From assembly GCF_002929495.1 (NCBI RefSeq), contig NZ_PJJJ01000037.1:336931-400930 (forward strand): a DNA stretch of 64,000 nucleotides, written 5' to 3'. The notes beneath the pieces are model-generated. The model was not told the origin of the DNA. It did no database searches and saw nothing but the letters and a program-made list of their open reading frames with translations. Shown one piece after another: positions 1-64,000 of the stretch. This DNA comes from Cryobacterium sp. Y82 (lineage in GTDB: Bacteria; Actinomycetota; Actinomycetes; Actinomycetales; Microbacteriaceae). The translations under genes and the position numbers were made by a program. Positions within the stretch are counted from its first letter, which is position 1, and each line of letters begins with the position of its first letter.

Positions 1-87
1 ACCTCGCATCGTTGGTGTGCAGCCAATCTATTGCACCCGCTATCCGCCCTCGACCAGACCACCACCGTTCCCTGCCCCGGTGCGGGT

Positions 88-177
88 CATAACTCCTGCA
101 ATTTGGCGGGCCAGTTCTGGTGAGCCCCGAAAACACGCTCAACTATTCGACCCCGTAACTGATTTGCAGGAGTTATG
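88..177. repeat. 90-bp intergenic inverted-repeat element, copy 1
   Basis: The left arm CATAACTCCTGCAATT (88-103) and the right arm ATTTGCAGGAGTTATG (162-177) are reverse complements at 15 of 16 positions. An element with the same arms and the same 90-base length is at 46009-46098. The interior is mostly different in the two copies. It lies downstream of the leftward aldehyde dehydrogenase gene. I see nothing else in 1-226. It could be a REP/MITE-like element or a structured RNA. Confidence 0.65.
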
Positions 178-226
178 CGGGATGAGTCAGCCGTACAAGC
201 ACCGAGACACGGCTGGCGCAGCCCGC

Positions 227-2005
227 TCAGGCCCGAAATGCGGCGGCGAGGATGCGCGGCAACTTGCGCGCCGCTGGATGCGCGGCGAAGCCGGTCAGCA
301 GGCGGGCGGTCAGCGTGCCACTTCGAGACGATACGAACCACGGCGGCTTCGGCAACAGCGCCCATTCACCATGCATGACCGAGCGCGGAAACGGCCGAAA
401 AGGTCCCCGCACGACGGTGCGCTCGACGTCGTCAAGCAGCAGGGCGTTGTGCACCACGCCGATTCCACTCTGCACGTTGTCGAGCGTATGCCCGGGAAAC
501 GCGCCCCACGGCGCCGCCGCTGACAGAAAGCCCACGCCGGTCCAGGCATTGATCGCGATCGTTCCGTAGCGCAGGCGCGCCACGGCCTGCTCAAACCCCG
601 GCCCGAGCCGCCGGATGGTGGCCGGCACTCCGAGAATATTAGCGCCAAGAGTGCCCAGAAAGTCGCGGTTGACGGTCTCCACCGCCGAGTCGAGAAAGAC
701 CTGACCGAAGCCGGGTAGTTCGACCACACCCAGAACCGGCGCAAAATATTCCGTCGTGAGCATATCTTCGGTTGAAGCGGATGCCGCGCCCGTCAGGCCG
801 TGCCCAACTCCAGCTCCAGCCGATCGGCCGAACGCGGCCGAGGTCACCAGCGCCGCAGTCATCGGCGGCGCGGAGGCCGCTACGAGCAGGCGCCCGCCGG
901 GAATCGACTGCGCGGCCGGGTAGGCGGCGCTGGCTGCTCGCATCCGGTCGTCGCTGCCGGGGTACCAGGCCGGTCGTGTCGGCGCGGCAGCGAGGGCAGC
1001 GGCGACCGCCTCGAGAAATGCGCGCTTCTGCGGCCAGGCGGCGCTGAGCACGAGCACCTGCCCGGCGATGCAGTTATAGCCGCCGTTGTGCAGCCGCATG
1101 GTGGCGACGTGTTGGGCCTGGTAGCGCAGGTCCCTGCGGCTCCATCGGCCCGGCAACACGATGATCGGGGACACTCCGCCGAGTTCGCTGCTGATCGGTT
1201 TACCGAGGCGCAAAGTTGTGGACCCACCGAACACGATCGCGTCGTGGGTGGCCGCGCTGCCGGTGATATGCACGTGCCTGATACCAAGGTGGTGGGCAAG
1301 GTAGCCGCCCACGTCGGCGCCGCCGGTGACGATGCGCAGCAGGCCCTGCTCGATGAGCGGGGCGAGGGCCGCCCGATAGATCGGCAGCAGTTTGTCGAAG
1401 GTGGGATTGAGCTTGAGTATCGAGGCCCGATTGTGTGCCACGAGCTCGTAGAGTACATCGAGCGGGGCGATCGAGCTGATATTGCCGGCACCGAGCACGA
1501 GACCGACCCCGCCGGCCACTGTCGGAGTGAGTTGGCCCAAACCGGCCGATACCCGGGCACGCTCCATGGTGACGCCCGGCCGCAGCCAGGCCTGGGCGCT
1601 GAATCCGTGGAGAAGCAGCCCGTCCCACGCGTTGTGCGGCAAGACGGAAACCGTGACGCGACCGCCCGGCGCGCGCCCGAATCTCTGGCCGGCGAGCGGG
1701 CTGCGCCCGGAAGCGAGCGCCCGCAGGGTACGGCCGAGTGCGTTCAGCGAGGTGAGCACTGCGTACGGTCCGGTTAGCCATTCTTCGCCGATCAGCAGCG
1801 ACGACGGGTCTAGACCTTTGGCGCGGGCCGCAGCAGCCACCCAGCGCTCGGCTTCCTCAGAAACGGATGCCCTGGTGCGCGCCAGCAAATCGCCGCGCGC
1901 CCCGAGCGGAGTCGCCCCCCACCGCTCGCTTCCTTCGGCCAGCTCAGCGATTGCGAGGTCGAGCTGTGAACTGTGCAGGTCGGTGCGGTCTGCCGTCGTA
2001 GACAT
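227..2005 (-). CDS. aldehyde dehydrogenase family protein
   Basis: This 592-residue protein of the aldehyde dehydrogenase superfamily probably oxidises an aldehyde with NAD(P); the substrate is unknown. Visible motifs are an ITGSAA glycine stretch near residue 255, ELGGVSP near 270 (the family ELGGKSP element with K changed to V) and NGGYNCIAGQ near 310, whose Cys is the expected nucleophile. It is about 100 residues longer than classical members. The start at 2005 is preferred to a more distant upstream one because GGGAG lies just upstream and the N-terminus then begins MSTTADRTD. It probably shares the regulatory region with the small zinc-ribbon gene upstream. Confidence 0.8.
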   Translation of the reverse strand: MSTTADRTDLHSSQLDLAIAELAEGSERWGATPLGARGDLLARTRASVSEEAERWVAAAARAKGLDPSSLLIGEEWLTGPYAVLTSLNALGRTLRALASGRSPLAGQRFGRAPGGRVTVSVLPHNAWDGLLLHGFSAQAWLRPGVTMERARVSAGLGQLTPTVAGGVGLVLGAGNISSIAPLDVLYELVAHNRASILKLNPTFDKLLPIYRAALAPLIEQGLLRIVTGGADVGGYLAHHLGIRHVHITGSAATHDAIVFGGSTTLRLGKPISSELGGVSPIIVLPGRWSRRDLRYQAQHVATMRLHNGGYNCIAGQVLVLSAAWPQKRAFLEAVAAALAAAPTRPAWYPGSDDRMRAASAAYPAAQSIPGGRLLVAASAPPMTAALVTSAAFGRSAGAGVGHGLTGAASASTEDMLTTEYFAPVLGVVELPGFGQVFLDSAVETVNRDFLGTLGANILGVPATIRRLGPGFEQAVARLRYGTIAINAWTGVGFLSAAAPWGAFPGHTLDNVQSGIGVVHNALLLDDVERTVVRGPFRPFPRSVMHGEWALLPKPPWFVSSRSGTLTARLLTGFAAHPAARKLPRILAAAFRA

Positions 2006-2137
2006 TAATCTCCCGTGATTGGCGCCCAGACTAGCCCATCGACTAATAACTGTTGCCTGTGCGGGCGTCTGCGCCCGGTGTGCTGGGCGCAATCGTCGGA
2101 AGTTAGAACAGTCCGGGTATCCGCCCGAAGCGGCAGG

Positions 2138-2380
2138 CTAGGGCAGGGTCACCGGGCAATGGAGCTGGGTACGCTCGCCACTGCGATCGATGTCGTGCTG
2201 GTCCATGGGCTGGGCACAGACCGGACAGCTACGCACGGGCGCCGGCTGTGCGGGAAGCAGATCGGACCCGCTCAAGCCTACCGGAGGCGGCCCGAGAATG
2301 GGAAACAGCCGGCCGTTCAGCCAGGCCGTCAGGCCGCCGGGTCCCGTTCCAGGCGAAGAGGATTTCCTGCCGAATGTCAT
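2138..2380 (-). CDS. small zinc-ribbon-like protein
   Basis: An 80-residue protein with a Gly/Pro-rich N-terminal half (WLNGRLFPILGPPPVG) and a C-terminal CPVC...CP arrangement (CPVCAQPMDQH, then LHCP) that could bind one metal ion through three Cys and a His. Small actinobacterial proteins of this shape exist, but I know no function for them. The ATG at 2380 lies 5 bases from a perfect palindrome (2385-2398) and about 7 bases after a TACACT -10-like box, so the mRNA may be leaderless. It is divergent from the MarR gene, which suggests control by that regulator. Confidence 0.55.
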   Translation of the reverse strand: MTFGRKSSSPGTGPGGLTAWLNGRLFPILGPPPVGLSGSDLLPAQPAPVRSCPVCAQPMDQHDIDRSGERTQLHCPVTLP

Positions 2381-2384
2381 ATTT

Positions 2385-2398
2385 GTTAGTGTACTAAC
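2385..2398. promoter_or_regulatory. probable MarR operator
   Basis: GTTAGTGTACTAAC is a perfect inverted repeat of 6-base arms around a GT spacer. It sits between the divergent zinc-ribbon gene (start 2380) and the MarR gene (start 2438), and overlaps the TACACT -10-like box of the leftward gene. Position and symmetry fit a MarR dimer site; binding is inferred. Confidence 0.5.
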
Positions 2399-2437
2399 TA
2401 AAGTGCACAATGAACAATAGGTTGGAACGGGACACCC

Positions 2438-2878
2438 ATGACGTCGTCAACGCTTGACAACCCCCTCGCCCTCGACAACCAGGTCTGCTTCGCCCTGGCC
2501 ATCGCCTCGCGCAGTGTCATCGCCCTGTATCGACCCATTCTGGAGCCACTCGGGCTAACTCATCCGCAATATCTGGTTATGCTCGCCCTGTGGGACGAGA
2601 GCCCGCGGACGCTCACGGACCTCGGCCGGACCCTCCGCCTCGAGCCGGCGACTCTCTCCCCCTTGCTCAAGCGACTCGAAGCCATCGGCTACGTGCGGCG
2701 GCAACGCCGGGAGGCCGATGAGCGCACGCTCGATATCACCCTGACCGACCGCGGACTGGACCTGCGCGCGGCGGCCGAAACCATCCCGACGCGGGTCATC
2801 GAAGCGCTCAGCCTGCCGCTGGACGACCTGCTCCGCCTGCGCGATGCGCTGCACCGGGTCATCGTCGCAACGTCCTGA
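2438..2878 (+). CDS. MarR family transcriptional regulator
   Basis: A 146-residue MarR-type winged-helix dimer. The recognition region reads TLTDLGRTLRLEPATLSPLLKRLE (about residues 55-78, written here only to mark the helix-turn-helix), followed by the wing GYVRRQRREADERTLDITLT. Length is typical. It probably represses itself and the leftward zinc-ribbon/aldehyde dehydrogenase genes through the palindrome at 2385-2398. Members often respond to phenolics, thiols or peroxides; a Cys at residue 18 is present but no redox role can be concluded. Confidence 0.85.
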   Translation: MTSSTLDNPLALDNQVCFALAIASRSVIALYRPILEPLGLTHPQYLVMLALWDESPRTLTDLGRTLRLEPATLSPLLKRLEAIGYVRRQRREADERTLDITLTDRGLDLRAAAETIPTRVIEALSLPLDDLLRLRDALHRVIVATS

Positions 2879-2925
2879 CCCACCGGAGCTGGCACTTAGT
2901 TGAAAAATACCGACCCGGGATCGGC

Positions 2926-4041
2926 TCAGGCGATCGCGTCGGCGACCGTCAGGAGCTCAGCGTGGAAGGCAGCTGCCACGTGCGCGTTGGTGATGCGGCC
3001 GTTGTGCACGTTGAGGCCCAAAGCGAGGGCGGCGTCTTCGGCGATGGCCTTCTTCCAGCCCTTCTGCGCCAGCGCGATGACGTAGGGCAGGGTGGCGTTG
3101 GTGAGGGCGCGGGTCGAGGTGGCCGGCACTGCGCCGGGCATGTTGGCGACGCAGTAGTAGACACTGTCGTGCACGGCGAAGGTGGGATTGTCGTGCGTGG
3201 TGGCGTGCGATCCCTCGAAGCAACCGCCCTGGTCGATCGCGATGTCCACGAGCACGGAGCCGGGCTTCATCGAGGCGACCATGGCGTCGGTGACGAGCTT
3301 GGGGGCCTGCGCACCCGGAATGAGCACGGAGCCGATGACAAGGTCAGCCTCCCGCACCTGCTCGGCAATCTCGTACTGGGTCGACGCGCGCGTCTGAATC
3401 TCGCCATTGAAGCGGGCCTCGAGCTGGCGCAGGCGAGCGAGCGACAGATCGATGATGGTCACGTCGGCGCCCATGCCGAGCGCGTTAGCCGCCGCGTGCT
3501 CGCCGGCCACGCCGCCGCCGATCACGACGACTTTGGCCTTGGGAGTTCCGGGAACGCCGCCGAGCAGAATTCCGCTGCCGCCGTTGGCGCTCATCAGATG
3601 GTAGGCACCAACCTGAGCCGAAAGGCGGCCAGCAACCTCGCTCATGGGCGAAAGCAGCGGCAGGCTACGGTCGGGAAGCTGCACGGTCTCATAGGCGATC
3701 GCGGTCGTACCAGATTTGATCAGAGCCCCCGTGCAGTCAGCGGATGCCGCGAGGTGCAGATAGGTGAACAGCACCTGCCCCGCGCGCATCAACGGGTATT
3801 CGCTGGCAATGGGCTCCTTGACCTTCAGGAGCAGGTCGGCCGCGGCCCAGACTTCGACGGCGGTGTCGACAATGGACGCCCCGGCGAGCCGAAAAGCATC
3901 ATCGGTGATGCTGGAGCCCAGCCCGGCGCCTTTCTCAATGACGACGTCGTGGCCGCGACGAGTGAGCTCGTGAACACCGGCCGGAGTGATAGCCACACGG
4001 TTCTCATTATTTTTAATCTCGGTGGGAATGCCGACCAACAT
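2926..4041 (-). CDS. ald: alanine dehydrogenase
   Basis: A 371-residue alanine dehydrogenase, catalysing reversible NAD-dependent conversion of L-alanine to pyruvate and ammonia. The N-terminus [20 protein letters not shown], the catalytic His in FTYLHLAA near residue 95, the NAD-binding glycine stretch [12 protein letters not shown] near 170, and [12 protein letters not shown] are all present. The ATG at 4041 gives the usual length; an upstream extension has no family support. It is divergent from an Lrp/AsnC gene, the arrangement of ald and aldR in mycobacteria, so alanine-responsive control by that neighbour is likely. Confidence 0.95.
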
Positions 4042-4152
4042 GTCTGCTCCGTTTCGGGTTGCCAGTGCCGAACGCATCGGCAGTGATAAGGGTAAGACTG
4101 CTATTGATTCGTTTCGGCTAGGTAAAATCCGTAGAATCTGCCAGACTCCAAA

Positions 4153-4170
4153 CATATTCCACTAAATATG
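4153..4170. promoter_or_regulatory. candidate Lrp/AsnC (AldR) box
   Basis: CATATT-N6-AATATG is a perfect AT-rich inverted repeat in the 149-base gap between ald and the Lrp/AsnC gene, 21 bases before the regulator start. Lrp-family sites are typically AT-rich imperfect palindromes. Function is inferred from position. Confidence 0.4.
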
Positions 4171-4190
4171 CGGTTGTCAGGAGATGTGAG

Positions 4191-4676
4191 ATGGCAGAAA
4201 CGAAGAGGATTCGGGTGGTCGAAACCCTTGACGAAATCGATCGCATCCTGGTCGCAGCGCTGCAGGCCGACTCCCGCACCACCAACAGCCGGCTGGCCAG
4301 CGCGGCCGGTATCGCCGAATCGACGTGCGTCTCCCGGGTGCGCTCGCTGGTCAGTCGCGGCATCGTCACGGGCTTTACGGCCATGGTCGACCCGAAAGCG
4401 ATCGGCCTGGGCCTGCAGGCGCTGATCAGCGTGAGCATTCGCGCAGGCGCCCGCACGCACATCCCGGCCTTTCGCGATTCGATCCGGGTGATGCCGCGCG
4501 TCGTGCAGCTATATTTTCTCGGCGGGTCCGAGGACTTCATCATTCATCTGTCGGCCCGGGATACCGACGATGTGCGCGATTTCGTGCTGGACAATCTTTC
4601 AGCCGATCCCGCGGTCGCTTCAACCCGTACGAGCATGGTGTTCGAGCATTTCTACAACGGCGTCGCCCCCGAATAG
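4191..4676 (+). CDS. Lrp/AsnC family regulator (AldR-like)
   Basis: A 161-residue feast/famine regulator. The N-terminal helix-turn-helix spans about residues 12-60 (LDEIDRILVAALQADSR, then AGIAESTCVSRVRSL), followed by an alpha/beta RAM ligand-binding domain ending in STRTSMVFEHF. The family forms octamers that sense amino acids. It is divergent from ald and 23 bases upstream of a LysE-type exporter on the same strand, so it probably couples amino-acid level to alanine catabolism and basic amino-acid export. Confidence 0.88.
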   Translation: MAETKRIRVVETLDEIDRILVAALQADSRTTNSRLASAAGIAESTCVSRVRSLVSRGIVTGFTAMVDPKAIGLGLQALISVSIRAGARTHIPAFRDSIRVMPRVVQLYFLGGSEDFIIHLSARDTDDVRDFVLDNLSADPAVASTRTSMVFEHFYNGVAPE

Positions 4677-4699
4677 CGCGCCCCTAAACTATCCACGAG

Positions 4700-5326
4700 A
4701 TGAACCTCGCCGACACGATCCTGCCCGCCATGTTCGGTTTCGGCACCGGTCTCGCGCTCATCATCGCGATCGGCGCCCAGAACGCGTATCTCCTGCGGCT
4801 CGGCATTGAGGGGCGCAACCGCACCGTGCTCACTGCGGTGCTGATCTGTTCGGTCTCCGATGCCGTGCTCATTCTGGCCGGCATCGTCGGAATCGGCGCC
4901 CTCATTCGAGCCGCTCCGGTCGTTCTGATCATCGTGCAGGTGCTCGGCGTCGGCTTCCTGCTGACCTACGGTGTGTTCGCCGCCGTGCGCGCCCTCCGCC
5001 CCGGCGTGCTCATCGCGGCGGCGAGTACCGAGATCAGCACCAAGGCCGCCGTCATGACGACCATCGCGCTCACCTGGCTCAACCCGCACGTCTACCTCGA
5101 CACCCTGATTTTTCTCGGATCGGTGGCTAACCAGCAGGGTGTGAACGAACGCTGGTGGTGGGGCGCGGGGGCAGTCACGGCGAGTTTCGTCTGGTTTTTC
5201 GCGCTCGGTTTCGGTGCACGGAAGCTTCGCCCCTTGTTCGCAAAACGCACCTCCTGGCGAGTGCTCGACGGCTTCATCGCCGTTGTCATGATCGCTCTCG
5301 GCGTTCGAATGGCGCTCGGCGTTTAG
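4700..5326 (+). CDS. lysE: LysE/ArgO family amino-acid exporter
   Basis: A 208-residue inner-membrane protein with about six hydrophobic segments and the LysE/ArgO N-terminal signature FGTGLALIIAIGAQNAYLLR. The motif LTWLNPHVYLDTL in the middle is also typical. Family members export lysine or arginine by proton-coupled antiport. It directly follows the Lrp/AsnC gene and probably shares its transcript. The exact substrate cannot be read from sequence. Confidence 0.85.
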   Translation: MNLADTILPAMFGFGTGLALIIAIGAQNAYLLRLGIEGRNRTVLTAVLICSVSDAVLILAGIVGIGALIRAAPVVLIIVQVLGVGFLLTYGVFAAVRALRPGVLIAAASTEISTKAAVMTTIALTWLNPHVYLDTLIFLGSVANQQGVNERWWWGAGAVTASFVWFFALGFGARKLRPLFAKRTSWRVLDGFIAVVMIALGVRMALGV

Positions 5327-5331
5327 CGTTG

Positions 5332-5617
5332 TTACTCGCGCCAATATCCGGCCTTGCCAAGCAGCGCGACCTCACGATTCGCGTTTTCCGGCACCGGAAC
5401 TTCGGGCGGAAACACCCCAAAGCCTCGCCACATTTCAATATCGGGCGCAATCTGCTCCCCCAGGTTTTCCACCAGGGTCTTCGGCGTGTGAGGCGAGAAT
5501 GTCACGCAGGGTCGGGTCTTTTTTACGCGACCACCCGGCCGGCGCCGGCAGCGCGAGCTGCGCGGAAGTGAGCCGGTCGATGACAAAGCGTAACGCGGCA
5601 TCCGCTTGAAGGAACAT
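5332..5617 (-). pseudogene. frameshifted TIGR03086/DinB-like metal-binding protein relic
   Basis: Two reading frames together resemble the N- and C-terminal pieces of the mycothiol-dependent maleylpyruvate isomerase-like TIGR03083/TIGR03086 family. One frame (5617 leftward) gives DAALRFVIDRLTSAQ and WSRKKDPTLRDILASHA. The other, ending at 5332, gives GVFPPEVPVPENAN and ALLGKAGYW, which match the family tail in which a VPVP stretch precedes a LL..GR. The central part is missing. No start-to-stop frame is intact, so this looks like a decayed gene. Confidence 0.5.
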
Positions 5618-5662
5618 CTCTCTGTTTCAGAGGTGCAAGCTAGCACGGCTGCCCGCCATCGC

Positions 5663-6001
5663 CTAGACGCTCAGCCGCACGCTGGCCACGATCACGACGA
5701 TCTGCACGACCGGCGGGTAGTCGCCCTGCTCGAGATGCGCGGCGATTGCGTCGTGTACCCGACCGCTCACGTGACCCGAGGACTCCGCCGCACCGATGCC
5801 GATCTTGGCCGTGACCCGAACGCCGTCGCCCTGCTCTCCGACATACACCAGGGGCGCGGCTGGCGCGCGATGAGCCACCGCGTCGAGCGCGGCGGTGAGC
5901 ATGGCGGTCACGAGCGGCCCGGCCGGGTACAGCGACTCGACGCCGGGCACCTGGCGCACCAACGCATCAAGCTGGTCGGTCGAGGGAAGAACCGAGGTCA
6001 T
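5663..6001 (-). CDS. Asp23/Gls24-associated small protein
   Basis: A 112-residue protein with a compact alpha/beta pattern (RVTAKIGIG, then GRVHDAIAAHL, then VVQIVVIVASVRL) like a shortened Asp23/Gls24 domain. Its ATG overlaps the stop of the preceding Asp23-like gene by one base (TGATG), so translation is probably coupled. It is the last gene of the sigma-factor transcript. A role in cell-envelope stress is inferred from context only. Confidence 0.65.
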   Translation of the reverse strand: MTSVLPSTDQLDALVRQVPGVESLYPAGPLVTAMLTAALDAVAHRAPAAPLVYVGEQGDGVRVTAKIGIGAAESSGHVSGRVHDAIAAHLEQGDYPPVVQIVVIVASVRLSV

Positions 6002-6648
6002 CAGCGCTCCATTTCTCGAACGGATACATCGGGCAGGGCGTGCAGATCGCTCACCGTGATGTCGATGGCCGCCACGACGAGTTCCGTGTACCTACTCAGT
6101 GCGGCATACATTGCCTGTCTGAGCCGCTCGGCCAGCAACGGTATGTTCTCCCCCGGAAATACGGTCACGTCGACCCGAATCAAAATTGGCGTTCCGGGCA
6201 CGCTAACGTCGCCGACCAGCACACACCGGCCCACGAACATGTTCTGCATACTGTCGCCGGTCTCGCGCAGAATGCCACGAAGCGCTCCCTCCGTCACGAC
6301 CAGGCGCGCTGTCGGCGACGGGTGAGTCAGCGGAATGTCCCGCCCGGCGTGGGCTTCCAGCGTGATGTTGTCGAGAATCGACGCCACCCAGTCGTCGGCG
6401 CGCAGGGATTCCCGTTCCAGGTCTCTGGCGAGCAGCGCCTGCCGGGCCCGGCGCAGGCGTTCGAGACCCCGCAAGGCGATCTCGCATTCGGGTGAATCAT
6501 CAATGCGGGGGTCGGCGGGAACCCGTCCACGGTCGAGGTAGTCGCTGAGCTGTTCAACCGTATGCCCGTCCAGCTCGGCCTGTTCTCGAACGGTGTCATC
6601 CAGATCGAAAGCAACGAAGCGCTCGTCTGCCGGCGTCAATTCAGTCAT
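6001..6648 (-). CDS. Asp23/Gls24 family envelope stress protein with N-terminal extension
   Basis: A 215-residue protein. Residues about 1-110 are acidic and helical (QLSDYLDRGRVPADPRIDD, ALRGLERLRRAR) and show no zinc-binding anti-sigma motif. Residues about 115-210 look like an Asp23 fold (VTEGALRGILRE, VRVDVTVFPG-type strands). It starts inside the last codons of the ECF sigma gene (4-base overlap). Given that position, normally occupied by an anti-sigma factor, the N-terminal part could bind the sigma factor; this is inference. Confidence 0.7.
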   Translation of the reverse strand: MTELTPADERFVAFDLDDTVREQAELDGHTVEQLSDYLDRGRVPADPRIDDSPECEIALRGLERLRRARQALLARDLERESLRADDWVASILDNITLEAHAGRDIPLTHPSPTARLVVTEGALRGILRETGDSMQNMFVGRCVLVGDVSVPGTPILIRVDVTVFPGENIPLLAERLRQAMYAALSRYTELVVAAIDITVSDLHALPDVSVREMER

Positions 6649-7220
6649 CGCCAGTCCTCCATCTCTCGAAGCAGGGTCTTGCGGGCCCGTGCCAGCAATC
6701 CACGCACGGTCGATAACGGCAGGTGCAACTCAAATGCAATGTCATGGTAGCTGTACTCGGCCAGTTCGCGCAGAGTCCAGCAGCGTCGTTGGTCCTCAGG
6801 GAGATCAGCGAGCACCCGGGCGAGGGCTTCGGTCTGGGACTCAACCTCCGCGACGACGTGCGGGGCGGTACTCTCCGGCGCCGGGGCGTCCGTGTCTTCG
6901 ATGTTGACGTGGGCGCGCCTGGCACGCAGCCGATCGATGCTTTTACGACTGACGATGCGCATCAGCCAGCTTTTGACAGCCCTGCCATCGTCGAGGGTGC
7001 CCAGCTGCTGCCAGGCCGTAATGAAGGACTCCTGCACGACATCATCGGTCTCGTCGTTGAAACCGAGGACCCTGGTCGCGTAGACCCGCATAAGCGGTCC
7101 ATAGCGCCGCACGAGCACCTCAAAGGCACGCAGGTCGCCATCGGCGGCGCGCTCGGCCAACACCTGGTCGGCGGCCGCATCGAGCGGCGACGCAACCTGA
7201 TCCCGCACTGTGCCGGACAC
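6645..7220 (-). CDS. ECF-type RNA polymerase sigma factor
   Basis: A 191-residue sigma factor. Region 2 is clear (RAFEVLVRRYGPLMRVYATR, DETDDVVQESFITAWQQL, VKSWLMRIVSRKSIDRLRAR) and region 4 is clear (LADLPEDQRRCWTLRELAEY, HDIAFELHLPLSTVRGLLARARKTL). The GTG at 7220 is chosen because GGAGGAGGGG lies immediately upstream; longer readings add an unrelated tail. It is divergent from the Asp23 operon at 7351 and leads two Asp23-like genes, so it probably controls this locus. No conventional zinc-binding anti-sigma gene is next to it. Confidence 0.85.
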   Translation of the reverse strand: MSGTVRDQVASPLDAAADQVLAERAADGDLRAFEVLVRRYGPLMRVYATRVLGFNDETDDVVQESFITAWQQLGTLDDGRAVKSWLMRIVSRKSIDRLRARRAHVNIEDTDAPAPESTAPHVVAEVESQTEALARVLADLPEDQRRCWTLRELAEYSYHDIAFELHLPLSTVRGLLARARKTLLREMEDWR

Positions 7221-7267
7221 ATCCCCTCCTCCAGCGAACGCTTTGAGAGAATTTCTCAACTTCGTGT

Positions 7268-7291
7268 GACGAATATGGCACAGGTTTCGTC
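7268..7291. promoter_or_regulatory. symmetric element between divergent stress operons
   Basis: GACGAA (7268-7273) and TTCGTC (7286-7291) form a perfect inverted repeat with a 12-base spacer in the gap between the sigma factor and Asp23 operons. Each half contains CGTC reading outward, the core of many ECF -10 elements. It may be a bidirectional promoter element or a dimer site. The matching -35 elements are not convincing by eye. Confidence 0.3.
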
Positions 7292-7350
7292 CTACAGGTA
7301 ACAATCCACTTCGGCTTGACCGTCCGGCCGCACGCAAAGGAGCTATTCCC

Positions 7351-7830
7351 ATGGACCTTATCGACACCAACGGCGCCGCATCCCCGAACAAGTCCCCGCG
7401 CAGTCGCACCCCGATCAACACACCATTGGCCGGTGAGTCGGCTACCGGAACCGGCAAGACAGTCATTAACGACAGCGTCGTCGCGAAGGTGGCCGGCATG
7501 GCCGTCCGGGAAGTCTCCGGCGTGCACGCCCTCGGGGGAGGTGCGGCCCGCGCCCTCGGAGCCATTCGTGAAGCCATGAACAACACGGATGTGAGCCAGG
7601 GCATCTCGGTTGAAGTCGGTGAAACGCAAGTGGCAGTCGATGTGACCATCGTCGCGGAGTACCCCGTTCAGCTGCAGCAGGTAGCCGATGACATCCGCTC
7701 GAGTGTTATTCGTGCCATTGAAGACCTTGTCGGTCTCGAGGTCACCGAGGTCAATGTGACAATCGTCGACATCCACCTGCCGAGCGATGACGCTCCCGAG
7801 ACCGAGCCGAGCAAAGCCGCACTCCGATGA
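7351..7830 (+). CDS. Asp23/Gls24 family envelope stress protein
   Basis: A 159-residue cytoplasmic Asp23/Gls24 protein. After a variable N-terminus the domain runs from about residue 45: VINDSVVAKVAGMAVREVSG and GVHALGG, then VAVDVTIVAEYPVQLQQVAD, then VTEVNVTIVDIHL. In Gram-positive bacteria Asp23 is anchored to the membrane by AmaP and responds to cell-wall stress. AAAGGAG is 9 bases before the ATG. It starts a run of five overlapping genes and overlaps the next by 4 bases. Confidence 0.9.
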   Translation: MDLIDTNGAASPNKSPRSRTPINTPLAGESATGTGKTVINDSVVAKVAGMAVREVSGVHALGGGAARALGAIREAMNNTDVSQGISVEVGETQVAVDVTIVAEYPVQLQQVADDIRSSVIRAIEDLVGLEVTEVNVTIVDIHLPSDDAPETEPSKAALR

Positions 7831-8021
7831 CCACCGCGACCCGTACCGGAATGCTGGTCGGAGCGGTTCTCGCATTGACCTGGGTGATTTTGGGCTTTTG
7901 GGCATTCTTGTTCGTGGGCCTGGCCATGCTGGTTGGTGCCCTGGTGGGCCGTGTCGTTGATGGCCGTCTCGACCTGAGCTCACTGATCGGAGCGTTCCAA
8001 GGAAAGCGTTCATCATCGTGA
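7827..8021 (+). CDS. DUF2273-like small membrane protein
   Basis: A 64-residue protein made mostly of two hydrophobic segments (about residues 10-28 and 30-44) with a short polar tail. DUF2273-type small membrane proteins accompany Asp23 and AmaP in many Gram-positive genomes. It overlaps both neighbours by 4 bases, which indicates coupled translation. Probably part of the membrane platform that holds Asp23 proteins. Confidence 0.75.
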   Translation: MTTATRTGMLVGAVLALTWVILGFWAFLFVGLAMLVGALVGRVVDGRLDLSSLIGAFQGKRSSS

Positions 8022-8464
8022 GCGTGGCGGCCGATACCGCGCACGGCTGGTTTCTCGGCGGGGCAGAACAGGACGCAGCAGCCAACGGCATTTCGGCCGC
8101 GACCGTGACTTCTGCCCCGCCGCGCGGCCGTACCCGCATCGTGCCTCGAGCTCTTCGCCAGGTCGTCTCGATGGTCACGGCGGAATCGCTAGGCGTTCCC
8201 TCCGGTCAAGTCCGCGTGGAACTCGGCGACGACCACGGCCAGCTCGCGCTCACGATCAGCACCACCATCCGCGTCGTTCCCCTCTCCCGCATCACCCGCG
8301 AACCAGCCATTATCGCTCGCACTGGCGGCACGATCCTGGCCCGGTCGGCCCGGTCGCAAGTTGAGATTCGACGCCGTGTCGGAGAACTGACCGGTGCCGA
8401 TGTCGGCCGGGTCATTGTGCGGCTGACCGGCATTGACGTGCAACAGGAACGGAGGGTGCGATGA
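8018..8464 (+). CDS. Asp23-like protein of the envelope stress operon
   Basis: A 148-residue protein starting at a GTG within the preceding stop (GTGA). It is basic in the middle (RTRIVPRALRQVVSMV) and then shows an Asp23-like strand/helix pattern (QVRVELGDDHGQLALTIS, GRVIVRLTGIDV). There is no membrane segment. It may be a second Asp23-type subunit that assembles with the product at 7351. I know no dedicated function. Confidence 0.7.
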   Translation: MSVAADTAHGWFLGGAEQDAAANGISAATVTSAPPRGRTRIVPRALRQVVSMVTAESLGVPSGQVRVELGDDHGQLALTISTTIRVVPLSRITREPAIIARTGGTILARSARSQVEIRRRVGELTGADVGRVIVRLTGIDVQQERRVR

Positions 8465-9069
8465 CATCCACGCAGATTGTTCGGTCCTCGGAGCCGATGA
8501 CACCAATCTACCGGCGCATCGGGCGGCGTGAACTGCACTCGCCGCGGTCAGCGGCGGCCATCAGCGTGGCCATCGTCGTCATTACGCTCTGCGGATGGTT
8601 GGGCACCGAAATTGTGCTTCTCCTGATCGGCCAGCCGCCCCTGTTCGTGACACCAGCGGGACTGGCTGCCGCTATTGCATCCGTTTCGACCGTTCCGGCA
8701 TCGCTACTTGCCGTTAGCGCTCTCGTCTGCGCCATCCTCGCCATCACGCTCTTGGTCATCGCCGTCACGCCCGGGCAGCGGGCGCGGCATTTGATCGATT
8801 CGGAACGCACGGTGACCGTCGTTGATGACGAAGTCATCGCGTCCGCTCTGGCCGGGCACGCCGCTCGTGTGGGCCGCATCGACCCCGACAGTACCCGGGT
8901 CAGCATTTCTCGTCGCCTCGCCACTGTGCATCTAGTACCGACATCGGGGCAGCCGGTGCAGCGCGACTCCGTGCAGCAGGCCGTGCGCGACCAGCTCGAT
9001 GGCCTGCACCTGCGACCGACGCTGCAGGCCCATGTCGTCGTGGCCCTGGGCGGAAAGGTCGGAACGTGA
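8461..9069 (+). CDS. DUF6286-type membrane protein
   Basis: A 202-residue protein with two membrane segments (about residues 30-55 and 78-101) and a soluble C-terminal domain (TVTVVDDEVIASALAGHA ... LQAHVVVAL). The arrangement recalls DUF6286 proteins found in actinobacterial Asp23 loci. It overlaps the gene on each side by 4 bases. With the next gene it forms a pair of two-helix membrane proteins of nearly equal length, consistent with AmaP-like anchors. Confidence 0.7.
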   Translation: MTSTQIVRSSEPMTPIYRRIGRRELHSPRSAAAISVAIVVITLCGWLGTEIVLLLIGQPPLFVTPAGLAAAIASVSTVPASLLAVSALVCAILAITLLVIAVTPGQRARHLIDSERTVTVVDDEVIASALAGHAARVGRIDPDSTRVSISRRLATVHLVPTSGQPVQRDSVQQAVRDQLDGLHLRPTLQAHVVVALGGKVGT

Positions 9070-9671
9070 ATAACACCAACCGCGCGCTTAACCGCAGCGT
9101 CATTCTGTTGACCGGGCTGGTGCTGCTCGCCGCGGCCACCCTGCTGGGCCTGCTCGCAATACAGGTCACGCTGCGGGATGCCTGGACGTCGGTTACTGAA
9201 AGAGTTGGCGGCACGGTCGCCGGCTGGCTCGAAACCACGCCGCTCGGCGGCACGCAGAAGAGCTGGATCTGGATTGTCCTCCTCGCCCTGTTGCTGGCCA
9301 TCGTCGTCCTTTTGCTCAGCTTCATTTTGCGGCAGGGGCGCGGCCATTCCGGCCACCTGATCAGTGAACACACCACGGATTGGGGCACCACACAGGTTGA
9401 TTCCGCGGTCGCCGAGCAAGCGCTGCACAACGCACTCAGCGAGCACCCGGAATTTCTATCGACCCGCGTCTCGACCTACCGCGTGGCCAGCGACGCCGTA
9501 CTCAAGGTCTCGGTCACCTGTCGACGAGGAACCTCTCCGACCGACGTCGTGCGCGTCGTCGAACAGGCCCTGCATGCCCTCGATGAACTCCTCGGCCTGC
9601 GCATCCCTGCCGTTTTGCAGATCAGCGGCGGCTTCCGGGTGCGTACCAGTCGCACCACGCGCACTACCTAA
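9066..9671 (+). CDS. AmaP-like membrane anchor of the Asp23 locus
   Basis: A 201-residue protein with membrane segments at about residues 10-32 and 70-92, an extracytoplasmic loop between them, and a cytoplasmic C-terminal domain (VDSAVAEQALHNALSEHPE, VLKVSVTCRRG, VVEQALHALDELLG). This is the layout of AmaP, which tethers Asp23 to the membrane. GTG start inside the previous stop. It ends the tightly overlapping block. Confidence 0.7.
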   Translation: MNNTNRALNRSVILLTGLVLLAAATLLGLLAIQVTLRDAWTSVTERVGGTVAGWLETTPLGGTQKSWIWIVLLALLLAIVVLLLSFILRQGRGHSGHLISEHTTDWGTTQVDSAVAEQALHNALSEHPEFLSTRVSTYRVASDAVLKVSVTCRRGTSPTDVVRVVEQALHALDELLGLRIPAVLQISGGFRVRTSRTTRTT

Positions 9672-9747
9672 ATCTTTGCCGATACTTGCGTTCAGCGCTT
9701 CCGCGCCGAACACTCCCCCAGAACCACCTCACGAAAGAGAGAACACC

Positions 9748-9921
9748 ATGAGTGCAGCCGACAAGATCAAGAACGCCGCGCAGGACCTCAAGGGCAAAGC
9801 CACTGAGGCCGTGGGCAAGGCCACCAACGACGACTCCAAGGTTGCCGAAGGACGCGCCGACCAGACCGCGGCGAGCGCCAAGAAGGTCGGCGAAGACGTC
9901 AAAGACGTCTTCAAGAAGTAG
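9748..9921 (+). CDS. CsbD family stress protein
   Basis: A 57-residue, highly charged CsbD protein (SAADKIKNAAQDLKGKATEA, then KVAEGRADQTAASAKKVGED). CsbD-family proteins are general-stress proteins under sigma-B in Bacillus; their biochemical role is unknown. GAAAGAGAG lies before the ATG. It follows the Asp23 block after a 76-base gap and supports the reading of the region as a stress island. Confidence 0.88.
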   Translation: MSAADKIKNAAQDLKGKATEAVGKATNDDSKVAEGRADQTAASAKKVGEDVKDVFKK

Positions 9922-9998
9922 TTCCACCTCGGACCAGGGCTGGCCCAGCGTCCGCCGCGCTCCATAACATCCCTGGCCCGGTGGCCGATTATTGCGCG

Positions 9999-10520
9999 AT
10001 GAAAGGAAGCACGATATCCAACCTGTATGCAACTTCGCCAAGCTCAAACACCGACGACTCCGACTTCGACGCGAGTATGACCTCCCCCACCGGGGCAGCC
10101 GCGACCCACACGGTGAAAGTAGCCGCCGATGAAGCCTCGAATGCGGGTGATCCCGCTGCGCACGCCGCGGGCGAGGTCGCCGACGTCACCACGAACGAAG
10201 CGGGGAAGGTCGTCGCTGAGACCAAGAAGCAGGCGAAGGACCCGCTCACCGATGCCCGCACCCAGCTCACCGAACAGGCCGGCGAACAGCAGGCCTGCAT
10301 TGCCGAGGGGCTGCGCTCGATCAGCGACGAACTGACCCAGATGGCCAGCGCGTCCGACGCCGATGGTGTCGCGACCACCGCTGCAGCGGTGAAAGACAGT
10401 GCGACGGATGCCGTGGAAGAGGTCAAGTCGGCCGCACAGGACGGGGCTGGCGATGTGAAAGACGAGGCGCAGTCGGCGAAGGACACAGTCACCGACACGG
10501 CGCGGCGCGGCGCGGGATGA
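9999..10520 (+). CDS. Ala/Asp-rich amphipathic repeat protein, start uncertain
   Basis: About 173 residues, rich in Ala, Asp, Lys and Glu, with LEA/apolipoprotein-like heptad character (VADVTTNEAGKVVAETKKQ, DAVEEVKSAAQDGAGDVKDE). Related actinobacterial stress proteins often carry QQ..IA.GLRSISDEL, seen here. The start is unclear. ATG 9999 has no ribosome site, while AAAGGAAG at 10002-10009 sits 4 bases before an ATA in the same frame, where SNLYATSP begins. At the end a shifted frame encodes DDAASAKHKSATIPY up to 10563, which suggests a late frameshift. Confidence 0.6.
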   Translation: MKGSTISNLYATSPSSNTDDSDFDASMTSPTGAAATHTVKVAADEASNAGDPAAHAAGEVADVTTNEAGKVVAETKKQAKDPLTDARTQLTEQAGEQQACIAEGLRSISDELTQMASASDADGVATTAAAVKDSATDAVEEVKSAAQDGAGDVKDEAQSAKDTVTDTARRGAG

Positions 10521-10680
10521 TGCCGCATCGGCTAAGCACAAGAGCGCGACCATCCCGTATTGATTCGCCTCCGTGCATGCCGCCGGATAGCTCCAAACGC
10601 AGTACATTCTTAGCGCCGGGGATCACGGTCGCCCTGACCGATCGTGACCCGGGCTCTCATTCCACCTGAGCAGGAGACAC

Positions 10681-11739
10681 ATGGTTGACAATGGTCAGAG
10701 CCAGGAACTCGCCAACGCGCCGGCCCCCGATGATGCCCGGAAGCCCGATTCCCCGGCTGAGGTCACGAAGGCCTCCTGGAAATATGTCTTCAAACGCACG
10801 TTCAGTGAATTCGGAACCGACCAGTGCACGGACATTGCTGCGACGCTCACGTACTACGCCGTCCTGTCGCTGTTTCCCATGCTCATCGCCTTGGTGTCAC
10901 TGCTTGGCGTGTTCGGGCAGGGGAGGCAGTCCGCCGACACCCTGCTGACCATTCTCGCCTCGGTCGCCCCCGGCGACGCCCTCGACGTTATTCGGGGGCC
11001 GATCGAACAGTTCAGCACCGCACCGTCCGCCGGGTTCGCGCTGGTGGCGGGGATCGCAGTCGCGATCTGGTCGGCATCCGGTTATGTCGGAGCGTTCAGC
11101 CGCGCCATGAACCGCATCTACGAGATCGACGAGGGCCGGTCATTTCTCAAACTTAAGCCCACTCAGTTGCTCGTCACCGTCATCGGCATCGCTTTGCTGC
11201 TCGTCGTCGTGTTGATTCTGGCCGTTTCCGGTCCCATAACGGATGCCGTCGGCGCGGCCCTCGGCCTCGGCCAGACCGTTCAGCTGGCGTGGTCCATTGC
11301 CAAGTGGCCAGTGCTGGCGGCCACCGTCGTGTTGCTGATCGCGGTGCTGTACTACTTTACGCCGAACGTGCGCCAGCCGAAGTTTCGCTGGCTGAGCCTC
11401 GGGGCAATGGTCGCTCTCGTTGCGATCGTCGTCGCGTCCCTGGGGTTCGGCTTTTACGTCACGACGTTCTCGAGCTACGCCAAGACCTACGGTTCACTCG
11501 CTGGAATCGTCATCTTTTTACTCTGGTTGTGGCTGACCAACCTGGCTCTGCTGTTCGGTGCGGAGTTCGACGCCGAACTCGAACGTGCCCGCCAGCTGCA
11601 GGCGGGCATCGCCGCCGAGCAGAACATACAGCTTCCGCCCCGGGGAACCAAGAAGAGCCGGAAAGCCGCCCTGAAGGAGATGCAGACCGTCGCTGACGGC
11701 CGGCGAATCCGCAAGGCGAACGCTGGCCCGCGCGAGTAA
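10681..11739 (+). CDS. YihY/BrkB family integral membrane protein
   Basis: A 352-residue YihY/virulence factor BrkB protein. After a polar N-terminus the family signature DIAATLTYYAVLSLFPMLIA appears near residue 55, followed by about six membrane segments and a basic tail (RGTKKSRKAALKEM). The NLALLFGAEFDAELERAR element near the end is also typical. The function of the family is unsettled; the old RNase BN assignment is not supported. GGAGA before the ATG. It lies just after the stress genes but probably has its own promoter. Confidence 0.88.
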   Translation: MVDNGQSQELANAPAPDDARKPDSPAEVTKASWKYVFKRTFSEFGTDQCTDIAATLTYYAVLSLFPMLIALVSLLGVFGQGRQSADTLLTILASVAPGDALDVIRGPIEQFSTAPSAGFALVAGIAVAIWSASGYVGAFSRAMNRIYEIDEGRSFLKLKPTQLLVTVIGIALLLVVVLILAVSGPITDAVGAALGLGQTVQLAWSIAKWPVLAATVVLLIAVLYYFTPNVRQPKFRWLSLGAMVALVAIVVASLGFGFYVTTFSSYAKTYGSLAGIVIFLLWLWLTNLALLFGAEFDAELERARQLQAGIAAEQNIQLPPRGTKKSRKAALKEMQTVADGRRIRKANAGPRE

Positions 11740-11814
11740 GAGGTACGCGCGCCCGGTTCTGACCTCGATGGCTCCGGCGGAGTCGACAGTGTCCAAAGCG
11801 ACAATAAAGCTCCT

Positions 11815-12198
11815 CTAGCGCCCCACCCGAGCCTGGACCGGAGACTTCTCGATGACCGTTCTGGACGTTGTCGTGTTTTCCTCCTCCGACTGCGTCTGAA
11901 ACGCCGGTGTACCCAAGGTCGAGCCGAGCGCGAGTACGGTCACCAGCACCGTGCGGCCCATCACCGGGGCGGCCCGGCGCAGCAAGTCCGCGTAGCGCGG
12001 GCGCTGGCCGGCGGGGCGGGCGTCGGTATCCGCTTGGCCGGTCATGGTTGGAGGACTGAGCACAGCGATGGTTGCGCCGATAAAACTGATGAGCAGCGCG
12101 ATGCTGCCGGGAAGGAACTGCGGGCTTCGCGCACGCGTTTTGTCGTCGGGCCGGACACGCTCATATGGAACCTTTTTCAGGGAGAGCACGTCGACCAT
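11815..12198 (-). CDS. hypothetical two-segment membrane protein
   Basis: A 127-residue protein of unknown function. Strong third-position GC on this strand supports coding. Hydrophobic segments lie at about residues 31-50 (SIALLISFIGATIAVL) and 80-97 (GRTVLVTVLALGSTLG), with a Thr/Glu-rich tail. An internal ATG at 12045 would give a 76-residue form with one segment. It is divergent from the transporter-like gene at 12509. Confidence 0.5.
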   Translation of the reverse strand: MVDVLSLKKVPYERVRPDDKTRARSPQFLPGSIALLISFIGATIAVLSPPTMTGQADTDARPAGQRPRYADLLRRAAPVMGRTVLVTVLALGSTLGTPAFQTQSEEENTTTSRTVIEKSPVQARVGR

Positions 12199-12508
12199 GG
12201 TCGGATGCTGCTTGGGCTCTGTGACGGCGAATGCCGGTGCAGAGAAGGCGACAATTCAACTGTGTGCGCGACTGGCCAGGGGCGAACAGCGTCGCTGGTC
12301 TGTACATTAGCCAGCCTGTGTGCCACAGGATATACCCCTGTTATGGGTAGTATATTAAACTGCTTTCACCGTTATATTGCGGGAGGTTAGGCGGCACACG
12401 GGAGCTACGGCCTGGCCTGGGCTCCCGCGGATCATAAATAAGTGCAGACACTGGTTGGATAGGAGGACGTGTCCGACCGGACGCACGGTCGACGGTTCGG
12501 GGGTACGA
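12199..12508. promoter_or_regulatory. 310-base divergent intergenic region
   Basis: This gap separates two divergent genes and is locally AT-rich at 12300-12380. It contains CCTGTG-TGC-CACAGG (12315-12329), then ATACCC and GGGTAGTAT in inverted order, and a TAGTATATTAAA stretch near 12348-12358 that could hold a -10 box for the rightward gene. No convincing gene is seen inside it. Confidence 0.35.
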
Positions 12509-13786
12509 GTGAGACTGCTCTATGCGCTACTCCTGAGCGGGATCATCCTCGCCGTGGGCCTGTCTGTCCTGCTGCCCGATGCGACACTCGCCGCGGGCGG
12601 GCTCACTGTCGCTGCGGCCGCGGTCGGCCTGTCGCTGGTCAACCGCACCCAGCGCATCATTGCGGGGGTGCTGATCGGTGTGGGCATTGCATCCGTTGTG
12701 GTCGGTGTGGTGCTGGGCGGGCAGATCGTGGGCCGCAACCTGTTCCTAGTCAACCAGGACCTTATCGGCATGCTGGCCGCGGTCTCGTTTCTACGACTCG
12801 TCACACCGACCCCGTCGAGCACTCGAACCCGGCTGCACGGTCGCCTCGCCATCGTGCGCACCGCGCTGGCCACGCACGCGCTCGGCGCGGTCATCAACAT
12901 CGGTGCGGTCGGTATCGTCGGTGATCACCTGCGCGGCCGGTTCGCCCTACGGCTCGCCGATGCGGCCCTGATCTCCCGTGCGTATTCGACCGCCGCGTAC
13001 TGGTCGCCATTCTGGGCGGCCGCTGCGGCTGCGACCTCACTGGTTCCCGGCGCCAACTCCCTCGTGGTGATGCTCGTGGGATTGGGCCTCGCGCTCGTCA
13101 CCATCGGGTTGAGCGTCTGGGACATCTTTCAGCTGTGGGGTCGCGAGCTGCCGGCGTATACCGGCTACACGCTGACCTGGGCGCTCTTTCGCGTGCCACT
13201 GGCCCTGGTCGCCCTTGTCGTCATCGCGCACCAGCTCGTTCCCGCCGTTCCGGTGCCGCGCGTCGTGCTGCTCGCCGGCCTCGGCGTTACCCTGATCGGC
13301 CTGCTAATCATGAACGGTCGTGGCGCCCTGCAAGCGTTCGCCCGGCATGCCCGTCACGACCTGCCGCAGCTGCGCGGCGAGGTCACTCTCTTCGCCTCCG
13401 CCGGGGTGCTCGCGGTCGGCCTGCGGATGCTGTTTCCCCTGTTCGACCTTCAGCTGCCGGTGACCGAGTTCAGCGTTCCCGCTGCCTGGGCGATGATGTT
13501 CGCAATGATTCTGTGCGCGCTCATCGGGGTGCACCCGGTCGTGTCGATCGCGATCGTCGCCGCGATCGTGCAGCCACTATCTCCCGACCCCACCCTGTTT
13601 GTGCTTGCCGCGTGCATCGGCTGGGGAGTCTCGACTGCGGTCGGCCCGCTCACCGGCCTGACGATGCTGCTCAGTGCGCGGTATGGCATAGACAGCATCG
13701 TTTTGACCCGCCGCAACCTGATCTACCTGGCCGCTGCGCTCGTGGCCTCATGGCCGGCGCTGCTTCTCTGCGCCGCACTGGTGTAG
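12509..13786 (+). CDS. 12-segment membrane protein, IT/permease-like
   Basis: A 425-residue protein with about twelve hydrophobic segments in two halves. The second half contains ALIGVHPVVSIAIVAAIV and GVSTAVGPLTGLTMLLSARYG, reminiscent of the ion transporter (ArsB/DctM/NhaD) superfamily hairpins, but I cannot assign a family or substrate. The GTG at 12509 is chosen because a GGGGG stretch precedes it and the hydrophobic segment starts directly after. Upstream sequence in frame reads like non-coding DNA. Confidence 0.65.
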   Translation: MRLLYALLLSGIILAVGLSVLLPDATLAAGGLTVAAAAVGLSLVNRTQRIIAGVLIGVGIASVVVGVVLGGQIVGRNLFLVNQDLIGMLAAVSFLRLVTPTPSSTRTRLHGRLAIVRTALATHALGAVINIGAVGIVGDHLRGRFALRLADAALISRAYSTAAYWSPFWAAAAAATSLVPGANSLVVMLVGLGLALVTIGLSVWDIFQLWGRELPAYTGYTLTWALFRVPLALVALVVIAHQLVPAVPVPRVVLLAGLGVTLIGLLIMNGRGALQAFARHARHDLPQLRGEVTLFASAGVLAVGLRMLFPLFDLQLPVTEFSVPAAWAMMFAMILCALIGVHPVVSIAIVAAIVQPLSPDPTLFVLAACIGWGVSTAVGPLTGLTMLLSARYGIDSIVLTRRNLIYLAAALVASWPALLLCAALV

Positions 13787-13815
13787 AAGTGGGGCAGGAG
13801 CCCTCAGCCATTCAC

Positions 13816-13905
13816 GCTGCGCGGGAGTTCGGGCCTGGCCAGAACTCCCGCGCAGCGCGATGCGCGGGAGGTGCGCCAGTACGCGGGAATTCCGCCTCCC
13901 GCGCA
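13816..13905. terminator. two tandem hairpins with shared arm sequence
   Basis: GCTGCGCGGGAGTTC (13816-13830) pairs perfectly with 13842-13856. A second stem, TGCGCGGGAGG (13861-13871), pairs perfectly with 13895-13905. Both arms contain TGCGCGGGAG. They lie between the convergent transporter-like gene and carD and probably terminate transcription from both sides, although no T-tract follows. A REP-like repeat is the alternative. Confidence 0.55.
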
Positions 13906-13965
13906 GCGGCGCAGGTCGCGCGCAGCAGGAAAACGTACGCGGACGAGGCCGATCGCAGAGTTGGG

Positions 13966-14484
13966 TTAGACGGTTACCTCGACCGGCTCGTCACTGACGA
14001 CGTAGTTCTGAATTTCAATGAGCAGCAAGTCGCCGGCTTCCTGGTCGGTCAGGCCCTGGGCCAGAGCGAGTTCGGAGACGAGGATCTGGCGGGCCTTTTC
14101 GAGCATCCGCTTTTCGCCGGCGGAAACGCCCTTGTCCTGGTCGCGACGCCACAGGTCGCGCACGACCTCGCTGACCCGATAGACGCTGCCGCTGGCCATT
14201 TTCTCCTGATTGGCCTTGTAACGGCGTGACCAGTTGCCCGGTTCCTCCGTGAAGGCGTTCTGCAGAATTTCGTACACAGCGCTGACACCCGCGGCGTCGA
14301 TGACGTCGCGCACGCCGACGAGCTCAACGTTGTCAACGGGAAGCTGAATGGTCAGCGCGCTCGTGTGCACGTTGAGGGTCATGAACTGCTTCTCGACGCC
14401 CTTGATGTTACGGGTCGCGAGGGCCGTGATGGTGACCGCTCCGTGGTGGGGATAGACCAGGGTTTCGCCGATTTCGATCTTCAT
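13966..14484 (-). CDS. carD: CarD family transcriptional regulator
   Basis: A 172-residue CarD protein. The N-terminal RNA polymerase-binding Tudor-like domain (ETLVYPHHGAVTI, residues about 1-60) binds the beta subunit, and the C-terminal helical domain carries the DNA-contact region (NWSRRYKANQEKM, VVRDLWRRDQDKG). CarD stabilises open complexes at rRNA and other promoters. The start at 14484 is the conserved MKIEIGE-type N-terminus. It lies 11 bases after the TetR gene and may be cotranscribed. Confidence 0.93.
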   Translation of the reverse strand: MKIEIGETLVYPHHGAVTITALATRNIKGVEKQFMTLNVHTSALTIQLPVDNVELVGVRDVIDAAGVSAVYEILQNAFTEEPGNWSRRYKANQEKMASGSVYRVSEVVRDLWRRDQDKGVSAGEKRMLEKARQILVSELALAQGLTDQEAGDLLLIEIQNYVVSDEPVEVTV

Positions 14485-14495
14485 AGAATGCGCCT

Positions 14496-15167
14496 TCAGT
14501 TTTGTGTGGGTGATGCAACGCGAACAGGCGTTGCGCGTGAGGTAACAGGTTCGAGCAGCCAACCCGGCAGCAGCGCCACGAGCTGGTCGACGAGTTCGTC
14601 GTCGGAGACATCGAGGTGACCGCGCATCCATGCACCGATCAGGGTGAGCGCGCCGCCGGCGACGTAAGTGGTGACCAGCTTGGCATTCACGGTGTCATCA
14701 AAGACGAGCACCGACTGCAGCATGCGGGTGGCGTAGGCCTCGATGATCTGGTCGTGCGCGCTGCGGGTCAGCGGCAGCTCAAGCACGCTCGCATACAGGG
14801 GAAAGTTCTCAACCAGATGGGCGACGAGGCGGGCATAGCCGAGCCGTGAGGCATTCTCGCCGGTGCGCGGCCGCGGCAGGTCCAGCCCGGCCGAGCCGAT
14901 ATCGACGAACTGCGCCCGCAGCAGTTCGGCGGCAAGCACGTCAAGGCTGGCAAAGTGCGCATAGAACGAGCTGCGGCTAATGCCGGCCAGGCGCACGATC
15001 TCGGCCACCGAAACAGATGCCGCCGGCTGGGCGATCAGCGTGCGTATCGCCGTGAGAATGAGCTGTCTGGTGCGTTCAGCCCGGGGATCGTGTGTGACCT
15101 TCGACTCAGGCTGGACGTCTGACTGCACCTGACCCGCCTGCAGGCGGGGGTCAGTCAACGAAGTCAT
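14496..15167 (-). CDS. TetR/AcrR family transcriptional regulator
   Basis: A 223-residue TetR-type repressor. The helix-turn-helix spans about residues 30-77 (RTRQLILTAIRTLIAQP, VSVAEIVRLAGISRSSFYAH). The C-terminal ligand domain is of unknown specificity. It starts at an ATG that is about 7 bases after a TACTAT box and overlaps the palindrome ATTCATGAAT, so it probably represses itself. No drug-efflux or catabolic partner is adjacent; carD follows it. Confidence 0.85.
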   Translation of the reverse strand: MTSLTDPRLQAGQVQSDVQPESKVTHDPRAERTRQLILTAIRTLIAQPAASVSVAEIVRLAGISRSSFYAHFASLDVLAAELLRAQFVDIGSAGLDLPRPRTGENASRLGYARLVAHLVENFPLYASVLELPLTRSAHDQIIEAYATRMLQSVLVFDDTVNAKLVTTYVAGGALTLIGAWMRGHLDVSDDELVDQLVALLPGWLLEPVTSRATPVRVASPTQN

Positions 15168-15179
15168 TCATGAATAGTA
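15166..15179. promoter_or_regulatory. TetR gene promoter and candidate operator
   Basis: ATTCATGAAT (15166-15175) is a perfect 10-base palindrome overlapping the start codon of the TetR gene. On the minus strand TACTAT (15179-15174) is a good -10 box, and the expected transcription start 7 bases later is the A of the ATG. This predicts a leaderless mRNA whose promoter is covered by the operator. Confidence 0.4.
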
Positions 15180-15268
15180 ACACTTTTCGGACATGTGTCC
15201 GAGATGATGCAATCTTTCACGGCTGACTCGCGGAAAGGGACGCCCTTTCGCGACTCAGCAGCACTCCC

Positions 15269-17626
15269 CTAGCGCCCGCGGTACTCGTCGAGCAGCTGCG
15301 CGCAGCGAATGAAACCGAGGTGCGAGTATGCCTGCGGGTGGTTGCCGAGGTGCTTCTCGGTGGCGGGGTCGAATTCCTCCGACAGCAGCCCGGTCGGACC
15401 GAAGAGACTGACCAGCTGGTTGAACAGTGCCTCGGCCTCGTCGAGGCGACCGGTGAGCACATAGGCCTCGATCAGCCACGTCGTGCAGATGTGAAAGCCA
15501 CCCTCGAGCCCGGGCAGGCCGTCGTCGTAGCGGTAGCGGAACACCGTCGGGCCCACACGAAGTTCGCGCTCTACCGCGCTCACGGTCAGCTGAAAGCGCT
15601 CGTCGGTCACGTCGAGCAGGCCCGACAAACCAATGTGCAGCACGGCGGCATCCAGGTCGGGGCTGTCGTAGGCGACGGTGTACGACTGGGCTTCCTCACT
15701 CCAACCTTCGCGCAATACCTCCTCGCGAATTGTGGCGGCGAGCTGTCCCCAGCCCTCACCCACTTCGCGCCCATGCCGCTCGGCGGTGCGAATGGCCCGG
15801 TCCACGGTCACCCAGCACATCGTCTTCGTATAGGTGTGGTGCCGCGGCGAGCGCCGGGCCTCCCAGATACCGTGGTCCGGTTCCTGCCAGCGACTCGTGA
15901 CGGCGTCGACCATCTCAACGAGCAGGTGCCACTGAAAATCCGAGAGCGTTCCCTGCCGGGCGCTGAGCGTGTCGATGAGTTCGGCGACCGGCCCGAACAC
16001 GTCGATCTGCACCTGGTTATCGGCGGCGTTTCCGATGCGCACCGGGCGTGATCCGGCGTAGCCGGGCAGCGACTCGAGGCTCGCCTCGGTCGACAGCGAC
16101 GAGCCCGTGACCGAATAGAGCGGATGCAGCCACTGCGCGCCGGGACTGTCCGCCACGACCCCGGCCAACCAGCGCAGAAACGACTCCGCCTCACCGGTGG
16201 ACCCGAGATCGACGAGCGCCTTGACGGTCATCGACCCGTCGCGCAGCCAGCAGTACCGGTAGTCCCAGTTGCGGGTGCCACCGATCCCTTCGGGCAGCGA
16301 GGTCGTCGAGGCAGCGAGCACCGCTCCGGTTGGTTCGTAGCAGAGGGCACGCAAGACGAGGGCTGACCGGCCAACGAGCGACGGCTTGACGCTCGGCATC
16401 GACAGTGCGTTCACCCAGGAGCGCGAGTCATTCATGACCGCACCGCGCCTGGTAGCCTCGCCAGCAGCATCCGGAATGTACGGCTCGGTATCGCCGCAAC
16501 GCAGGTTGAGCACGACCGCACCCTGGGAGAGGTCGACGACCGCGGTGGCCGTTTCGTTGCGGCCGTCGCTGGTGACGGTGAAGTCGACGCCCGCCGCCGA
16601 GAGCACGATCGGGTCGGGCGTACCGGTGATGGTGACCATGCCATCGGTCGCGTGCATATTGAAATAGGCGACGGCGTAGTCGGGCCGCGGTGCGAACACG
16701 ATGCGGGCGCGCCCGGTGCCGGTAAGTTTGCGCACCAGGTTGGTAATGCCGAGCGGCGAGGGTTCGATGTAGTCGGTGACGGTGACGTCGGCCCAGCGGG
16801 TTTCAACGATCATCGTGTTGTCGACATAACGCTGGCCGAGCACGCGACTCTTCTTGACCGGTTCGATCGAGAAGTGTCCGGCTTCTTCGCTGCCGAGGAT
16901 ACTCGCGAACAGCGAGCCGGAATCGGGCAACGGATGCGTCATCCAACAGATGCGCGCTTCCGGCGTCACGAGAGCCGTCGAGGTGCCGTCGCCGAGCATC
17001 GAGTGGCGTTCGATGGCCACGACGTGCTGGCCAAACAGCCAGTCTTTGCGCAGCTCAAACAGCAGGGCGAGGATCTGAGCGAGCTTTTCGGGGCCGCTAA
17101 TGCGATGAGCGGCGACAGATTCGTCGTCGCCGATGCGAATGCCGAGGTCGGGGCCATGCAGGGTGTTCATGGCCATTTCGTCGCTGGCGGCATCGCCGGC
17201 GAAGAACGCGGCGCTGACGCCGAGTCGGGTGCGCAGCCGGTCGAGCGCGATGCCGGAATCTTGGGACTCGTCGGAGCGCTCGTGAGCGGCAAAGAATTCC
17301 GAGTCGAATTCAGCTCCGTTCGACCCGACCAGGTGCACCTCCCGGGGCAGCCGGGAATCCGCGGCCAGATCGCGGAGCGGGCGGCCCGACATGACGGCCG
17401 TGTGGGTGTTGGGCAGGGCGGCGAGGGCCCGCAGGGCGGTCGCAGACTCGGCCAGCAACACGGACGGCACGTCCGAGGCCACGTGATGGGACAGGGTGCC
17501 GCCGTAGTTGCAGGCCACTAACAGCGATGGGGTGCGGGCTAGCTGTTGCAGATCCTGCAGGATCTCGCTGGACAGGCCCGTCAATGTGCGTGGCAGGTTC
17601 TTGGAAAGATTCATGCGATGGGGCAT
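15269..17626 (-). CDS. HAD (trehalose-phosphatase-like)-GH15 fusion, probable trehalase
   Basis: A 785-residue fusion. Residues about 1-200 resemble a trehalose-6-phosphate phosphatase HAD domain (SGRPLRDLA, GSNGAEF, FFAGDAASDEM), but the nucleophile motif DxD reads N40-Y-G42, and most of the cap between GSNGAEF and GDAASDE is absent. Residues about 215-785 form a glycoside hydrolase family 15 domain (NWDYRYCWLRDGS near 455, WEARRSPRHHTYTK near 585, GLLSEEFD near 746), so a trehalase or glucoamylase activity is likely. The ATG at 17626 has AAGGAA upstream. The HAD part is probably structural or regulatory. Confidence 0.85.
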   Translation of the reverse strand: MPHRMNLSKNLPRTLTGLSSEILQDLQQLARTPSLLVACNYGGTLSHHVASDVPSVLLAESATALRALAALPNTHTAVMSGRPLRDLAADSRLPREVHLVGSNGAEFDSEFFAAHERSDESQDSGIALDRLRTRLGVSAAFFAGDAASDEMAMNTLHGPDLGIRIGDDESVAAHRISGPEKLAQILALLFELRKDWLFGQHVVAIERHSMLGDGTSTALVTPEARICWMTHPLPDSGSLFASILGSEEAGHFSIEPVKKSRVLGQRYVDNTMIVETRWADVTVTDYIEPSPLGITNLVRKLTGTGRARIVFAPRPDYAVAYFNMHATDGMVTITGTPDPIVLSAAGVDFTVTSDGRNETATAVVDLSQGAVVLNLRCGDTEPYIPDAAGEATRRGAVMNDSRSWVNALSMPSVKPSLVGRSALVLRALCYEPTGAVLAASTTSLPEGIGGTRNWDYRYCWLRDGSMTVKALVDLGSTGEAESFLRWLAGVVADSPGAQWLHPLYSVTGSSLSTEASLESLPGYAGSRPVRIGNAADNQVQIDVFGPVAELIDTLSARQGTLSDFQWHLLVEMVDAVTSRWQEPDHGIWEARRSPRHHTYTKTMCWVTVDRAIRTAERHGREVGEGWGQLAATIREEVLREGWSEEAQSYTVAYDSPDLDAAVLHIGLSGLLDVTDERFQLTVSAVERELRVGPTVFRYRYDDGLPGLEGGFHICTTWLIEAYVLTGRLDEAEALFNQLVSLFGPTGLLSEEFDPATEKHLGNHPQAYSHLGFIRCAQLLDEYRGR

Positions 17627-17884
17627 ATGGAGGTTCCTTGCAGAAGTGCGTCGACCGTCAAACCAGTGGCTAGACCTACGCGACGTTACCATTTGCAGAA
17701 GGCCGGTCTGCAGGCCACCCGCCTTCTAGTGGGGTGTTGTCAGAATCAGCCCCCCGACCCGGTATTGGCTCGCGGCACTCATTAGCGCTCGCGGCACGCC
17801 TGCAAGGGAGTGCTGCGAACCCCAAAGCGTGCCGCGACGACCGCGAGGCGCGAACCTGCCCAGAGTAACCCGTAGCCTGTTCTC

Positions 17885-18895
17885 ATGAAGACGAGGCCTG
17901 ACCCGAGCGAGCGGGTCGTCGGCATCGACATCGCCAGAGGCCTGGCGATCGTCGGCATGTTCGTGGCGCATGCCATCCCGCGTCTGGGCGACGCCGAGCT
18001 GCTCGCCGACGGGCGTTCGTCGATTTTGTTCGCGACCCTGGCCGGGGTGTCGCTGGGAATCATGACCGGGTCACAGCATCCGCTCGTGCGCGGCCAGCGC
18101 TCCGACCGCGTAACAGGCATCGTGGTACGTGCGCTAGTCCTGTTTCTGCTCGGCGTCGTGCTGGCCAGTTTGCACAGCGGCGTTGCGGTCATTCTGCACT
18201 TCTACGCCCTCATGTTTCTGCTGCTGATTCCGATGCTGTTTTTGCGCCGCTGGCTGCTGGCCCTGATCGGCGTCGTCTTCCTGTTCGGCGCTCCGTGGCT
18301 CGGAGCCGCTCAGGGTGAGGTGGATGTCGGGGCGCCGCCGGTCAGCTACTTCGTCGACTACTTCTTTCTGAACGGCACCTACCCCGTGCTCATCTGGATG
18401 CCGTTCCTGATCGCGGGTCTCATCATCACGCGCTCCGATCTGCTCAGGGCGAAAAACCAGGTAGCCCTCGTCGGTGTCGGAACAACAGCGGCGGTCGCCG
18501 GCTACGGCGCCGCCATCGTGATCCCCGGGGTCAATGCCGTGGCCCATTCCGGATCGATCGCCGAGGTGACCGGCTCCGGCGGGATCGCGGTCGCGGTCAT
18601 TGGAGCTTTGCTCTGGCTCACCGCCGTTCAGCGGCGGTCTGTGGGGCGTGCCCTGCGCGTGATCCTCTGGCCGGTCGGGGCGACCGGCTCGATGGCACTG
18701 ACCGTCTACACCGTGCAGATTCTCGCCCTGACCGTCATCGGAGGCGGCGCCGAAATCGACTATCCGGGCTGGCCGCTGCTGATCGGTATGCTGCTGCTCA
18801 CCTTCATCGGCGCCAGCCTGTGGCGGTATTTTCTGGGCAAGGGCCCCCTTGAACGCCTGCTCGCCACGTTGGCCCGGGCGCCGAGCTCCAGCTAG
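17885..18895 (+). CDS. DUF418/HGSNAT-like multi-pass membrane protein
   Basis: A 336-residue protein with about nine to ten membrane segments. The N-terminus VVGIDIARGLAIVGMFVAHA is the conserved opening of DUF418 and heparan-alpha-glucosaminide acetyltransferase-like proteins; the Arg and the His of this motif are present. Such proteins probably move acyl groups across the membrane, but the acceptor here is unknown. In the 192-base gap before its coding start, GCTCGCGGCAC occurs twice 19 bases apart (17768 and 17787). Confidence 0.75.
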   Translation: MKTRPDPSERVVGIDIARGLAIVGMFVAHAIPRLGDAELLADGRSSILFATLAGVSLGIMTGSQHPLVRGQRSDRVTGIVVRALVLFLLGVVLASLHSGVAVILHFYALMFLLLIPMLFLRRWLLALIGVVFLFGAPWLGAAQGEVDVGAPPVSYFVDYFFLNGTYPVLIWMPFLIAGLIITRSDLLRAKNQVALVGVGTTAAVAGYGAAIVIPGVNAVAHSGSIAEVTGSGGIAVAVIGALLWLTAVQRRSVGRALRVILWPVGATGSMALTVYTVQILALTVIGGGAEIDYPGWPLLIGMLLLTFIGASLWRYFLGKGPLERLLATLARAPSSS

Positions 18896-18984
18896 CGGCC
18901 CGGCTGCGTGTGACACGGTGCCCTCCGTTCGCCCGACGTCAGCGCGCGGGTCAGCCCGACCAGCCGCAAAATATCAAAGCCTGC

Positions 18985-19755
18985 TTAGCGGATGCCGCCG
19001 AGGCGTTCCAGCGCCGCTCGCATGATTTGCGCCTCGGGTGTCGGAGCCACGTGATGGTTCGTGTAGATGCCGACAAGCCACTCCAGAACCTCGTCTTCGC
19101 TCATGGCTACGGCGTTCCAGTCCACCCCCGGCTCGGCGGCCGTTCTCGGCTCGCCGGTGTCGAGGTCGAGCCAGGCGCGAGCGATCGGCGTGTCGGGGTC
19201 GTCATTGTTCATATTCCAGAGCAGGGCGATCGGATGGTTGTCCCCTTCGACATGCTCGTGGTCGACGCGCCCGGAGCCAAGCCACGGCAGTGTCAGCAGC
19301 TCGCCGATAATGCCGACTTCGATCAGTTCGAGCTGGGTCGGTTCAGTCTCGGGAACGTAAAGTGTGAGTCCCTGCTCGAACCACTCGGCGGCCTCAAAGA
19401 TCGAGTCAAGCAGGTCATCGAGGGCGTCGATTTCCTGCACCAGAATGAGCGCCCACTCGAGTAATTTTTCGGTCTGATCGTCCGGCCACGGGCTCTCGAA
19501 CGGGTCGCTTGTGCCGTGGTAGTGAAAACTGGGGCCGGCCTCGTCGAGCAGCACGTGCAGCTGGCCGCTGTCGAAGTCGATCGACAGGTTGAGCGCTCCG
19601 CCTTCATCGTCGCGGTCGGCGAACAGGTCCGGGTGCGCCAGTTCCGCCGGCAGGGTGACGGCCGCGGCGAGCCGGGGGCCCAGATCGAGAACGACGCGAA
19701 ACTGAATGGTCGGCAGGCGCAGGGTTTCATCCTGCTCGAAGTGCTGGTCTGACAT
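18985..19755 (-). CDS. acidic hypothetical protein
   Basis: A 256-residue, strongly acidic, soluble protein I do not recognise. It is rich in Asp/Glu and Trp (SPWPDDQTEKLLEWALIL, DALDDLLDSIFEAAEWFEQG, RAWLDLDTGEPRTAAEPG). No membrane or metal motif is evident. The ATG at 19755 is preferred to one two codons upstream only because it is closer to the conserved-looking start. It is divergent from a 44-codon reading frame at 19779. Confidence 0.7.
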   Translation of the reverse strand: MSDQHFEQDETLRLPTIQFRVVLDLGPRLAAAVTLPAELAHPDLFADRDDEGGALNLSIDFDSGQLHVLLDEAGPSFHYHGTSDPFESPWPDDQTEKLLEWALILVQEIDALDDLLDSIFEAAEWFEQGLTLYVPETEPTQLELIEVGIIGELLTLPWLGSGRVDHEHVEGDNHPIALLWNMNNDDPDTPIARAWLDLDTGEPRTAAEPGVDWNAVAMSEDEVLEWLVGIYTNHHVAPTPEAQIMRAALERLGGIR

Positions 19756-19778
19756 ATCCAAAGTTTATCGACCGCGGA

Positions 19779-19913
19779 ATGGTCTTCCAGCAGGTTGCGC
19801 TCTGGACGCACATCCGTCGTCATAAAACATGCGTCAAACAATACGGCGTCTACCTGTCCGACGACGACATCGACTGGATTGAGACGGTCGCCAACGAGGA
19901 AGAGCCCACCTGA
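19779..19913 (+). CDS. possible 44-residue protein
   Basis: An ATG-initiated 44-codon frame whose second half looks like real protein (KQYGVYLSDDDIDWIETVAN, then EEEPT and stop). It starts only 23 bases from the divergent gene, and the next frame downstream (DPAFYVGMALEEAGLS, ending 20004) also looks partly coding. It may be a small gene or the remains of a longer broken one. I do not recognise a family. Confidence 0.35.
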   Translation: MVFQQVALWTHIRRHKTCVKQYGVYLSDDDIDWIETVANEEEPT

Positions 19914-20220
19914 CCCTCAGGAGCAGACCGATCCAGCGTTCTACGTGGGGATGGCGCTCGAAGAAGCCGGACTCTCGATCACCGATGTGGAATATGCCCG
20001 TTGAAGACGGAACCGCGGTGAGCTTTGGACCACGCCAACGGGGACATCCGGTACCGGGTCCGTCTACGGCTTCATCGCCGATCACTTCTCCTGATAACGC
20101 AGGCCGCGTTGTTTTCAAGCATGAGTACGGGTGTTCCAGCAGGGTTGCCGCTGGTCTCCCAATAGATGTGATGGCCTACAAGGACGCTGGCGCATCGACG
20201 GCTGCACGGTTATTTTCGCA
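19914..20220. other. intergenic stretch with degraded coding-like sequence
   Basis: This 307-base gap lies before the 3' end of the leftward GntR gene. Short stretches look coding (ALEEAGLSITDVEYAR ending at 20004; MAYKDAGASTAARLFSHY in another frame), but no intact gene can be defined. Probably a decayed gene; family not recognised. Confidence 0.3.
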
Positions 20221-20943
20221 TTACCCCGCTCGTACTGGCGCCTCTAACTGCATGGATATTTGATATCGGTCTGCGCGGTAGGTGGAAATTGAATATTCAA
20301 TGGGCGTGCCGGATCCAGTAAAGGAGCGGCGACGGAAGAGGAGAACAGGGGCGCCCGCTCCGATGTCCAGTAGCGCAGCGATTGTTTCCGATGCTGGAGC
20401 AGCTTCGACTGTTTGTTCCACCCGTTGAACAGGGTGGCCGCTGACGGAAAGGATTCGGTATAACGATCCGTCGAGGTTTTCTGACAGCAAATTGGGGAGG
20501 AGCCGGATAGGCAGCCACGATTCGTCCACGCTGACCGGTGCGCCGTTGCCCAGGCGCAATCTGCAGATGTGGTGGGCTGCGCTTTCTGGAGTCAAACCCA
20601 GATGTTCGGCGGCTGCCTCTGGCGGGATAGCCGTGGTGGCGAAAATAACGCGGGTGCTGGGCTCAAAACCAGCGGCCCTCATATCTTCGTTGAACGAGGC
20701 GAGGTGCAAAGTGGAGCGCACCATTCCATGGGAAACAAACGTTCCTTTTCCTCTGACTCGCACCAGGACTCCGTCGTGCACGAGGTCGGAAATTGCGCGA
20801 CGAACCGTGATGCGCGAGACTGCGAATTGTTCCTCAAGTTGCCGTTCGCCGACTAGAGCGTCTCCTGGGCGCAGGCCGGCGGCCACCAATTCCTGTAGTT
20901 GCCGGCGCACCCAGACATGTTTGAGCTCGTTGTGTGTGTCCAT
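20221..20943 (-). CDS. GntR/HutC family regulator (NagR/DasR-like)
   Basis: A 240-residue regulator with an N-terminal GntR winged helix (residues about 10-75: LRPGDALVGERQLEEQFAVS, ITVRRAISDLV, RVRGKGTFVSHG) and a C-terminal UTRA effector domain ending in EYSISTYRADRYQ. Relatives such as NagR and DasR bind glucosamine or GlcNAc phosphates. It is 4 bases after the EIIA gene in a leftward EIIB-EIIA-gntR set and divergent from EIIC-nagA-nagB. It probably represses both sides through the palindrome at 21781. Confidence 0.88.
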   Translation of the reverse strand: MDTHNELKHVWVRRQLQELVAAGLRPGDALVGERQLEEQFAVSRITVRRAISDLVHDGVLVRVRGKGTFVSHGMVRSTLHLASFNEDMRAAGFEPSTRVIFATTAIPPEAAAEHLGLTPESAAHHICRLRLGNGAPVSVDESWLPIRLLPNLLSENLDGSLYRILSVSGHPVQRVEQTVEAAPASETIAALLDIGAGAPVLLFRRRSFTGSGTPIEYSISTYRADRYQISMQLEAPVRAG

Positions 20944-20947
20944 CGAT

Positions 20948-21433
20948 TCAACTCTCCACCAGTTCGAAGAGAAGTTCACCTGCTTCAACCCGCGAACCGA
21001 TGCTGTCAATGAGTACAGCGCCCGGTTTGGTGTCCAGGGCCACGACAGGGCAGCACGGACTGAGGTTCTTCGCGCGTATCAATGCGACATCGACGCTGAT
21101 CATGCGGTCGCCGGCTTCCACCTGGTCACCCTTTTGGACGTGCACGATGAAGCCTTCGCCTTTGAGGTGGACCGTATCGATCCCGACATGGACCAGGACA
21201 GCTGGCCCGGAGACGTGCTGCACGATGTAGGCGTGCGGCATGACTTTGACCACCCGACCGGTCATCGGCGCGACAGCGGTGAGCATGTCGGCATCGCTGT
21301 CCGGCACGACAGCAACTCCATAGCCGACCAATCCGTTAGCGAAAACCGGGTCGGGAATGTCTGCTGCCGCGATCACCCGACCAGACAACGGCGAGACCAC
21401 GTGGATGGCACTGTGCTGTAGCACCGAGGTCAC
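20948..21433 (-). CDS. PTS glucose-family EIIA component
   Basis: A 161-residue EIIA domain of the glucose/GlcNAc superfamily. Typical elements are the opening VVSPLSGRVI, the DAD..AVAPMTG core and VLVHVGIDTVHLKGEGF, which holds the phosphorylated His. It receives phosphate from HPr and passes it to EIIB. The GTG start overlaps the EIIB stop by 4 bases. In many bacteria this domain is fused to EIIBC; here it is separate and transcribed away from EIIC. Confidence 0.9.
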   Translation of the reverse strand: MTSVLQHSAIHVVSPLSGRVIAAADIPDPVFANGLVGYGVAVVPDSDADMLTAVAPMTGRVVKVMPHAYIVQHVSGPAVLVHVGIDTVHLKGEGFIVHVQKGDQVEAGDRMISVDVALIRAKNLSPCCPVVALDTKPGAVLIDSIGSRVEAGELLFELVES

Positions 21434-21660
21434 ATCAGGTCCTGAATGTCCTCAGCCAGGTTTTCAGCCTCGGGGCCGACTACTACTTGCACGATAGTAC
21501 CCACCACCATCACGCCGTGGGCACCGGCGGCTTTCAGGGCGGCTTGATCAACCCGCGCGGCATCCACTACTTCGGTGCGCAAACGCGTGATACACCCTTC
21601 GATTTCTTCCACGTTACCCGCGCCGCCCAGCGCTGCCAGGATGATTTCTGCTTTGGACAT
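21430..21660 (-). CDS. PTS GlcNAc-type EIIB component
   Basis: A 76-residue EIIB domain of the glucose family. The phosphorylated Cys is in VEEIEGCITRLRTEV, and VDQAALKAAGAHGVMVVG follows as expected. It carries phosphate from EIIA to the incoming sugar bound by EIIC. It is the first gene of the leftward EIIB-EIIA-gntR unit and shares its regulatory region with the EIIC-nag genes. Confidence 0.9.
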   Translation of the reverse strand: MSKAEIILAALGGAGNVEEIEGCITRLRTEVVDAARVDQAALKAAGAHGVMVVGTIVQVVVGPEAENLAEDIQDLM

Positions 21661-21780
21661 GTTCTGCTCCTCACTTTCGTTTGACGTGGTGTTTCGCTGC
21701 GCCGCACTTTTTCTGTACGAGCTCGGGAAGCCTGTCTGGTTGACAACAACCCCGCTTAGCCCCCACAGTGATTACAGCCA

Positions 21781-21794
21781 CTGGTTATAACCAG
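21781..21794. promoter_or_regulatory. probable NagR/DasR-type operator
   Basis: CTGGTTATAACCAG is a perfect 14-base palindrome in the divergent gap between the EIIB and EIIC genes. It closely resembles the DasR responsive element core (TGGTCTAGACCA) of Streptomyces. The GntR gene nearby is the obvious binder. A weaker GGTTG-N4-CAACC repeat lies at 21738-21751. Confidence 0.65.
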
Positions 21795-21860
21795 CTAGTT
21801 CGACCGTACAGAGTCCGCCCGATCCACACAAGCACTGCACCTTTCGAGATGGGAAACACC

Positions 21861-23129
21861 GTGTCAACGGATAACACCGCCAGGCCTCAGAATGCCGGCG
21901 CAGCAGTCGCACCCGACTCCGGCAAGGGCACCGGCAAAGCGCTGCAGAACCTGCAGCGCTTCGGGCGCAGTCTCATGCTGCCCATCGCCGCGCTTCCGGC
22001 CGCAGCCCTTTTACTTCGGCTCGGCCAAGATGACCTGCTGGGTCGGTTTGAGTCCCTGACCACGGCTGCCCAGGTCATCGGCGCAGCGGGTGGAGCGTTA
22101 TTCGAGAACCTTCCATTGCTTTTCGCCATCGGCATTGCCTTCGGGTTTGCCCGCAAGGGCGACGGCTCGACCGCGCTTGCCGCCGCCGTCGGGTATTTGG
22201 TCATGATCAACGTGTTCGAGGTCATGGCACCGCTTGTCCTCGGTGCCGCTCCAGAAGGTGGCGAAGAGCCCGTCATCAACTACGGCGTCTTAGCGGGCAT
22301 CATCATCGGCCTCACCACAGCGTTGTTGTGGCAGCGCTTCCACCGCACCAAACTGCCCGACTGGCTGGGCTTCTTCGCTGGCCGGCGTCTGGTCCCGATT
22401 CTGACGGCCCTCGCCGGCATCGTCATCGGCGTCGTCATGGCACTGATTTACCCGGTCTTCGATCGCGGCCTGACCAGCGTCGGAAACGCCGTTGCGGAGA
22501 ACACAGTGATCGGCAGTGGTGTCTACGGTACCCTCAACCGGCTGCTCATTCCCCTGGGACTGCACCATATTCTGAACTCGATCGTCTGGTTTATCATCGG
22601 TGACTACGAAGGCACCAATGGAGACCTGAACCGGTTCTTCGCGGGAGATCCCTCCGCGGGCGTCTTCATGACCGGATTCTTCCCCATCATGATGTTCGCC
22701 CTGCCCGCAGCCGCCCTGGCGATCTGGCAGGAGGCAAGGCCCGCGCAGCGAAAGATCGTGGGTGGTGTCATGCTCTCTACCGGTCTGACGGCCTTCCTCA
22801 CCGGCATCACCGAACCACTCGAGTTTTCCTTCATGTTCGTCGCCTGGCCGCTATACGTCATCCACGCCATTTTGACCGGCACGTCGTTTTTGGTGGTAAA
22901 CCTCCTCGGCATCCATCACGGTTTCGGCTTTTCGGCGGGAGCGATCGATTACCTGCTGAACTTCGGAATTGCCGAGAAACCGTTGTGGCTAATACCGATC
23001 GGGCTCATCTACGCGGCTATTTATTACGTTCTCTTCCGCTTCGTCATCCGCCGCTGGAACCTCCGCACCCTCGGCCGCGAGGACGAGACCGAAGGAACCC
23101 CGTCCATGGCCACGCCTGATGCAAGCTGA
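21861..23129 (+). CDS. PTS GlcNAc-specific EIIC permease
   Basis: A 422-residue EIIC membrane domain of the glucose family, about ten membrane segments. It shows LQRFGRSLMLPIAALPAAALLLRLG, typical LGLHHILN-like (PLGLHHILNSIVWF) and GITEPLEFSFMFVAWPLYV motifs of NagE-type permeases. It phosphorylates N-acetylglucosamine during uptake with the separate EIIA and EIIB. The GTG at 21861 (GATGGGAAA upstream, giving MSTDNTA) is chosen; an ATG four codons earlier at 21849 is possible. Its end overlaps nagA. Confidence 0.9.
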   Translation: MSTDNTARPQNAGAAVAPDSGKGTGKALQNLQRFGRSLMLPIAALPAAALLLRLGQDDLLGRFESLTTAAQVIGAAGGALFENLPLLFAIGIAFGFARKGDGSTALAAAVGYLVMINVFEVMAPLVLGAAPEGGEEPVINYGVLAGIIIGLTTALLWQRFHRTKLPDWLGFFAGRRLVPILTALAGIVIGVVMALIYPVFDRGLTSVGNAVAENTVIGSGVYGTLNRLLIPLGLHHILNSIVWFIIGDYEGTNGDLNRFFAGDPSAGVFMTGFFPIMMFALPAAALAIWQEARPAQRKIVGGVMLSTGLTAFLTGITEPLEFSFMFVAWPLYVIHAILTGTSFLVVNLLGIHHGFGFSAGAIDYLLNFGIAEKPLWLIPIGLIYAAIYYVLFRFVIRRWNLRTLGREDETEGTPSMATPDAS

Positions 23130-24372
23130 TTCAGCAGCGGTGTTCTCCGAATCACCCGTCCGCGCCTTGAGGGGCCGCCTCATCACCGGGCGGCTTGGGG
23201 AAGACGCTATCGAGGATGGCGCGGTCTGGCTAGAGGGCGGACGTATCCGCTGGTGCGGTCCGGCCGTTGACATACCTGCCGGAATCAGTAGTCCTATCGA
23301 GCGGGTACCCCTGATATTGCCCGGTCTGGTGGACGTACACTGCCACGGTGGAAGGGGCCACACCTTCGCCTCGGATCTTGACGGCGCATATGTTGCCGCA
23401 AATTATCATGCTGCCCACGGAACCACGTCAATACTCGCCTCACTCGTCGCGGCGCCGTCACCCGTACTACTGAAACAAATTACGGTACTGCGCGAACTGG
23501 TGCGGGACGGCACCCTGGCCGGGTTGCACCTGGAAGGACCGTTCCTCGCAGAGAGCATGTGCGGTGCGCAGGACCCAGCCGCGATCATCGACGGCAACCC
23601 AGCGCTGCTGGAGCAATGGCTTCAAGCCGGCCAAGGCACGGTGACATCCATCACCATCGCCCCGGAGACCCCCCACTTCGCGGAGTTAGTGTCCCTGTGC
23701 CGACACTACGACGTCGTTCCCTCTTTGGGGCATACTGCTGCCACAGCAGCCCAGACGCGCAACGCCCTGGCAAGCATGCCTCCTGAAGACACCCAGGCTT
23801 GGTCGGCCACGCACTTGTTCAATCGCATGCCACCGCTAGGTCATCGCGTGCCCGGGCCGGTCGCGGTCCTGCTGCAGGCCGCTCAGCGCACGCCTGACCG
23901 AATGATTCTGGAGTTGATCGCCGACGGTGTGCATCTCGATCCAGAAATCGTTCGCATGGTCTTTGCTTTGGTCGGTCCGCAATCAATCGCCCTAATTTCC
24001 GACGCGATGGCGGCCACAGGCATGAACGATGGGGCATACTCCCTCGGAAGTCTGGACGTGATCGTTCAAGGCGGCATTGCCCGGCTGGCTCCGGCGGACC
24101 CAAATACACGCGGGGCGATCGCTGGCGGGACCAGCACGCTGCTGGACAATGTGCGCCGCTGCGTCGAGTGGGGAATACCGCTGATCGACGCCGTCGCGGC
24201 TGCATCATCCACTCCCGCGCGCCTGATGGGTTTTACCGGGCGGGGCACCATCACCGCGGGCTATCGCGCCGACCTGCTGGCAACTACGGAAAACCTCGAA
24301 GTGCTGCAGGTTTACCGCGCAGGCATTCCCTTAAAGATTGAAAGGACGGATCGTGCAGATTATCTTGTGTGA
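23119..24372 (+). CDS. nagA: N-acetylglucosamine-6-phosphate deacetylase
   Basis: A 417-residue amidohydrolase that removes acetate from GlcNAc-6-phosphate, the step after PTS uptake. The metal-site motif DVHCHGGRG near residue 73, LHLEGPFL near 136, SLGHTAAT near 198 and LISDAMAATGM near 292 are present. It overlaps EIIC by 11 bases and nagB by 20 bases, so the three genes form one transcript. Confidence 0.93.
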   Translation: MQADSAAVFSESPVRALRGRLITGRLGEDAIEDGAVWLEGGRIRWCGPAVDIPAGISSPIERVPLILPGLVDVHCHGGRGHTFASDLDGAYVAANYHAAHGTTSILASLVAAPSPVLLKQITVLRELVRDGTLAGLHLEGPFLAESMCGAQDPAAIIDGNPALLEQWLQAGQGTVTSITIAPETPHFAELVSLCRHYDVVPSLGHTAATAAQTRNALASMPPEDTQAWSATHLFNRMPPLGHRVPGPVAVLLQAAQRTPDRMILELIADGVHLDPEIVRMVFALVGPQSIALISDAMAATGMNDGAYSLGSLDVIVQGGIARLAPADPNTRGAIAGGTSTLLDNVRRCVEWGIPLIDAVAAASSTPARLMGFTGRGTITAGYRADLLATTENLEVLQVYRAGIPLKIERTDRADYLV

Positions 24373-25120
24373 CTCACCCGAACAGGTCGGAGCCCGGGCC
24401 GCTGATGTTGTAGAAGCGCGACTCCGGCAAGGCCCGACAGTTCTGGGATTGGCAACCGGCAGCTCCCCCGCCGGCACCTATCGGGAACTCATCCGGCGTC
24501 ACCGTGACGAGTCGTTGAGCTTCAACCAGGTCACGGCGTTCACCCTGGACGAATACGCCGGGTTGAAACCCGGCCATGAGCAGTCGTACTACTCGACCAT
24601 CCGGCGTGAATTCGTGGATCACATCGACCTGCCCTTGGAGCAGTTGCTGACACCCCGCGGGGACGCAGCGGATCTAGTCGACGAAGCTAACTGGTACGAC
24701 GCGGCGATCGTATCTGCCGGTGGAATCGATATTCAGATCCTCGGTATCGGAGCCAACGGGCACATCGGGTTCAACGAGCCGACCTCATCCCTGGCATCAC
24801 GTACCCGGGTGAAAACCCTGTCCGGGGTGACACGGGCGGACAACGCCGGATTCTTTCCTAAAGGTGAGGTTCCTAGGCTGTGCCTGACCCAAGGGTTGGG
24901 AACAATTCGAGACGCCAAACAAGCTGTACTGGTAGCACTGGGCGAAAATAAGGCAGACGCTGTCCGCTCGATGGTCGAAGGACCCGTGAGCGCCTACTGC
25001 CCGGCATCGGTACTGCAACTGCACCGCAGGGCCGTCGTCATCCTGGATCCGGGAGCCGCTTCGAAACTAACGCTCCTAGATTATTATCGAGAAGCCCAAG
25101 AACTCAGCGATCAACTGTGA
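24353..25120 (+). CDS. nagB: glucosamine-6-phosphate deaminase
   Basis: A 255-residue deaminase/isomerase converting glucosamine-6-phosphate to fructose-6-phosphate and ammonia, feeding glycolysis. It has GLATGSSPAGTY, FTLDEYAGL and GIGANGHIGFNEP, the phosphate-binding and active-site segments. The GTG at 24353 is chosen because AAAGGACGG precedes it and the protein then begins at the conserved VQIIL strand. It lacks the long C-terminal tail of the allosteric enteric enzyme, as usual for shorter Gram-positive forms. Confidence 0.93.
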   Translation: MQIILCDSPEQVGARAADVVEARLRQGPTVLGLATGSSPAGTYRELIRRHRDESLSFNQVTAFTLDEYAGLKPGHEQSYYSTIRREFVDHIDLPLEQLLTPRGDAADLVDEANWYDAAIVSAGGIDIQILGIGANGHIGFNEPTSSLASRTRVKTLSGVTRADNAGFFPKGEVPRLCLTQGLGTIRDAKQAVLVALGENKADAVRSMVEGPVSAYCPASVLQLHRRAVVILDPGAASKLTLLDYYREAQELSDQL

Positions 25121-25256
25121 CCTGCGCAGGAAAGCTGTCTCACCCATCCGCCGTCCGGATCCAACGCGAGTTCTGATCGATTGCGAGGGTGCTCGTCAAG
25201 CCCACCTCGCCAGGTCGATCTCGGTCGTGTTTATGGCACTGACCTAGGGTGGACGT

Positions 25257-25988
25257 ATGGACGCCGACATCAACTTTTACTTCGACCCGGTCTGCCCCTT
25301 CGCCTGGATGACCAGCAAGTGGGTGCGACAGGTGCAAAAGCGGCGCGACTACACCGTGGACTGGCGGTTCATCTCCTTGCGCCTGATCAATGCCAACGTC
25401 GACTACGACGCGCACTTCCCTCCCGAGTACGAAGCGGGCCATACCGCCGGGCTTCGGCTTTTGCGGGTAGCCGCCCGGGCGCGAGCGGAGCACGGCCGCG
25501 AGGCAGTGGCGCCGCTGTACGCTGCATTCGGGACCCACATCTTCGACACCGCCCCGGACGACCATCGAACCGAGGGCGAGGTGCGTGAACTCCGCGGGAC
25601 GCGCAAGTTCGTGGAGCCGATCCTCGCCGAGGCTGGCTTGCCGCTCGAGCTGGCCGAAGCTCTCGACGACGAGTCCTGGGACATCGAGATCCAGCAGGAG
25701 ACAGACGAGGCGCTCTCACTGACGGGAAAAGACGTGGGCACGCCCATCATCCACTTCGAGCCGCCCGCCGGTGTGGCCTTCTTCGGGCCGGTGATCAGCC
25801 GGTTGCCACACGAAGACTCGGCGGTCGAGTTGTGGGACCACGTAGTCGCCCTGGCACGCTTCCCGGGTTTTGCCGAGCTCAAACGCAGCCTGCGCGAGCA
25901 GCCACAGCTGGCCGCGTTCGGAATCGACGTGGACGCGGTCGGAAAGCAGGAGGACTGGCATGGCGGCAGTCGACGGCAGAAGAAGTGA
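25257..25988 (+). CDS. DsbA-fold mycothiol-linked oxidoreductase (Rv2466c-like), CxxA
   Basis: A 243-residue thioredoxin-fold protein of the DsbA/FrnE type. The opening FYFDPVCPFAWMTSKW matches the mycothiol-dependent reductase Rv2466c of mycobacteria, with the usual CPWC active site changed to C13-P-F-A16. The cis-proline region is GTPIIHF. A single active-site Cys fits a monothiol mechanism with mycothiol. It is 22 bases before an SRPBCC gene and could be cotranscribed. Substrate unknown. Confidence 0.82.
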   Translation: MDADINFYFDPVCPFAWMTSKWVRQVQKRRDYTVDWRFISLRLINANVDYDAHFPPEYEAGHTAGLRLLRVAARARAEHGREAVAPLYAAFGTHIFDTAPDDHRTEGEVRELRGTRKFVEPILAEAGLPLELAEALDDESWDIEIQQETDEALSLTGKDVGTPIIHFEPPAGVAFFGPVISRLPHEDSAVELWDHVVALARFPGFAELKRSLREQPQLAAFGIDVDAVGKQEDWHGGSRRQKK

Positions 25989-26010
25989 CTACCTCCGTTA
26001 GGGTAAACGC

Positions 26011-26514
26011 ATGAGTGAGACAGGCATCCTTAGCCACCAAGAGTCCGTTATCGTCGCGGCGTCGGCCGCGTTTCTCTACGACCTGCTCTCCGACATCACC
26101 CGCACCGGTGAGTGGAGCCCGGTCTGTACGTCATGCTGGTGGGACGACGAGGCCGAGGCCGGCCGGGTCGGTGCCTGGTTTACCGGGCACAACGAGCTCC
26201 CACACCGGACCTGGGAAACCCGGTCTGAGGTAGTGACGGCAGAGCGCGGTCGCGAGTTTGCCTGGGTGGTGGGCGGCAGCTTCGTGCGCTGGGGCTTCAG
26301 CTTCGACGCCGCAGAGACCGGGACGAGGCTCACAGAGTCTTGGGATTTCCTGCCGGACGGGATCGCCATGTTCGAGGAGAAATTCGGCGAAGACGCGCAC
26401 GCTCAGATCACCGACCGTACCCAGCAAGCCCTCGACGGCATCCCGAAAACCCTCGCCGCGATCAAGCGGCTCGCCGAGGTCACCATCGACTCAGGGGCGC
26501 AGGCACACGCCTGA
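26011..26514 (+). CDS. SRPBCC family protein (polyketide cyclase/START-like)
   Basis: A 167-residue START-like protein. It begins QESVIVAASAAFLYDLLSDI and TGEWSPVC, the standard opening of polyketide cyclase/dehydrase-type SRPBCC proteins, with hydrophobic-pocket strands (GREFAWVVGGSFVRWGF) and a long C-terminal helix (GIPKTLAAIKRLAE). These proteins bind small hydrophobic ligands. No ligand can be named. It lies directly after the DsbA-like gene. Confidence 0.8.
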   Translation: MSETGILSHQESVIVAASAAFLYDLLSDITRTGEWSPVCTSCWWDDEAEAGRVGAWFTGHNELPHRTWETRSEVVTAERGREFAWVVGGSFVRWGFSFDAAETGTRLTESWDFLPDGIAMFEEKFGEDAHAQITDRTQQALDGIPKTLAAIKRLAEVTIDSGAQAHA

Positions 26515-26625
26515 CCTGGTCGTTCATCCCCGGTCAGGCGGGGTGTGCTGCCAGCACAGGTTCTGAAGATGACGGTGTAGGTCAGAACGGCACCACGAGG
26601 CAATCTCCCTGTCTAGGGTGGATCT

Positions 26626-27954
26626 ATGAGCCATTCGATAGTGCCGAGCACCACGTATCTGCAGAAGCTTCAGGCCGAAACGGCCCGCAGGGTACTGACC
26701 TCTGAGTCGGTGCCGTCGCCGTTCTCCGGGGCCCCGGAGGAACTCGCAACCGCCGTTGAAGCCCAGGTGGAGGCGCTCGCCCGGGACCTGAACGACGTCG
26801 TTCACACCCTGCACGCCGACCCGGAGATCGCCTTCGCCGAGCGTCGGAGCGCCGCCTATCTGGTGGAGCTGCTCGGTCGCCATGGGATAGCCGCGCAGCT
26901 CGGCGTTCACGGACTCGACACCGCGATCCGCGCCGAGATCGGCTCGGACGACGGCCCGGCCATCGCAATTCTCAGCGAGTACGACGCCTTGCCCGACGTT
27001 GGGCATGGTTGCGGGCACAACGTGATTGCCGCCACCGGAGTCGGCGCTTTCCTCGCGCTGGCCAACACGCTCAAAGAGAACCCCGACGCATTCAGCGGCC
27101 GGGTGGTTTTGCTCGGCACTCCCGCCGAGGAAGGCTTCTCCGGCAAAGAAGTGATGGCCAGGCACGGTGCCTTCGATGGCGTCGACGCCGCGATTATGGT
27201 GCACCCCTACGGGTACGACCTCGCCGACCAGGTGTGGCTTGGCCGCCGCGTTCTCACCGTAACGTTTACGGGCGTCGCGGCGCACGCATCCGCTCAACCC
27301 TTTATGGGTCGTAACGCCCTCGATGCTGCAACCCTGGCGTACCAGGCCGTTGGACTGCTGCGCCAACAGCTACCGCCGGTTGACCGCGTGCACGCTGTCA
27401 TCAGCGAGGGGGGAACGCGTCCAAGCATCATTCCCGAGCGCGCAGTACTCAAGCTTTACGCCCGTTCCAAATTCGCGGACACGCTCAAAGACCTCAGCGC
27501 GCGACTGGACGACATCGCGCGCGGCGCGGCCTTGATGACGGGAACGAGTGTTGAGATCGACTGGGACGAGCACGCCCCCTCACTGCCCGTGCGCACGAAC
27601 AGCGCGCTCACCGGTCGCTGGGTCGCCGCCCAGCAGCGCCGTGGGCGCCAGCCGCTCCCGCTTGGCGTGGTGTCAGAAACCATCGCAGCGTCCACCGACT
27701 TCGGCAATGTAAGCCATCGCATCCCAGGCATCCACCCCCTGATCAAAATTGCGGCGCCCGACGTTGCCCTGCACACCCGCGAATTTGCGGCAGCCGCCGC
27801 AACGGATGCCGCAGAATCGGGCGCCCTCGACGGTGCCTGCGGTCTCGCCTTGACCGCCCTAGATTTTCTCTGCGACGCCGAATTGCGCCGCAGCGTGGCG
27901 AATGAGTTCGCGGAGCAGGGCGGCGCCATCGATGTGCCGCACTTCTTCGACTGA
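26626..27954 (+). CDS. M20D family amidohydrolase (AbgB/AbgA-like)
   Basis: A 442-residue metallo-amidohydrolase. It has ILSEYDALPDVGHGCGHN near residues 113-132 with the metal-binding Cys/His typical of the M20D group, GTPAEEGFSGKEVM with the catalytic Glu pair, and a dimerisation insert. E. coli AbgA/AbgB cleave p-aminobenzoyl-glutamate; related enzymes cleave N-acyl amino acids and dipeptides. It is 57 bases before an AbgT transporter, which favours a p-aminobenzoyl-glutamate or acyl-amino-acid substrate. Confidence 0.85.
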   Translation: MSHSIVPSTTYLQKLQAETARRVLTSESVPSPFSGAPEELATAVEAQVEALARDLNDVVHTLHADPEIAFAERRSAAYLVELLGRHGIAAQLGVHGLDTAIRAEIGSDDGPAIAILSEYDALPDVGHGCGHNVIAATGVGAFLALANTLKENPDAFSGRVVLLGTPAEEGFSGKEVMARHGAFDGVDAAIMVHPYGYDLADQVWLGRRVLTVTFTGVAAHASAQPFMGRNALDAATLAYQAVGLLRQQLPPVDRVHAVISEGGTRPSIIPERAVLKLYARSKFADTLKDLSARLDDIARGAALMTGTSVEIDWDEHAPSLPVRTNSALTGRWVAAQQRRGRQPLPLGVVSETIAASTDFGNVSHRIPGIHPLIKIAAPDVALHTREFAAAAATDAAESGALDGACGLALTALDFLCDAELRRSVANEFAEQGGAIDVPHFFD

Positions 27955-28011
27955 CTTGCAAAACTTCGGTCACACCGATCGTTCTATTCCATCCGACGCA
28001 AGGTAGTCCCC

Positions 28012-29586
28012 ATGTCTTCAGCACAGACCCTCACTCGGCGCACCGTCGTGATCGACCGTGTCCTCGGCGGAATCGAACGCGTCGGCAACAAGCTGCCTGA
28101 CCCCTTCATGCTCTTCCTCCTGCTGTTCGCAATCACGGCGGTGGCGTCGACTGCTATGGCCTGGGCCAACGTCACGGTGCAGTTGCCCGGGACCGACGAG
28201 ACCACCGTGATCAAGGGCTTCTTCACCGCCGAGGGACTCACCTGGTTCACCCAAAACATTGGGGTCAACTACCTGGGCTTCCCGCCGCTGGCGACGGTGC
28301 TACCCATCCTGCTCGCGGTCGGTGTGGCCGAGAAGTCCGGCCTGCTCTCCGCGCTGATTCGTAAGGCTTTCGGCTCGGCGCCGCGCTGGTCACTGCCTTA
28401 CGCCGTGGCGTTCGTGGGGGTTGTGGGGTCGATCATGTCGGATGCCGCATTCGTGGTCATCCCGCCGCTTGCCGCCCTGGTATTCAAGGCCGCCGGCCGG
28501 CATCCGGTCGCCGGACTGCTCGGCGGGTTTGCCGCCGTGGGTGCCGGCTACTCGACCTCGCTTTTCGTGACAAGTCTCGACGCCCTTTTCGCCGGGATCA
28601 CCACGTCGGTCACACAGAACCTACCCAACGCCGGTTCCGTTGTGACCCCGGTATCGAACTACTTCTTCAATGTGGTCTCCGCGCTCGTACTCATCGCCCT
28701 GGCCGGCTTCATCATCGACAAAATCCTGGAACCGCGTCTGGGCCGGCAGGGAATCGCGCGCGAGGAAATCATCGACGACGGCGACGTGTCGGGTGCCGCA
28801 GTGATGCACACACGGCTCACGGACACCGAGAATCGCGGCCTGTTCTGGGCGTTCGTGGCCGGCGTCGTCGTCGCCGGAGTGATCCTCGTCGGCGTGCTCC
28901 TGCCGGACTCCCCCTGGCGAAACGAAGACGACGGGTTCTTGCCGCGCTCGCCCCTGTTGAGTTCGATCGTGTTCATCGTTTTCGCCACATTCGTGATTCC
29001 GGGGCTGGTGTACGGCAAGATCACCGGAACCATCGCCACGGGCAGCGACGTACCGCGCGTCATGGGCCACGCTATCAAGGACATGAGCGGATTCCTCGTG
29101 CTCGCGTTCATCCTCGGCCAGTTCGTCGCCCTGTTCAATTTCTCCGGAATCGGAAGCTGGCTGGCCGTTGCAGGAGCCGGGGGCCTGGAGTCCATCGGCC
29201 TCACCGGATTTTCGGCCGTCATTGCCTTCGTATTGCTCGCCTCGCTGCTGAACCTTTTCATCATTTCCGGTTCGGCCATGTGGACGCTGATGGCCGCCGT
29301 GTTCGTGCCGCTATTCGTGTTGCTTGGCTATGAACCCGCGTTCATCCAGGGTGCTTTCCGGGTCGGGGATTCGGCCACCCAGGTACTCACCCCCCTCAAC
29401 CCGTACATGATCGTGCTCCTCACGATGCTGCGCAAATACGAGCCACAAGCGGGGCTCGGCACCGTCATCGCCCGCATGCTTCCCTTCGCTGTCACGTTCT
29501 GGCTTGCCTGGGTAGCAGTGCTGAGCGTCTTCTTCTTTTTCGACCTGCCGATGGGCCCGGGCAACGGCATCATGATCCCGCAGTAG
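28012..29586 (+). CDS. abgT: AbgT family transporter
   Basis: A 524-residue membrane protein of the AbgT family, about 12 segments. Conserved pieces include RIVGNKLPDP-like RVGNKLPDPFMLFLLLFAI, GVAEKSGLLSALIRKAF, MSDAAFVVIPPLAALVF, FIISGSAMWTLMAAVFVPLF and TQVLTPLNPYMIVLL. AbgT proteins import p-aminobenzoyl-glutamate or export sulfonamides. With the M20 gene upstream and the ATP-grasp gene downstream it forms a three-gene set. Confidence 0.92.
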   Translation: MSSAQTLTRRTVVIDRVLGGIERVGNKLPDPFMLFLLLFAITAVASTAMAWANVTVQLPGTDETTVIKGFFTAEGLTWFTQNIGVNYLGFPPLATVLPILLAVGVAEKSGLLSALIRKAFGSAPRWSLPYAVAFVGVVGSIMSDAAFVVIPPLAALVFKAAGRHPVAGLLGGFAAVGAGYSTSLFVTSLDALFAGITTSVTQNLPNAGSVVTPVSNYFFNVVSALVLIALAGFIIDKILEPRLGRQGIAREEIIDDGDVSGAAVMHTRLTDTENRGLFWAFVAGVVVAGVILVGVLLPDSPWRNEDDGFLPRSPLLSSIVFIVFATFVIPGLVYGKITGTIATGSDVPRVMGHAIKDMSGFLVLAFILGQFVALFNFSGIGSWLAVAGAGGLESIGLTGFSAVIAFVLLASLLNLFIISGSAMWTLMAAVFVPLFVLLGYEPAFIQGAFRVGDSATQVLTPLNPYMIVLLTMLRKYEPQAGLGTVIARMLPFAVTFWLAWVAVLSVFFFFDLPMGPGNGIMIPQ

Positions 29587-29658
29587 TAACCATGTAAGAC
29601 CCAAGGAATACCCGGCGCCGGAGCCTCCTTGAGTGCAGTGCAAACCGAAAGGATTTCT

Positions 29659-30621
29659 ATGACTTCCACCCATCCCACGATCTACGCCCTGCACGAGAAC
29701 CCTGAATGGTTCCCGCCGTTCGCCCGGGCCTTTGAAGCAGAGGGTATGGAGGTGCAGGAATGGCTGCTCACCGACGGCGTTCTCGACCTGGACTCGGTAC
29801 CACCGGAGGGAATTTTTTGGTCGCGCATCAGCGCATCCGCTCACACCCGTGACCATGGAAAGTCGAAGGACTACGCGCGCGCCGTATTGGCCTGGCTCGA
29901 GGCTCACGGCCGCCGCACGGTGAATGGCCGGCGCGTGCTCGAGCTCGAGATGAGCAAGGTCGAGCAGCTGGTCGCGCTCAAGGCCGCTGGCATCGACACC
30001 CCGCGCACAGTGGCTGCGGTGGGCCGCGAGCAAATCCTCGCCGCCGCACGCGATTTTCCCACCCCGTTCATGACCAAGCACAATCAGGGCGGCAAGGGTC
30101 TGGGCGTGCGCAAGTTTACGAGCCACGAAGAGCTCGCCGAGTACGTAGCCTCTGACGAGTTCGAGGAGCCGCAAGATGGCATCACCCTGATTCAGGAATA
30201 CATCCAGGCTGCGGAACCGTTCATCACCCGGGCCGAGATCGTGGGGGGCGAGTTCATCTACGCCGTCAAGGCCGACACCGCGCGCGGCGGCTTCCAGCTG
30301 TGCCCAGCGGATGCCTGCGCCATCGACCCGATCACCCGCGAGCTGATCATGCCTCCCGGCGCCACCATCGCACCCGTAGCCGGTCAGCAGTTATTCAGCC
30401 TGCGCGAAGACTTCGACCACTCGATCATCGAGAAATACCTCGAGTTCGCGCGCCGCAACGGGTTGGAAGTGTGCGGCATCGAGTTCATCGAAGCCGAAGA
30501 CGGCCGAGTGCTCACCTACGACGTGAACACCAACACGAATTACAACGCGGTTGTTGAGGCTGAAGCCCCCCGCTCAGCTCCACGTGCCCTGGCTCGGTAC
30601 CTCAAAAAGCTCGCGGCCTGA
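29659..30621 (+). CDS. ATP-grasp ligase, RimK/GshB-like
   Basis: A 320-residue ATP-grasp enzyme. The central ATP lid reads PFMTKHNQGGKGLGVRKF, followed by ITLIQEYIQAAEPFITRAEI and a metal site CGIEFIEAEDGRVLTYDVN with the TNTNYN tail. RimK-like ligases join a carboxylate to an amine, often adding glutamate. The ATG at 29659 has AAAGGA 8 bases upstream. It lies 72 bases after abgT and probably belongs to the same transcript. Substrate unknown. Confidence 0.85.
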   Translation: MTSTHPTIYALHENPEWFPPFARAFEAEGMEVQEWLLTDGVLDLDSVPPEGIFWSRISASAHTRDHGKSKDYARAVLAWLEAHGRRTVNGRRVLELEMSKVEQLVALKAAGIDTPRTVAAVGREQILAAARDFPTPFMTKHNQGGKGLGVRKFTSHEELAEYVASDEFEEPQDGITLIQEYIQAAEPFITRAEIVGGEFIYAVKADTARGGFQLCPADACAIDPITRELIMPPGATIAPVAGQQLFSLREDFDHSIIEKYLEFARRNGLEVCGIEFIEAEDGRVLTYDVNTNTNYNAVVEAEAPRSAPRALARYLKKLAA

Positions 30622-30684
30622 ATTACTGGGCGGCGGCTTTAGGGGGACCAGCTTACGAAACGGATATCGGGGAGAGTGGGTCAC

Positions 30685-31560
30685 TCACCGCAGCACGTCG
30701 GCGGTTGCGGCTCTGGAAGTGATGGCGGCGCAAATTGAACCGAGAACGATGACGATCCCGGCTATCTGCATTGGAACGAGGTCCTCGCCGGCAATTATCC
30801 AGCCGAGGAGGATGGCTACGACGGGGCTGAGTAAGCCAAGGAAAGCCGTGGTGCTCGCGGCAAGCCGTGCGATTCCACGAAACCACATGACGTACGCGAA
30901 CGCGGTGCCGATGACCGAGAGGTAGGTGTATCCAATGATGTTCGGCGGTGTCAGTGGAGCTACGGGAGGGCCCTCGATTACGAGCATAAGGATCAGGAGG
31001 GAGAGGCCGCCTGCGATGAGCTGCCATGCGGTGGTCGTTAGCGGGGACTCGGGCTGCCCCCATTTTTTGGTGAGCACGATCCCGGATGCCATAGAGAGTG
31101 TTCCGCCGATAGCGGCCATGAGCCCAACGGCGTCGAGGCGCGCTTGGGCCTGGAGCACAATGAGGCACACGCCGAATAAGCCGGTAGCGCCGGCGGCGAC
31201 GACCCGGCCTGTCAATCGCTCGTGCAGGACACGGCTGGCAAGAAGCGCGATGATGAGCGGCTGAATCCCGCCCATGATTGCGGCCACACCACCAGGGAGC
31301 CGATAGGCCGCGATGAAGAGCAACGCAAAGAACGCTCCGATGTTGAGGATGCCCAGGACCCAGGATTTCCACCACCAGGCGCCGCGTGGCAAACTTCGGC
31401 AGAGCATGAGCAAAAGGATTCCCGCAGGAAGTGCGCGCAACGTAGCCGCCAGCAGCGGCCGATCCTCCGGCAACAGCATGGTGGTTGTCAGGTATGTCGT
31501 GCCCCAAATCGCCGGGGCCAAAGCTGTCGTCACCAACAAGAAAGTTCGATTGCTAAGCAC
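30685..31560 (-). CDS. EamA (DMT) family exporter
   Basis: A 291-residue transporter with ten membrane segments and two EamA repeats (ALAPAIWGTTYLTTTMLLPE at the start; IGTAFAYVMWFRGIARL and LLGWIIAGEDLVPMQIAG in the second repeat). The family exports metabolites or drugs. It begins at a GTG placed 7 bases after a TATAAT box, so the mRNA is probably leaderless, and the start codon lies inside the operator at 31553. Control by the divergent MarR gene is very likely. Confidence 0.87.
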   Translation of the reverse strand: MLSNRTFLLVTTALAPAIWGTTYLTTTMLLPEDRPLLAATLRALPAGILLLMLCRSLPRGAWWWKSWVLGILNIGAFFALLFIAAYRLPGGVAAIMGGIQPLIIALLASRVLHERLTGRVVAAGATGLFGVCLIVLQAQARLDAVGLMAAIGGTLSMASGIVLTKKWGQPESPLTTTAWQLIAGGLSLLILMLVIEGPPVAPLTPPNIIGYTYLSVIGTAFAYVMWFRGIARLAASTTAFLGLLSPVVAILLGWIIAGEDLVPMQIAGIVIVLGSICAAITSRAATADVLR

Positions 31561-31585
31561 TTAGTCATTATACCTAAGCGCTTAG
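31553..31585. promoter_or_regulatory. tandem 12-bp MarR operators over two facing promoters
   Basis: CTAAGCACTTAG (31553-31564) and CTAAGCGCTTAG (31574-31585) are 12-base palindromes, the second perfect, the first with an off-centre mismatch. Their centres are 21 bases apart, two helical turns. The leftward -10 box TATAAT (31572-31567) lies between them, and a rightward TAGTAT (31593-31598) lies just outside. Each box is 7 bases from the start codon of its gene. Confidence 0.65.
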
Positions 31586-31604
31586 TAATTGATAGTATGG
31601 CTAC

Positions 31605-32096
31605 ATGCCGGACCAAGTCGATCGAATCATCGAACAGTGGAATACAGAAAAGCCCAACCTTGATGTCTCACCCATGGCTGTCATTGGTCGATTAAGTCGC
31701 ACCACCCTCGTCGTGGAATCGCGACTTGCCAAAACGTTCGCCGAGCACGGTTTGGATGCTGCCTCCTTCGACGTGCTCGCAACACTTCTGAGAAGCGGCG
31801 CCCCCTATCGGATCACTCCGCTGAAGTTGGCTCATGAGGCCATGATTTCAACGAGCGCAGTGGCTCAGCGACTGAACAAGCTGGAGAGCCGGGGGTTTGT
31901 CGTGCGCCGCGCAAACCCCGACGACGGTCGCGGCACGCTCGTCGCGCTCACCGATCGTGGAAGGGATCTTATCGAGACGGCATTGCCAGATCACCTCGAA
32001 ACCGAGCGCGCCATCACCGCCGCGCTCAGCAGCGGGGAGCAGGCAGCGCTCGCGGAGCTCCTTCAACGACTCAGCACCGCCGCCAGTGAGTGCTGA
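31605..32096 (+). CDS. MarR family transcriptional regulator
   Basis: A 163-residue MarR protein. The winged helix reads YRITPLKLAHEAMISTSAVA, QRLNKLESRGFVVRRANPDD, then GRGTLVALTDRGRDL. N- and C-terminal helices form the dimer interface. It is divergent from the EamA exporter over two palindromes, a standard arrangement for ligand-induced efflux. The ATG follows a TAGTAT box by 7 bases, indicating a leaderless transcript. The inducer is unknown. Confidence 0.87.
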   Translation: MPDQVDRIIEQWNTEKPNLDVSPMAVIGRLSRTTLVVESRLAKTFAEHGLDAASFDVLATLLRSGAPYRITPLKLAHEAMISTSAVAQRLNKLESRGFVVRRANPDDGRGTLVALTDRGRDLIETALPDHLETERAITAALSSGEQAALAELLQRLSTAASEC

Positions 32097-32341
32097 TGTC
32101 CCTATCCGAATATGCATTCTACGACCAGCGCGTCGAGAACTGTCGATCGAATGATTAGGGAGTCCAATCGCTGAGCGGATACCGCGCGCGGTGGTTCGGT
32201 TAGGCAAAGCTCTCTGGCGCGTTCGGCCCTTGACTTGGTGAGGGCAAGCCTGGCCCAGTGTGCCCTGCCCCTAGGCTGTGACTGGGGAGCGCGAGCATCC
32301 GTTCTTGAAGAATTTCTACGGGCCAGAATACGGAGCGAGTG

Positions 32342-32797
32342 ATGGAATACATCGAAAGTCGCGTCATCAACGCATCGAGGGCGACGATTGCAAACATTCT
32401 CGTCGATATTCGCCGCCTGCCGGAGTGGAATCCCGCGATTCTTTCTGTCACAGCGATCGATCCCCGTGCGCTGGTTGGCAAGCCGTACTCGATTCGAGCC
32501 AAACTACCTGGTTCCCCCACGATCATCTACGAACAGGTGTCCACGGATTACGTTGTCTGGCGCCTGGACGGATTACAGGCGCATGAAACAGGCGCTTGGA
32601 AACTCGTTGCGCTTGCCGACCAAGAGACAGAGGTTACCCACACCATCACTCACAGCGGAGCCATCTTTCGCATGCTTGCCGACGCCTTTCGGACTGTGCC
32701 AGGTCTGAGGCTCGATCGTTTGCAGCGCCGAGCAGAATTCGGTCAGGAGCGCATCAGGCCGCGAGAATTGAACGATCATCCCGGAGTCGCTGGTTGA
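32342..32797 (+). CDS. SRPBCC family protein
   Basis: A 151-residue START-like protein opening with IESRVINASRATIANILVDI and LPEWNPAILS, followed by a weak ligand-cavity strand pattern (ETEVTHTITHSGAIFRML). The C-terminal part is slightly irregular (QRRAEFGQERIRPREL), so the 3' end could have been altered; the insertion-sequence scar zone starts just after it. GGAG lies 8 bases before the ATG. Ligand unknown. Confidence 0.6.
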   Translation: MEYIESRVINASRATIANILVDIRRLPEWNPAILSVTAIDPRALVGKPYSIRAKLPGSPTIIYEQVSTDYVVWRLDGLQAHETGAWKLVALADQETEVTHTITHSGAIFRMLADAFRTVPGLRLDRLQRRAEFGQERIRPRELNDHPGVAG

Positions 32798-33009
32798 TTG
32801 CTTCACCGGCCTTGATGAGAGCACGCACATTATGCATGTAAGTGAATTCGGCCCCTCAGATGGCCCTCCAGGGTCATGTCCCATTGAGTGGTGTTGTGTC
32901 CCGGATTTGAGTGTTGCTTCGTCAACGTGAGGAGCCACCGTGGGATGGTCAGTGAGTACCGTTCAAAGTTCCACAGAAGGCACATCACACGACCCTTCTA
33001 TAGTTGAAG

Positions 33010-33072
33010 TCAAGCAGTAAGGGTCGCCAGTGAGCGATAGATGCTGCGGGCGATGAATCGTTTGAGGCAGCG
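33010..33072 (-). pseudogene. IS110-type transposase C-terminal fragment
   Basis: The minus strand encodes RCLKRFIARSIYRSLATLTA followed by a stop, the characteristic end of IS110-family transposases, with a TTGACTTC...TATAGAAGGG sequence after it as at the 3' ends of such elements. Only 20 codons remain. The fragment is cut off at about 33072, exactly where an IS256-type fragment begins on the other strand. The rest of 32798-33009 holds no gene I can support. Confidence 0.5.
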
Positions 33073-33074
33073 GT

Positions 33075-33812
33075 GTCTCAACCCGCAAGGTCGACGACTT
33101 GGTCAAAGCGCTCGGCGCTGACACCGGCATCTCCAAGTCGGAGGTATTCCGGATCTGCGCCGGCCTCGATGCGGAAGTGGCCGAGTTCCGCGACCGGACC
33201 CGGGCCGCGCAGGATTTCCCGTATGTGTTCCTCGACGCCAGGTACTGCAAGGCGCGCGTTGGGCACCGTATCGTGTCCCAAGCAGTCGTCGTCGCGATCG
33301 GCGTGGCCGCCGACGGGCGCCGGGAAGTCCTCGGGTTTGACGTGGGCGACAGCGAGAATGAAGGCTTCTGGACGAGCTTCCTGCGGTCTCTGAAGACTTG
33401 AGGTCTGGACGGGGTGAAGCTTGTCATGTCTGACGCTCACACTGGGCTGAAGAAGGCCATCGGGACGGTCTTTCAGGGCGCCGGCTGGCAGAGGTGTCGG
33501 GTGCACTTCATGCGAAACGTCCTCGCGGTCGTGCCGAAGGGATCCCAGGAGATGGTGGCGTCGATCATCCGCACCATCTTCGCCCAGCCCGATCGCGAGC
33601 ACATCGAGAAGCAGTTTCGTGCGGCCACCACCATGCTTGCAAGGTCCCACCCGAAGGTCGCCGCGATGCTCACCGATGCCCAACCCGACTTGCTCGCGTT
33701 CGCTGCTTTTCCGCGGCGTCACTGGCGACAGATTTGGTCGACTAACCCGTTGGAACGGGTCAACAAAGAGATCAAACGCCGTACCGACACCGAAACGGGC
33801 TCTCACCGCTGA
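33075..33812 (+). pseudogene. IS256 family transposase fragment with internal stop
   Basis: The C-terminal two thirds of an IS256/Mutator-type DDE transposase. The frame reads VSTRKVDDLVKALG, SEVFRICAGLD, FPYVFLDARYCKARVG (first catalytic Asp), LGFDVGDSENEGFW, then TGA at 33399-33401 where relatives have an Arg codon (one C to T change of CGA). It continues in frame with VKLVMSDAHTGLKKAI (second Asp), WQRCRVHFMRN and FPRRHWRQIWSTNPLERVNK (Glu region). The N-terminus is missing and the end (TDTETGSHR) is fused to neighbouring DNA, so it is inactive. Confidence 0.88.
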
Positions 33813-33837
33813 TGCAGTGAGAGCCCGTTCCGGTGTC
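33786..33837. terminator. long hairpin, bidirectional terminator
   Basis: A 21-base arm (33786-33806) pairs with 33817-33837 at 20 of 21 positions around a 10-base loop. It lies 12 bases after the stop of the leftward surface-protein gene and inside the last codons of the transposase fragment. It most likely belongs to the surface-protein gene and has been captured at the transposase breakpoint. No clear T-tract. Confidence 0.7.
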
Positions 33838-33849
33838 ATCTCGTGGCCG

Positions 33850-36144
33850 TTACCCCGCGGTCACGGTCACCGGACCCACGACGCCACCCAGAGTGGAATC
33901 GAGCCAGACCGTGCCAGGGTTGCTGACCCCAGTCCTGAGCCGGTAGGTAAACACTCCACCGGTCTGCGGCGCCGCCGCTGCGGTGATTGGCGCTCGTCCA
34001 ATGACAGGACCGGTCGGTCCATCACGATGGATCGTCACGGTGCCGCCGACCGACGAACTGATACCGTCGATTCTAAAGTCGCGCGCCTTCCACCTCGCCC
34101 CGGTGACACTGATCTGGCTGGCGATCGGCGTGATTCGCACCTCATCGGTGCGCACGGCAGAACCCGAAGTAACAGTCAGTCGGAAGGTCAGCGGATTGTT
34201 CGTCATCGGTGTCGCGAAGAGCGGCAAGGCGAACGTTGGCTTGACCGTCGTTGGCCCTGAAAGGGTGACGCGGTCGGGATCCGTTGGCCCATTGAGCACC
34301 TGCTCCCACAGGTAGGTCGTTTCCGTGCTGGTCGAGCGGCTACCATCGAGCACCACCGTGGTTGCGGTGACTGCCCGAGTGATCGCCTGATCGGCTCCCG
34401 CGTTAGCGACGAGAGCGCCGAGTGCTTGGACCGGGTCGGACTTCGCCGATGCGACACTGGAGCCGTTAGCATTGCTCGCAGTGACCGTAAACTGATAGGC
34501 CGTATCTGGAGTCAGACCGTCGAAGACGAGTGTCGTCACATCTCCCGCAGTGGTGCGTGCGGGGCCCGCCGCAGCTCCATCAGCGGTGTACGCCTGCACG
34601 GAATAGCCTGTCACCGTGAGTTCCGGTGCCCCAGGGTTTGCAGCAGCCCAGTTCAGCGTCACGCTTCCCGTGCCGGCGAGCGGTGGCGAGGAGAAGGTTG
34701 GCGTGGAGGGGAGAGGATCATTCGTGACGGTCAACACCACCTGGCCCTGCGTCGAGATGTTGCCGGATGGGTCGACCGCGGCAAAGTTCACGGTCGTCGT
34801 TGCGGCAATGTTGATGGGCTGCGTGTAGAGCACAGCGACCGCGGACAAAGTGCCGCCGGATAGAAAAATATCCGACCCATCGGTCGTGTAATACAGCTCA
34901 GCTGCCGCCTCATTGGAGCTCAGGGTGAGCTGTTGGGCGGTGCGGAATGACCCGCTCTGGGGGGAGGCCGTAACCAGGGGCGCCACGATGTCGGTGACCG
35001 GGATGGCATGCACGGCGGGGAAGGTTTCGCCCGCGCTGCTTACTGAAACGAGAAAAACGTCATACGTCTCGGCTGGATTAAGCCCCGAAATCGTGGTGGC
35101 CTTCGCCGTAGGGGAGTCGATGCGCTTGCCAAATTCCGCGCGCTCTCCGTTGATGACCGTTTGCGCCACCGCGTGAACCCGGTAGCCGGTGATCGCCGGG
35201 GTGCCGGGGATCGCTTGTGCTGGCGTCCACGTGATCTTGAGGGAATCTGCCACCGTGGCGGCGATCACATCGGTCGCTCCGGCGGGTCCTGATTGCAACG
35301 GACCGTTCGGGCATCCGCCCATTCCAGGACCGCCCAATTCGCCAAACTCGGCGATGGTGAGGCCTTGGCGGTTAGCGGCGGCATCTTCGAGCTGCCAGGA
35401 CATCGCGCGCACACCGCTTCCGGCGGCAGCAGCAATGCTGGCAGCATCCTGGCTGTCGAACACGTAGGTGGCCGTGAAAGTGTTAGGGCCCGCAATGCCG
35501 AACGCGAGCGATGAGCTGTAGCCCACGTTGGCTGTAAGCGGTCCAGGCACAGCGCGCACGTCCCGACGGCCGATAGCTGTGTTCTTGAACGCTGGTTCGA
35601 CGATTCGTTGCTCTACCTGAGCTTGATTTGCACCGTCGCCAATGAAACCGTTGATGGTGACGGTGACGCCGTCGGCGGCAAGCACCGGCGTTGCTGTCAC
35701 ATATACGTCTTGGGTTGTGGTGTCACCGGCTGCAGTTGCACCGAACTTCATCGACACGAGATCTCCGGACCGGATGTCGGGGGTAACTTTCAGGGTTGTG
35801 CCGGCGCCCCAGCAGACCCCGCCCGGGTGGTTGATCTCGAACGCGACATCGCCCGCGCCCACAACCGACTCCGCTGAGCCAATCACACCTACCCCGGGAC
35901 GCGTCACCTCCACGGTTGCGACCTGGCCAATGTGTTCCTGGTAACCCTCGATGGTGATGAAGTCGCGGTCAGGGAAGACGACGATGTTGTTGGGAAAGGT
36001 CGGGACAGCCGCCGAAGCGGCCGGTACAGCGATGATGAACGGTGCAATCAGCACTGCTGCTGAGACTCCAAACACGGTCGCGCGCCTTACGGAAGAAGTC
36101 CTGTTTCCAGGACCCGCCGCAGATGGGCTGGTTTTCACGGTCAT
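33850..36144 (-). CDS. secreted fibronectin type III multidomain protein
   Basis: A 764-residue exported protein. A signal peptide ends near AVPAASA (about residue 45). An N-terminal adhesin-like region with two Cys is followed by a fibronectin type III domain (about 285-385, TGYRVHAVAQ), a chitobiase-like C-terminal domain (about 390-480, ELYYTTDGSD), a second fibronectin domain (about 485-575, TGYSVQAYTADG) and a PKD/Ig-like domain (GADQAITRAV, VVLDGSRST). There is no LPxTG anchor. The ATG at 36144 has AAGGAG upstream. It probably acts in surface or polysaccharide contact; it sits between transposase remnants. Confidence 0.78.
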   Translation of the reverse strand: MTVKTSPSAAGPGNRTSSVRRATVFGVSAAVLIAPFIIAVPAASAAVPTFPNNIVVFPDRDFITIEGYQEHIGQVATVEVTRPGVGVIGSAESVVGAGDVAFEINHPGGVCWGAGTTLKVTPDIRSGDLVSMKFGATAAGDTTTQDVYVTATPVLAADGVTVTINGFIGDGANQAQVEQRIVEPAFKNTAIGRRDVRAVPGPLTANVGYSSSLAFGIAGPNTFTATYVFDSQDAASIAAAAGSGVRAMSWQLEDAAANRQGLTIAEFGELGGPGMGGCPNGPLQSGPAGATDVIAATVADSLKITWTPAQAIPGTPAITGYRVHAVAQTVINGERAEFGKRIDSPTAKATTISGLNPAETYDVFLVSVSSAGETFPAVHAIPVTDIVAPLVTASPQSGSFRTAQQLTLSSNEAAAELYYTTDGSDIFLSGGTLSAVAVLYTQPINIAATTTVNFAAVDPSGNISTQGQVVLTVTNDPLPSTPTFSSPPLAGTGSVTLNWAAANPGAPELTVTGYSVQAYTADGAAAGPARTTAGDVTTLVFDGLTPDTAYQFTVTASNANGSSVASAKSDPVQALGALVANAGADQAITRAVTATTVVLDGSRSTSTETTYLWEQVLNGPTDPDRVTLSGPTTVKPTFALPLFATPMTNNPLTFRLTVTSGSAVRTDEVRITPIASQISVTGARWKARDFRIDGISSSVGGTVTIHRDGPTGPVIGRAPITAAAAPQTGGVFTYRLRTGVSNPGTVWLDSTLGGVVGPVTVTAG

Positions 36145-36404
36145 CCACTCCTTCATAAAAGTGCGCGAATAATTCACGCATAATTGCACTCTCGTCCCGG
36201 GGCCTTGGAAAAACCATGTCCCTCCAGCCGCGACATTGGTGACCAGGAGTGGCGCCTTGTGTTGTCCAGCGTCGGAGTCGGTAGAGGCTTCTGACTACGT
36301 GAAAAATGGAAAGTCACCTAGAACGGTCAAACTCACCACCTCGAATCCAGCGGATAAATCGATTCTGCAACCCGATCAGTCGATATTCATCCGCGGATTG
36401 TATT

Positions 36405-36684
36405 CCCGTAATCCGTCCCGGACTGCTCCAACGCCTTACGTACCCCGATCGCCTTTTGGGCGGTCGTGTCCGTGAGTTTCGGCGGGCTCGCTTCGGGCGT
36501 CTCGATCGCGGTTCCAATGCCGCCGCCGGCCCCTCCGGTGCGGCACGTTTCCGGATCGCGTAAAACGTCTCCCGCGCGATGTTGTGCTCGGCCAGAACGT
36601 GCTCACCGCTCCATGCGGAGCCGCGGGAGGCCACTGGACGATGGCAAGACGGACACGGGAATCGACAGGTTCAATTCGGCTCAT
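36405..36684 (-). pseudogene. IS481-type transposase N-terminal fragment with two frameshifts
   Basis: Three frames on the minus strand join into the start of an IS481/IS3-like transposase. From 36684: MSRIEPVDSRVRLAIVQWP and HGAVSTF. Next frame: LAEHNIARETFYAIRKRA and ALEPRSRRPK, the helix-turn-helix region. Third frame: LTDTTAQKAIGVRKALEQSG. The rest, including the DDE core, is absent. It is dead and lies between the surface-protein promoter region and the tRNA-Ser gene. Confidence 0.7.
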
Positions 36685-36793
36685 CCCTCAAACATCGACG
36701 GAGAACTGTCAGGACCCAACACCACAAAATGGTCAGAGATTAACTGACCCAGAACCGTCAGAGATGTCCTGACAGATAACAGGTAAAACGAAA

Positions 36794-36830
36794 CCCCCTA
36801 CTCCCCAGTGAAACACTGGGATGTAGGGGG
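36794..36830. terminator. rho-independent-type terminator
   Basis: CCCCCTAC-T-CCCCAGTG pairs with CACTGGG-AT-GTAGGGGG around an AAA loop, and TTTTT follows on the plus strand. On the minus strand it lies 8 bases after the tRNA-Ser gene with TTTCGTTTT beyond, so it probably ends tRNA transcription. Confidence 0.8.
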
Positions 36831-36837
36831 TTTTTCG

Positions 36838-36927
36838 TGGCGGTACCGGTGGGATTTGAACCCACGGTGGAGTCTCCCCCACACGACTTTTCGAGAGTCG
36901 CACCTTCGGCCGCTCGGACACGGTACC
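36838..36927 (-). tRNA. tRNA-Ser (anticodon CGA), CCA encoded
   Basis: On the minus strand the acceptor stem GGTACCG (from 36927) pairs with CGGTACC (36848-36842), discriminator G at 36841, followed by an encoded CCA (36840-36838). The anticodon stem CGACT/AGTCG encloses the loop CTCGAAA, giving anticodon CGA, which reads UCG serine codons. A long variable arm (GTGGGGGAGACTCCAC) and GGTTCAAATCC T-loop confirm a class II tRNA-Ser. It flanks the insertion-sequence scar zone. Confidence 0.95.
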
Positions 36928-37013
36928 GCGGACGATTCTAGTAGAGACTGGGGTCAGGCGCGAATCGGCGAACATGCAGCCGACACTCGGATGCCGCGGA
37001 GTAGCCTCAGCGG

Positions 37014-37793
37014 GTGACCTCACCAACTCCACGCATCCGTTCTGCCATCGCTACCGGAGCAGCCGTTGTCGCGACAGGCCTCGTGCTCGTCAGCACCTGG
37101 TGGCGGCACGACCTCGACCAGCAGAAGGCCATTCTCAACGAAACGCTTCCGGTGCACTCGGCGTGGTGGCGCGAAAACGCCAAACACCCGGGCGAACTGC
37201 TCTACGTCGCTATTGGCGACAGTGCCGCCCAGGGCATCGGGGCCTCAAGCCCAAACAAAAGCTATGTCGGCGTTCTCGCTGATCACGTACGGCTGGCGAC
37301 CGGACGGACGGTTCGCGTCGTGAATCTCAGCGTGTCGGGTGCCACGGTTGCATTGGCTGTGCGCGACCAGCTTCCGCGCTTTGACAAGCTCGAGCCCGAC
37401 CTCATCACGGTCGCGATCGGCGCCAACGACATCGCCCAATGGAACCCTGAGGCCTTTGAAACTGGTATCCGCTCTGTGTTCGACGCGCTGCCACCGCACG
37501 CCTTCGTCGCCGACCTCCCGTGCTTTCACCTGCCGCACAACGAAATCAAGGTGGCGGTGGCCAACGAGATCATTCGCCGGATCGCCGCCGCTAACAAGCT
37601 GACGGTGGTTCCGCTGCACGCGACGACCAAACGGGCTGGCTTCCGCAGCATCTTGACGCACGTCGCCAAGGATCTTTTTCACCCCAACGACCGTGGATAC
37701 CGGTCCTGGGCGGAAGCGTTTCTGCCGGCCATGAGTGCCGATGTCGCGCACCGTTTCTCGGCGGTCAGCCATACGCCAACCGAGGCCAGCTAG
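37014..37793 (+). CDS. SGNH/GDSL hydrolase family protein
   Basis: A 259-residue SGNH hydrolase (esterase or lipase type). Block I YVAIGDSAAQGIGAS has the nucleophile Ser, block III ITVAIGANDIAQ the GxND, and block V HPNDRGYRSWAEAF the Asp/His pair. An N-terminal hydrophobic segment (residues about 8-25) suggests a membrane anchor or signal. The GTG at 37014 is used. Substrate unknown; it precedes radA on the same strand with a 53-base gap. Confidence 0.85.
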   Translation: MTSPTPRIRSAIATGAAVVATGLVLVSTWWRHDLDQQKAILNETLPVHSAWWRENAKHPGELLYVAIGDSAAQGIGASSPNKSYVGVLADHVRLATGRTVRVVNLSVSGATVALAVRDQLPRFDKLEPDLITVAIGANDIAQWNPEAFETGIRSVFDALPPHAFVADLPCFHLPHNEIKVAVANEIIRRIAAANKLTVVPLHATTKRAGFRSILTHVAKDLFHPNDRGYRSWAEAFLPAMSADVAHRFSAVSHTPTEAS

Positions 37794-37846
37794 AGGCTGC
37801 GCCGCGCGCACGGCCGACTGTCGGTGGCCCCGGCTAGGCTCGGGAT

Positions 37847-39211
37847 ATGGCAAAACCCGTCTCCTCTTTTCGCTGCTCCGAGTGCGGCTGGACCACCCTG
37901 AAATGGGCGGGCCGCTGCGGCGAATGCCAGCAGTGGGGCACCGTCGTCGACGCCGGCCAGGCAGCAGGCATTACCCGCAAGCTCAAGGCCGTCACACTCG
38001 TCGGGGATGGTATCGCGCGCCCCATCACCCACGTTGAAACGGACGCCGCCGCCCACTGGCCGACCGGCATCAACGAGTTCGACCGGGTGCTTGGCGGGGG
38101 CATCGTGCCCGGGTCGGTGATTCTGCTCAGCGGCGAGCCGGGCGTTGGCAAGTCCACGCTGCTGCTCGAAGTCGCGTCCAAAGCGGCGGCGGCAAAGAGC
38201 CGCGTGCTCTACGTCAGCGCAGAAGAGTCCGTGAGCCAGGTACGATTGCGCGCCGAACGCACCAACGCGCTCGAACCCGAACTGTACATCGCCGCCGAAA
38301 CCGACCTCGGGGTCATTCTCGGTCAGATCGACGCGGTCAAGCCCGACCTCATTATCATCGACTCCGTGCAGACCGTGTCGAGTGCACTCTCCGACGGTTC
38401 GCCGGGCATGCCCAGCCAAGTGCGGGAGGTCGCATCCACTCTTATCCGGGTCGCCAAAGACCGCAATCTGCCGGTGCTGCTGGTCGGTCACGTCACCAAA
38501 GACGGCTCGATTGCCGGGCCGCGGGTGCTTGAGCACCTGGTCGACGTGGTCTGCCAGTTCGAAGGCGATCGCCAGACGTCGCTGCGATTCATTCGGGCGC
38601 TCAAGAATCGATTCGGACCGACCGACGAGGTTGGCTGCTTCGAGATGACCGGTGATGGCATCGTCGAGGTGCCCGACCCGAGCGGGTTGTTTCTGAGCCG
38701 AGCCACCGAGCCGGTCGATGGCACCTGTGTCACGGTCGCTCTGGAGGGTCGCCGCGCGATGCCGGTCGAGGTGCAGGCGCTCGTCACCGACACCCAGGCT
38801 CCGAACCCGCGCCGCGTCACGAGCGGCGTCGACTCAGCCCGCGTGGCCATGCTCCTCGCCGTGTTGCAGGAGCGTGCGGGCATGAATCTGTCGACCAAAG
38901 ACGTCTACGTGTCAACGGTCGGCGGTATCCGTCTAAATGAACCGGCCGCCGACTTGGCAATCGCGCTCGCCATCGCCTCCGCGTTCACAGGGCTCGCAGT
39001 GGCACACAACGTGGTCGCGTTCGGTGAGATCAGCCTGGCCGGCGAGGTGCGCGGCGCGCTCATGTCCAAGCAGCGCGTGAACGAGGCGGTGCGCCTGGGC
39101 TTCACGACCCAGATTGACGCCGCCTGCGGGTCGATCCACGCGGCGGTTGCCCTGGCGCTTGGCACCACCCGTAAGCCGCGCGACGCTGAACTGGATCGAG
39201 CGTGGGGATAG
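37847..39211 (+). CDS. radA: DNA repair protein RadA
   Basis: A 454-residue RadA (Sms) helicase that promotes branch migration in homologous recombination. It has the N-terminal zinc finger CSECGW...CGEC (residues about 8-28), the Walker A GEPGVGKST near 103, the RadA signature KNRFGPTDEVGCF near 255, and a C-terminal Lon-protease-like domain (VSTVGGIRLNEPAADLAIAL). Length is normal. Confidence 0.96.
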   Translation: MAKPVSSFRCSECGWTTLKWAGRCGECQQWGTVVDAGQAAGITRKLKAVTLVGDGIARPITHVETDAAAHWPTGINEFDRVLGGGIVPGSVILLSGEPGVGKSTLLLEVASKAAAAKSRVLYVSAEESVSQVRLRAERTNALEPELYIAAETDLGVILGQIDAVKPDLIIIDSVQTVSSALSDGSPGMPSQVREVASTLIRVAKDRNLPVLLVGHVTKDGSIAGPRVLEHLVDVVCQFEGDRQTSLRFIRALKNRFGPTDEVGCFEMTGDGIVEVPDPSGLFLSRATEPVDGTCVTVALEGRRAMPVEVQALVTDTQAPNPRRVTSGVDSARVAMLLAVLQERAGMNLSTKDVYVSTVGGIRLNEPAADLAIALAIASAFTGLAVAHNVVAFGEISLAGEVRGALMSKQRVNEAVRLGFTTQIDAACGSIHAAVALALGTTRKPRDAELDRAWG

Positions 39212-39221
39212 GCCAGGGTGG

Positions 39222-39246
39222 TTCAGGGGGTCGGTGACCCGCTGAA
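39222..39246. terminator. hairpin between convergent genes
   Basis: TTCAGGGGGTC pairs with GACCCGCTGAA with one mismatch around a GGT loop, 11 bases after the radA stop and before the leftward SseB-like gene. It probably terminates both genes; there is no clear T-tract. Confidence 0.5.
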
Positions 39247-39269
39247 CGCGCGATACAGACGCTCGATCG

Positions 39270-39677
39270 TTATTCGGTGTCGCCCTCGCCGAGCTGCGGG
39301 CTCAGCGCCTTCAGCAGGTCGGCCGGAGCCGCCTGCATTACATTTGGCCCGGCAATATCGAAGAAGACCATTTCCAATGTCGAGGCGTGCACGGTGAGAA
39401 ACTCCCGCAACCACTGGCCATCGCAGACCATAACCTGCGGGTTGATGTCATCGGGAACCACACGCACGTAGTTCTCCGCCGCGGAGAAGAGCAGCAGCAT
39501 CCGCTTGTCGGAGCCTTCGCGGCCAAAGACACGCACCTGTGCTGCCTCGCCGTTGACAACGAGTTGAGGCACGATCATGTAATCGTTGCGCAGCGCATAG
39601 GCGACGGCGACGACGTCTTGGGCCGCCAGTGCGGCGGCGAGCGCCTCGGAACGGGTGTTGGCAGTCGTATCGGTCAC
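39270..39677 (-). CDS. SseB-like domain protein
   Basis: A 135-residue protein with an SseB-type alpha/beta fold (LAAALAAQDVVAVAYALRND, VRVFGREGSDKRMLLLFSA, MVCDGQWLREFLTVH, VFFDIAGPNVMQAAP). SseB-like proteins occur widely in actinobacteria without defined function. Begins at a GTG. No signal or membrane segment. It lies upstream (in transcript order downstream of 39758..40405 on the same strand) and may be cotranscribed. Confidence 0.65.
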   Translation of the reverse strand: MTDTTANTRSEALAAALAAQDVVAVAYALRNDYMIVPQLVVNGEAAQVRVFGREGSDKRMLLLFSAAENYVRVVPDDINPQVMVCDGQWLREFLTVHASTLEMVFFDIAGPNVMQAAPADLLKALSPQLGEGDTE

Positions 39678-39757
39678 TCACTCATTCAATCAGCCGCGGC
39701 CGTGCACGCCCAGCTGGCAGCACACGCCACGAGCGAACGGATACCTCAGCGCAAACC

Positions 39758-40405
39758 CTAGTTGAGAATCATCAGCGCCGGGTCGGCCGCTTCGATGCCG
39801 TCCACGGTCACGTGCAGGTAGTACGACGCTCCGCCAGCCGGAACCGCAGTACGGGCTTCCGCTGCGCAGGTGTCAACGGTCGAGCGCGTGCGATCCCAGG
39901 TAATCGCGGCAGCGAGGGGCATGACGACCCCGGGCTTGAGGGTTACCTGGGCGTCGATCGGGTTGGTCTGGCAGTCCGTCGAGGTCCAGTAAACGTCCGT
40001 GCCACTCATCACGGTGAACACCTGCCTGGCGTTTCCGGCGTTGATGACACAGTCGGTGGTTCCGATGTTATTCAGGCTCAGCGATAGCTGCGGCAGCGCG
40101 TCCGCCGCGTAGTTGGTCGCGTCGGTAACGGCCGCGACCTCTACGGCCGATGGGTCGCAGGCAGCGCCGGCGACGGCGGTGGCCGTCTCGGGAATCGTGG
40201 TGGCGGTATCCGTCGGTGCGGCCGAATTGGCCCCGGCGGCGGCAGGTGATTTCGGGGCGTCTGCGTCGCCCTTGCTTGCTCCCGGTTGCACGATGATGAG
40301 GAAGAGAATGACGAGCACGGCCAGAAGCCCGAGCCCCACTAGGAAACGCCGGCGCCGGTACACCTTGCTGGACTGGCGGCCGACCGATTGCTTGATCGTC
40401 GACAT
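39758..40405 (-). CDS. membrane-anchored extracytoplasmic protein (DUF4232-like)
   Basis: A 215-residue protein. A basic N-terminus and one membrane helix (about residues 24-42, FLVGLGLLAVLVILFLIIV) precede an Ala/Thr/Pro-rich linker and a beta-rich outer domain with four Cys (GAACDPSAVEV, TDCVINAG, STDCQTNP, VDTCAAEA) that could form disulfides. The outer domain recalls DUF4232. Function unknown. Confidence 0.65.
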   Translation of the reverse strand: MSTIKQSVGRQSSKVYRRRRFLVGLGLLAVLVILFLIIVQPGASKGDADAPKSPAAAGANSAAPTDTATTIPETATAVAGAACDPSAVEVAAVTDATNYAADALPQLSLSLNNIGTTDCVINAGNARQVFTVMSGTDVYWTSTDCQTNPIDAQVTLKPGVVMPLAAAITWDRTRSTVDTCAAEARTAVPAGGASYYLHVTVDGIEAADPALMILN

Positions 40406-40533
40406 GCCCCAAGGTTATTGAAGACGGTGCCAGAACCCGGTAATGGTGTGCGTGTCGGCAGCAATTGATGCCGGAAGAATCCAAGGCCCGCCCGCAATCG
40501 AAGGCGTGCGGACGGACCCTGACAACCACGGGG

Positions 40534-43500
40534 CTAGCGAAGTCCGTTCTTCAGCGGCTTCCTGGGGTGGTCGATTTTGACGTCGGTCCAACCGATCACG
40601 TCACCGCTCGCATTCTGCACGGAAACGCTGTATCGGCCGTGCTTGACGTCGTCGGCGAGAGTGACGCTCACAGTGCCCTCGGCGTTCACGAGCAACCAGC
40701 CACCGAGGTCGTCGGCCTTCTTCTTGGAGTAGGCCCACACCGACACATATTGCCCGGCGTGCTTCATTCCGACCTCGACCACAACCCTGTCGCCGGCGCG
40801 ATACGAATTCTGGTCGGTGTCGATCGCGGCCTTGAGTTTCTTCGTCAGCTCCTTCGCCGAGGCAGCCGTGGGCGCCTCGCCCGGCTCGGCAGTTACAGCC
40901 ACCGCGACGGCCAGCCGCACAGTGGTACCCGAATCGACGGCTGTCATCTCCAGCAGGCTGTTCTCGACCGCGTCGGCCGGGACTGTAACGGTCACGGTGG
41001 CCGTACCCGTCGAATCAACGGATGCCGTACCCACGTCAGTCCCCGACCACTTCAGCGCGAGTTGCGTGTTCTTCGGAGCGCCGAGCGAGGTGAGGTTGAG
41101 ACTTCCGACCGTGAGGGTGAGAGTGTCACCCGGATTGACCGGTGCCGTTGGGCCCCCGGTGATCGAGGCCTGGTTTGCCTTAAACGACGGCGACAGCGGG
41201 CTGTTGTGCTGAATGTAGGAAATCCAGGCGTCCCGGTCGACGAGGCCGGAGTCGCGCGTGTCCGTTCCATTCTTGAACTCGCGAAAATTGTCGCCGCCGG
41301 TGAGTAGAAAGTTGAACGAACCGATGCGATATGACTGTGCCGGATCGAGCTGCGTCCCGTCGATCCAGATGCCCGTCACACGGTCCCCCGCGGCACGAGC
41401 GGCATCGAAGGTGTAATTCACGTTGTCGCTCAGGCCGAGTTGCAGGAACGGACGGCTCGGAATCGTGCCGTCTGCGTTGGTCTGCCACTGCTGTTCGAGA
41501 ACGGTCTTGAACTGTGCGCCGGTAAGACTTGTCGTCCACAGGTTGTTCAGGAACGGCAGCACAGCGTTCGCCTCGGCATACGTCACGACACCGTCGGGAG
41601 CGCGTGAGAGGTCGGCACGCATACCACCGGGGTTGACGATGCCGATCTCGGCACCACCGATAGCGGGGTCAGCCAAGGATTCGCGCAGCGAGTTTGCGAC
41701 GAGGGTGCCCATAGAAGAGGGCGCCATGCGGTTTTCGGCGCACGGGGCGACTCCGCCGATGCAGGCTCGGGTGATATCGGCGGTGATCGACCCCACCGGT
41801 ACGTTGCCCTGGATCGCAGCCTCCGCCAGCGCGGCGTTCGTTATTGCTTGAACTTCAGCAGCGCGCGGGTAGGCGGCCACGAGGTCGGCATCGGGCACGG
41901 TGGAGCGGGCTACGTTGCGGTTGGTCACGGTGGTCGTGTCACCCGAGGCGATGTCGTAGCTGAGCACAACCTGTCCGATGTTCTCACCGTAGTTGCCGGT
42001 CTGCAGCACGGGACGCGTCACGCCATCAGCCGCACCGGGGACCTGCGCGTCCCACGCGTACTGCTTGTGCGTGTGGCCGGTGAAGATCGCGTCGACCGCA
42101 GGCGTTGTGTCATTCACGATGCTCGCAAAGGCTCCGCCGGCGGCGAGCTCCTGCTCGAGCGTTGCGCCGTCAGGGATTCCCGCGCCCGCGCCCTCGTGGT
42201 ACTCGGCGATCAGCACATCCGCTTCACCGTTAGACGGGTCGCCGTCGGTCAGTTGAGATGCCACTCGGTTGACAGCTGCGACCGGGTCGCCGAAGCTCAG
42301 GGTCGCGATTCCGTTGGGTGATACGAGTGCGGGGGTCTCTTCGGTGACCGCCCCGATTACACCCACGGTGATGCCGGCCACATCGAGCAGTGCGTATTCC
42401 TGCATCGCGGGCGTTTCCGTGCCGGAGTTGTAGACGTTCGCTCCGAGATAGTCGAAGTCGGCCGCGTCGGCCACCCGGCCGGTGAGGTCAGCGAAGCCTT
42501 GGTCGAACTCGTGGTTGCCCACGCCGGAGGCAGCGAGGTCGAGGGCGTTGAGAACGTCAATGGTGGGCCGGTCATTTTGCGACGCCGACGCGAACAACGA
42601 GGCGCCGATATTGTCGCCGTCGGAAAGGAACAGTGAGTTCGCGTCGCCGTACTCGGCCCGCAGCTGCTCAATGGTTCCGGCGAACTTGACGGTGTTCGCA
42701 TCAATGCGTCCGTGGAAATCGTTGATGTTGAGCAGATTGAGCTCGATCGCGGTGGGGGCCGCGAGGTTGAGCCCGAGGATAACCGGGTCGTGGTCTGAGG
42801 ACCGGAAGGCATCGGCGACGTAGAAGTCGGTCACATTGTTGTTGTAGCGGCTGTACTCGAGGGCGACCGATTCGACGGAGTTGATGTTCCAGACGTCGAC
42901 GGCGTTCACCGTGGCATCCGCTTCGGGCGAAGCGAACACGTGGTCGAGTGAGCCGACCGTGCCGCCGAAGGCGTAGGTGTACTCGCCGCTCTTGTTGCCC
43001 TGGTTGATGTAGCCGGCCTTGAGCAGCACCTGCATGGGATCTTCACGGTCGTAGGCGTTGAAGTCACCGGTGAGAAAAACCCGGTCAATGCCGGAATCGG
43101 CCTTCATCTGATCGGCGAAGGCTACGAGCGCCGTGGCCTGCTCGACCCGCGTCGGGTTGGAGGCGCCCTGCCCGTCGCCCTGGTCGGCGTTGTCCCCGGT
43201 GCCGGACCCCTTCGATTTGAAGTGGTTGACGATGGCGAGGAAGCTGCTCTCCTCATCGCCGACCAACGCAAATGCCTGTGCGAGCGGTTCGCGTGCGCGA
43301 CCGTTGAACGCGATGGATTCGGTCAGAATGACCGACTCCCCCACCGTTTCAACGAGGGCCGGCTTGTAGATGAACGCGGTGCGAATGACGTCTTCACTAG
43401 CTGGACGCGCCGCCGGCGAGGCCACAAACGCCCAGACGTCACTGCCCGCAGCTGTGTTGAGCGCCGCGGTCAGGTTGCCGAGGGCGTCGTCGCGGTCCTT

Positions 43501-45261
43501 GCCGAATGCGGCTGAGTTTTCGATCTCTTCGAGCGACACCACGTCGGCGTCGAGTGTGTTGATGGCCGAGACGATCTTGGCCTGCTGGCGTTCGAAACTG
43601 AGCTGGGTCGCGGCGCCGCGGGCGTCGCATCCGCCCCTCACCGTGGTCGGCACGCCGGCCCGGTCGTTGTAATACCGGCAGCCGTCGAGCGTGTCCCCGG
43701 TGGTGGAAAAATAGTTCAGAACGTTGAAACTCGCCAGGCGGATGTCCCCGCCCACGTCTTCCGGCGCGCTCGTGCGGGTGTCGGCAAAGGTCACCGGCTG
43801 CACGGTCGCGGCGTTGCCCGCGACGAGGGCCGTGGTCGGCTGCATTTTCCAGGCGTCGTTGCGAAAGTCGAAGACGACCGGTGACAGGAACGACACCGCG
43901 GCGCCGATGCGCACCGGAGCGGTCGTCGACAAGTACGGAACCGGGCTGCCCTGGTTGGCTGCGGCGAGGTAGTTGGTCGTGGCCCCATCGTCGAGGGTGA
44001 CCGCGCGGCCGGCATTCTCGGCGAGGGCGGCCTGGTATTCGGCCGAGCCCGGCAGTGCCGTGACCGTCGGGTTCACAAGCGGTGTCGTTCCGGCGGCGAG
44101 GCCGATCTCGGCGTACTGGTTAGTCGTGTAGTTATTGGTGACGGTGTAGTCACCCCGCGGGGCGAGCAGCATGCCCTCGAGGGTTTCCCGCTGTCCCTCG
44201 CTGGTCGGCAACAGGACTGTAGCCGGTGCTACCGCGACAGCAGGGTTAGTGAGTTGGATGACGTCGCTAGCGGTCCCGAAGGTCACCTCCGTCATTCCGA
44301 AGAATTCCACGACGGTGCCCACGACCTGCACGTGGTCGCCGATTTGTACGTCGGCCTGTGCCGAGTTGGAGTATGCGAAAACGCCGTGCGAAGCAGTGTG
44401 GCTGGCGAGATCCAGTTGGCCACCGGTACCAGCGGTCTGCAGGTAGAACCCGTCGAAGCCACCCGTCGGGTAGGCGGCCGTGACCACGCCGGAGGTCTTG
44501 ACGACGGTTCCGGCGAGCGGGCTCGCATCGGTCGTGCCCTGGATCGCATTGATCGCTGTCAGGGCGTCGGGCACCGGCGTCGGGTCGGGATCTGGGTCCG
44601 GACCAACCGGGGTTCCCGTGTCACCGGCTGTATTCGTTGGCGTGGGCGCCTTCGAACTGAAGTCGGCGAAGTTGACATCAGTGTCAGCAGAGGCCGTGCG
44701 ATTCACCGAGGTGGTGACGGATGCAGCGGCTGCGGCCGTCCCCTCAAAAGTGTTCGACGTTCCGTAGCCGATCAGGTCGAGGATTTGGGTCTGCCCGGTG
44801 AGCGACCCGGTTGCGGGGGCGGTGAGCGCGGTGGACTGGTTGGCGAAGAAGATCGTGCCGGCTGCGGCGGCGAAAGAGGTTCCAAAGGAGGCATCTGCCG
44901 TGGGCAGGGTGGCCCCGTTGGCCGCGTTCGAGCTGCCCTGCACGAGGTAGTGTCCCCCGGCGGCAATCGTGCCGGTCAGGGCGACGACCCCGGTCGGGTT
45001 CGACGATCCGTTGGCCGAGCGATATTGAATCGAGGTGCCGTCGAGCGACACGTCGTCGGCAGTCGGATTGTAAAGCTCGACGAACTTGTTCAGGTAGGTC
45101 GCGCCCGAGCTTCCCCCGTTCAGGTACGCCTCATTGATGAGGACTCCGGTGCCGGCGGTGTTAGCGCTGGCCGGTAGGGCAATGATCGGAGCGGCCGCGA
45201 GGCTCACCCCGAGAAGTGTGGCGAAAACCAGCCTGGAGCGGCGGCGAACGGCGGATGACAT
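40534..45261 (-). CDS. secreted ExeM/NucH endonuclease-5'-nucleotidase fusion
   Basis: A 1575-residue exported protein. A signal peptide (residues about 1-32) is followed by a lamin-tail domain (about 35-165, GVLINEAYLNGG), an OB-like segment (about 250-400), an ExeM/NucH nuclease of the endonuclease/exonuclease/phosphatase fold (about 505-805, LASFNVLNYFS, VSLEEIENSAAFG, LTGDFNAYDREDP, SSDHDPVI), a calcineurin-like 5'-nucleotidase domain (about 840-1110, NINDFHGRID, GNHEFDQGF, GHTHKQYAW) and its C-terminal domain (about 1160-1330), then Ig-like sequence. GAGGAGA precedes the ATG at 45261. It could degrade external DNA and release phosphate and nucleosides. No cell-wall anchor motif is visible. 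Confidence 0.9.
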   Translation of the reverse strand: MSSAVRRRSRLVFATLLGVSLAAAPIIALPASANTAGTGVLINEAYLNGGSSGATYLNKFVELYNPTADDVSLDGTSIQYRSANGSSNPTGVVALTGTIAAGGHYLVQGSSNAANGATLPTADASFGTSFAAAAGTIFFANQSTALTAPATGSLTGQTQILDLIGYGTSNTFEGTAAAAASVTTSVNRTASADTDVNFADFSSKAPTPTNTAGDTGTPVGPDPDPDPTPVPDALTAINAIQGTTDASPLAGTVVKTSGVVTAAYPTGGFDGFYLQTAGTGGQLDLASHTASHGVFAYSNSAQADVQIGDHVQVVGTVVEFFGMTEVTFGTASDVIQLTNPAVAVAPATVLLPTSEGQRETLEGMLLAPRGDYTVTNNYTTNQYAEIGLAAGTTPLVNPTVTALPGSAEYQAALAENAGRAVTLDDGATTNYLAAANQGSPVPYLSTTAPVRIGAAVSFLSPVVFDFRNDAWKMQPTTALVAGNAATVQPVTFADTRTSAPEDVGGDIRLASFNVLNYFSTTGDTLDGCRYYNDRAGVPTTVRGGCDARGAATQLSFERQQAKIVSAINTLDADVVSLEEIENSAAFGKDRDDALGNLTAALNTAAGSDVWAFVASPAARPASEDVIRTAFIYKPALVETVGESVILTESIAFNGRAREPLAQAFALVGDEESSFLAIVNHFKSKGSGTGDNADQGDGQGASNPTRVEQATALVAFADQMKADSGIDRVFLTGDFNAYDREDPMQVLLKAGYINQGNKSGEYTYAFGGTVGSLDHVFASPEADATVNAVDVWNINSVESVALEYSRYNNNVTDFYVADAFRSSDHDPVILGLNLAAPTAIELNLLNINDFHGRIDANTVKFAGTIEQLRAEYGDANSLFLSDGDNIGASLFASASQNDRPTIDVLNALDLAASGVGNHEFDQGFADLTGRVADAADFDYLGANVYNSGTETPAMQEYALLDVAGITVGVIGAVTEETPALVSPNGIATLSFGDPVAAVNRVASQLTDGDPSNGEADVLIAEYHEGAGAGIPDGATLEQELAAGGAFASIVNDTTPAVDAIFTGHTHKQYAWDAQVPGAADGVTRPVLQTGNYGENIGQVVLSYDIASGDTTTVTNRNVARSTVPDADLVAAYPRAAEVQAITNAALAEAAIQGNVPVGSITADITRACIGGVAPCAENRMAPSSMGTLVANSLRESLADPAIGGAEIGIVNPGGMRADLSRAPDGVVTYAEANAVLPFLNNLWTTSLTGAQFKTVLEQQWQTNADGTIPSRPFLQLGLSDNVNYTFDAARAAGDRVTGIWIDGTQLDPAQSYRIGSFNFLLTGGDNFREFKNGTDTRDSGLVDRDAWISYIQHNSPLSPSFKANQASITGGPTAPVNPGDTLTLTVGSLNLTSLGAPKNTQLALKWSGTDVGTASVDSTGTATVTVTVPADAVENSLLEMTAVDSGTTVRLAVAVAVTAEPGEAPTAASAKELTKKLKAAIDTDQNSYRAGDRVVVEVGMKHAGQYVSVWAYSKKKADDLGGWLLVNAEGTVSVTLADDVKHGRYSVSVQNASGDVIGWTDVKIDHPRKPLKNGLR

Positions 45262-45450
45262 GGATCTCCTCATTCCTAGGTCGTGTCACTACACCTGGGG
45301 CCGTGCTAGCGATAGATCTCCCGGCCCACGGATTGGCGGGTGCAATTGATCGCAGCCTAGCGACGGCCCATGTCCGGGGGGTAAACACCGCGTACTTTGC
45401 TCGTCTGAGCACTGTTTAATACCCGATCCGGCCGATCCGAGCGAAATTCG

Positions 45451-45966
45451 TTAGTTCAGGCGCTTCACCATCCGGGTGTTTCCGAGGGTGTTCGGCTTCA
45501 CCCGAGCCAGGTCGAGAAACTCGGCCACACCCTCATCGGGCGAGCGCACGAGTTCGGCGTAGACGGCCGGGTCGACGGTTTCGGTGCCCATGTCGCTGAA
45601 ACCGTTGCGAGCAAAGAAGCCCACCTCGAAGGTGAGGCAGAACAGTCGGCTGAGGCCGAGGTCTTGGGCATCCGTTTCGAGGCGTTGCATCATCGTGTAG
45701 CCGACGCCGCGGCCGAGCCAGTTCGCATCCACGGCAAGGGTGCGCACCTCGCCGAGGTCCTCCCACATGACGTGGAGGGCGCCGCAGCCGATCAGCTTCC
45801 CTGAAGAGTCAACGGCCACCCGAAATTCCTGCACCGCCTCGTAGAACACGACACGGTCCTTGCCGAGCAGGATGCGCTGCTGCACGAGCGGTTCGACGAG
45901 CGCTTCGATGCCGGGCACGTCACTCGTGCGGGCGCGGCGTACCGTGTATCCCGTTTCTAAATTCAC
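45451..45966 (-). CDS. amino-acid N-acetyltransferase (GNAT, ArgA-like)
   Basis: A 171-residue GNAT enzyme. The acetyl-CoA loop reads WLGRGVGYTMMQRLETDA, with LGEVRTLAVDANW before it. The layout YTVRRARTSDVPGIEALVEP ... RDRVVFYE matches the short glutamate N-acetyltransferases of actinobacteria such as Rv2747, which make N-acetylglutamate for arginine synthesis. No other arginine gene is nearby, so the role rests on family resemblance. Confidence 0.82.
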   Translation of the reverse strand: MNLETGYTVRRARTSDVPGIEALVEPLVQQRILLGKDRVVFYEAVQEFRVAVDSSGKLIGCGALHVMWEDLGEVRTLAVDANWLGRGVGYTMMQRLETDAQDLGLSRLFCLTFEVGFFARNGFSDMGTETVDPAVYAELVRSPDEGVAEFLDLARVKPNTLGNTRMVKRLN

Positions 45967-46008
45967 TCCTCCAGTCTATTGATCCCCCTACCGCCGACTC
46001 TCCCCGCG

Positions 46009-46098
46009 CATAACTCCTGCAATTCGTGTTCGCTTCAACCGGCAACTCCTGGAAAGACGCGGAACTTGACCCGATGCTTCAGAATTTGCAGGAGTTGT
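46009..46098. repeat. 90-bp intergenic inverted-repeat element, copy 2
   Basis: CATAACTCCTGCAATT at 46009-46024 is identical to the left arm of the element at 88-177. The right arm (46083-46098, AATTTGCAGGAGTTGT) carries two differences from a perfect match. Total length is again 90 bases. A third CAACTCCTGG lies inside at 46043. It sits between the acetyltransferase and clpC genes, just outside the clpC terminator. Confidence 0.65.
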
Positions 46099-46128
46099 GC
46101 GAACGCACGGCCGCCCCGGGCACAGAAA

Positions 46129-46156
46129 AGGCCCGACAGACGAATCTGCCGGGCCT
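46129..46156. terminator. clpC terminator
   Basis: AGGCCCGACAGA (46129-46140) pairs with TCTGCCGGGCCT (46145-46156) with one mismatch; on the minus strand TTTTC follows. It is 15 bases after the clpC stop. CTTTCTT on the plus side suggests some activity in both directions. Confidence 0.8.
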
Positions 46157-46171
46157 CTTTCTTCGAAACTT

Positions 46172-48697
46172 CTAGTCGCTGGTGATGGCCAGGTCGGGGG
46201 TGGCCGGACCGGTTCCGATCGCGGCGGACGTGTTCACTCCCACGCCGACCGGGTCAACCCTGGTCGTTGTGGTGAAGATGTACTCGCCGTCGACGTAGTC
46301 CACGTGCACGTGGTCACCGGCGTTGAGCTCGCCCTGCAGGATCTTCTCCGACAGCCGGTCCTCTACCTCGCGCTGGATCGCACGACGCAGCGGCCGAGCA
46401 CCGAGCGTTGGGTCGAAGCCGACCTCGATCAGGTGTTCCTTCGCCGGGACGGTGACCTCGACGGTCATGTCACGGTCGAGCAGACGCACACCGAGACGCT
46501 TGATGAACAGGTCGACGATCTGCAGCAACTCGGGCTTGGTCAGCTGCGGGAACACGATGATCTCGTCCACGCGGTTGAGGAACTCGGGCTTGAAGTGCTT
46601 CTTGAGCTCGTCCTTCACCTTGCCGGCCATGCGCTCGTACCCGGTGGTGCTGTCGCCTTCCAGCTGGAAGCCGACGGGTCCACCCGAGATGTCCTTGGTG
46701 CCGAGGTTGGTGGTCATGATGATGACGGTGTTCTTGAAGTCGACCACGCGACCCTGGCCATCCGTCAACCGTCCCTCTTCCAGAATCTGCAGCAGGGAGT
46801 TGAAGATGTCGGGGTGAGCCTTCTCGATCTCATCGAACAGCACCACGGAGAACGGCTTACGACGCACCTTCTCGGTGAGCTGGCCGCCCTCTTCGAAGCC
46901 GACGAACCCGGGAGGCGCACCGAACAGTCGCGACACGGTGTGCTTCTCGCCGTACTCACTCATGTCGAGCGAGATCATGGCGGCCTCGTCATCGAAGAGG
47001 AACTCGGCGAGCGCCTTGGCGAGCTCGGTCTTGCCAACGCCGGTGGGGCCGGCGAAGACGAACGAACCGGAGGGACGCTTCGGGTCCTTCAGGCCAGCAC
47101 GGGTGCGACGGATGGTCTTGGCGAGCGCCGAGATGGCCTCTTCCTGACCGATGACGCGCTGGTGCAGTGCCTTCTCCATGAAGACCAGCCGCGAAGATTC
47201 TTCCTCGGTGAGCTTGAACACCGGAATACCGGTGGCCTGGGCCAGGACTTCGGCGATCAGGCCTTCGTCGACGACCGCGGTGGTCTTGACGTCGCCGGAC
47301 TTCCACTTCTTCTCAAGGCGCAGACGCTCGCCGAGGAGGTTCTTCTCCTCGTCGCGCAGGCCGGCGGCCTTCTCGAAGTCCTGCTCTTCGATGGCGAGTT
47401 CCTTGGCGGCACGCACCACGGCGATTTTCTCGTCGAATTCACGCAGCTCGGGCGGGCTTGAGAGGATCGAGAGGCGCAGGCGGGCACCGGCTTCGTCGAT
47501 CAGGTCGATGGCCTTGTCGGGCAGGAACCGGTCGGAGACGTAACGGTCGGCGAGGTTTGCCGCGGCCACGAGTGCACCGTCGGTGATGGACACCTTGTGG
47601 TGCGCCTCGTACCGGTCGCGCAGTCCCTTGAGAATGTTGATGGTGTGCGGCAGCGACGGCTCGTCGACCTGGATCGACTGGAAGCGGCGCTCGAGGGCGG
47701 CATCCTTCTCGAAGTGCTTGCGGTACTCGTCAAGGGTGGTCGCACCAATAGTCTGCAGCTCACCACGGGCGAGGAGCGGCTTCAAGATCGACGCGGCGTC
47801 GATTGCGCCCTCGGCGGCACCGGCACCCACGAGGGTGTGGATTTCGTCGATGAAGACGATGATGTCGCCGCGGGTGCGGATCTCCTTGGTGACCTTTTTC
47901 AGGCGCTCTTCGAAGTCACCGCGGTAGCGGCTGCCGGCGATGAGCGAGCCGAGATCGAGCGAGTAGAGCTGCTTGTCCTTGAGCGTCTCGGGCACATCGC
48001 CCTTGACGATGGCCTGGGCGAGGCCCTCGACGACGGCGGTCTTGCCAACTCCGGGCTCACCGATCAGGACGGGGTTGTTCTTGGTGCGACGCGAGAGGAT
48101 CTGCATGACCCGCTCGATTTCTTTCTCACGCCCGATGACCGGGTCGAGTTTGTTGTCGCGGGCCATCTGGGTGAGGTTGCGACCGAACTGGTCGAGCACC
48201 TGGCTGCCGGCCGTGTTGGCCGCCTGCTCGTTGGCGCCGACCTGCACCTGCTCCTTGCCCTGGTAACCGGAGAGGAGCTGGATGACCTGCTGGCGCACGC
48301 GGTTGAGGTCGGCGCCGAGCTTGACGAGAACCTGCGCGGCGACGCCCTCACCCTCGCGAATGAGTCCGAGCAGAATGTGCTCGGTTCCAATGTAGTTGTG
48401 GCCGAGCTGCAGCGCTTCGCGCAGGCTCAGCTCGAGAACCTTCTTCGCACGCGGCGTGAAGGGGATGTGGCCGGTGGGCTGCTGCTGCCCCTGGCCGATG
48501 ATGTCCTGAACCTGCTCGCGTACGGCGTCCAGCGAGATGCCGAGGCTCTCTAAAGCCTTCGCGGCGACGCCTTCACCCTCGTGAATCAGCCCGAGCAGAA
48601 TGTGCTCGGTACCGATGTAGTTGTGGTTGAGCATCTTGGCCTCTTCCTGGGCCAAAACGACGACGCGACGAGCTCGGTCGGTAAATCTTTCAAACAT
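46172..48697 (-). CDS. clpC: ATP-dependent Clp protease ATP-binding subunit ClpC
   Basis: An 841-residue HSP100 unfoldase that feeds ClpP. Two N-terminal Clp_N repeats (residues about 1-145), AAA1 with Walker [11 protein letters not shown] near 210, a UVR segment ([17 protein letters not shown], near 435), and AAA2 with [10 protein letters not shown] near 550. Length and order match actinobacterial ClpC. A CGC-N5-GCG site about 80 bases upstream suggests ClgR activation. Its 3' end has its own terminator, so it is a single-gene unit. Confidence 0.97.
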
Positions 48698-48777
48698 GTG
48701 ATCGCTCCCTTGGCGCCAGGGCAGTTGGTGCCGTTACATTGAGAGTAGCCAGCCTGCGCCGCTTCCGGGCGTTTGTT

Positions 48778-48788
48778 CGCCGTAGGCG
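48778..48788. promoter_or_regulatory. candidate ClgR site upstream of clpC
   Basis: CGCCGTAGGCG fits the CGC-N5-GCG core described for ClgR, an activator of clp genes in Corynebacterium, Streptomyces and Bifidobacterium. TGTT precedes the core, agreeing with the flanking preference. It is about 81-91 bases before the clpC start, upstream of a TACTCT -10-like box on the minus strand. Confidence 0.4.
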
Positions 48789-48837
48789 TGACGGATGCTA
48801 TGCCTCGCCCCCATCCGCGGCCCCCGCAAGCCGGTTG

Positions 48838-50301
48838 TCACTGAACCGCGGAGGTCAGCCGGGCAAGGTTGTCGAGGATCGTGGAGCGCAGCGGCTGCTT
48901 GCGCCACTCCTCAAGGGTCAGCTCGCGGCTGTTCAAGCGGTTCTCGTCTTCCATGACGCGCAGTTTGCGCACGAAGGATCGCCCGCGCACCATGAGCGAG
49001 ACCTCCATGTTGAGGCTGAACGAGCGCTGGTCCATATTGCTCGACCCGACGACAGCGACCTCATCGTCGATGGTGAAGTGCTTTGCGTGCAGAATGTAGG
49101 GCGCCTTGTACATGTAGATGCGCACTCCAGCGGTCAACAACTCCTCGTAATACGAACGCTGAGCGTGATAGACGACGGCCTGGTCGCCGATCTCCGACAC
49201 GAAAAGCTCCACCTGCAGCCCACGCTGCACGGCCGTCGTGATGGCGTACATGATCGATTCGTCCGGCACAAAGTACGGACTCGTAATGACGATTCGGTCC
49301 TGCGCGTAGTAGAGCAACGCGAGAAACAACCGCAGATTGTTCTCACCCTTGAACCCGGGGCCACTCGGTACCACCTGGCAGTCGAGGGCATCGGTCACCG
49401 GCCGTGGATGCACCGGCTCAATGTCACGCGTGAGCAGCTCGTTGGTTTCGCTATACCAGTCGGTGATGAAGATCGCGCCCAGCCCGGACACGATTGGCCC
49501 TTCCAGCCGGGTCATGAAGTCTTTCCACATCAGACCCCGCCGAATGTTGCGCCGCATGTTGTAGGTGCGGTCGATGATGTTCTGCGATCCCATGAAGCCG
49601 ACCGAGCCGTCGATGATCAGCAGCTTGCGGTGGTTGCGCAGGTCTGGTCGTTGCCATTTACCCCGGAACGGCTGCACCGGGAGCATGAGTCGCCACGGAA
49701 TGCCAGCATCCGTCAAATATTTCTTGGTCTGGTGAAAGCCGGGCTTGCGCATCGATTGAATGTGATCCATCAGCACGCGCACGTTCACGCCGCGCTGGTG
49801 TGCACGCTCCAGCGCGTCAAAAAACGGCGCGGTCGTGGGGTCGAGCGAGAGAATGTAGAACTCGACGTGCACGTATTTCTTGGCCAGATCGATGTCGGCG
49901 ATCATGGTGTCGAAGGCGCCCTGATAGTCGTTGATCAGGCTCGCGGTATTGTCACCGACCAGCGGCATCGCTCCCAGGTTGCGGTTGAGTTCAACGACCG
50001 ATTCGAGCCAGCCCGGCCACGGATGGTCGCGCCGCACCAGGTCCATTCCCTCGGTGCTTTCGAGAATGAACCTGTTAATTTCATCTTGCATCAGTCGGCG
50101 CTTCTTCGGAAAGGTACGGTAGCCGATCAGCAAAAAAAGCAGCACTCCGAGATACGGAATGAAAAAAATGGTCAGCAGCCAGGCCATGCCTGACATTGGA
50201 CGACGGTTGCGCGGGACCACGATAATGGCCACCACGCGAATGGAAAAGTCAACAATCAAAGCCAGCAGAACGGTGATGGACAGGCCGTCGATGCCGAACA
50301 T
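48838..50301 (-). CDS. cls: cardiolipin synthase (phospholipase D family)
   Basis: A 487-residue membrane enzyme that condenses phosphatidylglycerol to cardiolipin. Two N-terminal membrane segments (about residues 5-25 and 38-58) precede two HKD motifs: HRKLLIIDGSVGFMGSQN near 245 and HAKHFTIDDEVAVVGSSN near 405. The length is standard for ClsA-type enzymes. It follows a 59-residue membrane protein gene by 5 bases in the same direction. Confidence 0.94.
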   Translation of the reverse strand: MFGIDGLSITVLLALIVDFSIRVVAIIVVPRNRRPMSGMAWLLTIFFIPYLGVLLFLLIGYRTFPKKRRLMQDEINRFILESTEGMDLVRRDHPWPGWLESVVELNRNLGAMPLVGDNTASLINDYQGAFDTMIADIDLAKKYVHVEFYILSLDPTTAPFFDALERAHQRGVNVRVLMDHIQSMRKPGFHQTKKYLTDAGIPWRLMLPVQPFRGKWQRPDLRNHRKLLIIDGSVGFMGSQNIIDRTYNMRRNIRRGLMWKDFMTRLEGPIVSGLGAIFITDWYSETNELLTRDIEPVHPRPVTDALDCQVVPSGPGFKGENNLRLFLALLYYAQDRIVITSPYFVPDESIMYAITTAVQRGLQVELFVSEIGDQAVVYHAQRSYYEELLTAGVRIYMYKAPYILHAKHFTIDDEVAVVGSSNMDQRSFSLNMEVSLMVRGRSFVRKLRVMEDENRLNSRELTLEEWRKQPLRSTILDNLARLTSAVQ

Positions 50302-50306
50302 CGAAC

Positions 50307-50486
50307 TTAGGTGACCGGTTTGTCGAGACCGAGTCGGGCTCGTTCTTCCGCTTCGATTTGGGCGTACACCTTACGTTCAGTGCGATCAGCGCGCAGGATT
50401 GAGCGCAGCATCAACCAGAACATCAGGCCAAGCGCAATGGTAGGCACAACCGAAAAAATCGCGTTACCCCAAAAGTCCTCAATCAC
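50307..50486 (-). CDS. small single-pass membrane protein
   Basis: A 59-residue protein. One membrane helix (about residues 10-27, FSVVPTIALGLMFWLMLR) is followed by a charged tail (ADRTERKVYAQIEAEERARL). It starts at a GTG (50486) and ends 5 bases before cls. The hydrophobic-plus-charged layout and clean reading frame support a real gene. Small proteins of this kind occur next to lysS in Microbacteriaceae as far as I recall; function unknown. Confidence 0.6.
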   Translation of the reverse strand: MIEDFWGNAIFSVVPTIALGLMFWLMLRSILRADRTERKVYAQIEAEERARLGLDKPVT

Positions 50487-50520
50487 CGTGCCAGCTTACG
50501 CGCAAAGGCTGGGAGAGCTG

Positions 50521-50667
50521 CTACTTGCTGAGGAGCCCAACGATGCCGCTTCCGAGGTAGTAGACGCCGACGCCGCTGATGATCACCCAAATGGCGATTC
50601 GGTTCATGGATGGCGGCTTGCGCCCACCCTTGTTTGGTTTCAACTCATCGTCGGGCAGATAGCTCAT
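50521..50667 (-). CDS. 48-residue membrane protein coupled to lysS
   Basis: A 48-residue protein with a polar Lys-rich start (SYLPDDELKPNKGGRKPPS) and a C-terminal membrane helix (IAIWVIISGVGVYYLGSGIV). Its ATG overlaps the lysS stop codon by one base (TAATG), so translation is probably coupled. Not recognised; function unknown. Confidence 0.6.
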   Translation of the reverse strand: MSYLPDDELKPNKGGRKPPSMNRIAIWVIISGVGVYYLGSGIVGLLSK

Positions 50668-52190
50668 TATTTCACCAGGGGGAAGAGAATCGTCTCACGA
50701 ATACCCAGGCCGGTCAGTGCCATCAACATGCGGTCAATGCCCATACCCATTCCGCCGGTCGGCGGCATACCGTATTCGAGTGCGCGCAGAAATTCTTCGT
50801 CGAGGCGCATGGCCTCCGGGTCTCCCCCAGCGGCGAGGCTCGCCTGTTCGACGAAACGTTCGCGCTGCACGACCGGGTCCACCAGCTCGGAGTAGCCGGT
50901 AGCCAGTTCGAAGCCGCGCACGTAGAGGTCCCACTTTTCGACGACGCCTGCCACCGATCGATGCCCGCGCACGAGCGGGCTGGTGTCGATGGGAAAGTCC
51001 ATGACGAACGTCGGGCGCACCAGGTCGCCCTTGACGAAGTGCTCCCACAGCTCTTCGACGTACTTGCCGTGTATAGGGTGGTCGATCTCGATGCCCTCAC
51101 GGGCGGCGAGCGCTACAAGGTCGGCGAGGGGCGTCTCGGCGGTGATCGTGACGCCGGCGGCGGCCGACAGGCTGTCGTACATGCCGATGCGATCCCAGTC
51201 GCCGCCAAGGTCGAACAGGGTGCCGTCGGCCCAGGTCACCACGTGTGATCCGGCGATCGCGAACGCGGCATCCTGAATCAGCTTCTGGGTGAGATCAGCG
51301 ATGGAGTTGTAATCGCCGTAAGCCTCATAGGCTTCGAGCATCGCGAACTCGGGCGAGTGCGTGGAGTCGGCGCCCTCGTTGCGAAAGTTGCGGTTGATCT
51401 CGTAGACGCGGTCGATGCCGCCGACCACGGCCCGCTTCAAAAACAGTTCGGGTGCGATGCGCAGGAACAGCTCGGTGTCGAAGGCGTTGCTGTGGGTCTG
51501 GAACGGCCGGGCGGATGCCCCGCCGTGCATCGTTTGCAGCATCGGAGTCTCGATTTCGATGAAATCAAGGCTGGTGAACGTCTGGCGCAGGCTCGCCACC
51601 GCCTTGGATCGGGACAGCACGTTGGTGCGGGCCTGTTCCCGGCTGATCAGGTCGAGATAGCGGCTGCGCACCCGGGTCTCTTCGCTCAGTTCGGAGTGCA
51701 GGTTGGGCAGGGGAAGCAGGGCCTTCGCGGCGACCTTCCAGTCGGTGACCATGATCGACAGCTCACCGCGGCGGCTCGAGATCACCTCGCCGGCCACGAA
51801 CATGTGGTCACCGAGGTCGACGAGGTCTTTCCATGCGGCGAGGGATTCATTGCCGACCGCGGCGAGGGAGACCATGGCCTGGATGCGGGTGCCATCGCCG
51901 CTCTGCAGGCTCGCGAAGCACAGTTTACCGGTGTTGCGCAGGTGCACGATGCGGCCGGCCAGTCCCACGGTAACGCCGCTGGTGGCATCCGCTTCGAGCT
52001 GGCCGAATTCGGCGCGCACGGCCGGAATGGTGTGCGTGACCGGAACCGATACCGGGTACGCGCCGCCGGCCGGGCTCGCAGCGGCCGCGTTCAGGCGGTC
52101 CCGCTTGCCGAGGCGCACAGCCTTCTGCTCGTTCATCTCCGCGTCGGACAAGCCTTCGTCGTTCGAGGCTGGCGTGGGGTTCTGGCTCAT
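50667..52190 (-). CDS. lysS: lysyl-tRNA synthetase, class II
   Basis: A 507-residue class II synthetase that charges tRNA-Lys. The N-terminal OB anticodon domain (VGLAGRIVHLRNTGKLCFAS) is followed by motif 2 (EINRNFRNEGADSTHSPEF) and motif 3 (MGMGIDRMLMALTG). The ATG at 52190 has GGAGAA upstream; the extra 20 codons before it are unlikely. It is the last large gene of the folate/pantothenate gene set. Confidence 0.96.
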   Translation of the reverse strand: MSQNPTPASNDEGLSDAEMNEQKAVRLGKRDRLNAAAASPAGGAYPVSVPVTHTIPAVRAEFGQLEADATSGVTVGLAGRIVHLRNTGKLCFASLQSGDGTRIQAMVSLAAVGNESLAAWKDLVDLGDHMFVAGEVISSRRGELSIMVTDWKVAAKALLPLPNLHSELSEETRVRSRYLDLISREQARTNVLSRSKAVASLRQTFTSLDFIEIETPMLQTMHGGASARPFQTHSNAFDTELFLRIAPELFLKRAVVGGIDRVYEINRNFRNEGADSTHSPEFAMLEAYEAYGDYNSIADLTQKLIQDAAFAIAGSHVVTWADGTLFDLGGDWDRIGMYDSLSAAAGVTITAETPLADLVALAAREGIEIDHPIHGKYVEELWEHFVKGDLVRPTFVMDFPIDTSPLVRGHRSVAGVVEKWDLYVRGFELATGYSELVDPVVQRERFVEQASLAAGGDPEAMRLDEEFLRALEYGMPPTGGMGMGIDRMLMALTGLGIRETILFPLVK

Positions 52191-52237
52191 GGGGTTCTCC
52201 GTTGGTGCTGTCGTTTCAAAAAAGCGGATGCTGCGAC

Positions 52238-53110
52238 TCACCCCAGGCAAAGCGACACGTTGTCGATCAGCCGGGTTTTGCCGACGCGCGCGGCCACGAG
52301 CAACCGGGCTGGCCCGCGATAATCGTCGTGCACGGTCAGCAGGGTTTCCGGGTGCACGATCACGAGATAGTCCAGTTTAACCAACGGCTGGGCGGCGATG
52401 CGCGCGTGCGCGGCGACGAGGGCGGCGGCCGGGCCGGTCTCTGCCGCTTCCACGGCCGCGGTGAGCCCCGCGAACAGGGTCTGGGCTGCCGTGTGCTGCT
52501 CATGGTCGAGGTAGCGGTTACGACTGGACAGTGCCAGCCCGCCCGGTTCCCGCACGGTCTCGACGACCTCGATGGTGCTGCGCACGTTGAGATCGTCGAC
52601 CATGCGGCGCACGAGAAAAGCCTGCTGGCCGTCTTTCTGGCCGAACACTGCGACATCCGGGGTCACGATTCCCAGCAATTTCGCCACAACGGTGAGCATG
52701 CCGTCGAAGTGCCCTGGTCGCGCGGCGCCCTCGTAGAGTGAGCCGACCAGGCCGGCGGTGACCCGGGTGTCGCTCTCCCCGCCGGGAAACATCTCGCGGG
52801 CATTCGGCGCGAACACGAACGAGACGTTCTCGGCTCCGAGGGCGGCGACGTCAGCGTCGAGCGTTCGCGGGTAGTTGTCAAGGTCTTCACCGGCGCCGAA
52901 CTGCAGCGGGTTGACGAAAATCGACACCACCACGATTCCGCCGAGTGTGTGCGCGCGTCGCACCAGCGCGAGATGGCCGGCGTGCAGGGCGCCCATGGTC
53001 GGCACGAGCACGATGCGCGTATCGCCACCGGTCAGCGCAGCACTGTCGCGGGCCTGCCCCAGACGGTCGTGCAGCTCGGCAATGGTGCTCACTACCTGGA
53101 TGGTGCTCAT
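52238..53110 (-). CDS. panC: pantothenate synthetase
   Basis: A 290-residue ligase joining pantoate and beta-alanine with ATP, in coenzyme A synthesis. It has VPTMGALHAGHLALVRRA (the HxGH region, with Ala in place of the common Glu), VSIFVNPLQFG and AVFGQKDGQQAFLVRRM. It overlaps the preceding DUF2520 gene by 4 bases. panB and panD are not in the window. Confidence 0.95.
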   Translation of the reverse strand: MSTIQVVSTIAELHDRLGQARDSAALTGGDTRIVLVPTMGALHAGHLALVRRAHTLGGIVVVSIFVNPLQFGAGEDLDNYPRTLDADVAALGAENVSFVFAPNAREMFPGGESDTRVTAGLVGSLYEGAARPGHFDGMLTVVAKLLGIVTPDVAVFGQKDGQQAFLVRRMVDDLNVRSTIEVVETVREPGGLALSSRNRYLDHEQHTAAQTLFAGLTAAVEAAETGPAAALVAAHARIAAQPLVKLDYLVIVHPETLLTVHDDYRGPARLLVAARVGKTRLIDNVSLCLG

Positions 53111-53868
53111 TCGATCTCCCGGTCGTCGTCAAGCGGATGCTGCCGCTGCTCTATTTCGTCAAACCCGGTGAGATCCAGCCGTTCGGGGCTCGTGCGTGCG
53201 AGGGCGTTTTCCATCGCGGAACGCAGCAGCGGACCGAGAATAGCCCCCGGATGCTCCAGACCGATCCCGGCGAGCAGGCGCGTGGCCTGCTCGACGATCG
53301 AGGTGGAGAAGGCGGTAGCGATCTGGATGGCTTCGGCATAGCTGGCCCGGTCGGCTTCGGCGACGATGAGCGGTTCGCCGCCCATCTCCACGGCCAACGC
53401 CTGCCCGATCGGCAGCACCGGGCCGGGGGCGGTCACGGCGAAGTAGCTGTCGGCGAGTCGGGCCAGGTCGAGGCTGGTACCGGTGAAAGCCATGGCCGGG
53501 TGGATGGCCAATGGGATAGCGCCGGCGGCCTGCGCTGGCGCTAGCACCGTGGTGCCATAACGAGCGGAGGTGTGCAGCACGAGCTGGCCTGGCTGCCAGG
53601 TGTGTGTTGCCGCGAGCCCTTTGATGAGGTTGTCCAGCTGGGCGTCGGGCACCGCGATAATGACCAGCTCGCTGCGTTCGACGACCTCGGGCACCGTCAG
53701 AACCGGCACGAGTGGCAAAATGGCTTCCGCCCGATCAAGGCTGGCCTGCGAGATCGCGGAGATGCCGACGATCGCGTGGCCTGCACCCGCAAGCGCGGCG
53801 CCGAGGATGGGGCCGACGTGACCGGCCCCGATAATACCGACGCCGAGGCGTCCCGGTTTGGCGTTCAT
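53107..53868 (-). CDS. DUF2520/Rossmann-fold NAD(P)-binding protein
   Basis: A 253-residue protein with an N-terminal nucleotide-binding fold (GVGIIGAGHVGPILGAALAG) and a C-terminal helical DUF2520-type domain with the HPAMAFTG motif of the family. Proteins of this type lie next to panC in many bacteria and are suspected ketopantoate reductase-like enzymes (panE replacements), which is inference. It starts inside the stop of the PH-domain gene (ATGA overlap). Confidence 0.82.
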   Translation of the reverse strand: MNAKPGRLGVGIIGAGHVGPILGAALAGAGHAIVGISAISQASLDRAEAILPLVPVLTVPEVVERSELVIIAVPDAQLDNLIKGLAATHTWQPGQLVLHTSARYGTTVLAPAQAAGAIPLAIHPAMAFTGTSLDLARLADSYFAVTAPGPVLPIGQALAVEMGGEPLIVAEADRASYAEAIQIATAFSTSIVEQATRLLAGIGLEHPGAILGPLLRSAMENALARTSPERLDLTGFDEIEQRQHPLDDDREIE

Positions 53869-55499
53869 TGCGTTGCTTCCTGGGTTGGTGGGGTGGTGCG
53901 GCTCCACTGGTGGCTGGTGTCGGCGAGCGCCGACCGTACTGCCCCGGTGGACATCCACTCGAACAGCACGAGAGCTTCGTCGACGTCGATGACGCTGAGT
54001 GAGGCGGTGACCGGTCCAGCGACCGTGTGCAGGGCGGCCGACGCGAGGCGCAGGCGACGGCGAATCGCGCCCTGGCTGATGCGCACCCCTTGCATTCGGG
54101 CCAGGGGCACCAGAATCAGGTCACGAGAGAGTACGCCGCGCCGAATCAGGGCGACGCTGCCCGAGACCGCCCAGCCGGTGCGCCACCAGGAGAACGGGCG
54201 CAGCCAGACGGCGCGGGCGGGCGCGTTGCTGTAGAAATCGGCGATGCCGGCGTCACGCTTGCGGCCGCCGAGCATGCCGTTTTCGATCAGGGCACGATGG
54301 GTGACCGTGTCAAAGTCGGGCAGCGCCAGTTGCAATACCTTTTCCACGTCGGCGAGGGTGCCGACCGGCAGTAGTGTCGTTCCCGTCACCGGGGTCGAGC
54401 TGCGACCGGAGGTCTGCCCGGCCGTGTTGATGCTGATCTGCCACCAGCCGAACCGACGCCAGAGAATAGGCTGCGACACCTCGATAGCGTGGATCCGCCC
54501 CGGAGGCAGGGTCTGGCTGCTGGTCGAGAGCAGACCATAGCCGACCCGTACGCCATCAGGGGTGCCCGCAATGCTGAATCGCAGCGTCTTGGTGATACGG
54601 GAGAAATAGTAACCGACACTGCCGATGAGGCCGGGCAAAACGGCCACGAGCACCCAGCCGCTGCTTCCGGCGATGACGCTGATAAGGAGGCCGACGCCGG
54701 CCAACAGGAGAAAAACGGTGAAGCCGCTGAGTACGACCGACCCGATCAGGCGCCGCAAGGGAATACGCACCACCGACTGCGGCGGCGCGGCATCCGGATC
54801 AAGTTCCGGTGCCCGAAATTCGTTGAATCGCGCGGTCGCGAAGTCGCCGAGGGCGGAATGAGCAGTGGGCGCTCCGTCTACGGCGGGCGCTGAGGCGACC
54901 GGCGCATCGGGTGCTGCGGCAGGCTGCTTGGCTTGCCGCAGGCCGGAGGCCAGATGCAGGATGTCGCGGCGCAGGTCATCGGCAAGTTTCGAGCCGAGGT
55001 AGGCGAGCTCCACGTTACCGTCCTGCCCCGCGACGGTGATTTGCAGCCGGGCAGCGCCAAACAGACGCGGAATCAGCGGCCGGGTCAGGTCAACGCCCTG
55101 CACTCGGTCGAGGCGGGCTTTGCGGTTACTGCGAAAAACAAGGCCGCTGCGCACTTCAACGATCTCTCCGGTCACGCGAAAGGTGTGCATGCGCCAGGAC
55201 AGGTAGAAGACCACGAGAATGACCACCAACACGCCACCGATGATGAGCAAAGCCCAGCCGGTTGCTCCGCGCTCGTAGATGGCGTCGATCGGATCGCCGC
55301 CGTAATTCTCTTCGCCGATGAACAGGTCGATGAGGCGTTCACGCAGGTTGGCGATGATGAAACCGATGATGGCCACCATGAAAATACCGCCGCGCAGCAG
55401 CGGTGTCGCCGGGTGCAGTCGGTGCCATTCACCGTCGGTGAGGTCGGTGCGCGATGCGGTGAGGGGCGGCCGTGCGCGAGCAACCGGCTCCTCGTTCAC
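53865..55499 (-). CDS. bacterial PH domain membrane protein (YdbT-like)
   Basis: A 544-residue protein with two pairs of membrane helices and two to three bPH2 (DUF304) domains. Motifs are FRVTGEIVEVRSGLVFRSNR, RLDRVQGVDLTRPLIPRLFG in the first and VSQPILWRRFGWWQISINT in the second, with SRDLILVPLARMQGVRISQG near the end. YdbS/YdbT-type pairs are common in Gram-positive bacteria; their role is not established. GTG start overlaps the previous gene. Confidence 0.85.
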   Translation of the reverse strand: MNEEPVARARPPLTASRTDLTDGEWHRLHPATPLLRGGIFMVAIIGFIIANLRERLIDLFIGEENYGGDPIDAIYERGATGWALLIIGGVLVVILVVFYLSWRMHTFRVTGEIVEVRSGLVFRSNRKARLDRVQGVDLTRPLIPRLFGAARLQITVAGQDGNVELAYLGSKLADDLRRDILHLASGLRQAKQPAAAPDAPVASAPAVDGAPTAHSALGDFATARFNEFRAPELDPDAAPPQSVVRIPLRRLIGSVVLSGFTVFLLLAGVGLLISVIAGSSGWVLVAVLPGLIGSVGYYFSRITKTLRFSIAGTPDGVRVGYGLLSTSSQTLPPGRIHAIEVSQPILWRRFGWWQISINTAGQTSGRSSTPVTGTTLLPVGTLADVEKVLQLALPDFDTVTHRALIENGMLGGRKRDAGIADFYSNAPARAVWLRPFSWWRTGWAVSGSVALIRRGVLSRDLILVPLARMQGVRISQGAIRRRLRLASAALHTVAGPVTASLSVIDVDEALVLFEWMSTGAVRSALADTSHQWSRTTPPTQEATQ

Positions 55500-56041
55500 A
55501 GCCCCGCCCGGCGGCTCTCGGCCAGCTCCACCAACCGGTCGCGCAGGCTCTCGGCATCGGCCTCGGCCAGCCCGGGAATAGAGACGACGGCACTCGCAGC
55601 GGCAGTCACAAACTTGAGATCAGCCAAACCGAGCCAGCGGGCGACCGGGCCGCGAGTGATATCGATGAGTTGCATGCGCCCGTAGGGCACCGCCACGAAG
55701 CGTTGAAAAAGGATGCCCCGGCGAAAGAGCAGGTCATCCGTGCGCAGCACGTAGCCGATGGCGCGCACCCGGCGCGGCTCAAACACGAGGTTGATGATTG
55801 ACAGGGCGAGGACCACGATTCCGACCCACAACGCCCAGGTCTGGTCGAGCAGGAGCCACAGCAGGGCTGCTCCGCCGCAGACCACGACGGCGTTGACGAT
55901 GGTGCCGACGATCTCGACCACCACGTACTTCGGGGAAACGCGCTTCCATTCGCCGGTCTCGACCAGTTCGAGCCGATTGGACGGTTCAGGTGCCGGTTTA
56001 GGCTGCTGCCCGGCGGAGGGATTGGGTTCGCGATCAGGCAC
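55496..56041 (-). CDS. bacterial PH domain membrane protein (YdbS-like)
   Basis: A 181-residue protein with two membrane helices (about residues 45-65 and 70-90) and one bPH2 domain (RAIGYVLRTDDLLFRRGILF, VPYGRMQLIDITRGPVARWLG). It pairs with the YdbT-like gene downstream, which it overlaps by 4 bases. Start overlaps the end of the DUF3180 gene. Confidence 0.85.
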   Translation of the reverse strand: MPDREPNPSAGQQPKPAPEPSNRLELVETGEWKRVSPKYVVVEIVGTIVNAVVVCGGAALLWLLLDQTWALWVGIVVLALSIINLVFEPRRVRAIGYVLRTDDLLFRRGILFQRFVAVPYGRMQLIDITRGPVARWLGLADLKFVTAAASAVVSIPGLAEADAESLRDRLVELAESRRAGL

Positions 56042-56504
56042 GGGTACCTCCCGAGTCGTCGGTTTCGTCGTCGGGAGGGAGGGTGCAGAAGTGTTCGGCG
56101 ACCAGGCCGGCCGTGAGCATCAGGGCCGCCCCAATGGCCGTGCCGATCGTGAGCCACAGGGACGTGACCGCGGGAACCACCGATCGGGTGAGGATGTACA
56201 GCACGATGCCGAGAGCAGCGCCAAAAAGCAGCGACGCCGACAGTGAGGTCGCCTTCGATAGCACAGCGACCCGCATGGCCCAGAACGGGTCGATGCGGCG
56301 CAGCGCCTTACGATGACTGCCCTGGCGCACCTGCCACGCCAGGCTGACGATCACGATGCCCAGCAGGATCAGAGTGACCGGCAGGGTCACCGGCGGGACA
56401 ACGATCGGTGCCCCGGAGGCCGCGAAGGCGATCTCGACGAGAAAGCCGACGACGAGACCGCTGAGCAGAACGGCGAGCAGCCCGGTCGCCTGTGAGCGCT
56501 TCAT
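56034..56504 (-). CDS. DUF3180 membrane protein
   Basis: A 156-residue protein with four membrane segments (roughly 8-30, 35-55, 80-100 and 112-135). DUF3180 proteins are found in actinobacteria next to folK, exactly as here. Function unknown. It overlaps folK by 4 bases and the next gene by 8. Confidence 0.82.
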   Translation of the reverse strand: MKRSQATGLLAVLLSGLVVGFLVEIAFAASGAPIVVPPVTLPVTLILLGIVIVSLAWQVRQGSHRKALRRIDPFWAMRVAVLSKATSLSASLLFGAALGIVLYILTRSVVPAVTSLWLTIGTAIGAALMLTAGLVAEHFCTLPPDDETDDSGGTRA

Positions 56505-57040
56505 TGCCGTGGTTCCAGCGTCGGTGCGCCGAATGCGGTATCCGCTGCTCGGCGCACCGCGTTGCCGGTTGCGGCCAGAAGGTCACGCACTAGCCCGCGG
56601 CCGGGGATGGCCGCCGCTGGGTCGAGATCGAGCCAGGGTGCCAGTACGAAGTCGCGTTCCGCTGCCCGCGGATGCGGCAGGGTCAGGCGGTCATCGTCGA
56701 TGCTCCGCTGTCCGAACACGATGAGGTCGATGTCGAGGGTGCGGTCGCCCCAGCGTTCGGCGCGCACCCGGCCGTGCCCCGCCTCGATGGCGTTGACGGC
56801 GTCGAGGAGGTCGTACGGGTCGCCACTGTAGTCGATGGTGAGCACCGCGTTGAGGTACTGCGGAGCGTTCTCGTCGGCGCCGTCGAGTTTCACGGCGGTA
56901 GATTCATAGACGGGCGAAACGGCAACCAGCGTGAGACCGGCCAGGTCGGCGAGATCGTGCACGGCGCCGGCCAGCGTGGCCGTCCGGTCACCGAGATTGC
57001 TGCCGAGGGCGAGTACGACGCGTTCGCTGCGATCGGTCAT
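56501..57040 (-). CDS. folK: 7,8-dihydro-6-hydroxymethylpterin pyrophosphokinase
   Basis: A 179-residue enzyme that pyrophosphorylates hydroxymethyl-dihydropterin in folate synthesis. Visible motifs are VLALGSNLGDR, RWGDRTLDIDLIVFG and LPHPRAAERDFVLAPW. It lies between folB and the DUF3180 gene, with 4-base overlaps on both sides. Confidence 0.95.
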   Translation of the reverse strand: MTDRSERVVLALGSNLGDRTATLAGAVHDLADLAGLTLVAVSPVYESTAVKLDGADENAPQYLNAVLTIDYSGDPYDLLDAVNAIEAGHGRVRAERWGDRTLDIDLIVFGQRSIDDDRLTLPHPRAAERDFVLAPWLDLDPAAAIPGRGLVRDLLAATGNAVRRAADTAFGAPTLEPRQ

Positions 57041-57399
57041 GGCCGCGACCGGGTGATCTGCACGGCGACGTCGGTGAATGGAACTGAAATGGGAGCCTGT
57101 GGTTTGTGCACCGTGACCTGCACGCGCAGCGCCGGCGGGTGGGCCAATACGACCTTCGCGATGCGTTCGGCAACGGTTTCGATGAGATCGACCGGGTTGT
57201 GCGCAGCCGCTCGAGTGACCTCCTCGGCGAGGACGCCATAGTGGATGGTCTGGGTGACGTCATCGCTCGCGGTCGCCTGGAGCAGATCGAGCCAGACGGT
57301 CACGTCGATGACGAAGTCCTGACCGTTTTCTTTCTCGAAGTCGTAAACGCCGTGGTGGGCGTTCACCCGCAGGCCGGTGAGGGTGATCGAATCAGTCAT
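57037..57399 (-). CDS. folB: dihydroneopterin aldolase
   Basis: A 120-residue FolB that cleaves dihydroneopterin. It has LTGLRVNAHHGVYDFEKENG, IHYGVLAEEV and LIETVAERIA. The ATG at 57399 gives the usual length and overlaps the folP end by 8 bases; longer readings have no homology. Confidence 0.93.
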   Translation of the reverse strand: MTDSITLTGLRVNAHHGVYDFEKENGQDFVIDVTVWLDLLQATASDDVTQTIHYGVLAEEVTRAAAHNPVDLIETVAERIAKVVLAHPPALRVQVTVHKPQAPISVPFTDVAVQITRSRP

Positions 57400-58249
57400 G
57401 GGTCCATTGTGACGGACGCGAAGCGGCGCCCGGCACCTGCCCGGTACTCGGGGGCGTCGATTGGCGCACGCTGGCGAGCACGTTGAGGGCGGTGCGCGTC
57501 GCGGCCACGTCGTGCACGCGTACTGCCCAGGCTCCGGCCTGGGCTGCCAGCACGCTGACCACCGCCGTTGGCAGGTCACGATCCAGCACGGGCGCGTCGA
57601 CCGGCAGCACGCCGGCGAGGAAGCGTTTGCGTGATGCCCCGACCATGACCGGGAGGCCGAGTTCGGCGAAGGCGTCCAGCCGGTTGATGAGCTGCCAGTT
57701 GTGTTCGGCCCTCTTGGAAAACCCGAGACCGGGGTCGAGCACGATGTGCTCCCAAGCCACGCCAGCGGCGGTCAGGGCGTCGACGCGGGCGCGCAGTTCG
57801 GCGATGACGTCGGTGACGACGTCGCCGTAGTCGGAACGAGCGTCCATCTGCTGGGCATGAGCGCGCCAGTGCATGGCCACATAGGTCAGGCCGGTATCGG
57901 CGGCGACGGCGGCCATGCCGGGGTCCGCGAGCCCGCCTGACACATCGTTGATGATGCTCGCGCCCGCTTTCGCGGCGGCGAGGGCCGTCGCGGCATTGAG
58001 CGTGTCGATACTCAGGCGCAGCCCGTGACTGGCGAGCTCGGTGACCACCGGAAGGATTCGGCGCTGCTCGTGTTCCGGCGCGACGCGCGTGGCACCAGGC
58101 CGCGTGGACTCGCCGCCCACATCGATCAGGTCGGCGCCCTGGGCGTGCAGCAGCAGTCCATGCTCGATGGCGGCATCCGTCGACGCCCACTGGCCGCCAT
58201 CGCTGAAGGAGTCGGGGGTGACATTGAGCACACCCATGATGAGCGTCAC
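57392..58249 (-). CDS. folP: dihydropteroate synthase
   Basis: A 285-residue enzyme joining p-aminobenzoate to the pterin. The signature motifs MGVLNVTPDSFSDGG at the start and DVGGESTRPGA near residue 42 are intact, as are the DPGLGFSK loop and GASRKRF. Target of sulfonamides. Overlaps folE by 4 bases. Confidence 0.96.
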   Translation of the reverse strand: MTLIMGVLNVTPDSFSDGGQWASTDAAIEHGLLLHAQGADLIDVGGESTRPGATRVAPEHEQRRILPVVTELASHGLRLSIDTLNAATALAAAKAGASIINDVSGGLADPGMAAVAADTGLTYVAMHWRAHAQQMDARSDYGDVVTDVIAELRARVDALTAAGVAWEHIVLDPGLGFSKRAEHNWQLINRLDAFAELGLPVMVGASRKRFLAGVLPVDAPVLDRDLPTAVVSVLAAQAGAWAVRVHDVAATRTALNVLASVRQSTPPSTGQVPGAASRPSQWTHD

Positions 58250-58815
58250 CCGCCAGCCGAAATCAGCGCAATGATTTCGGCACGGGTCGTCGGTTCCGTC
58301 AGGGCACCGCGGGACGCCATGGTCACGGTAGAACTCGCGGTCTGGCGCGGGCCGCGGGTGCCGACGCAGCCGTGCACGGCGTCGAGCACGACGAGCACAC
58401 CGAGCGGGTCGAGCCCCTCCTGCAGTGCGTCAGCGATCTCCTCGGTGAGACGTTCCTGCAGCTGTGGCCGGGCGGCGATGGTCTCCACCACGGCGGGCAG
58501 CCGTCCGAGGCCGACGACGCGATCCCGTGGCAGGTACGCGACGTGGGCGGTGCCAAGAAACGGCAGCAGGTGGTGTTCACAGATCGAGCGAAAGGCGATA
58601 TCGCGCAGCAGCACAAGTTCGCCGGTACGGCCTTCGACCGGGACGAAATCCTGGAGCAGGTCTTGCGGGTCTTGGTCGAGCCCCGCGAAAAACTCGCCGT
58701 AGGCATCCGCTACCCGTCGTGGGGTGCTTTGCAGGCCGGCGCGATCGGGGTCCTCACCGATTGCGGCGAGAATCTCCGAAACGGCCGCCCGGATTCGCGC
58801 CCTGTCCACTGCCAC
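58246..58815 (-). CDS. folE: GTP cyclohydrolase I
   Basis: A 189-residue enzyme that opens folate synthesis by converting GTP to dihydroneopterin triphosphate. The zinc ligands are in SICEHHLLPF and HGCVGTRG; RDRVVGLGRLP and QLQERLTEEIA are typical. It begins 6 bases after ftsH. Confidence 0.96.
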   Translation of the reverse strand: MAVDRARIRAAVSEILAAIGEDPDRAGLQSTPRRVADAYGEFFAGLDQDPQDLLQDFVPVEGRTGELVLLRDIAFRSICEHHLLPFLGTAHVAYLPRDRVVGLGRLPAVVETIAARPQLQERLTEEIADALQEGLDPLGVLVVLDAVHGCVGTRGPRQTASSTVTMASRGALTEPTTRAEIIALISAGG

Positions 58816-58821
58816 GAGCGC

Positions 58822-60831
58822 CTAGGCGGTCGCGGGACGTGGATTGCGGGCCGGCGCGCGTTTTGGTTTGGTGTGGATTGCGTCGCCGCTGGAGATGCCA
58901 CCGTCAACGGCGTCGCCATCGATGGGGGCTTTCGGGGCGGGCATTGCAATAGGCGGCACGTCCGAGACGGGGCGTTTGTCGCTGGAAAGCCACTGCGGGC
59001 GCGCCGGCAGCTGCTCGACGTTGGCGAAGATCGCGGCGAGGGCGGTCTGGTCGAGTGTTTCGTGCTCGAGCAGGGCCGTGGCGAGCTCGTCAAGAATCAC
59101 GCGGTTCTTGATGAGTACCTCGTAAGCCTCGTCGTGGGCGTCTTCGAGCAGTTGGCGCACCTCGCGGTCGACGCTCTCGGCGACCCGCTCGGAGTAGTCG
59201 CGTTGGTGACCCATGTCGCGGCCGAGAAAGACCTCGCCAGAGCCTTGGCCGAGCTTGAGTGGACCGACGACACTGCTCATGCCGAACTCGGTCACCATCT
59301 TGCGGGCGGTGGCCGTGGCTTTTTCGATGTCGTTGGAGGCACCACTGGTCGGGTCATGAAAGATGATCTCTTCGGCGACACGGCCGCCCATGGCATAGGC
59401 GAGCTGGTCGAGCAGCTCGTTACGCGTGACCGAATAACGGTCTTCGAGCGGCATGACCATCGTGTAACCAAGGGCCCGGCCGCGCGGAAGAATGGTGATC
59501 TTGGTGACCGGGTCGGTGAAGTTCATCGCGGTGGCCACGAGTGCGTGACCGCCCTCGTGGTACGCGGTGATGAGCTTTTCCTTGTCGCGCATGACCCGCG
59601 TGCGGCGCTGCGGTCCAGCCATAACCCGATCAACGGCCTCGTCGAGAGCACGGTTGTCGATGAGCTGGGCGTTGGACCGAGCAGTGAGCAGCGCGGCTTC
59701 GTTGAGTACGTTGGCGAGGTCGGCTCCGGTGAAGCCGGGCGTCTTGCGGGCGAGCACTTCGAGGTCGACGCCCTCGGCCATGGGCTTGCCCTTGGAGTGC
59801 ACTTCGAGGATGCGCTTGCGGCCGAGCATGTCGGGTGCGTCGACACCGATCTGGCGGTCGAACCGGCCCGGGCGCAGCAGCGCAGGGTCGAGGATATCGG
59901 GGCGGTTGGTGGCGGCGATGAGAATGACGTTGGCCTTTACGTCGAAGCCGTCCATCTCGACCAACAGCTGATTGAGGGTCTGCTCGCGTTCGTCGTGTCC
60001 GCCGCCCATGCCGGCGCCACGGTGCCGGCCAACGGCGTCAATCTCATCGATGAAGATAATGGCGGGCGCGTTTTCCTTGGCCTGGCTGAACAGGTCGCGC
60101 ACCCGGCTGGCGCCGACACCGACGAACATTTCGACGAAGTCCGAGCCGCTGATGGCGTAGAACGGCACGTTGGCCTCGCCGGCCACCGCGCGGGCAAGCA
60201 AGGTTTTACCGGTTCCGGGAGGGCCGTAGAGCAGCACACCCTTCGGAATGCGCGCGCCGACCGCCTGAAACTTGGCGGGCTCCTTGAGAAAGTCTTTGAT
60301 CTCTTCGAGCTCTTCGATGGCTTCGTCGGCACCGGCGACATCGGCGAAGGTGACCTGCGGGCTTTCCTTGGAGACGAGCTTGGCCTTGGACTTGCCGAAC
60401 TTCATTACCTTGCTGCCACCACCCTGCATCGAGATCATGAGCCAGAAGAAGGCACCGATCAGCAGTACGGGCAGCAGAAAGCTGAGCACTCCCAGAACCC
60501 AGTTGGGCTGCGGCACCTCGTCGGTGAAGCCGTCCTTCGGGTTCGCCGCAGTGACGGCGGTGATGATCTCTTCGCCGCGCGGGGCGACGTAATAGAACTG
60601 AACCTGTGTTCCGAGGTCGCCGCTGGCCTTGGTCAGCGTGAGGTCGACGCGCTGTTCGCCGTCGACGATCGTGGCCTCGGCGACGTTGCCCGACTTGAGG
60701 TAACCGAGGCCTTCCTGCGTACTAACCTCACGGAATCCGCTCATGGTGATGAGGCTTGACCCCACCCAGACGGCGATGACGGCGAGCACGATGTAGAGAA
60801 TCGGGCCGCGGAGTAGCTTCTTGACGTTCAT
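58822..60831 (-). CDS. ftsH: ATP-dependent zinc metalloprotease FtsH
   Basis: A 669-residue membrane protease. Two N-terminal membrane helices frame an outer domain (about residues 8-28 and 110-128). The AAA domain has [16 protein letters not shown] near 205, [11 protein letters not shown] and the second-region arginines, and the protease motif HEGGH is near 425. FtsH degrades misfolded membrane proteins. The C-terminal tail is Pro/Ala-rich. Confidence 0.97.
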
Positions 60832-60915
60832 GGTGACCTCAGGCTAGCGCTCGATTACAGGGGAAAGCCGTGTGTTCGCTTAAAGGGAAACTCCGACGTG
60901 GTGCGCCGGCCGTGA

Positions 60916-61488
60916 TTAGAGCGCGGGCGCGGCGACGGTGGAGTAAACGTGCGGGGCGAGAATACCCACCGAACGCAGGTTGCGGTACTTCTCGCCGTAG
61001 TCGAGACCGTACCCGACCACAAACTTGTTCGGAATGTTAAAACCGACGTATTTCACGTCGATATCGACGCGCGCGGCATCCGGCTTGCGCAGCAGCGCGC
61101 AGATCTCAATGGATGCCGGACCGCGAGTTTTCAGGTTCGCCAACAGCCACGACAGGGTCAGACCACTGTCGATGATGTCCTCGACGATGAGCACGTTACG
61201 ACCGGAGAGGTCGGTGTCGAGGTCCTTCAGAATGCGCACGACGCCGCTGGACTGCGTGCCGGAGCCGTAGGAACTGACCGCCATCCAGTCCATGGTCACC
61301 GGGTGATGAAGCTCACGGGCCAGATCGGCCATGACCATGACCGCACCCTTGAGCACTCCGACCAGCAGCAGGTCGGTGCCGGCGTAGTCGACTTCGATCT
61401 GGCGTGACATTTCGGCCAGGCGAGCCCGAATCTGCTCCTCGCTGATCAGGATCTCGGTGAGGTCGCCGTCAATGTCGCGAGGTTCCAT
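60916..61488 (-). CDS. hpt: hypoxanthine phosphoribosyltransferase
   Basis: A 190-residue purine salvage enzyme that makes IMP (and GMP) with PRPP. The PRPP loop reads [18 protein letters not shown], with [16 protein letters not shown] and [19 protein letters not shown]. Gene order tilS-hpt-ftsH is conserved in Gram-positive bacteria. Confidence 0.96.
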
Positions 61489-61510
61489 GTGGAAAAAACA
61501 TTCCTTTGTG

Positions 61511-62491
61511 TTAGATGAGTCCAGTGGCGGAAAAAACTAAAATTCCACCCTGCCGTACAACTCTAATACCTGGCAGGCTGAGCGCCCCCTGTCCGTGCCA
61601 CTGCGTCACGAGCGCCGCCACGGCCAGGGTCTGCACTCGATTCAGCCACACCCCGCACATTGCCTCGACTCCGAACCGAATCACTCTCTGCCGTACCGCC
61701 GCCGGCACCGACGCCAGCACGGTTGTCGCAATCCTGCCGTTGGCAAAATGTTCCTGCAGCATCGTGCGCGCCAGTTCGTCGAGGGCGTCTGAGTCTTCCC
61801 GCAGCGCATCAGCAGTTCGGGCAAGCGCCACCCCGACGCCAGGGCCGAGCTCCTTCTCGAGCAACGGCAGCACCGTCTCGCGCGCCCGCACCCGCGCGTA
61901 GCGCGGGTCGAAATTCTGCGGATCGCTCCACGGCTCGAGGCCCGCATCGACGCAGAATTGGCGGGTTTGGGCCCGACGAATGCCGAGCAACGGTCGCAGA
62001 AGCGGTCCGGTATGCGTAGCCATGCCCCGCAGGCTGGTCGGTCCGGAACCACGGGCGAGCCCGAGCAGCACGGTTTCGGCCTGATCGTCGAGGGTGTGGC
62101 CGAGCAGCACACTGCTCGCCCCGGTGAGTTCGAGAGCCATATCGAAAGCCGCGTAGCGAGCGGTGCGGGCGGCCGCCTCCGGGCCCGTGCCGTCGCTGTC
62201 GACCGTGACGCTCAATACCAGCACCGGGTCGAGGCCCAGCTGTCGGGCGGCCGCGGCGGCCCGCGCCGCGACATTCGCTGACCCGGTTTGCAGATTGTGA
62301 TCCACGATGACCGCTCCGGCACGGATGCCCGCCCGCCCGGCTTCAAAAGCGGTCGCAGCGGCCAGCGCGAGCGAATCGGCGCCGCCGCTCAGGCCGACCA
62401 GAACGAGCCCCTCCGACGGCAGCAGCTCGCGCACGGCCCGGCGAATATCGGCCAGGGCCGGGGTCAGGCGCAGGCGGTGGACAGATTCCAT
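61511..62491 (-). CDS. tilS: tRNA(Ile)-lysidine synthase
   Basis: A 326-residue enzyme that modifies C34 of tRNA-Ile(CAU) to lysidine. The PP-loop SGGADSLAL is near residue 35, and [19 protein letters not shown] follows. It is shorter than the E. coli protein because the C-terminal domain is reduced, as usual in actinobacteria. Divergent from ppa across a 44-base gap. Confidence 0.94.
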
Positions 62492-62535
62492 CCAGTAACG
62501 TTAGCGGCAGACTTTGATCAAGGGAGAAACCAGCC

Positions 62536-63027
62536 ATGGCCGAATACGACGCAGTCATCGAAATCCCTCGCGGGAGCCGCAATAAGTACGAGGTAGACCA
62601 CGAAACCGGTCGCGTCTACCTCGACCGCGTGCTTTACACGAGCTTCATGTACCCCACCGACTACGGCTACTTCGAAAACACGCTCGGCCTCGACGGCGAC
62701 CCCGTTGACGTTCTCGTACTGCTCGATTACCCGCTGTTCCCGGGCGTAGGTGTCTCCGTGCGTCCGGTGGGCGTCTTCAACATGACCGATGACGGCGGTT
62801 CCGACGCCAAGGTCATCGCCGTTCCGGCAGGTGACCCCCGCTGGGATCACATTCAAGATGTCCTCGACATTCCGGAGTATACCCGCAAGGAAATCGAGCA
62901 CTTCTTCGAGCACTACAAGGACCTCGAACCCAATAAGTGGGTCAAGACGGAAGGCTGGGGCGACGCCGCCGAAGCCAACCAGATCGTGGTCGACGGCATT
63001 GCAAAGCTGGCCGACGAGGGACACTAA
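62536..63027 (+). CDS. ppa: inorganic pyrophosphatase
   Basis: A 163-residue family I pyrophosphatase that hydrolyses pyrophosphate. [29 protein letters not shown] and [12 protein letters not shown] (metal-binding Asp residues) are present. AAGGGAGAAA precedes the ATG. A strong terminator follows. Confidence 0.97.
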
Positions 63028-63040
63028 CCCTCACCTTCAA

Positions 63041-63071
63041 CGAAGGCCCCCGTGTTGCTCGGGGGCCTTCG
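63041..63071 (+). terminator. ppa terminator hairpin
   Basis: CGAAGGCCCCCG (63041-63052) pairs perfectly with CGGGGGCCTTCG (63060-63071) around a TGTTGCT loop, 13 bases after the ppa stop. It also faces the end of the leftward NlpC/P60 gene. Confidence 0.8.
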
Positions 63072-63108
63072 TCGTACCTACGGCCAGACCGGCGGTACGA
63101 AACCGGAG

Positions 63109-64000
63109 CTAGGCTGCGGGGCGGCCGACGTACGGTGCAACGGCCCACGACGACCAAATACTGTGCACACGCACGCGCGCCGAGGGGTTGGGGGCTTCGA
63201 GGACCTGGCCGTTACCGACATAGATCGCCACGTGGTAGTAGTTGCCCGGGCTGCCCCAGAACACCAGGTCGCCCACCTGAACCTGGGCGAAAGAGACGAG
63301 ATTGCCCTGCCTGGCCATGGTGTTGTACTGGTTCGTGGCTGAATGGGTGCCGATGTACACGCCGGCGGCTGCATAGGCGGCCTTGGTCAGGCCGGAGCAG
63401 TCCCACGAGTCGGGGCCAGAACCCCCGAAGACGTAGCGGTCGCCGAGCTGGCCGCGGGCGAACGCGAGGGCTGCGTCGACGATGCTCGCGTTGGGTACCG
63501 CAGCTGGCGCGGCCGATGCAGCGGGCTTCACTGGCGTGGCGGGCGTGGCGGGCGTGGACGGCGTGGACGGCGTGGACGGTACAGCGGGCGTCACCGGCCT
63601 GGCCGACCCGGAACCAGATCCTGATCCCGAACCGGCCGTTGCCCCGGCATCGCGAGCGGGTTGCGCGGGTGCGGCATCCGCTATTGCAGCAGCGGATGCT
63701 TGCGCTTGTGCGAACGCTTGAGCCGCAGCGGCCTCGTCCTCGCCGACGTGAAAGCTGCGCTCGGCCTCGGCCGTGGTGTCTTTGAGCAGGGCGAGTTGTT
63801 CGAAGAGTTCAGTCGACTTGCGCTGCTGGGAGTCGTAGGCGACCTCGGCAGCGTTCGAACTCGCCGTGGCCGCATCGAACGTGGTCTTGGACTCTTCGGT
63901 GAGCCGTTCGCGTTGCTCGGTCGCTGATGCCGCCTGCTCGCCGAGAGACTCCGCCGCATTCTTGTCCTGCACGGCCTCGGTGTAGATCTGCTCCGACTGT
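63109..64000 (-). CDS. NlpC/P60 peptidoglycan hydrolase, truncated by the window edge
   Basis: At least 297 residues of a secreted C40 peptidase. The visible part has a long coiled coil (SEQIYTEAVQDKNAAESLGE onward), a Ser/Thr/Pro-rich linker of short TPxTP repeats (near 63540-63600), and a C-terminal NlpC/P60 domain with Cys in DSWDCSGLTKAAYAAAG, His in GNYYHVAIYVGNG and the DLVFWGSP strand. RipA-like enzymes of this layout cut peptide cross-links for cell separation. The reading frame remains open to 64000, so the N-terminus with signal peptide lies outside. Confidence 0.92.
   Translation of the reverse strand, partial: QSEQIYTEAVQDKNAAESLGEQAASATEQRERLTEESKTTFDAATASSNAAEVAYDSQQRKSTELFEQLALLKDTTAEAERSFHVGEDEAAAAQAFAQAQASAAAIADAAPAQPARDAGATAGSGSGSGSGSARPVTPAVPSTPSTPSTPATPATPVKPAASAAPAAVPNASIVDAALAFARGQLGDRYVFGGSGPDSWDCSGLTKAAYAAAGVYIGTHSATNQYNTMARQGNLVSFAQVQVGDLVFWGSPGNYYHVAIYVGNGQVLEAPNPSARVRVHSIWSSWAVAPYVGRPAA

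Follow-up and report, generated by a model that had tools for sequence, protein, structure and literature searches.

A predicted class I anti-sigma factor carrying an Asp23 domain, encoded beside an ECF sigma factor and a divergent asp23 operon in Cryobacterium sp. Y82

In a 64,000-nucleotide stretch of Cryobacterium sp. Y82 DNA (the window), the gene 3′ of an ECF sigma factor gene very probably encodes, judging from sequence, a predicted anti-sigma factor of that sigma, in which a degenerate class I domain is followed by an Asp23 domain. In the explanation that we favour, and consider likely as a whole, the 6001−6648 product would be the anti-sigma factor of the 6645−7220 ECF sigma factor, and its zinc-less class I N-terminal domain would, by homology, keep the sigma factor off RNA polymerase. 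The freed sigma factor would transcribe the divergent asp23-DUF2273-AmaP operon from a GTGACGAA-N14-CGTC promoter at 7266−7291, a target proposed from the conserved motif, whose stringent form is unique in the home genome. The C-terminal Asp23 domain would read the signal, most likely by touching the membrane-anchored Asp23/AmaP assembly, whose production would be driven by the sigma factor itself; this step is suggested, more weakly, because the zinc/thiol route of the RsrA-type relatives is gone here.

The locus comprises nine genes, arranged as a leftward set of three, a rightward set of five and a CsbD gene beyond a gap. Within each set, the first eight genes share 1 or 4 bases with their neighbours, in agreement with a preliminary description of eight overlapping genes in two divergent sets. 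The leftward set (minus strand) opens with the ECF sigma factor gene (6645−7220; 191 aa, GTG start; Pfam sigma region 2, 1.4e-15, and r4_2, 1.8e-12), followed by the gene for the predicted soluble anti-sigma factor (6001−6648; 215 aa) and a third gene encoding a small soluble Asp23-like protein (5663−6001; 112 aa; hhalign 97% versus Asp23). The rightward set (plus strand) encodes an Asp23 protein (7351−7830; 159 aa; Pfam Asp23 2.6e-25, above the cut-off), a DUF2273-like small membrane protein (7827−8021; Pfam 6.1e-7, above the cut-off; hydrophobic at residues 6−46), a diverged Asp23-like protein (8018−8464; hhalign 92.7% versus Asp23), an AmaP/DUF6286-like membrane anchor (8461−9069; DUF6286 4.2e-7, under the cut-off) and an AmaP-like membrane anchor with two hydrophobic segments (9066−9671; NCBIfam AmaP 9.1e-6, under the cut-off); the CsbD family protein (9748−9921, plus strand) was matched by Pfam at 2.1e-15. 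The Pfam search returned no match for the 5663−6001 and 8018−8464 products. The NCBIfam AmaP model (NF033218) scored 25.5 bits for the 9066−9671 product and 16.6 bits (E 0.005) for the 8461−9069 product, both short of the curated cut-off of 55 bits, and Kyte-Doolittle windows placed membrane-length hydrophobic stretches in the DUF2273-like and both AmaP-like proteins. The inventory given in the preliminary description thus holds: Pfam identifies the sigma factor, the DUF2273-like protein and CsbD; the two AmaP-like anchors have sub-threshold AmaP matches and hydrophobic segments; and the four Asp23-like proteins are recognised by Pfam (7351−7830) or by profile comparison (5663−6001, 8018−8464 and the C-terminus of the 6001−6648 product).

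The 6001−6648 protein divides into a degenerate class I (zinc-type) anti-sigma domain at residues ~1−103, with its coding part at 6337−6648 on the minus strand, supported by predicted helices and ligand columns, and an Asp23 domain at residues ~104−205. Pfam detected the latter (PF03780) at 8e-4, below the curated cut-off, and comparison of the C-terminus with the locus's own Asp23 profile gave an hhalign probability of 99.9% (E 4e-32). The N-terminal region, earlier described as an acidic domain of 110 residues joined to an Asp23-like domain, measures ~103 residues, of which 25 are acidic and 14 are Lys/Arg. Kyte-Doolittle windows revealed no membrane-length hydrophobic stretch in this product, and its membrane tethering could occur solely via Asp23/AmaP partners. 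Of the proposed membrane-tethered Asp23 scaffold that sequesters the sigma factor, the membrane tether is not borne out, and what stands is, very probably, an anti-sigma factor with an Asp23 domain.

Profile comparison points to a class I ancestry of the N-terminal domain. The class-level N-terminal profile matched RsrA with an hhalign probability of 95% (score 46.8) and zf-HC2 with 92%, using the usable stretch that 29 of the 30 RsrA loci and 27 of the 30 zf-HC2 loci provided; column-shuffled controls reached at most a score of 14.3 and 1.3% over the 55 of 60 runs that returned a score, and, in the same comparison, profiles of five further proteins from the locus stayed below 2%. The window's own clade gave 5% against RsrA and 27% against zf-HC2 directly, and 86% against the class-level domain, which in turn gave the 95% against RsrA, so that homology of this clade to class I domains appears to hold only through intermediate relatives. 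In the zinc-bearing relatives, C and Hx3Cx2C of the N-terminal domain are in register with RsrA. The available text of PMC7406223 describes class I domains as a three-helix bundle, a linker and helix 4, with the Hx3Cx2C signature across helices 2−3, and the predicted helices 1−3 plus a separate helix 4 are compatible with this layout (residues 31−39, 47−50, 53−82 and 86−101 in the AlphaFold model). The preliminary description had seen no ordinary anti-sigma at the locus, a view that is not supported; given the probable class I zinc anti-sigma descent of the acidic domain, the sequestering part would be ordinary and the Asp23 part the unusual attachment. The opposite direction of regulation, with activation or stabilisation of the sigma factor by the Asp23-fused protein, is conceivable in that direction is unreadable from sequence; we give it little credence, as the solved members of this domain family covered by the consulted part of PMC7406223 are sigma inhibitors.

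Among 21 relatives, Pfam found zf-HC2 in just 2 (best E 0.076) and NCBIfam found RsrA in 5 (best 0.0065), and the PDB sequence search ranked C2H2 zinc fingers first (0.006 and 0.018), followed by RslA 3hug (0.019) and, at lower ranks, RsrA 5frf (0.73) and DdvA 8rlz (1.8); by themselves these matches carry too little weight, and the profile tests with shuffles were run for that reason. Structure search with the whole model, by Foldseek as well, matched only the fold of the Asp23 domain, to cation-diffusion-facilitator C-terminal domains (3w8g chain A: Z 9.2, with an rmsd of 2.1 over 77 residues). For the N-terminal model by itself, Foldseek returned 10 matches, every one at E >6, and VIA-align returned 2 of 19 chains at Z of at least 2 (best 2.1, rmsd 3.6 over 48), with no anti-sigma structure among the matches of either. 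A missing structural match does not prove a differing fold, and we make no fold claim for this domain.

The zinc ligand positions of the window protein are occupied by D27, R48, S52 and C55; only C55 of the four ligands is kept, and the C and Hx3Cx2C set of the RsrA type (ZAS) is absent. Among 93 non-redundant relatives, 29 carry all four ligands, 8 three, 0 two, 45 one and 11 none, a pattern expected of one coherent zinc site, and on the sigma tree this site changes state twice compared to a shuffled mean of 29.2. The counts and the tree leave out the broken copies L051, L059 and L060, the divergent L127 and L128, loci fetched twice and rows more than 85% alike. L127 and L128, both order-level loci, combine a sigma neighbour and an Asp23 part with an N-terminus that lacks the Cys/His motif and is not recognisably related. 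Zinc or thiol stress sensing as in RsrA, with the Asp23 domain merely positioning the protein at the membrane, could hold outside the window's clade, given the 29 four-ligand relatives; with one ligand in the window protein and none or one in 56 of the 93, such sensing by the window's protein is very unlikely.

Loss of the zinc site also raises an unlikely reading in which the N-terminal domain is a relic that lost sigma binding together with zinc, the protein is a further subunit of the Asp23 scaffold that simply shares a transcript with the sigma factor, and the sigma factor is controlled through its own transcription. Three of four ligands are indeed lost in the window protein, its clade barely aligns with RsrA directly, and in L127 and L128 the sigma neighbour has an N-terminus of another kind. 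Against this, the domain was retained after zinc loss, with conservation of at least 90% at L34, P44, L62, W87 and G102 across 76 sequences; class I domains that bind sigma without zinc have been described, and a single group can contain both zinc and non-zinc types, as stated in the accessible part of PMC7406223; and gene order and overlap are maintained. In all 80 named loci, which were found using the anti-sigma alignment alone, the gene immediately 5′ of the Asp23-fused gene is the sigma gene, with a 4-base overlap in 78; the same neighbour was seen in all 17 class-level loci fetched. A relative of the 5663−6001 gene occupies the third position in 72 of the 80. Covariation analysis of the sigma and anti-sigma proteins yielded no information (Neff 76). 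The clade also illustrates how a zinc-type anti-sigma domain can shed its zinc site with the surrounding wiring left intact.

The proposed target of the predicted sigma/anti-sigma pair is marked by the promoter-like motif GTGACGAATATGGCACAGGTTTCGTC (7266−7291, plus strand), 59 bases 5′ of the asp23 start codon; scanning the intergenic region for sigma-70 matches gave no hit. Once 13 duplicates and 23 loci without the divergent arrangement had been set aside, the distinct divergent regions numbered 64, and 49 of them carried GTGACGAW-N14-CGWC toward the divergent asp23 operon, always with a 14-base spacer though 12−16 was allowed, compared to 0 of 3200 shuffles (two-base blocks were permuted in the divergent and non-divergent sets). 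The motif was not found in the other 15 regions; it occurred, again with a spacer of 14, in 5 of 18 non-divergent named loci and was missed in 13, and it was absent from the 485 bases before the sigma gene in all 17 class-level loci. Autoregulation is common for ECF genes; here it was not seen, as no motif copy faced the sigma operon in any of the 64 divergent regions. A looser first count (54/70) was dropped, many of its hits being sigma coding sequence read on the opposite strand.

Genome-wide, the stringent motif occurred at 35 sites in 26 genomes of the genus (1 for the reversed control), once in the home genome, at this locus. By coordinate comparison, 19 of the 35 sites lie 97−304 bases before an Asp23 domain, and in sister genomes the motif also stands 5′ of asp23 genes remote from the sigma gene. 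A shorter pattern gave 19 genome-wide matches (reversed control 1) that mostly overlap long reading frames; for this reason, the longer pattern was used for statements on the regulon. The anti-sigma gene and Asp23 are each present in 23 of the 26 genomes, not counting as anti-sigma factors weak matches that cover the Asp23 part alone; both are missing from the same 3 genomes, which are without the motif as well, and 21 of the other 23 have it.

An extension of the favoured explanation, which we hold as tentative and rather doubtful, is a scaffold that measures itself: the anti-sigma Asp23 domain would co-assemble with the membrane Asp23/AmaP lattice, whose state or amount would set the level of free anti-sigma, and the sigma factor would rebuild a damaged lattice, in sister genomes also via remote asp23 copies. 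If true, redox-type anti-sigma sensing would, in the zinc-less clade, have been handed to a structural envelope protein. In Streptomyces venezuelae, one Asp23 gene falls after ethanol shock, according to the portion of PMC9769785 at hand, where a simple envelope-stress model would predict a rise; this would count against the favoured explanation if that gene is part of a locus like the present one. The role of Asp23 proteins is unsettled; here an Asp23 domain forms part of a regulator with asp23 itself as its probable target, from a named promoter, which makes both the predicted anti-sigma role and the scaffold feedback testable, and in an actinobacterium that is harmless.

The Staphylococcus aureus Asp23-AmaP envelope-stress operon, which is under SigB, reportedly brings Asp23, DUF2273-like and AmaP-like proteins together, as here; in contrast, the window has a dedicated divergent ECF sigma factor, and its AmaP matches lie below the curated cut-off. 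RsrA, RslA (PDB 3hug chain B) and other class I zinc anti-sigma factors appear to share their N-terminal domain family with the zinc-bearing relatives, and the position after an ECF sigma gene is common to the RsrA type and the window protein, which differs in its single remaining ligand and its trailing Asp23 domain; to our knowledge, RsrA has no such domain. The preliminary description had not seen the signalling design described, whereas Asp23-family neighbours of ECF286 and ECF292 are already predicted as anti-sigma factors in the part of PMC8999054 available to us, and the locus is a version of that published design, its anti-sigma role being putative. As here, an ECF sigma factor adjoins a soluble Asp23-family predicted anti-sigma factor in ECF286/ECF292, a likeness drawn from the neighbour protein, while the window's clade differs in having lost the zinc site. 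The full arrangement of the window locus, CsbD excepted, recurs in a locus on a Streptomyces plasmid.

The ECF sigma gene of the cluster (6645-7220) is read leftward and is followed on the same strand by the Asp23-fused gene for the candidate anti-sigma factor (6001-6648) and by a third, small Asp23-like gene (5663-6001), with a five-gene set running rightward at 7351-9671 and a CsbD gene (9748-9921) separated from that set by a gap. Neighbours within each set, three leftward and five rightward genes, overlap by 1 or 4 bases. The gene labels of the preliminary description, which had recognized a sigma factor, Asp23-, DUF2273- and AmaP-like proteins and CsbD here, were borne out by Pfam, NCBIfam and profile comparison, with several scores below the curated cut-offs. 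The cluster is flanked at 2926-5326 by genes for an alanine dehydrogenase, a divergent Lrp/AsnC regulator and a LysE exporter. Downstream of CsbD lies a YihY/BrkB family membrane protein gene (10681-11739; Pfam 1.3e-66), which also adjoins the asp23 operon of a Streptomyces plasmid locus (L271 811-1614); between the two, 9981-10520 encodes an Ala/Asp/Glu-rich 179-aa protein with a weak apolipoprotein-like match (0.028).

Profile comparison indicated that the N-terminal half of the 6001-6648 product is a known rather than a new domain. Relatives from order- and class-level sampling carry C(G) followed by Hx3Cx2C at the same position of this half. N-terminal profiles of the class-level (n=17), order-level (n=13), CxxC (n=7) and without-CxxC (n=91, near-copies included) sets matched RsrA (29 sequences) with probabilities of 95, 94, 92.5 and 5%, and zf-HC2 domains (27 sequences) with 92, 91, 92 and 27%, respectively. 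Five other protein profiles from the locus all stayed below 2% versus RsrA. After column shuffling of the alignments, the scores of 46.8, 41.1 and 37.9 reached no more than 14.3, 15.8 and 19.6, and the probabilities no more than 1.3, 2.3 and 9.6%. The window's own clade reached 5% versus RsrA, which counts against a direct match, and its link to RsrA runs via the class-level set (86%). AlphaFold modelled the whole protein with pLDDT 86.4 and pTM 0.57, and residues 1-104 with pLDDT 80.5 and pTM 0.54, predicting helices at 31-39, 47-50 and 53-82 and, after a short break, at 86-101. Class I anti-sigma domains are described in PMC7406223 as a bundle of helices 1-3 plus helix 4, a layout with which the predicted helices agree. 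Two order-level loci (L127 1195-1878 and L128 1000-1959) encode a protein with a sigma neighbour and an Asp23 part behind a different N-terminus devoid of Cys/His, perhaps another anti-sigma module or none.

At the four zinc-ligand columns the window protein has D27, R48, S52 and C55. Among 93 non-redundant proteins (L127 and L128 excluded here and from the tree), 29 keep all four ligands, including all 17 class-level proteins, while three are kept in 8, two in 0, one in 45 and none in 11. On a tree built from the sigma factors alone, a zinc label given to partners with three or more ligands changes twice, versus a shuffled mean of 29.2: once at a clade of 55 including the window, and once at L118, a long branch of unsure placement. 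Both changes are losses under a midpoint root that serves drawing only. Taken together, the ligand counts and the sigma tree place the window protein, as judged from sequence, in a zinc-less branch within a zinc-type family. That a single anti-sigma group can contain both zinc and non-zinc members is already known (PMC7406223), and such a mixture is not novel in itself. In a sister genome the system is present twice on a single contig (G013:C10), as a zinc-less copy (L004) and as a copy with three of the four ligands (L021).

The C-terminal half of the same product is an Asp23 domain (hhalign 99.9% versus the locus's own Asp23 profile). In its predicted fold (residues 117-203) this domain is similar to those at the C-terminus of cation-diffusion-facilitator transporters, for example MamM (3w8g chain A; Z 9.2 and an rmsd of 2.1 across 77 residues).

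Gene order was compared across 80 named loci, the best of 107 relatives, that were recruited with the anti-sigma alignment alone and of which those nearest to the window are from Cryobacterium (Microbacteriaceae). The sigma gene is directly upstream in 80/80 of them, with a 4-base overlap in 78; a relative of the small third gene holds its position in 72, and an Asp23 gene lies within the stretch examined in 69. At the class-level loci sigma is upstream in 17/17, overlapping by 4 bases in 12 and by 10 in 5, and the shorter stretch examined there contained the third gene in 10/17 and an Asp23 gene in 11/17. One Cryobacterium breve copy has its sigma gene in two frames beside an open anti-sigma gene (L051 5433-5950), and a metagenome copy has the anti-sigma gene in two pieces (L060 5947-6579).

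A promoter-like motif, GTGACGAW-N14-CGWC, is directed at asp23 in 49 of 64 distinct divergent sigma/asp23 regions, cases that are not independent events because the loci are related. Its spacer is 14 in all 49, although 12 to 16 was permitted, and the spacer bases vary widely; several of the misses are one-base mismatches. The motif was directed at sigma in 0/64 of these regions and occurred in 0/3200 shuffled ones. Non-divergent named loci contained it in 5/18, again with a spacer of 14, and it was absent from the 485 bases upstream of sigma in all 17 class-level loci. A longer pattern, GTGACRAA-N14-CGTCNTA, gave 35 sites in the 26 genus genomes (reversed control, 1) and a single site, at 7266, in the home genome. 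Asp23 lies within 900 bases downstream at 18 of the 30 sites whose neighbourhoods were examined, with sigma on the other side in ten and no sigma within 900 bases in eight; another two are situated between sigma and csbD, and ten precede other genes or are in unclear places. In sister genomes (L196, L208, L189, L206) the stringent motif also stands upstream of putative SRPBCC/cyclase protein and diacylglycerol kinase genes. Within the genus, 23/26 genomes have a match to the anti-sigma gene (E ≤ 1e-10) and 23/26 a match to Asp23 (E ≤ 1e-8); G001, G017 and G670 lack both genes and the motif alike, and 21 of the other 23 have the motif (exceptions, G003 and G669). Such co-loss is a sign of coupling but not of its direction, because loss of the target would also account for it.

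Domain make-up, gene order, the conserved motif and co-loss were computed directly. In the mechanism we propose, the N-terminal domain of the 6001-6648 product would sequester the sigma factor, asp23 would be transcribed from the motif, and sigma would be released through the Asp23 domain. The signal is the least certain step. Sensing of zinc or thiols by this protein is very unlikely. Of the sources that remain, the simplest is contact with the membrane Asp23/AmaP assembly, since the fused domain shares its family with the assembly's own subunit.

According to PMC8999054, ECF286 (model, Streptomyces rimosus) and ECF292 (Mycolicibacterium cosmeticum) adjoin soluble Asp23-family proteins predicted, without experiments, to be anti-sigma factors; searches of open-access titles, abstract openings and selected passages turned up no experiments on a pair of this type. 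Desiccation raises Asp23, GlsB and CsbD genes in Curtobacterium aetherium (PMC12029717), and ethanol shock lowers an Asp23 gene in Streptomyces venezuelae (PMC9769785). At the Streptomyces plasmid locus L271, genes annotated as STAS, ATP-binding and PP2C phosphatase proteins, a partner-switch-like set, adjoin the Asp23/sigma cluster (7202-10630). This plasmid, NZ_CP109366.1, has the same gene set as the cluster, minus CsbD: its divergent side carries Asp23, DUF2273-like, DUF6286 and AmaP-like genes, and its sigma side carries the sigma gene, a gene for an Asp23-fused protein in which C and Hx3Cx2C are retained, and a third gene, likewise annotated Asp23 in its record.
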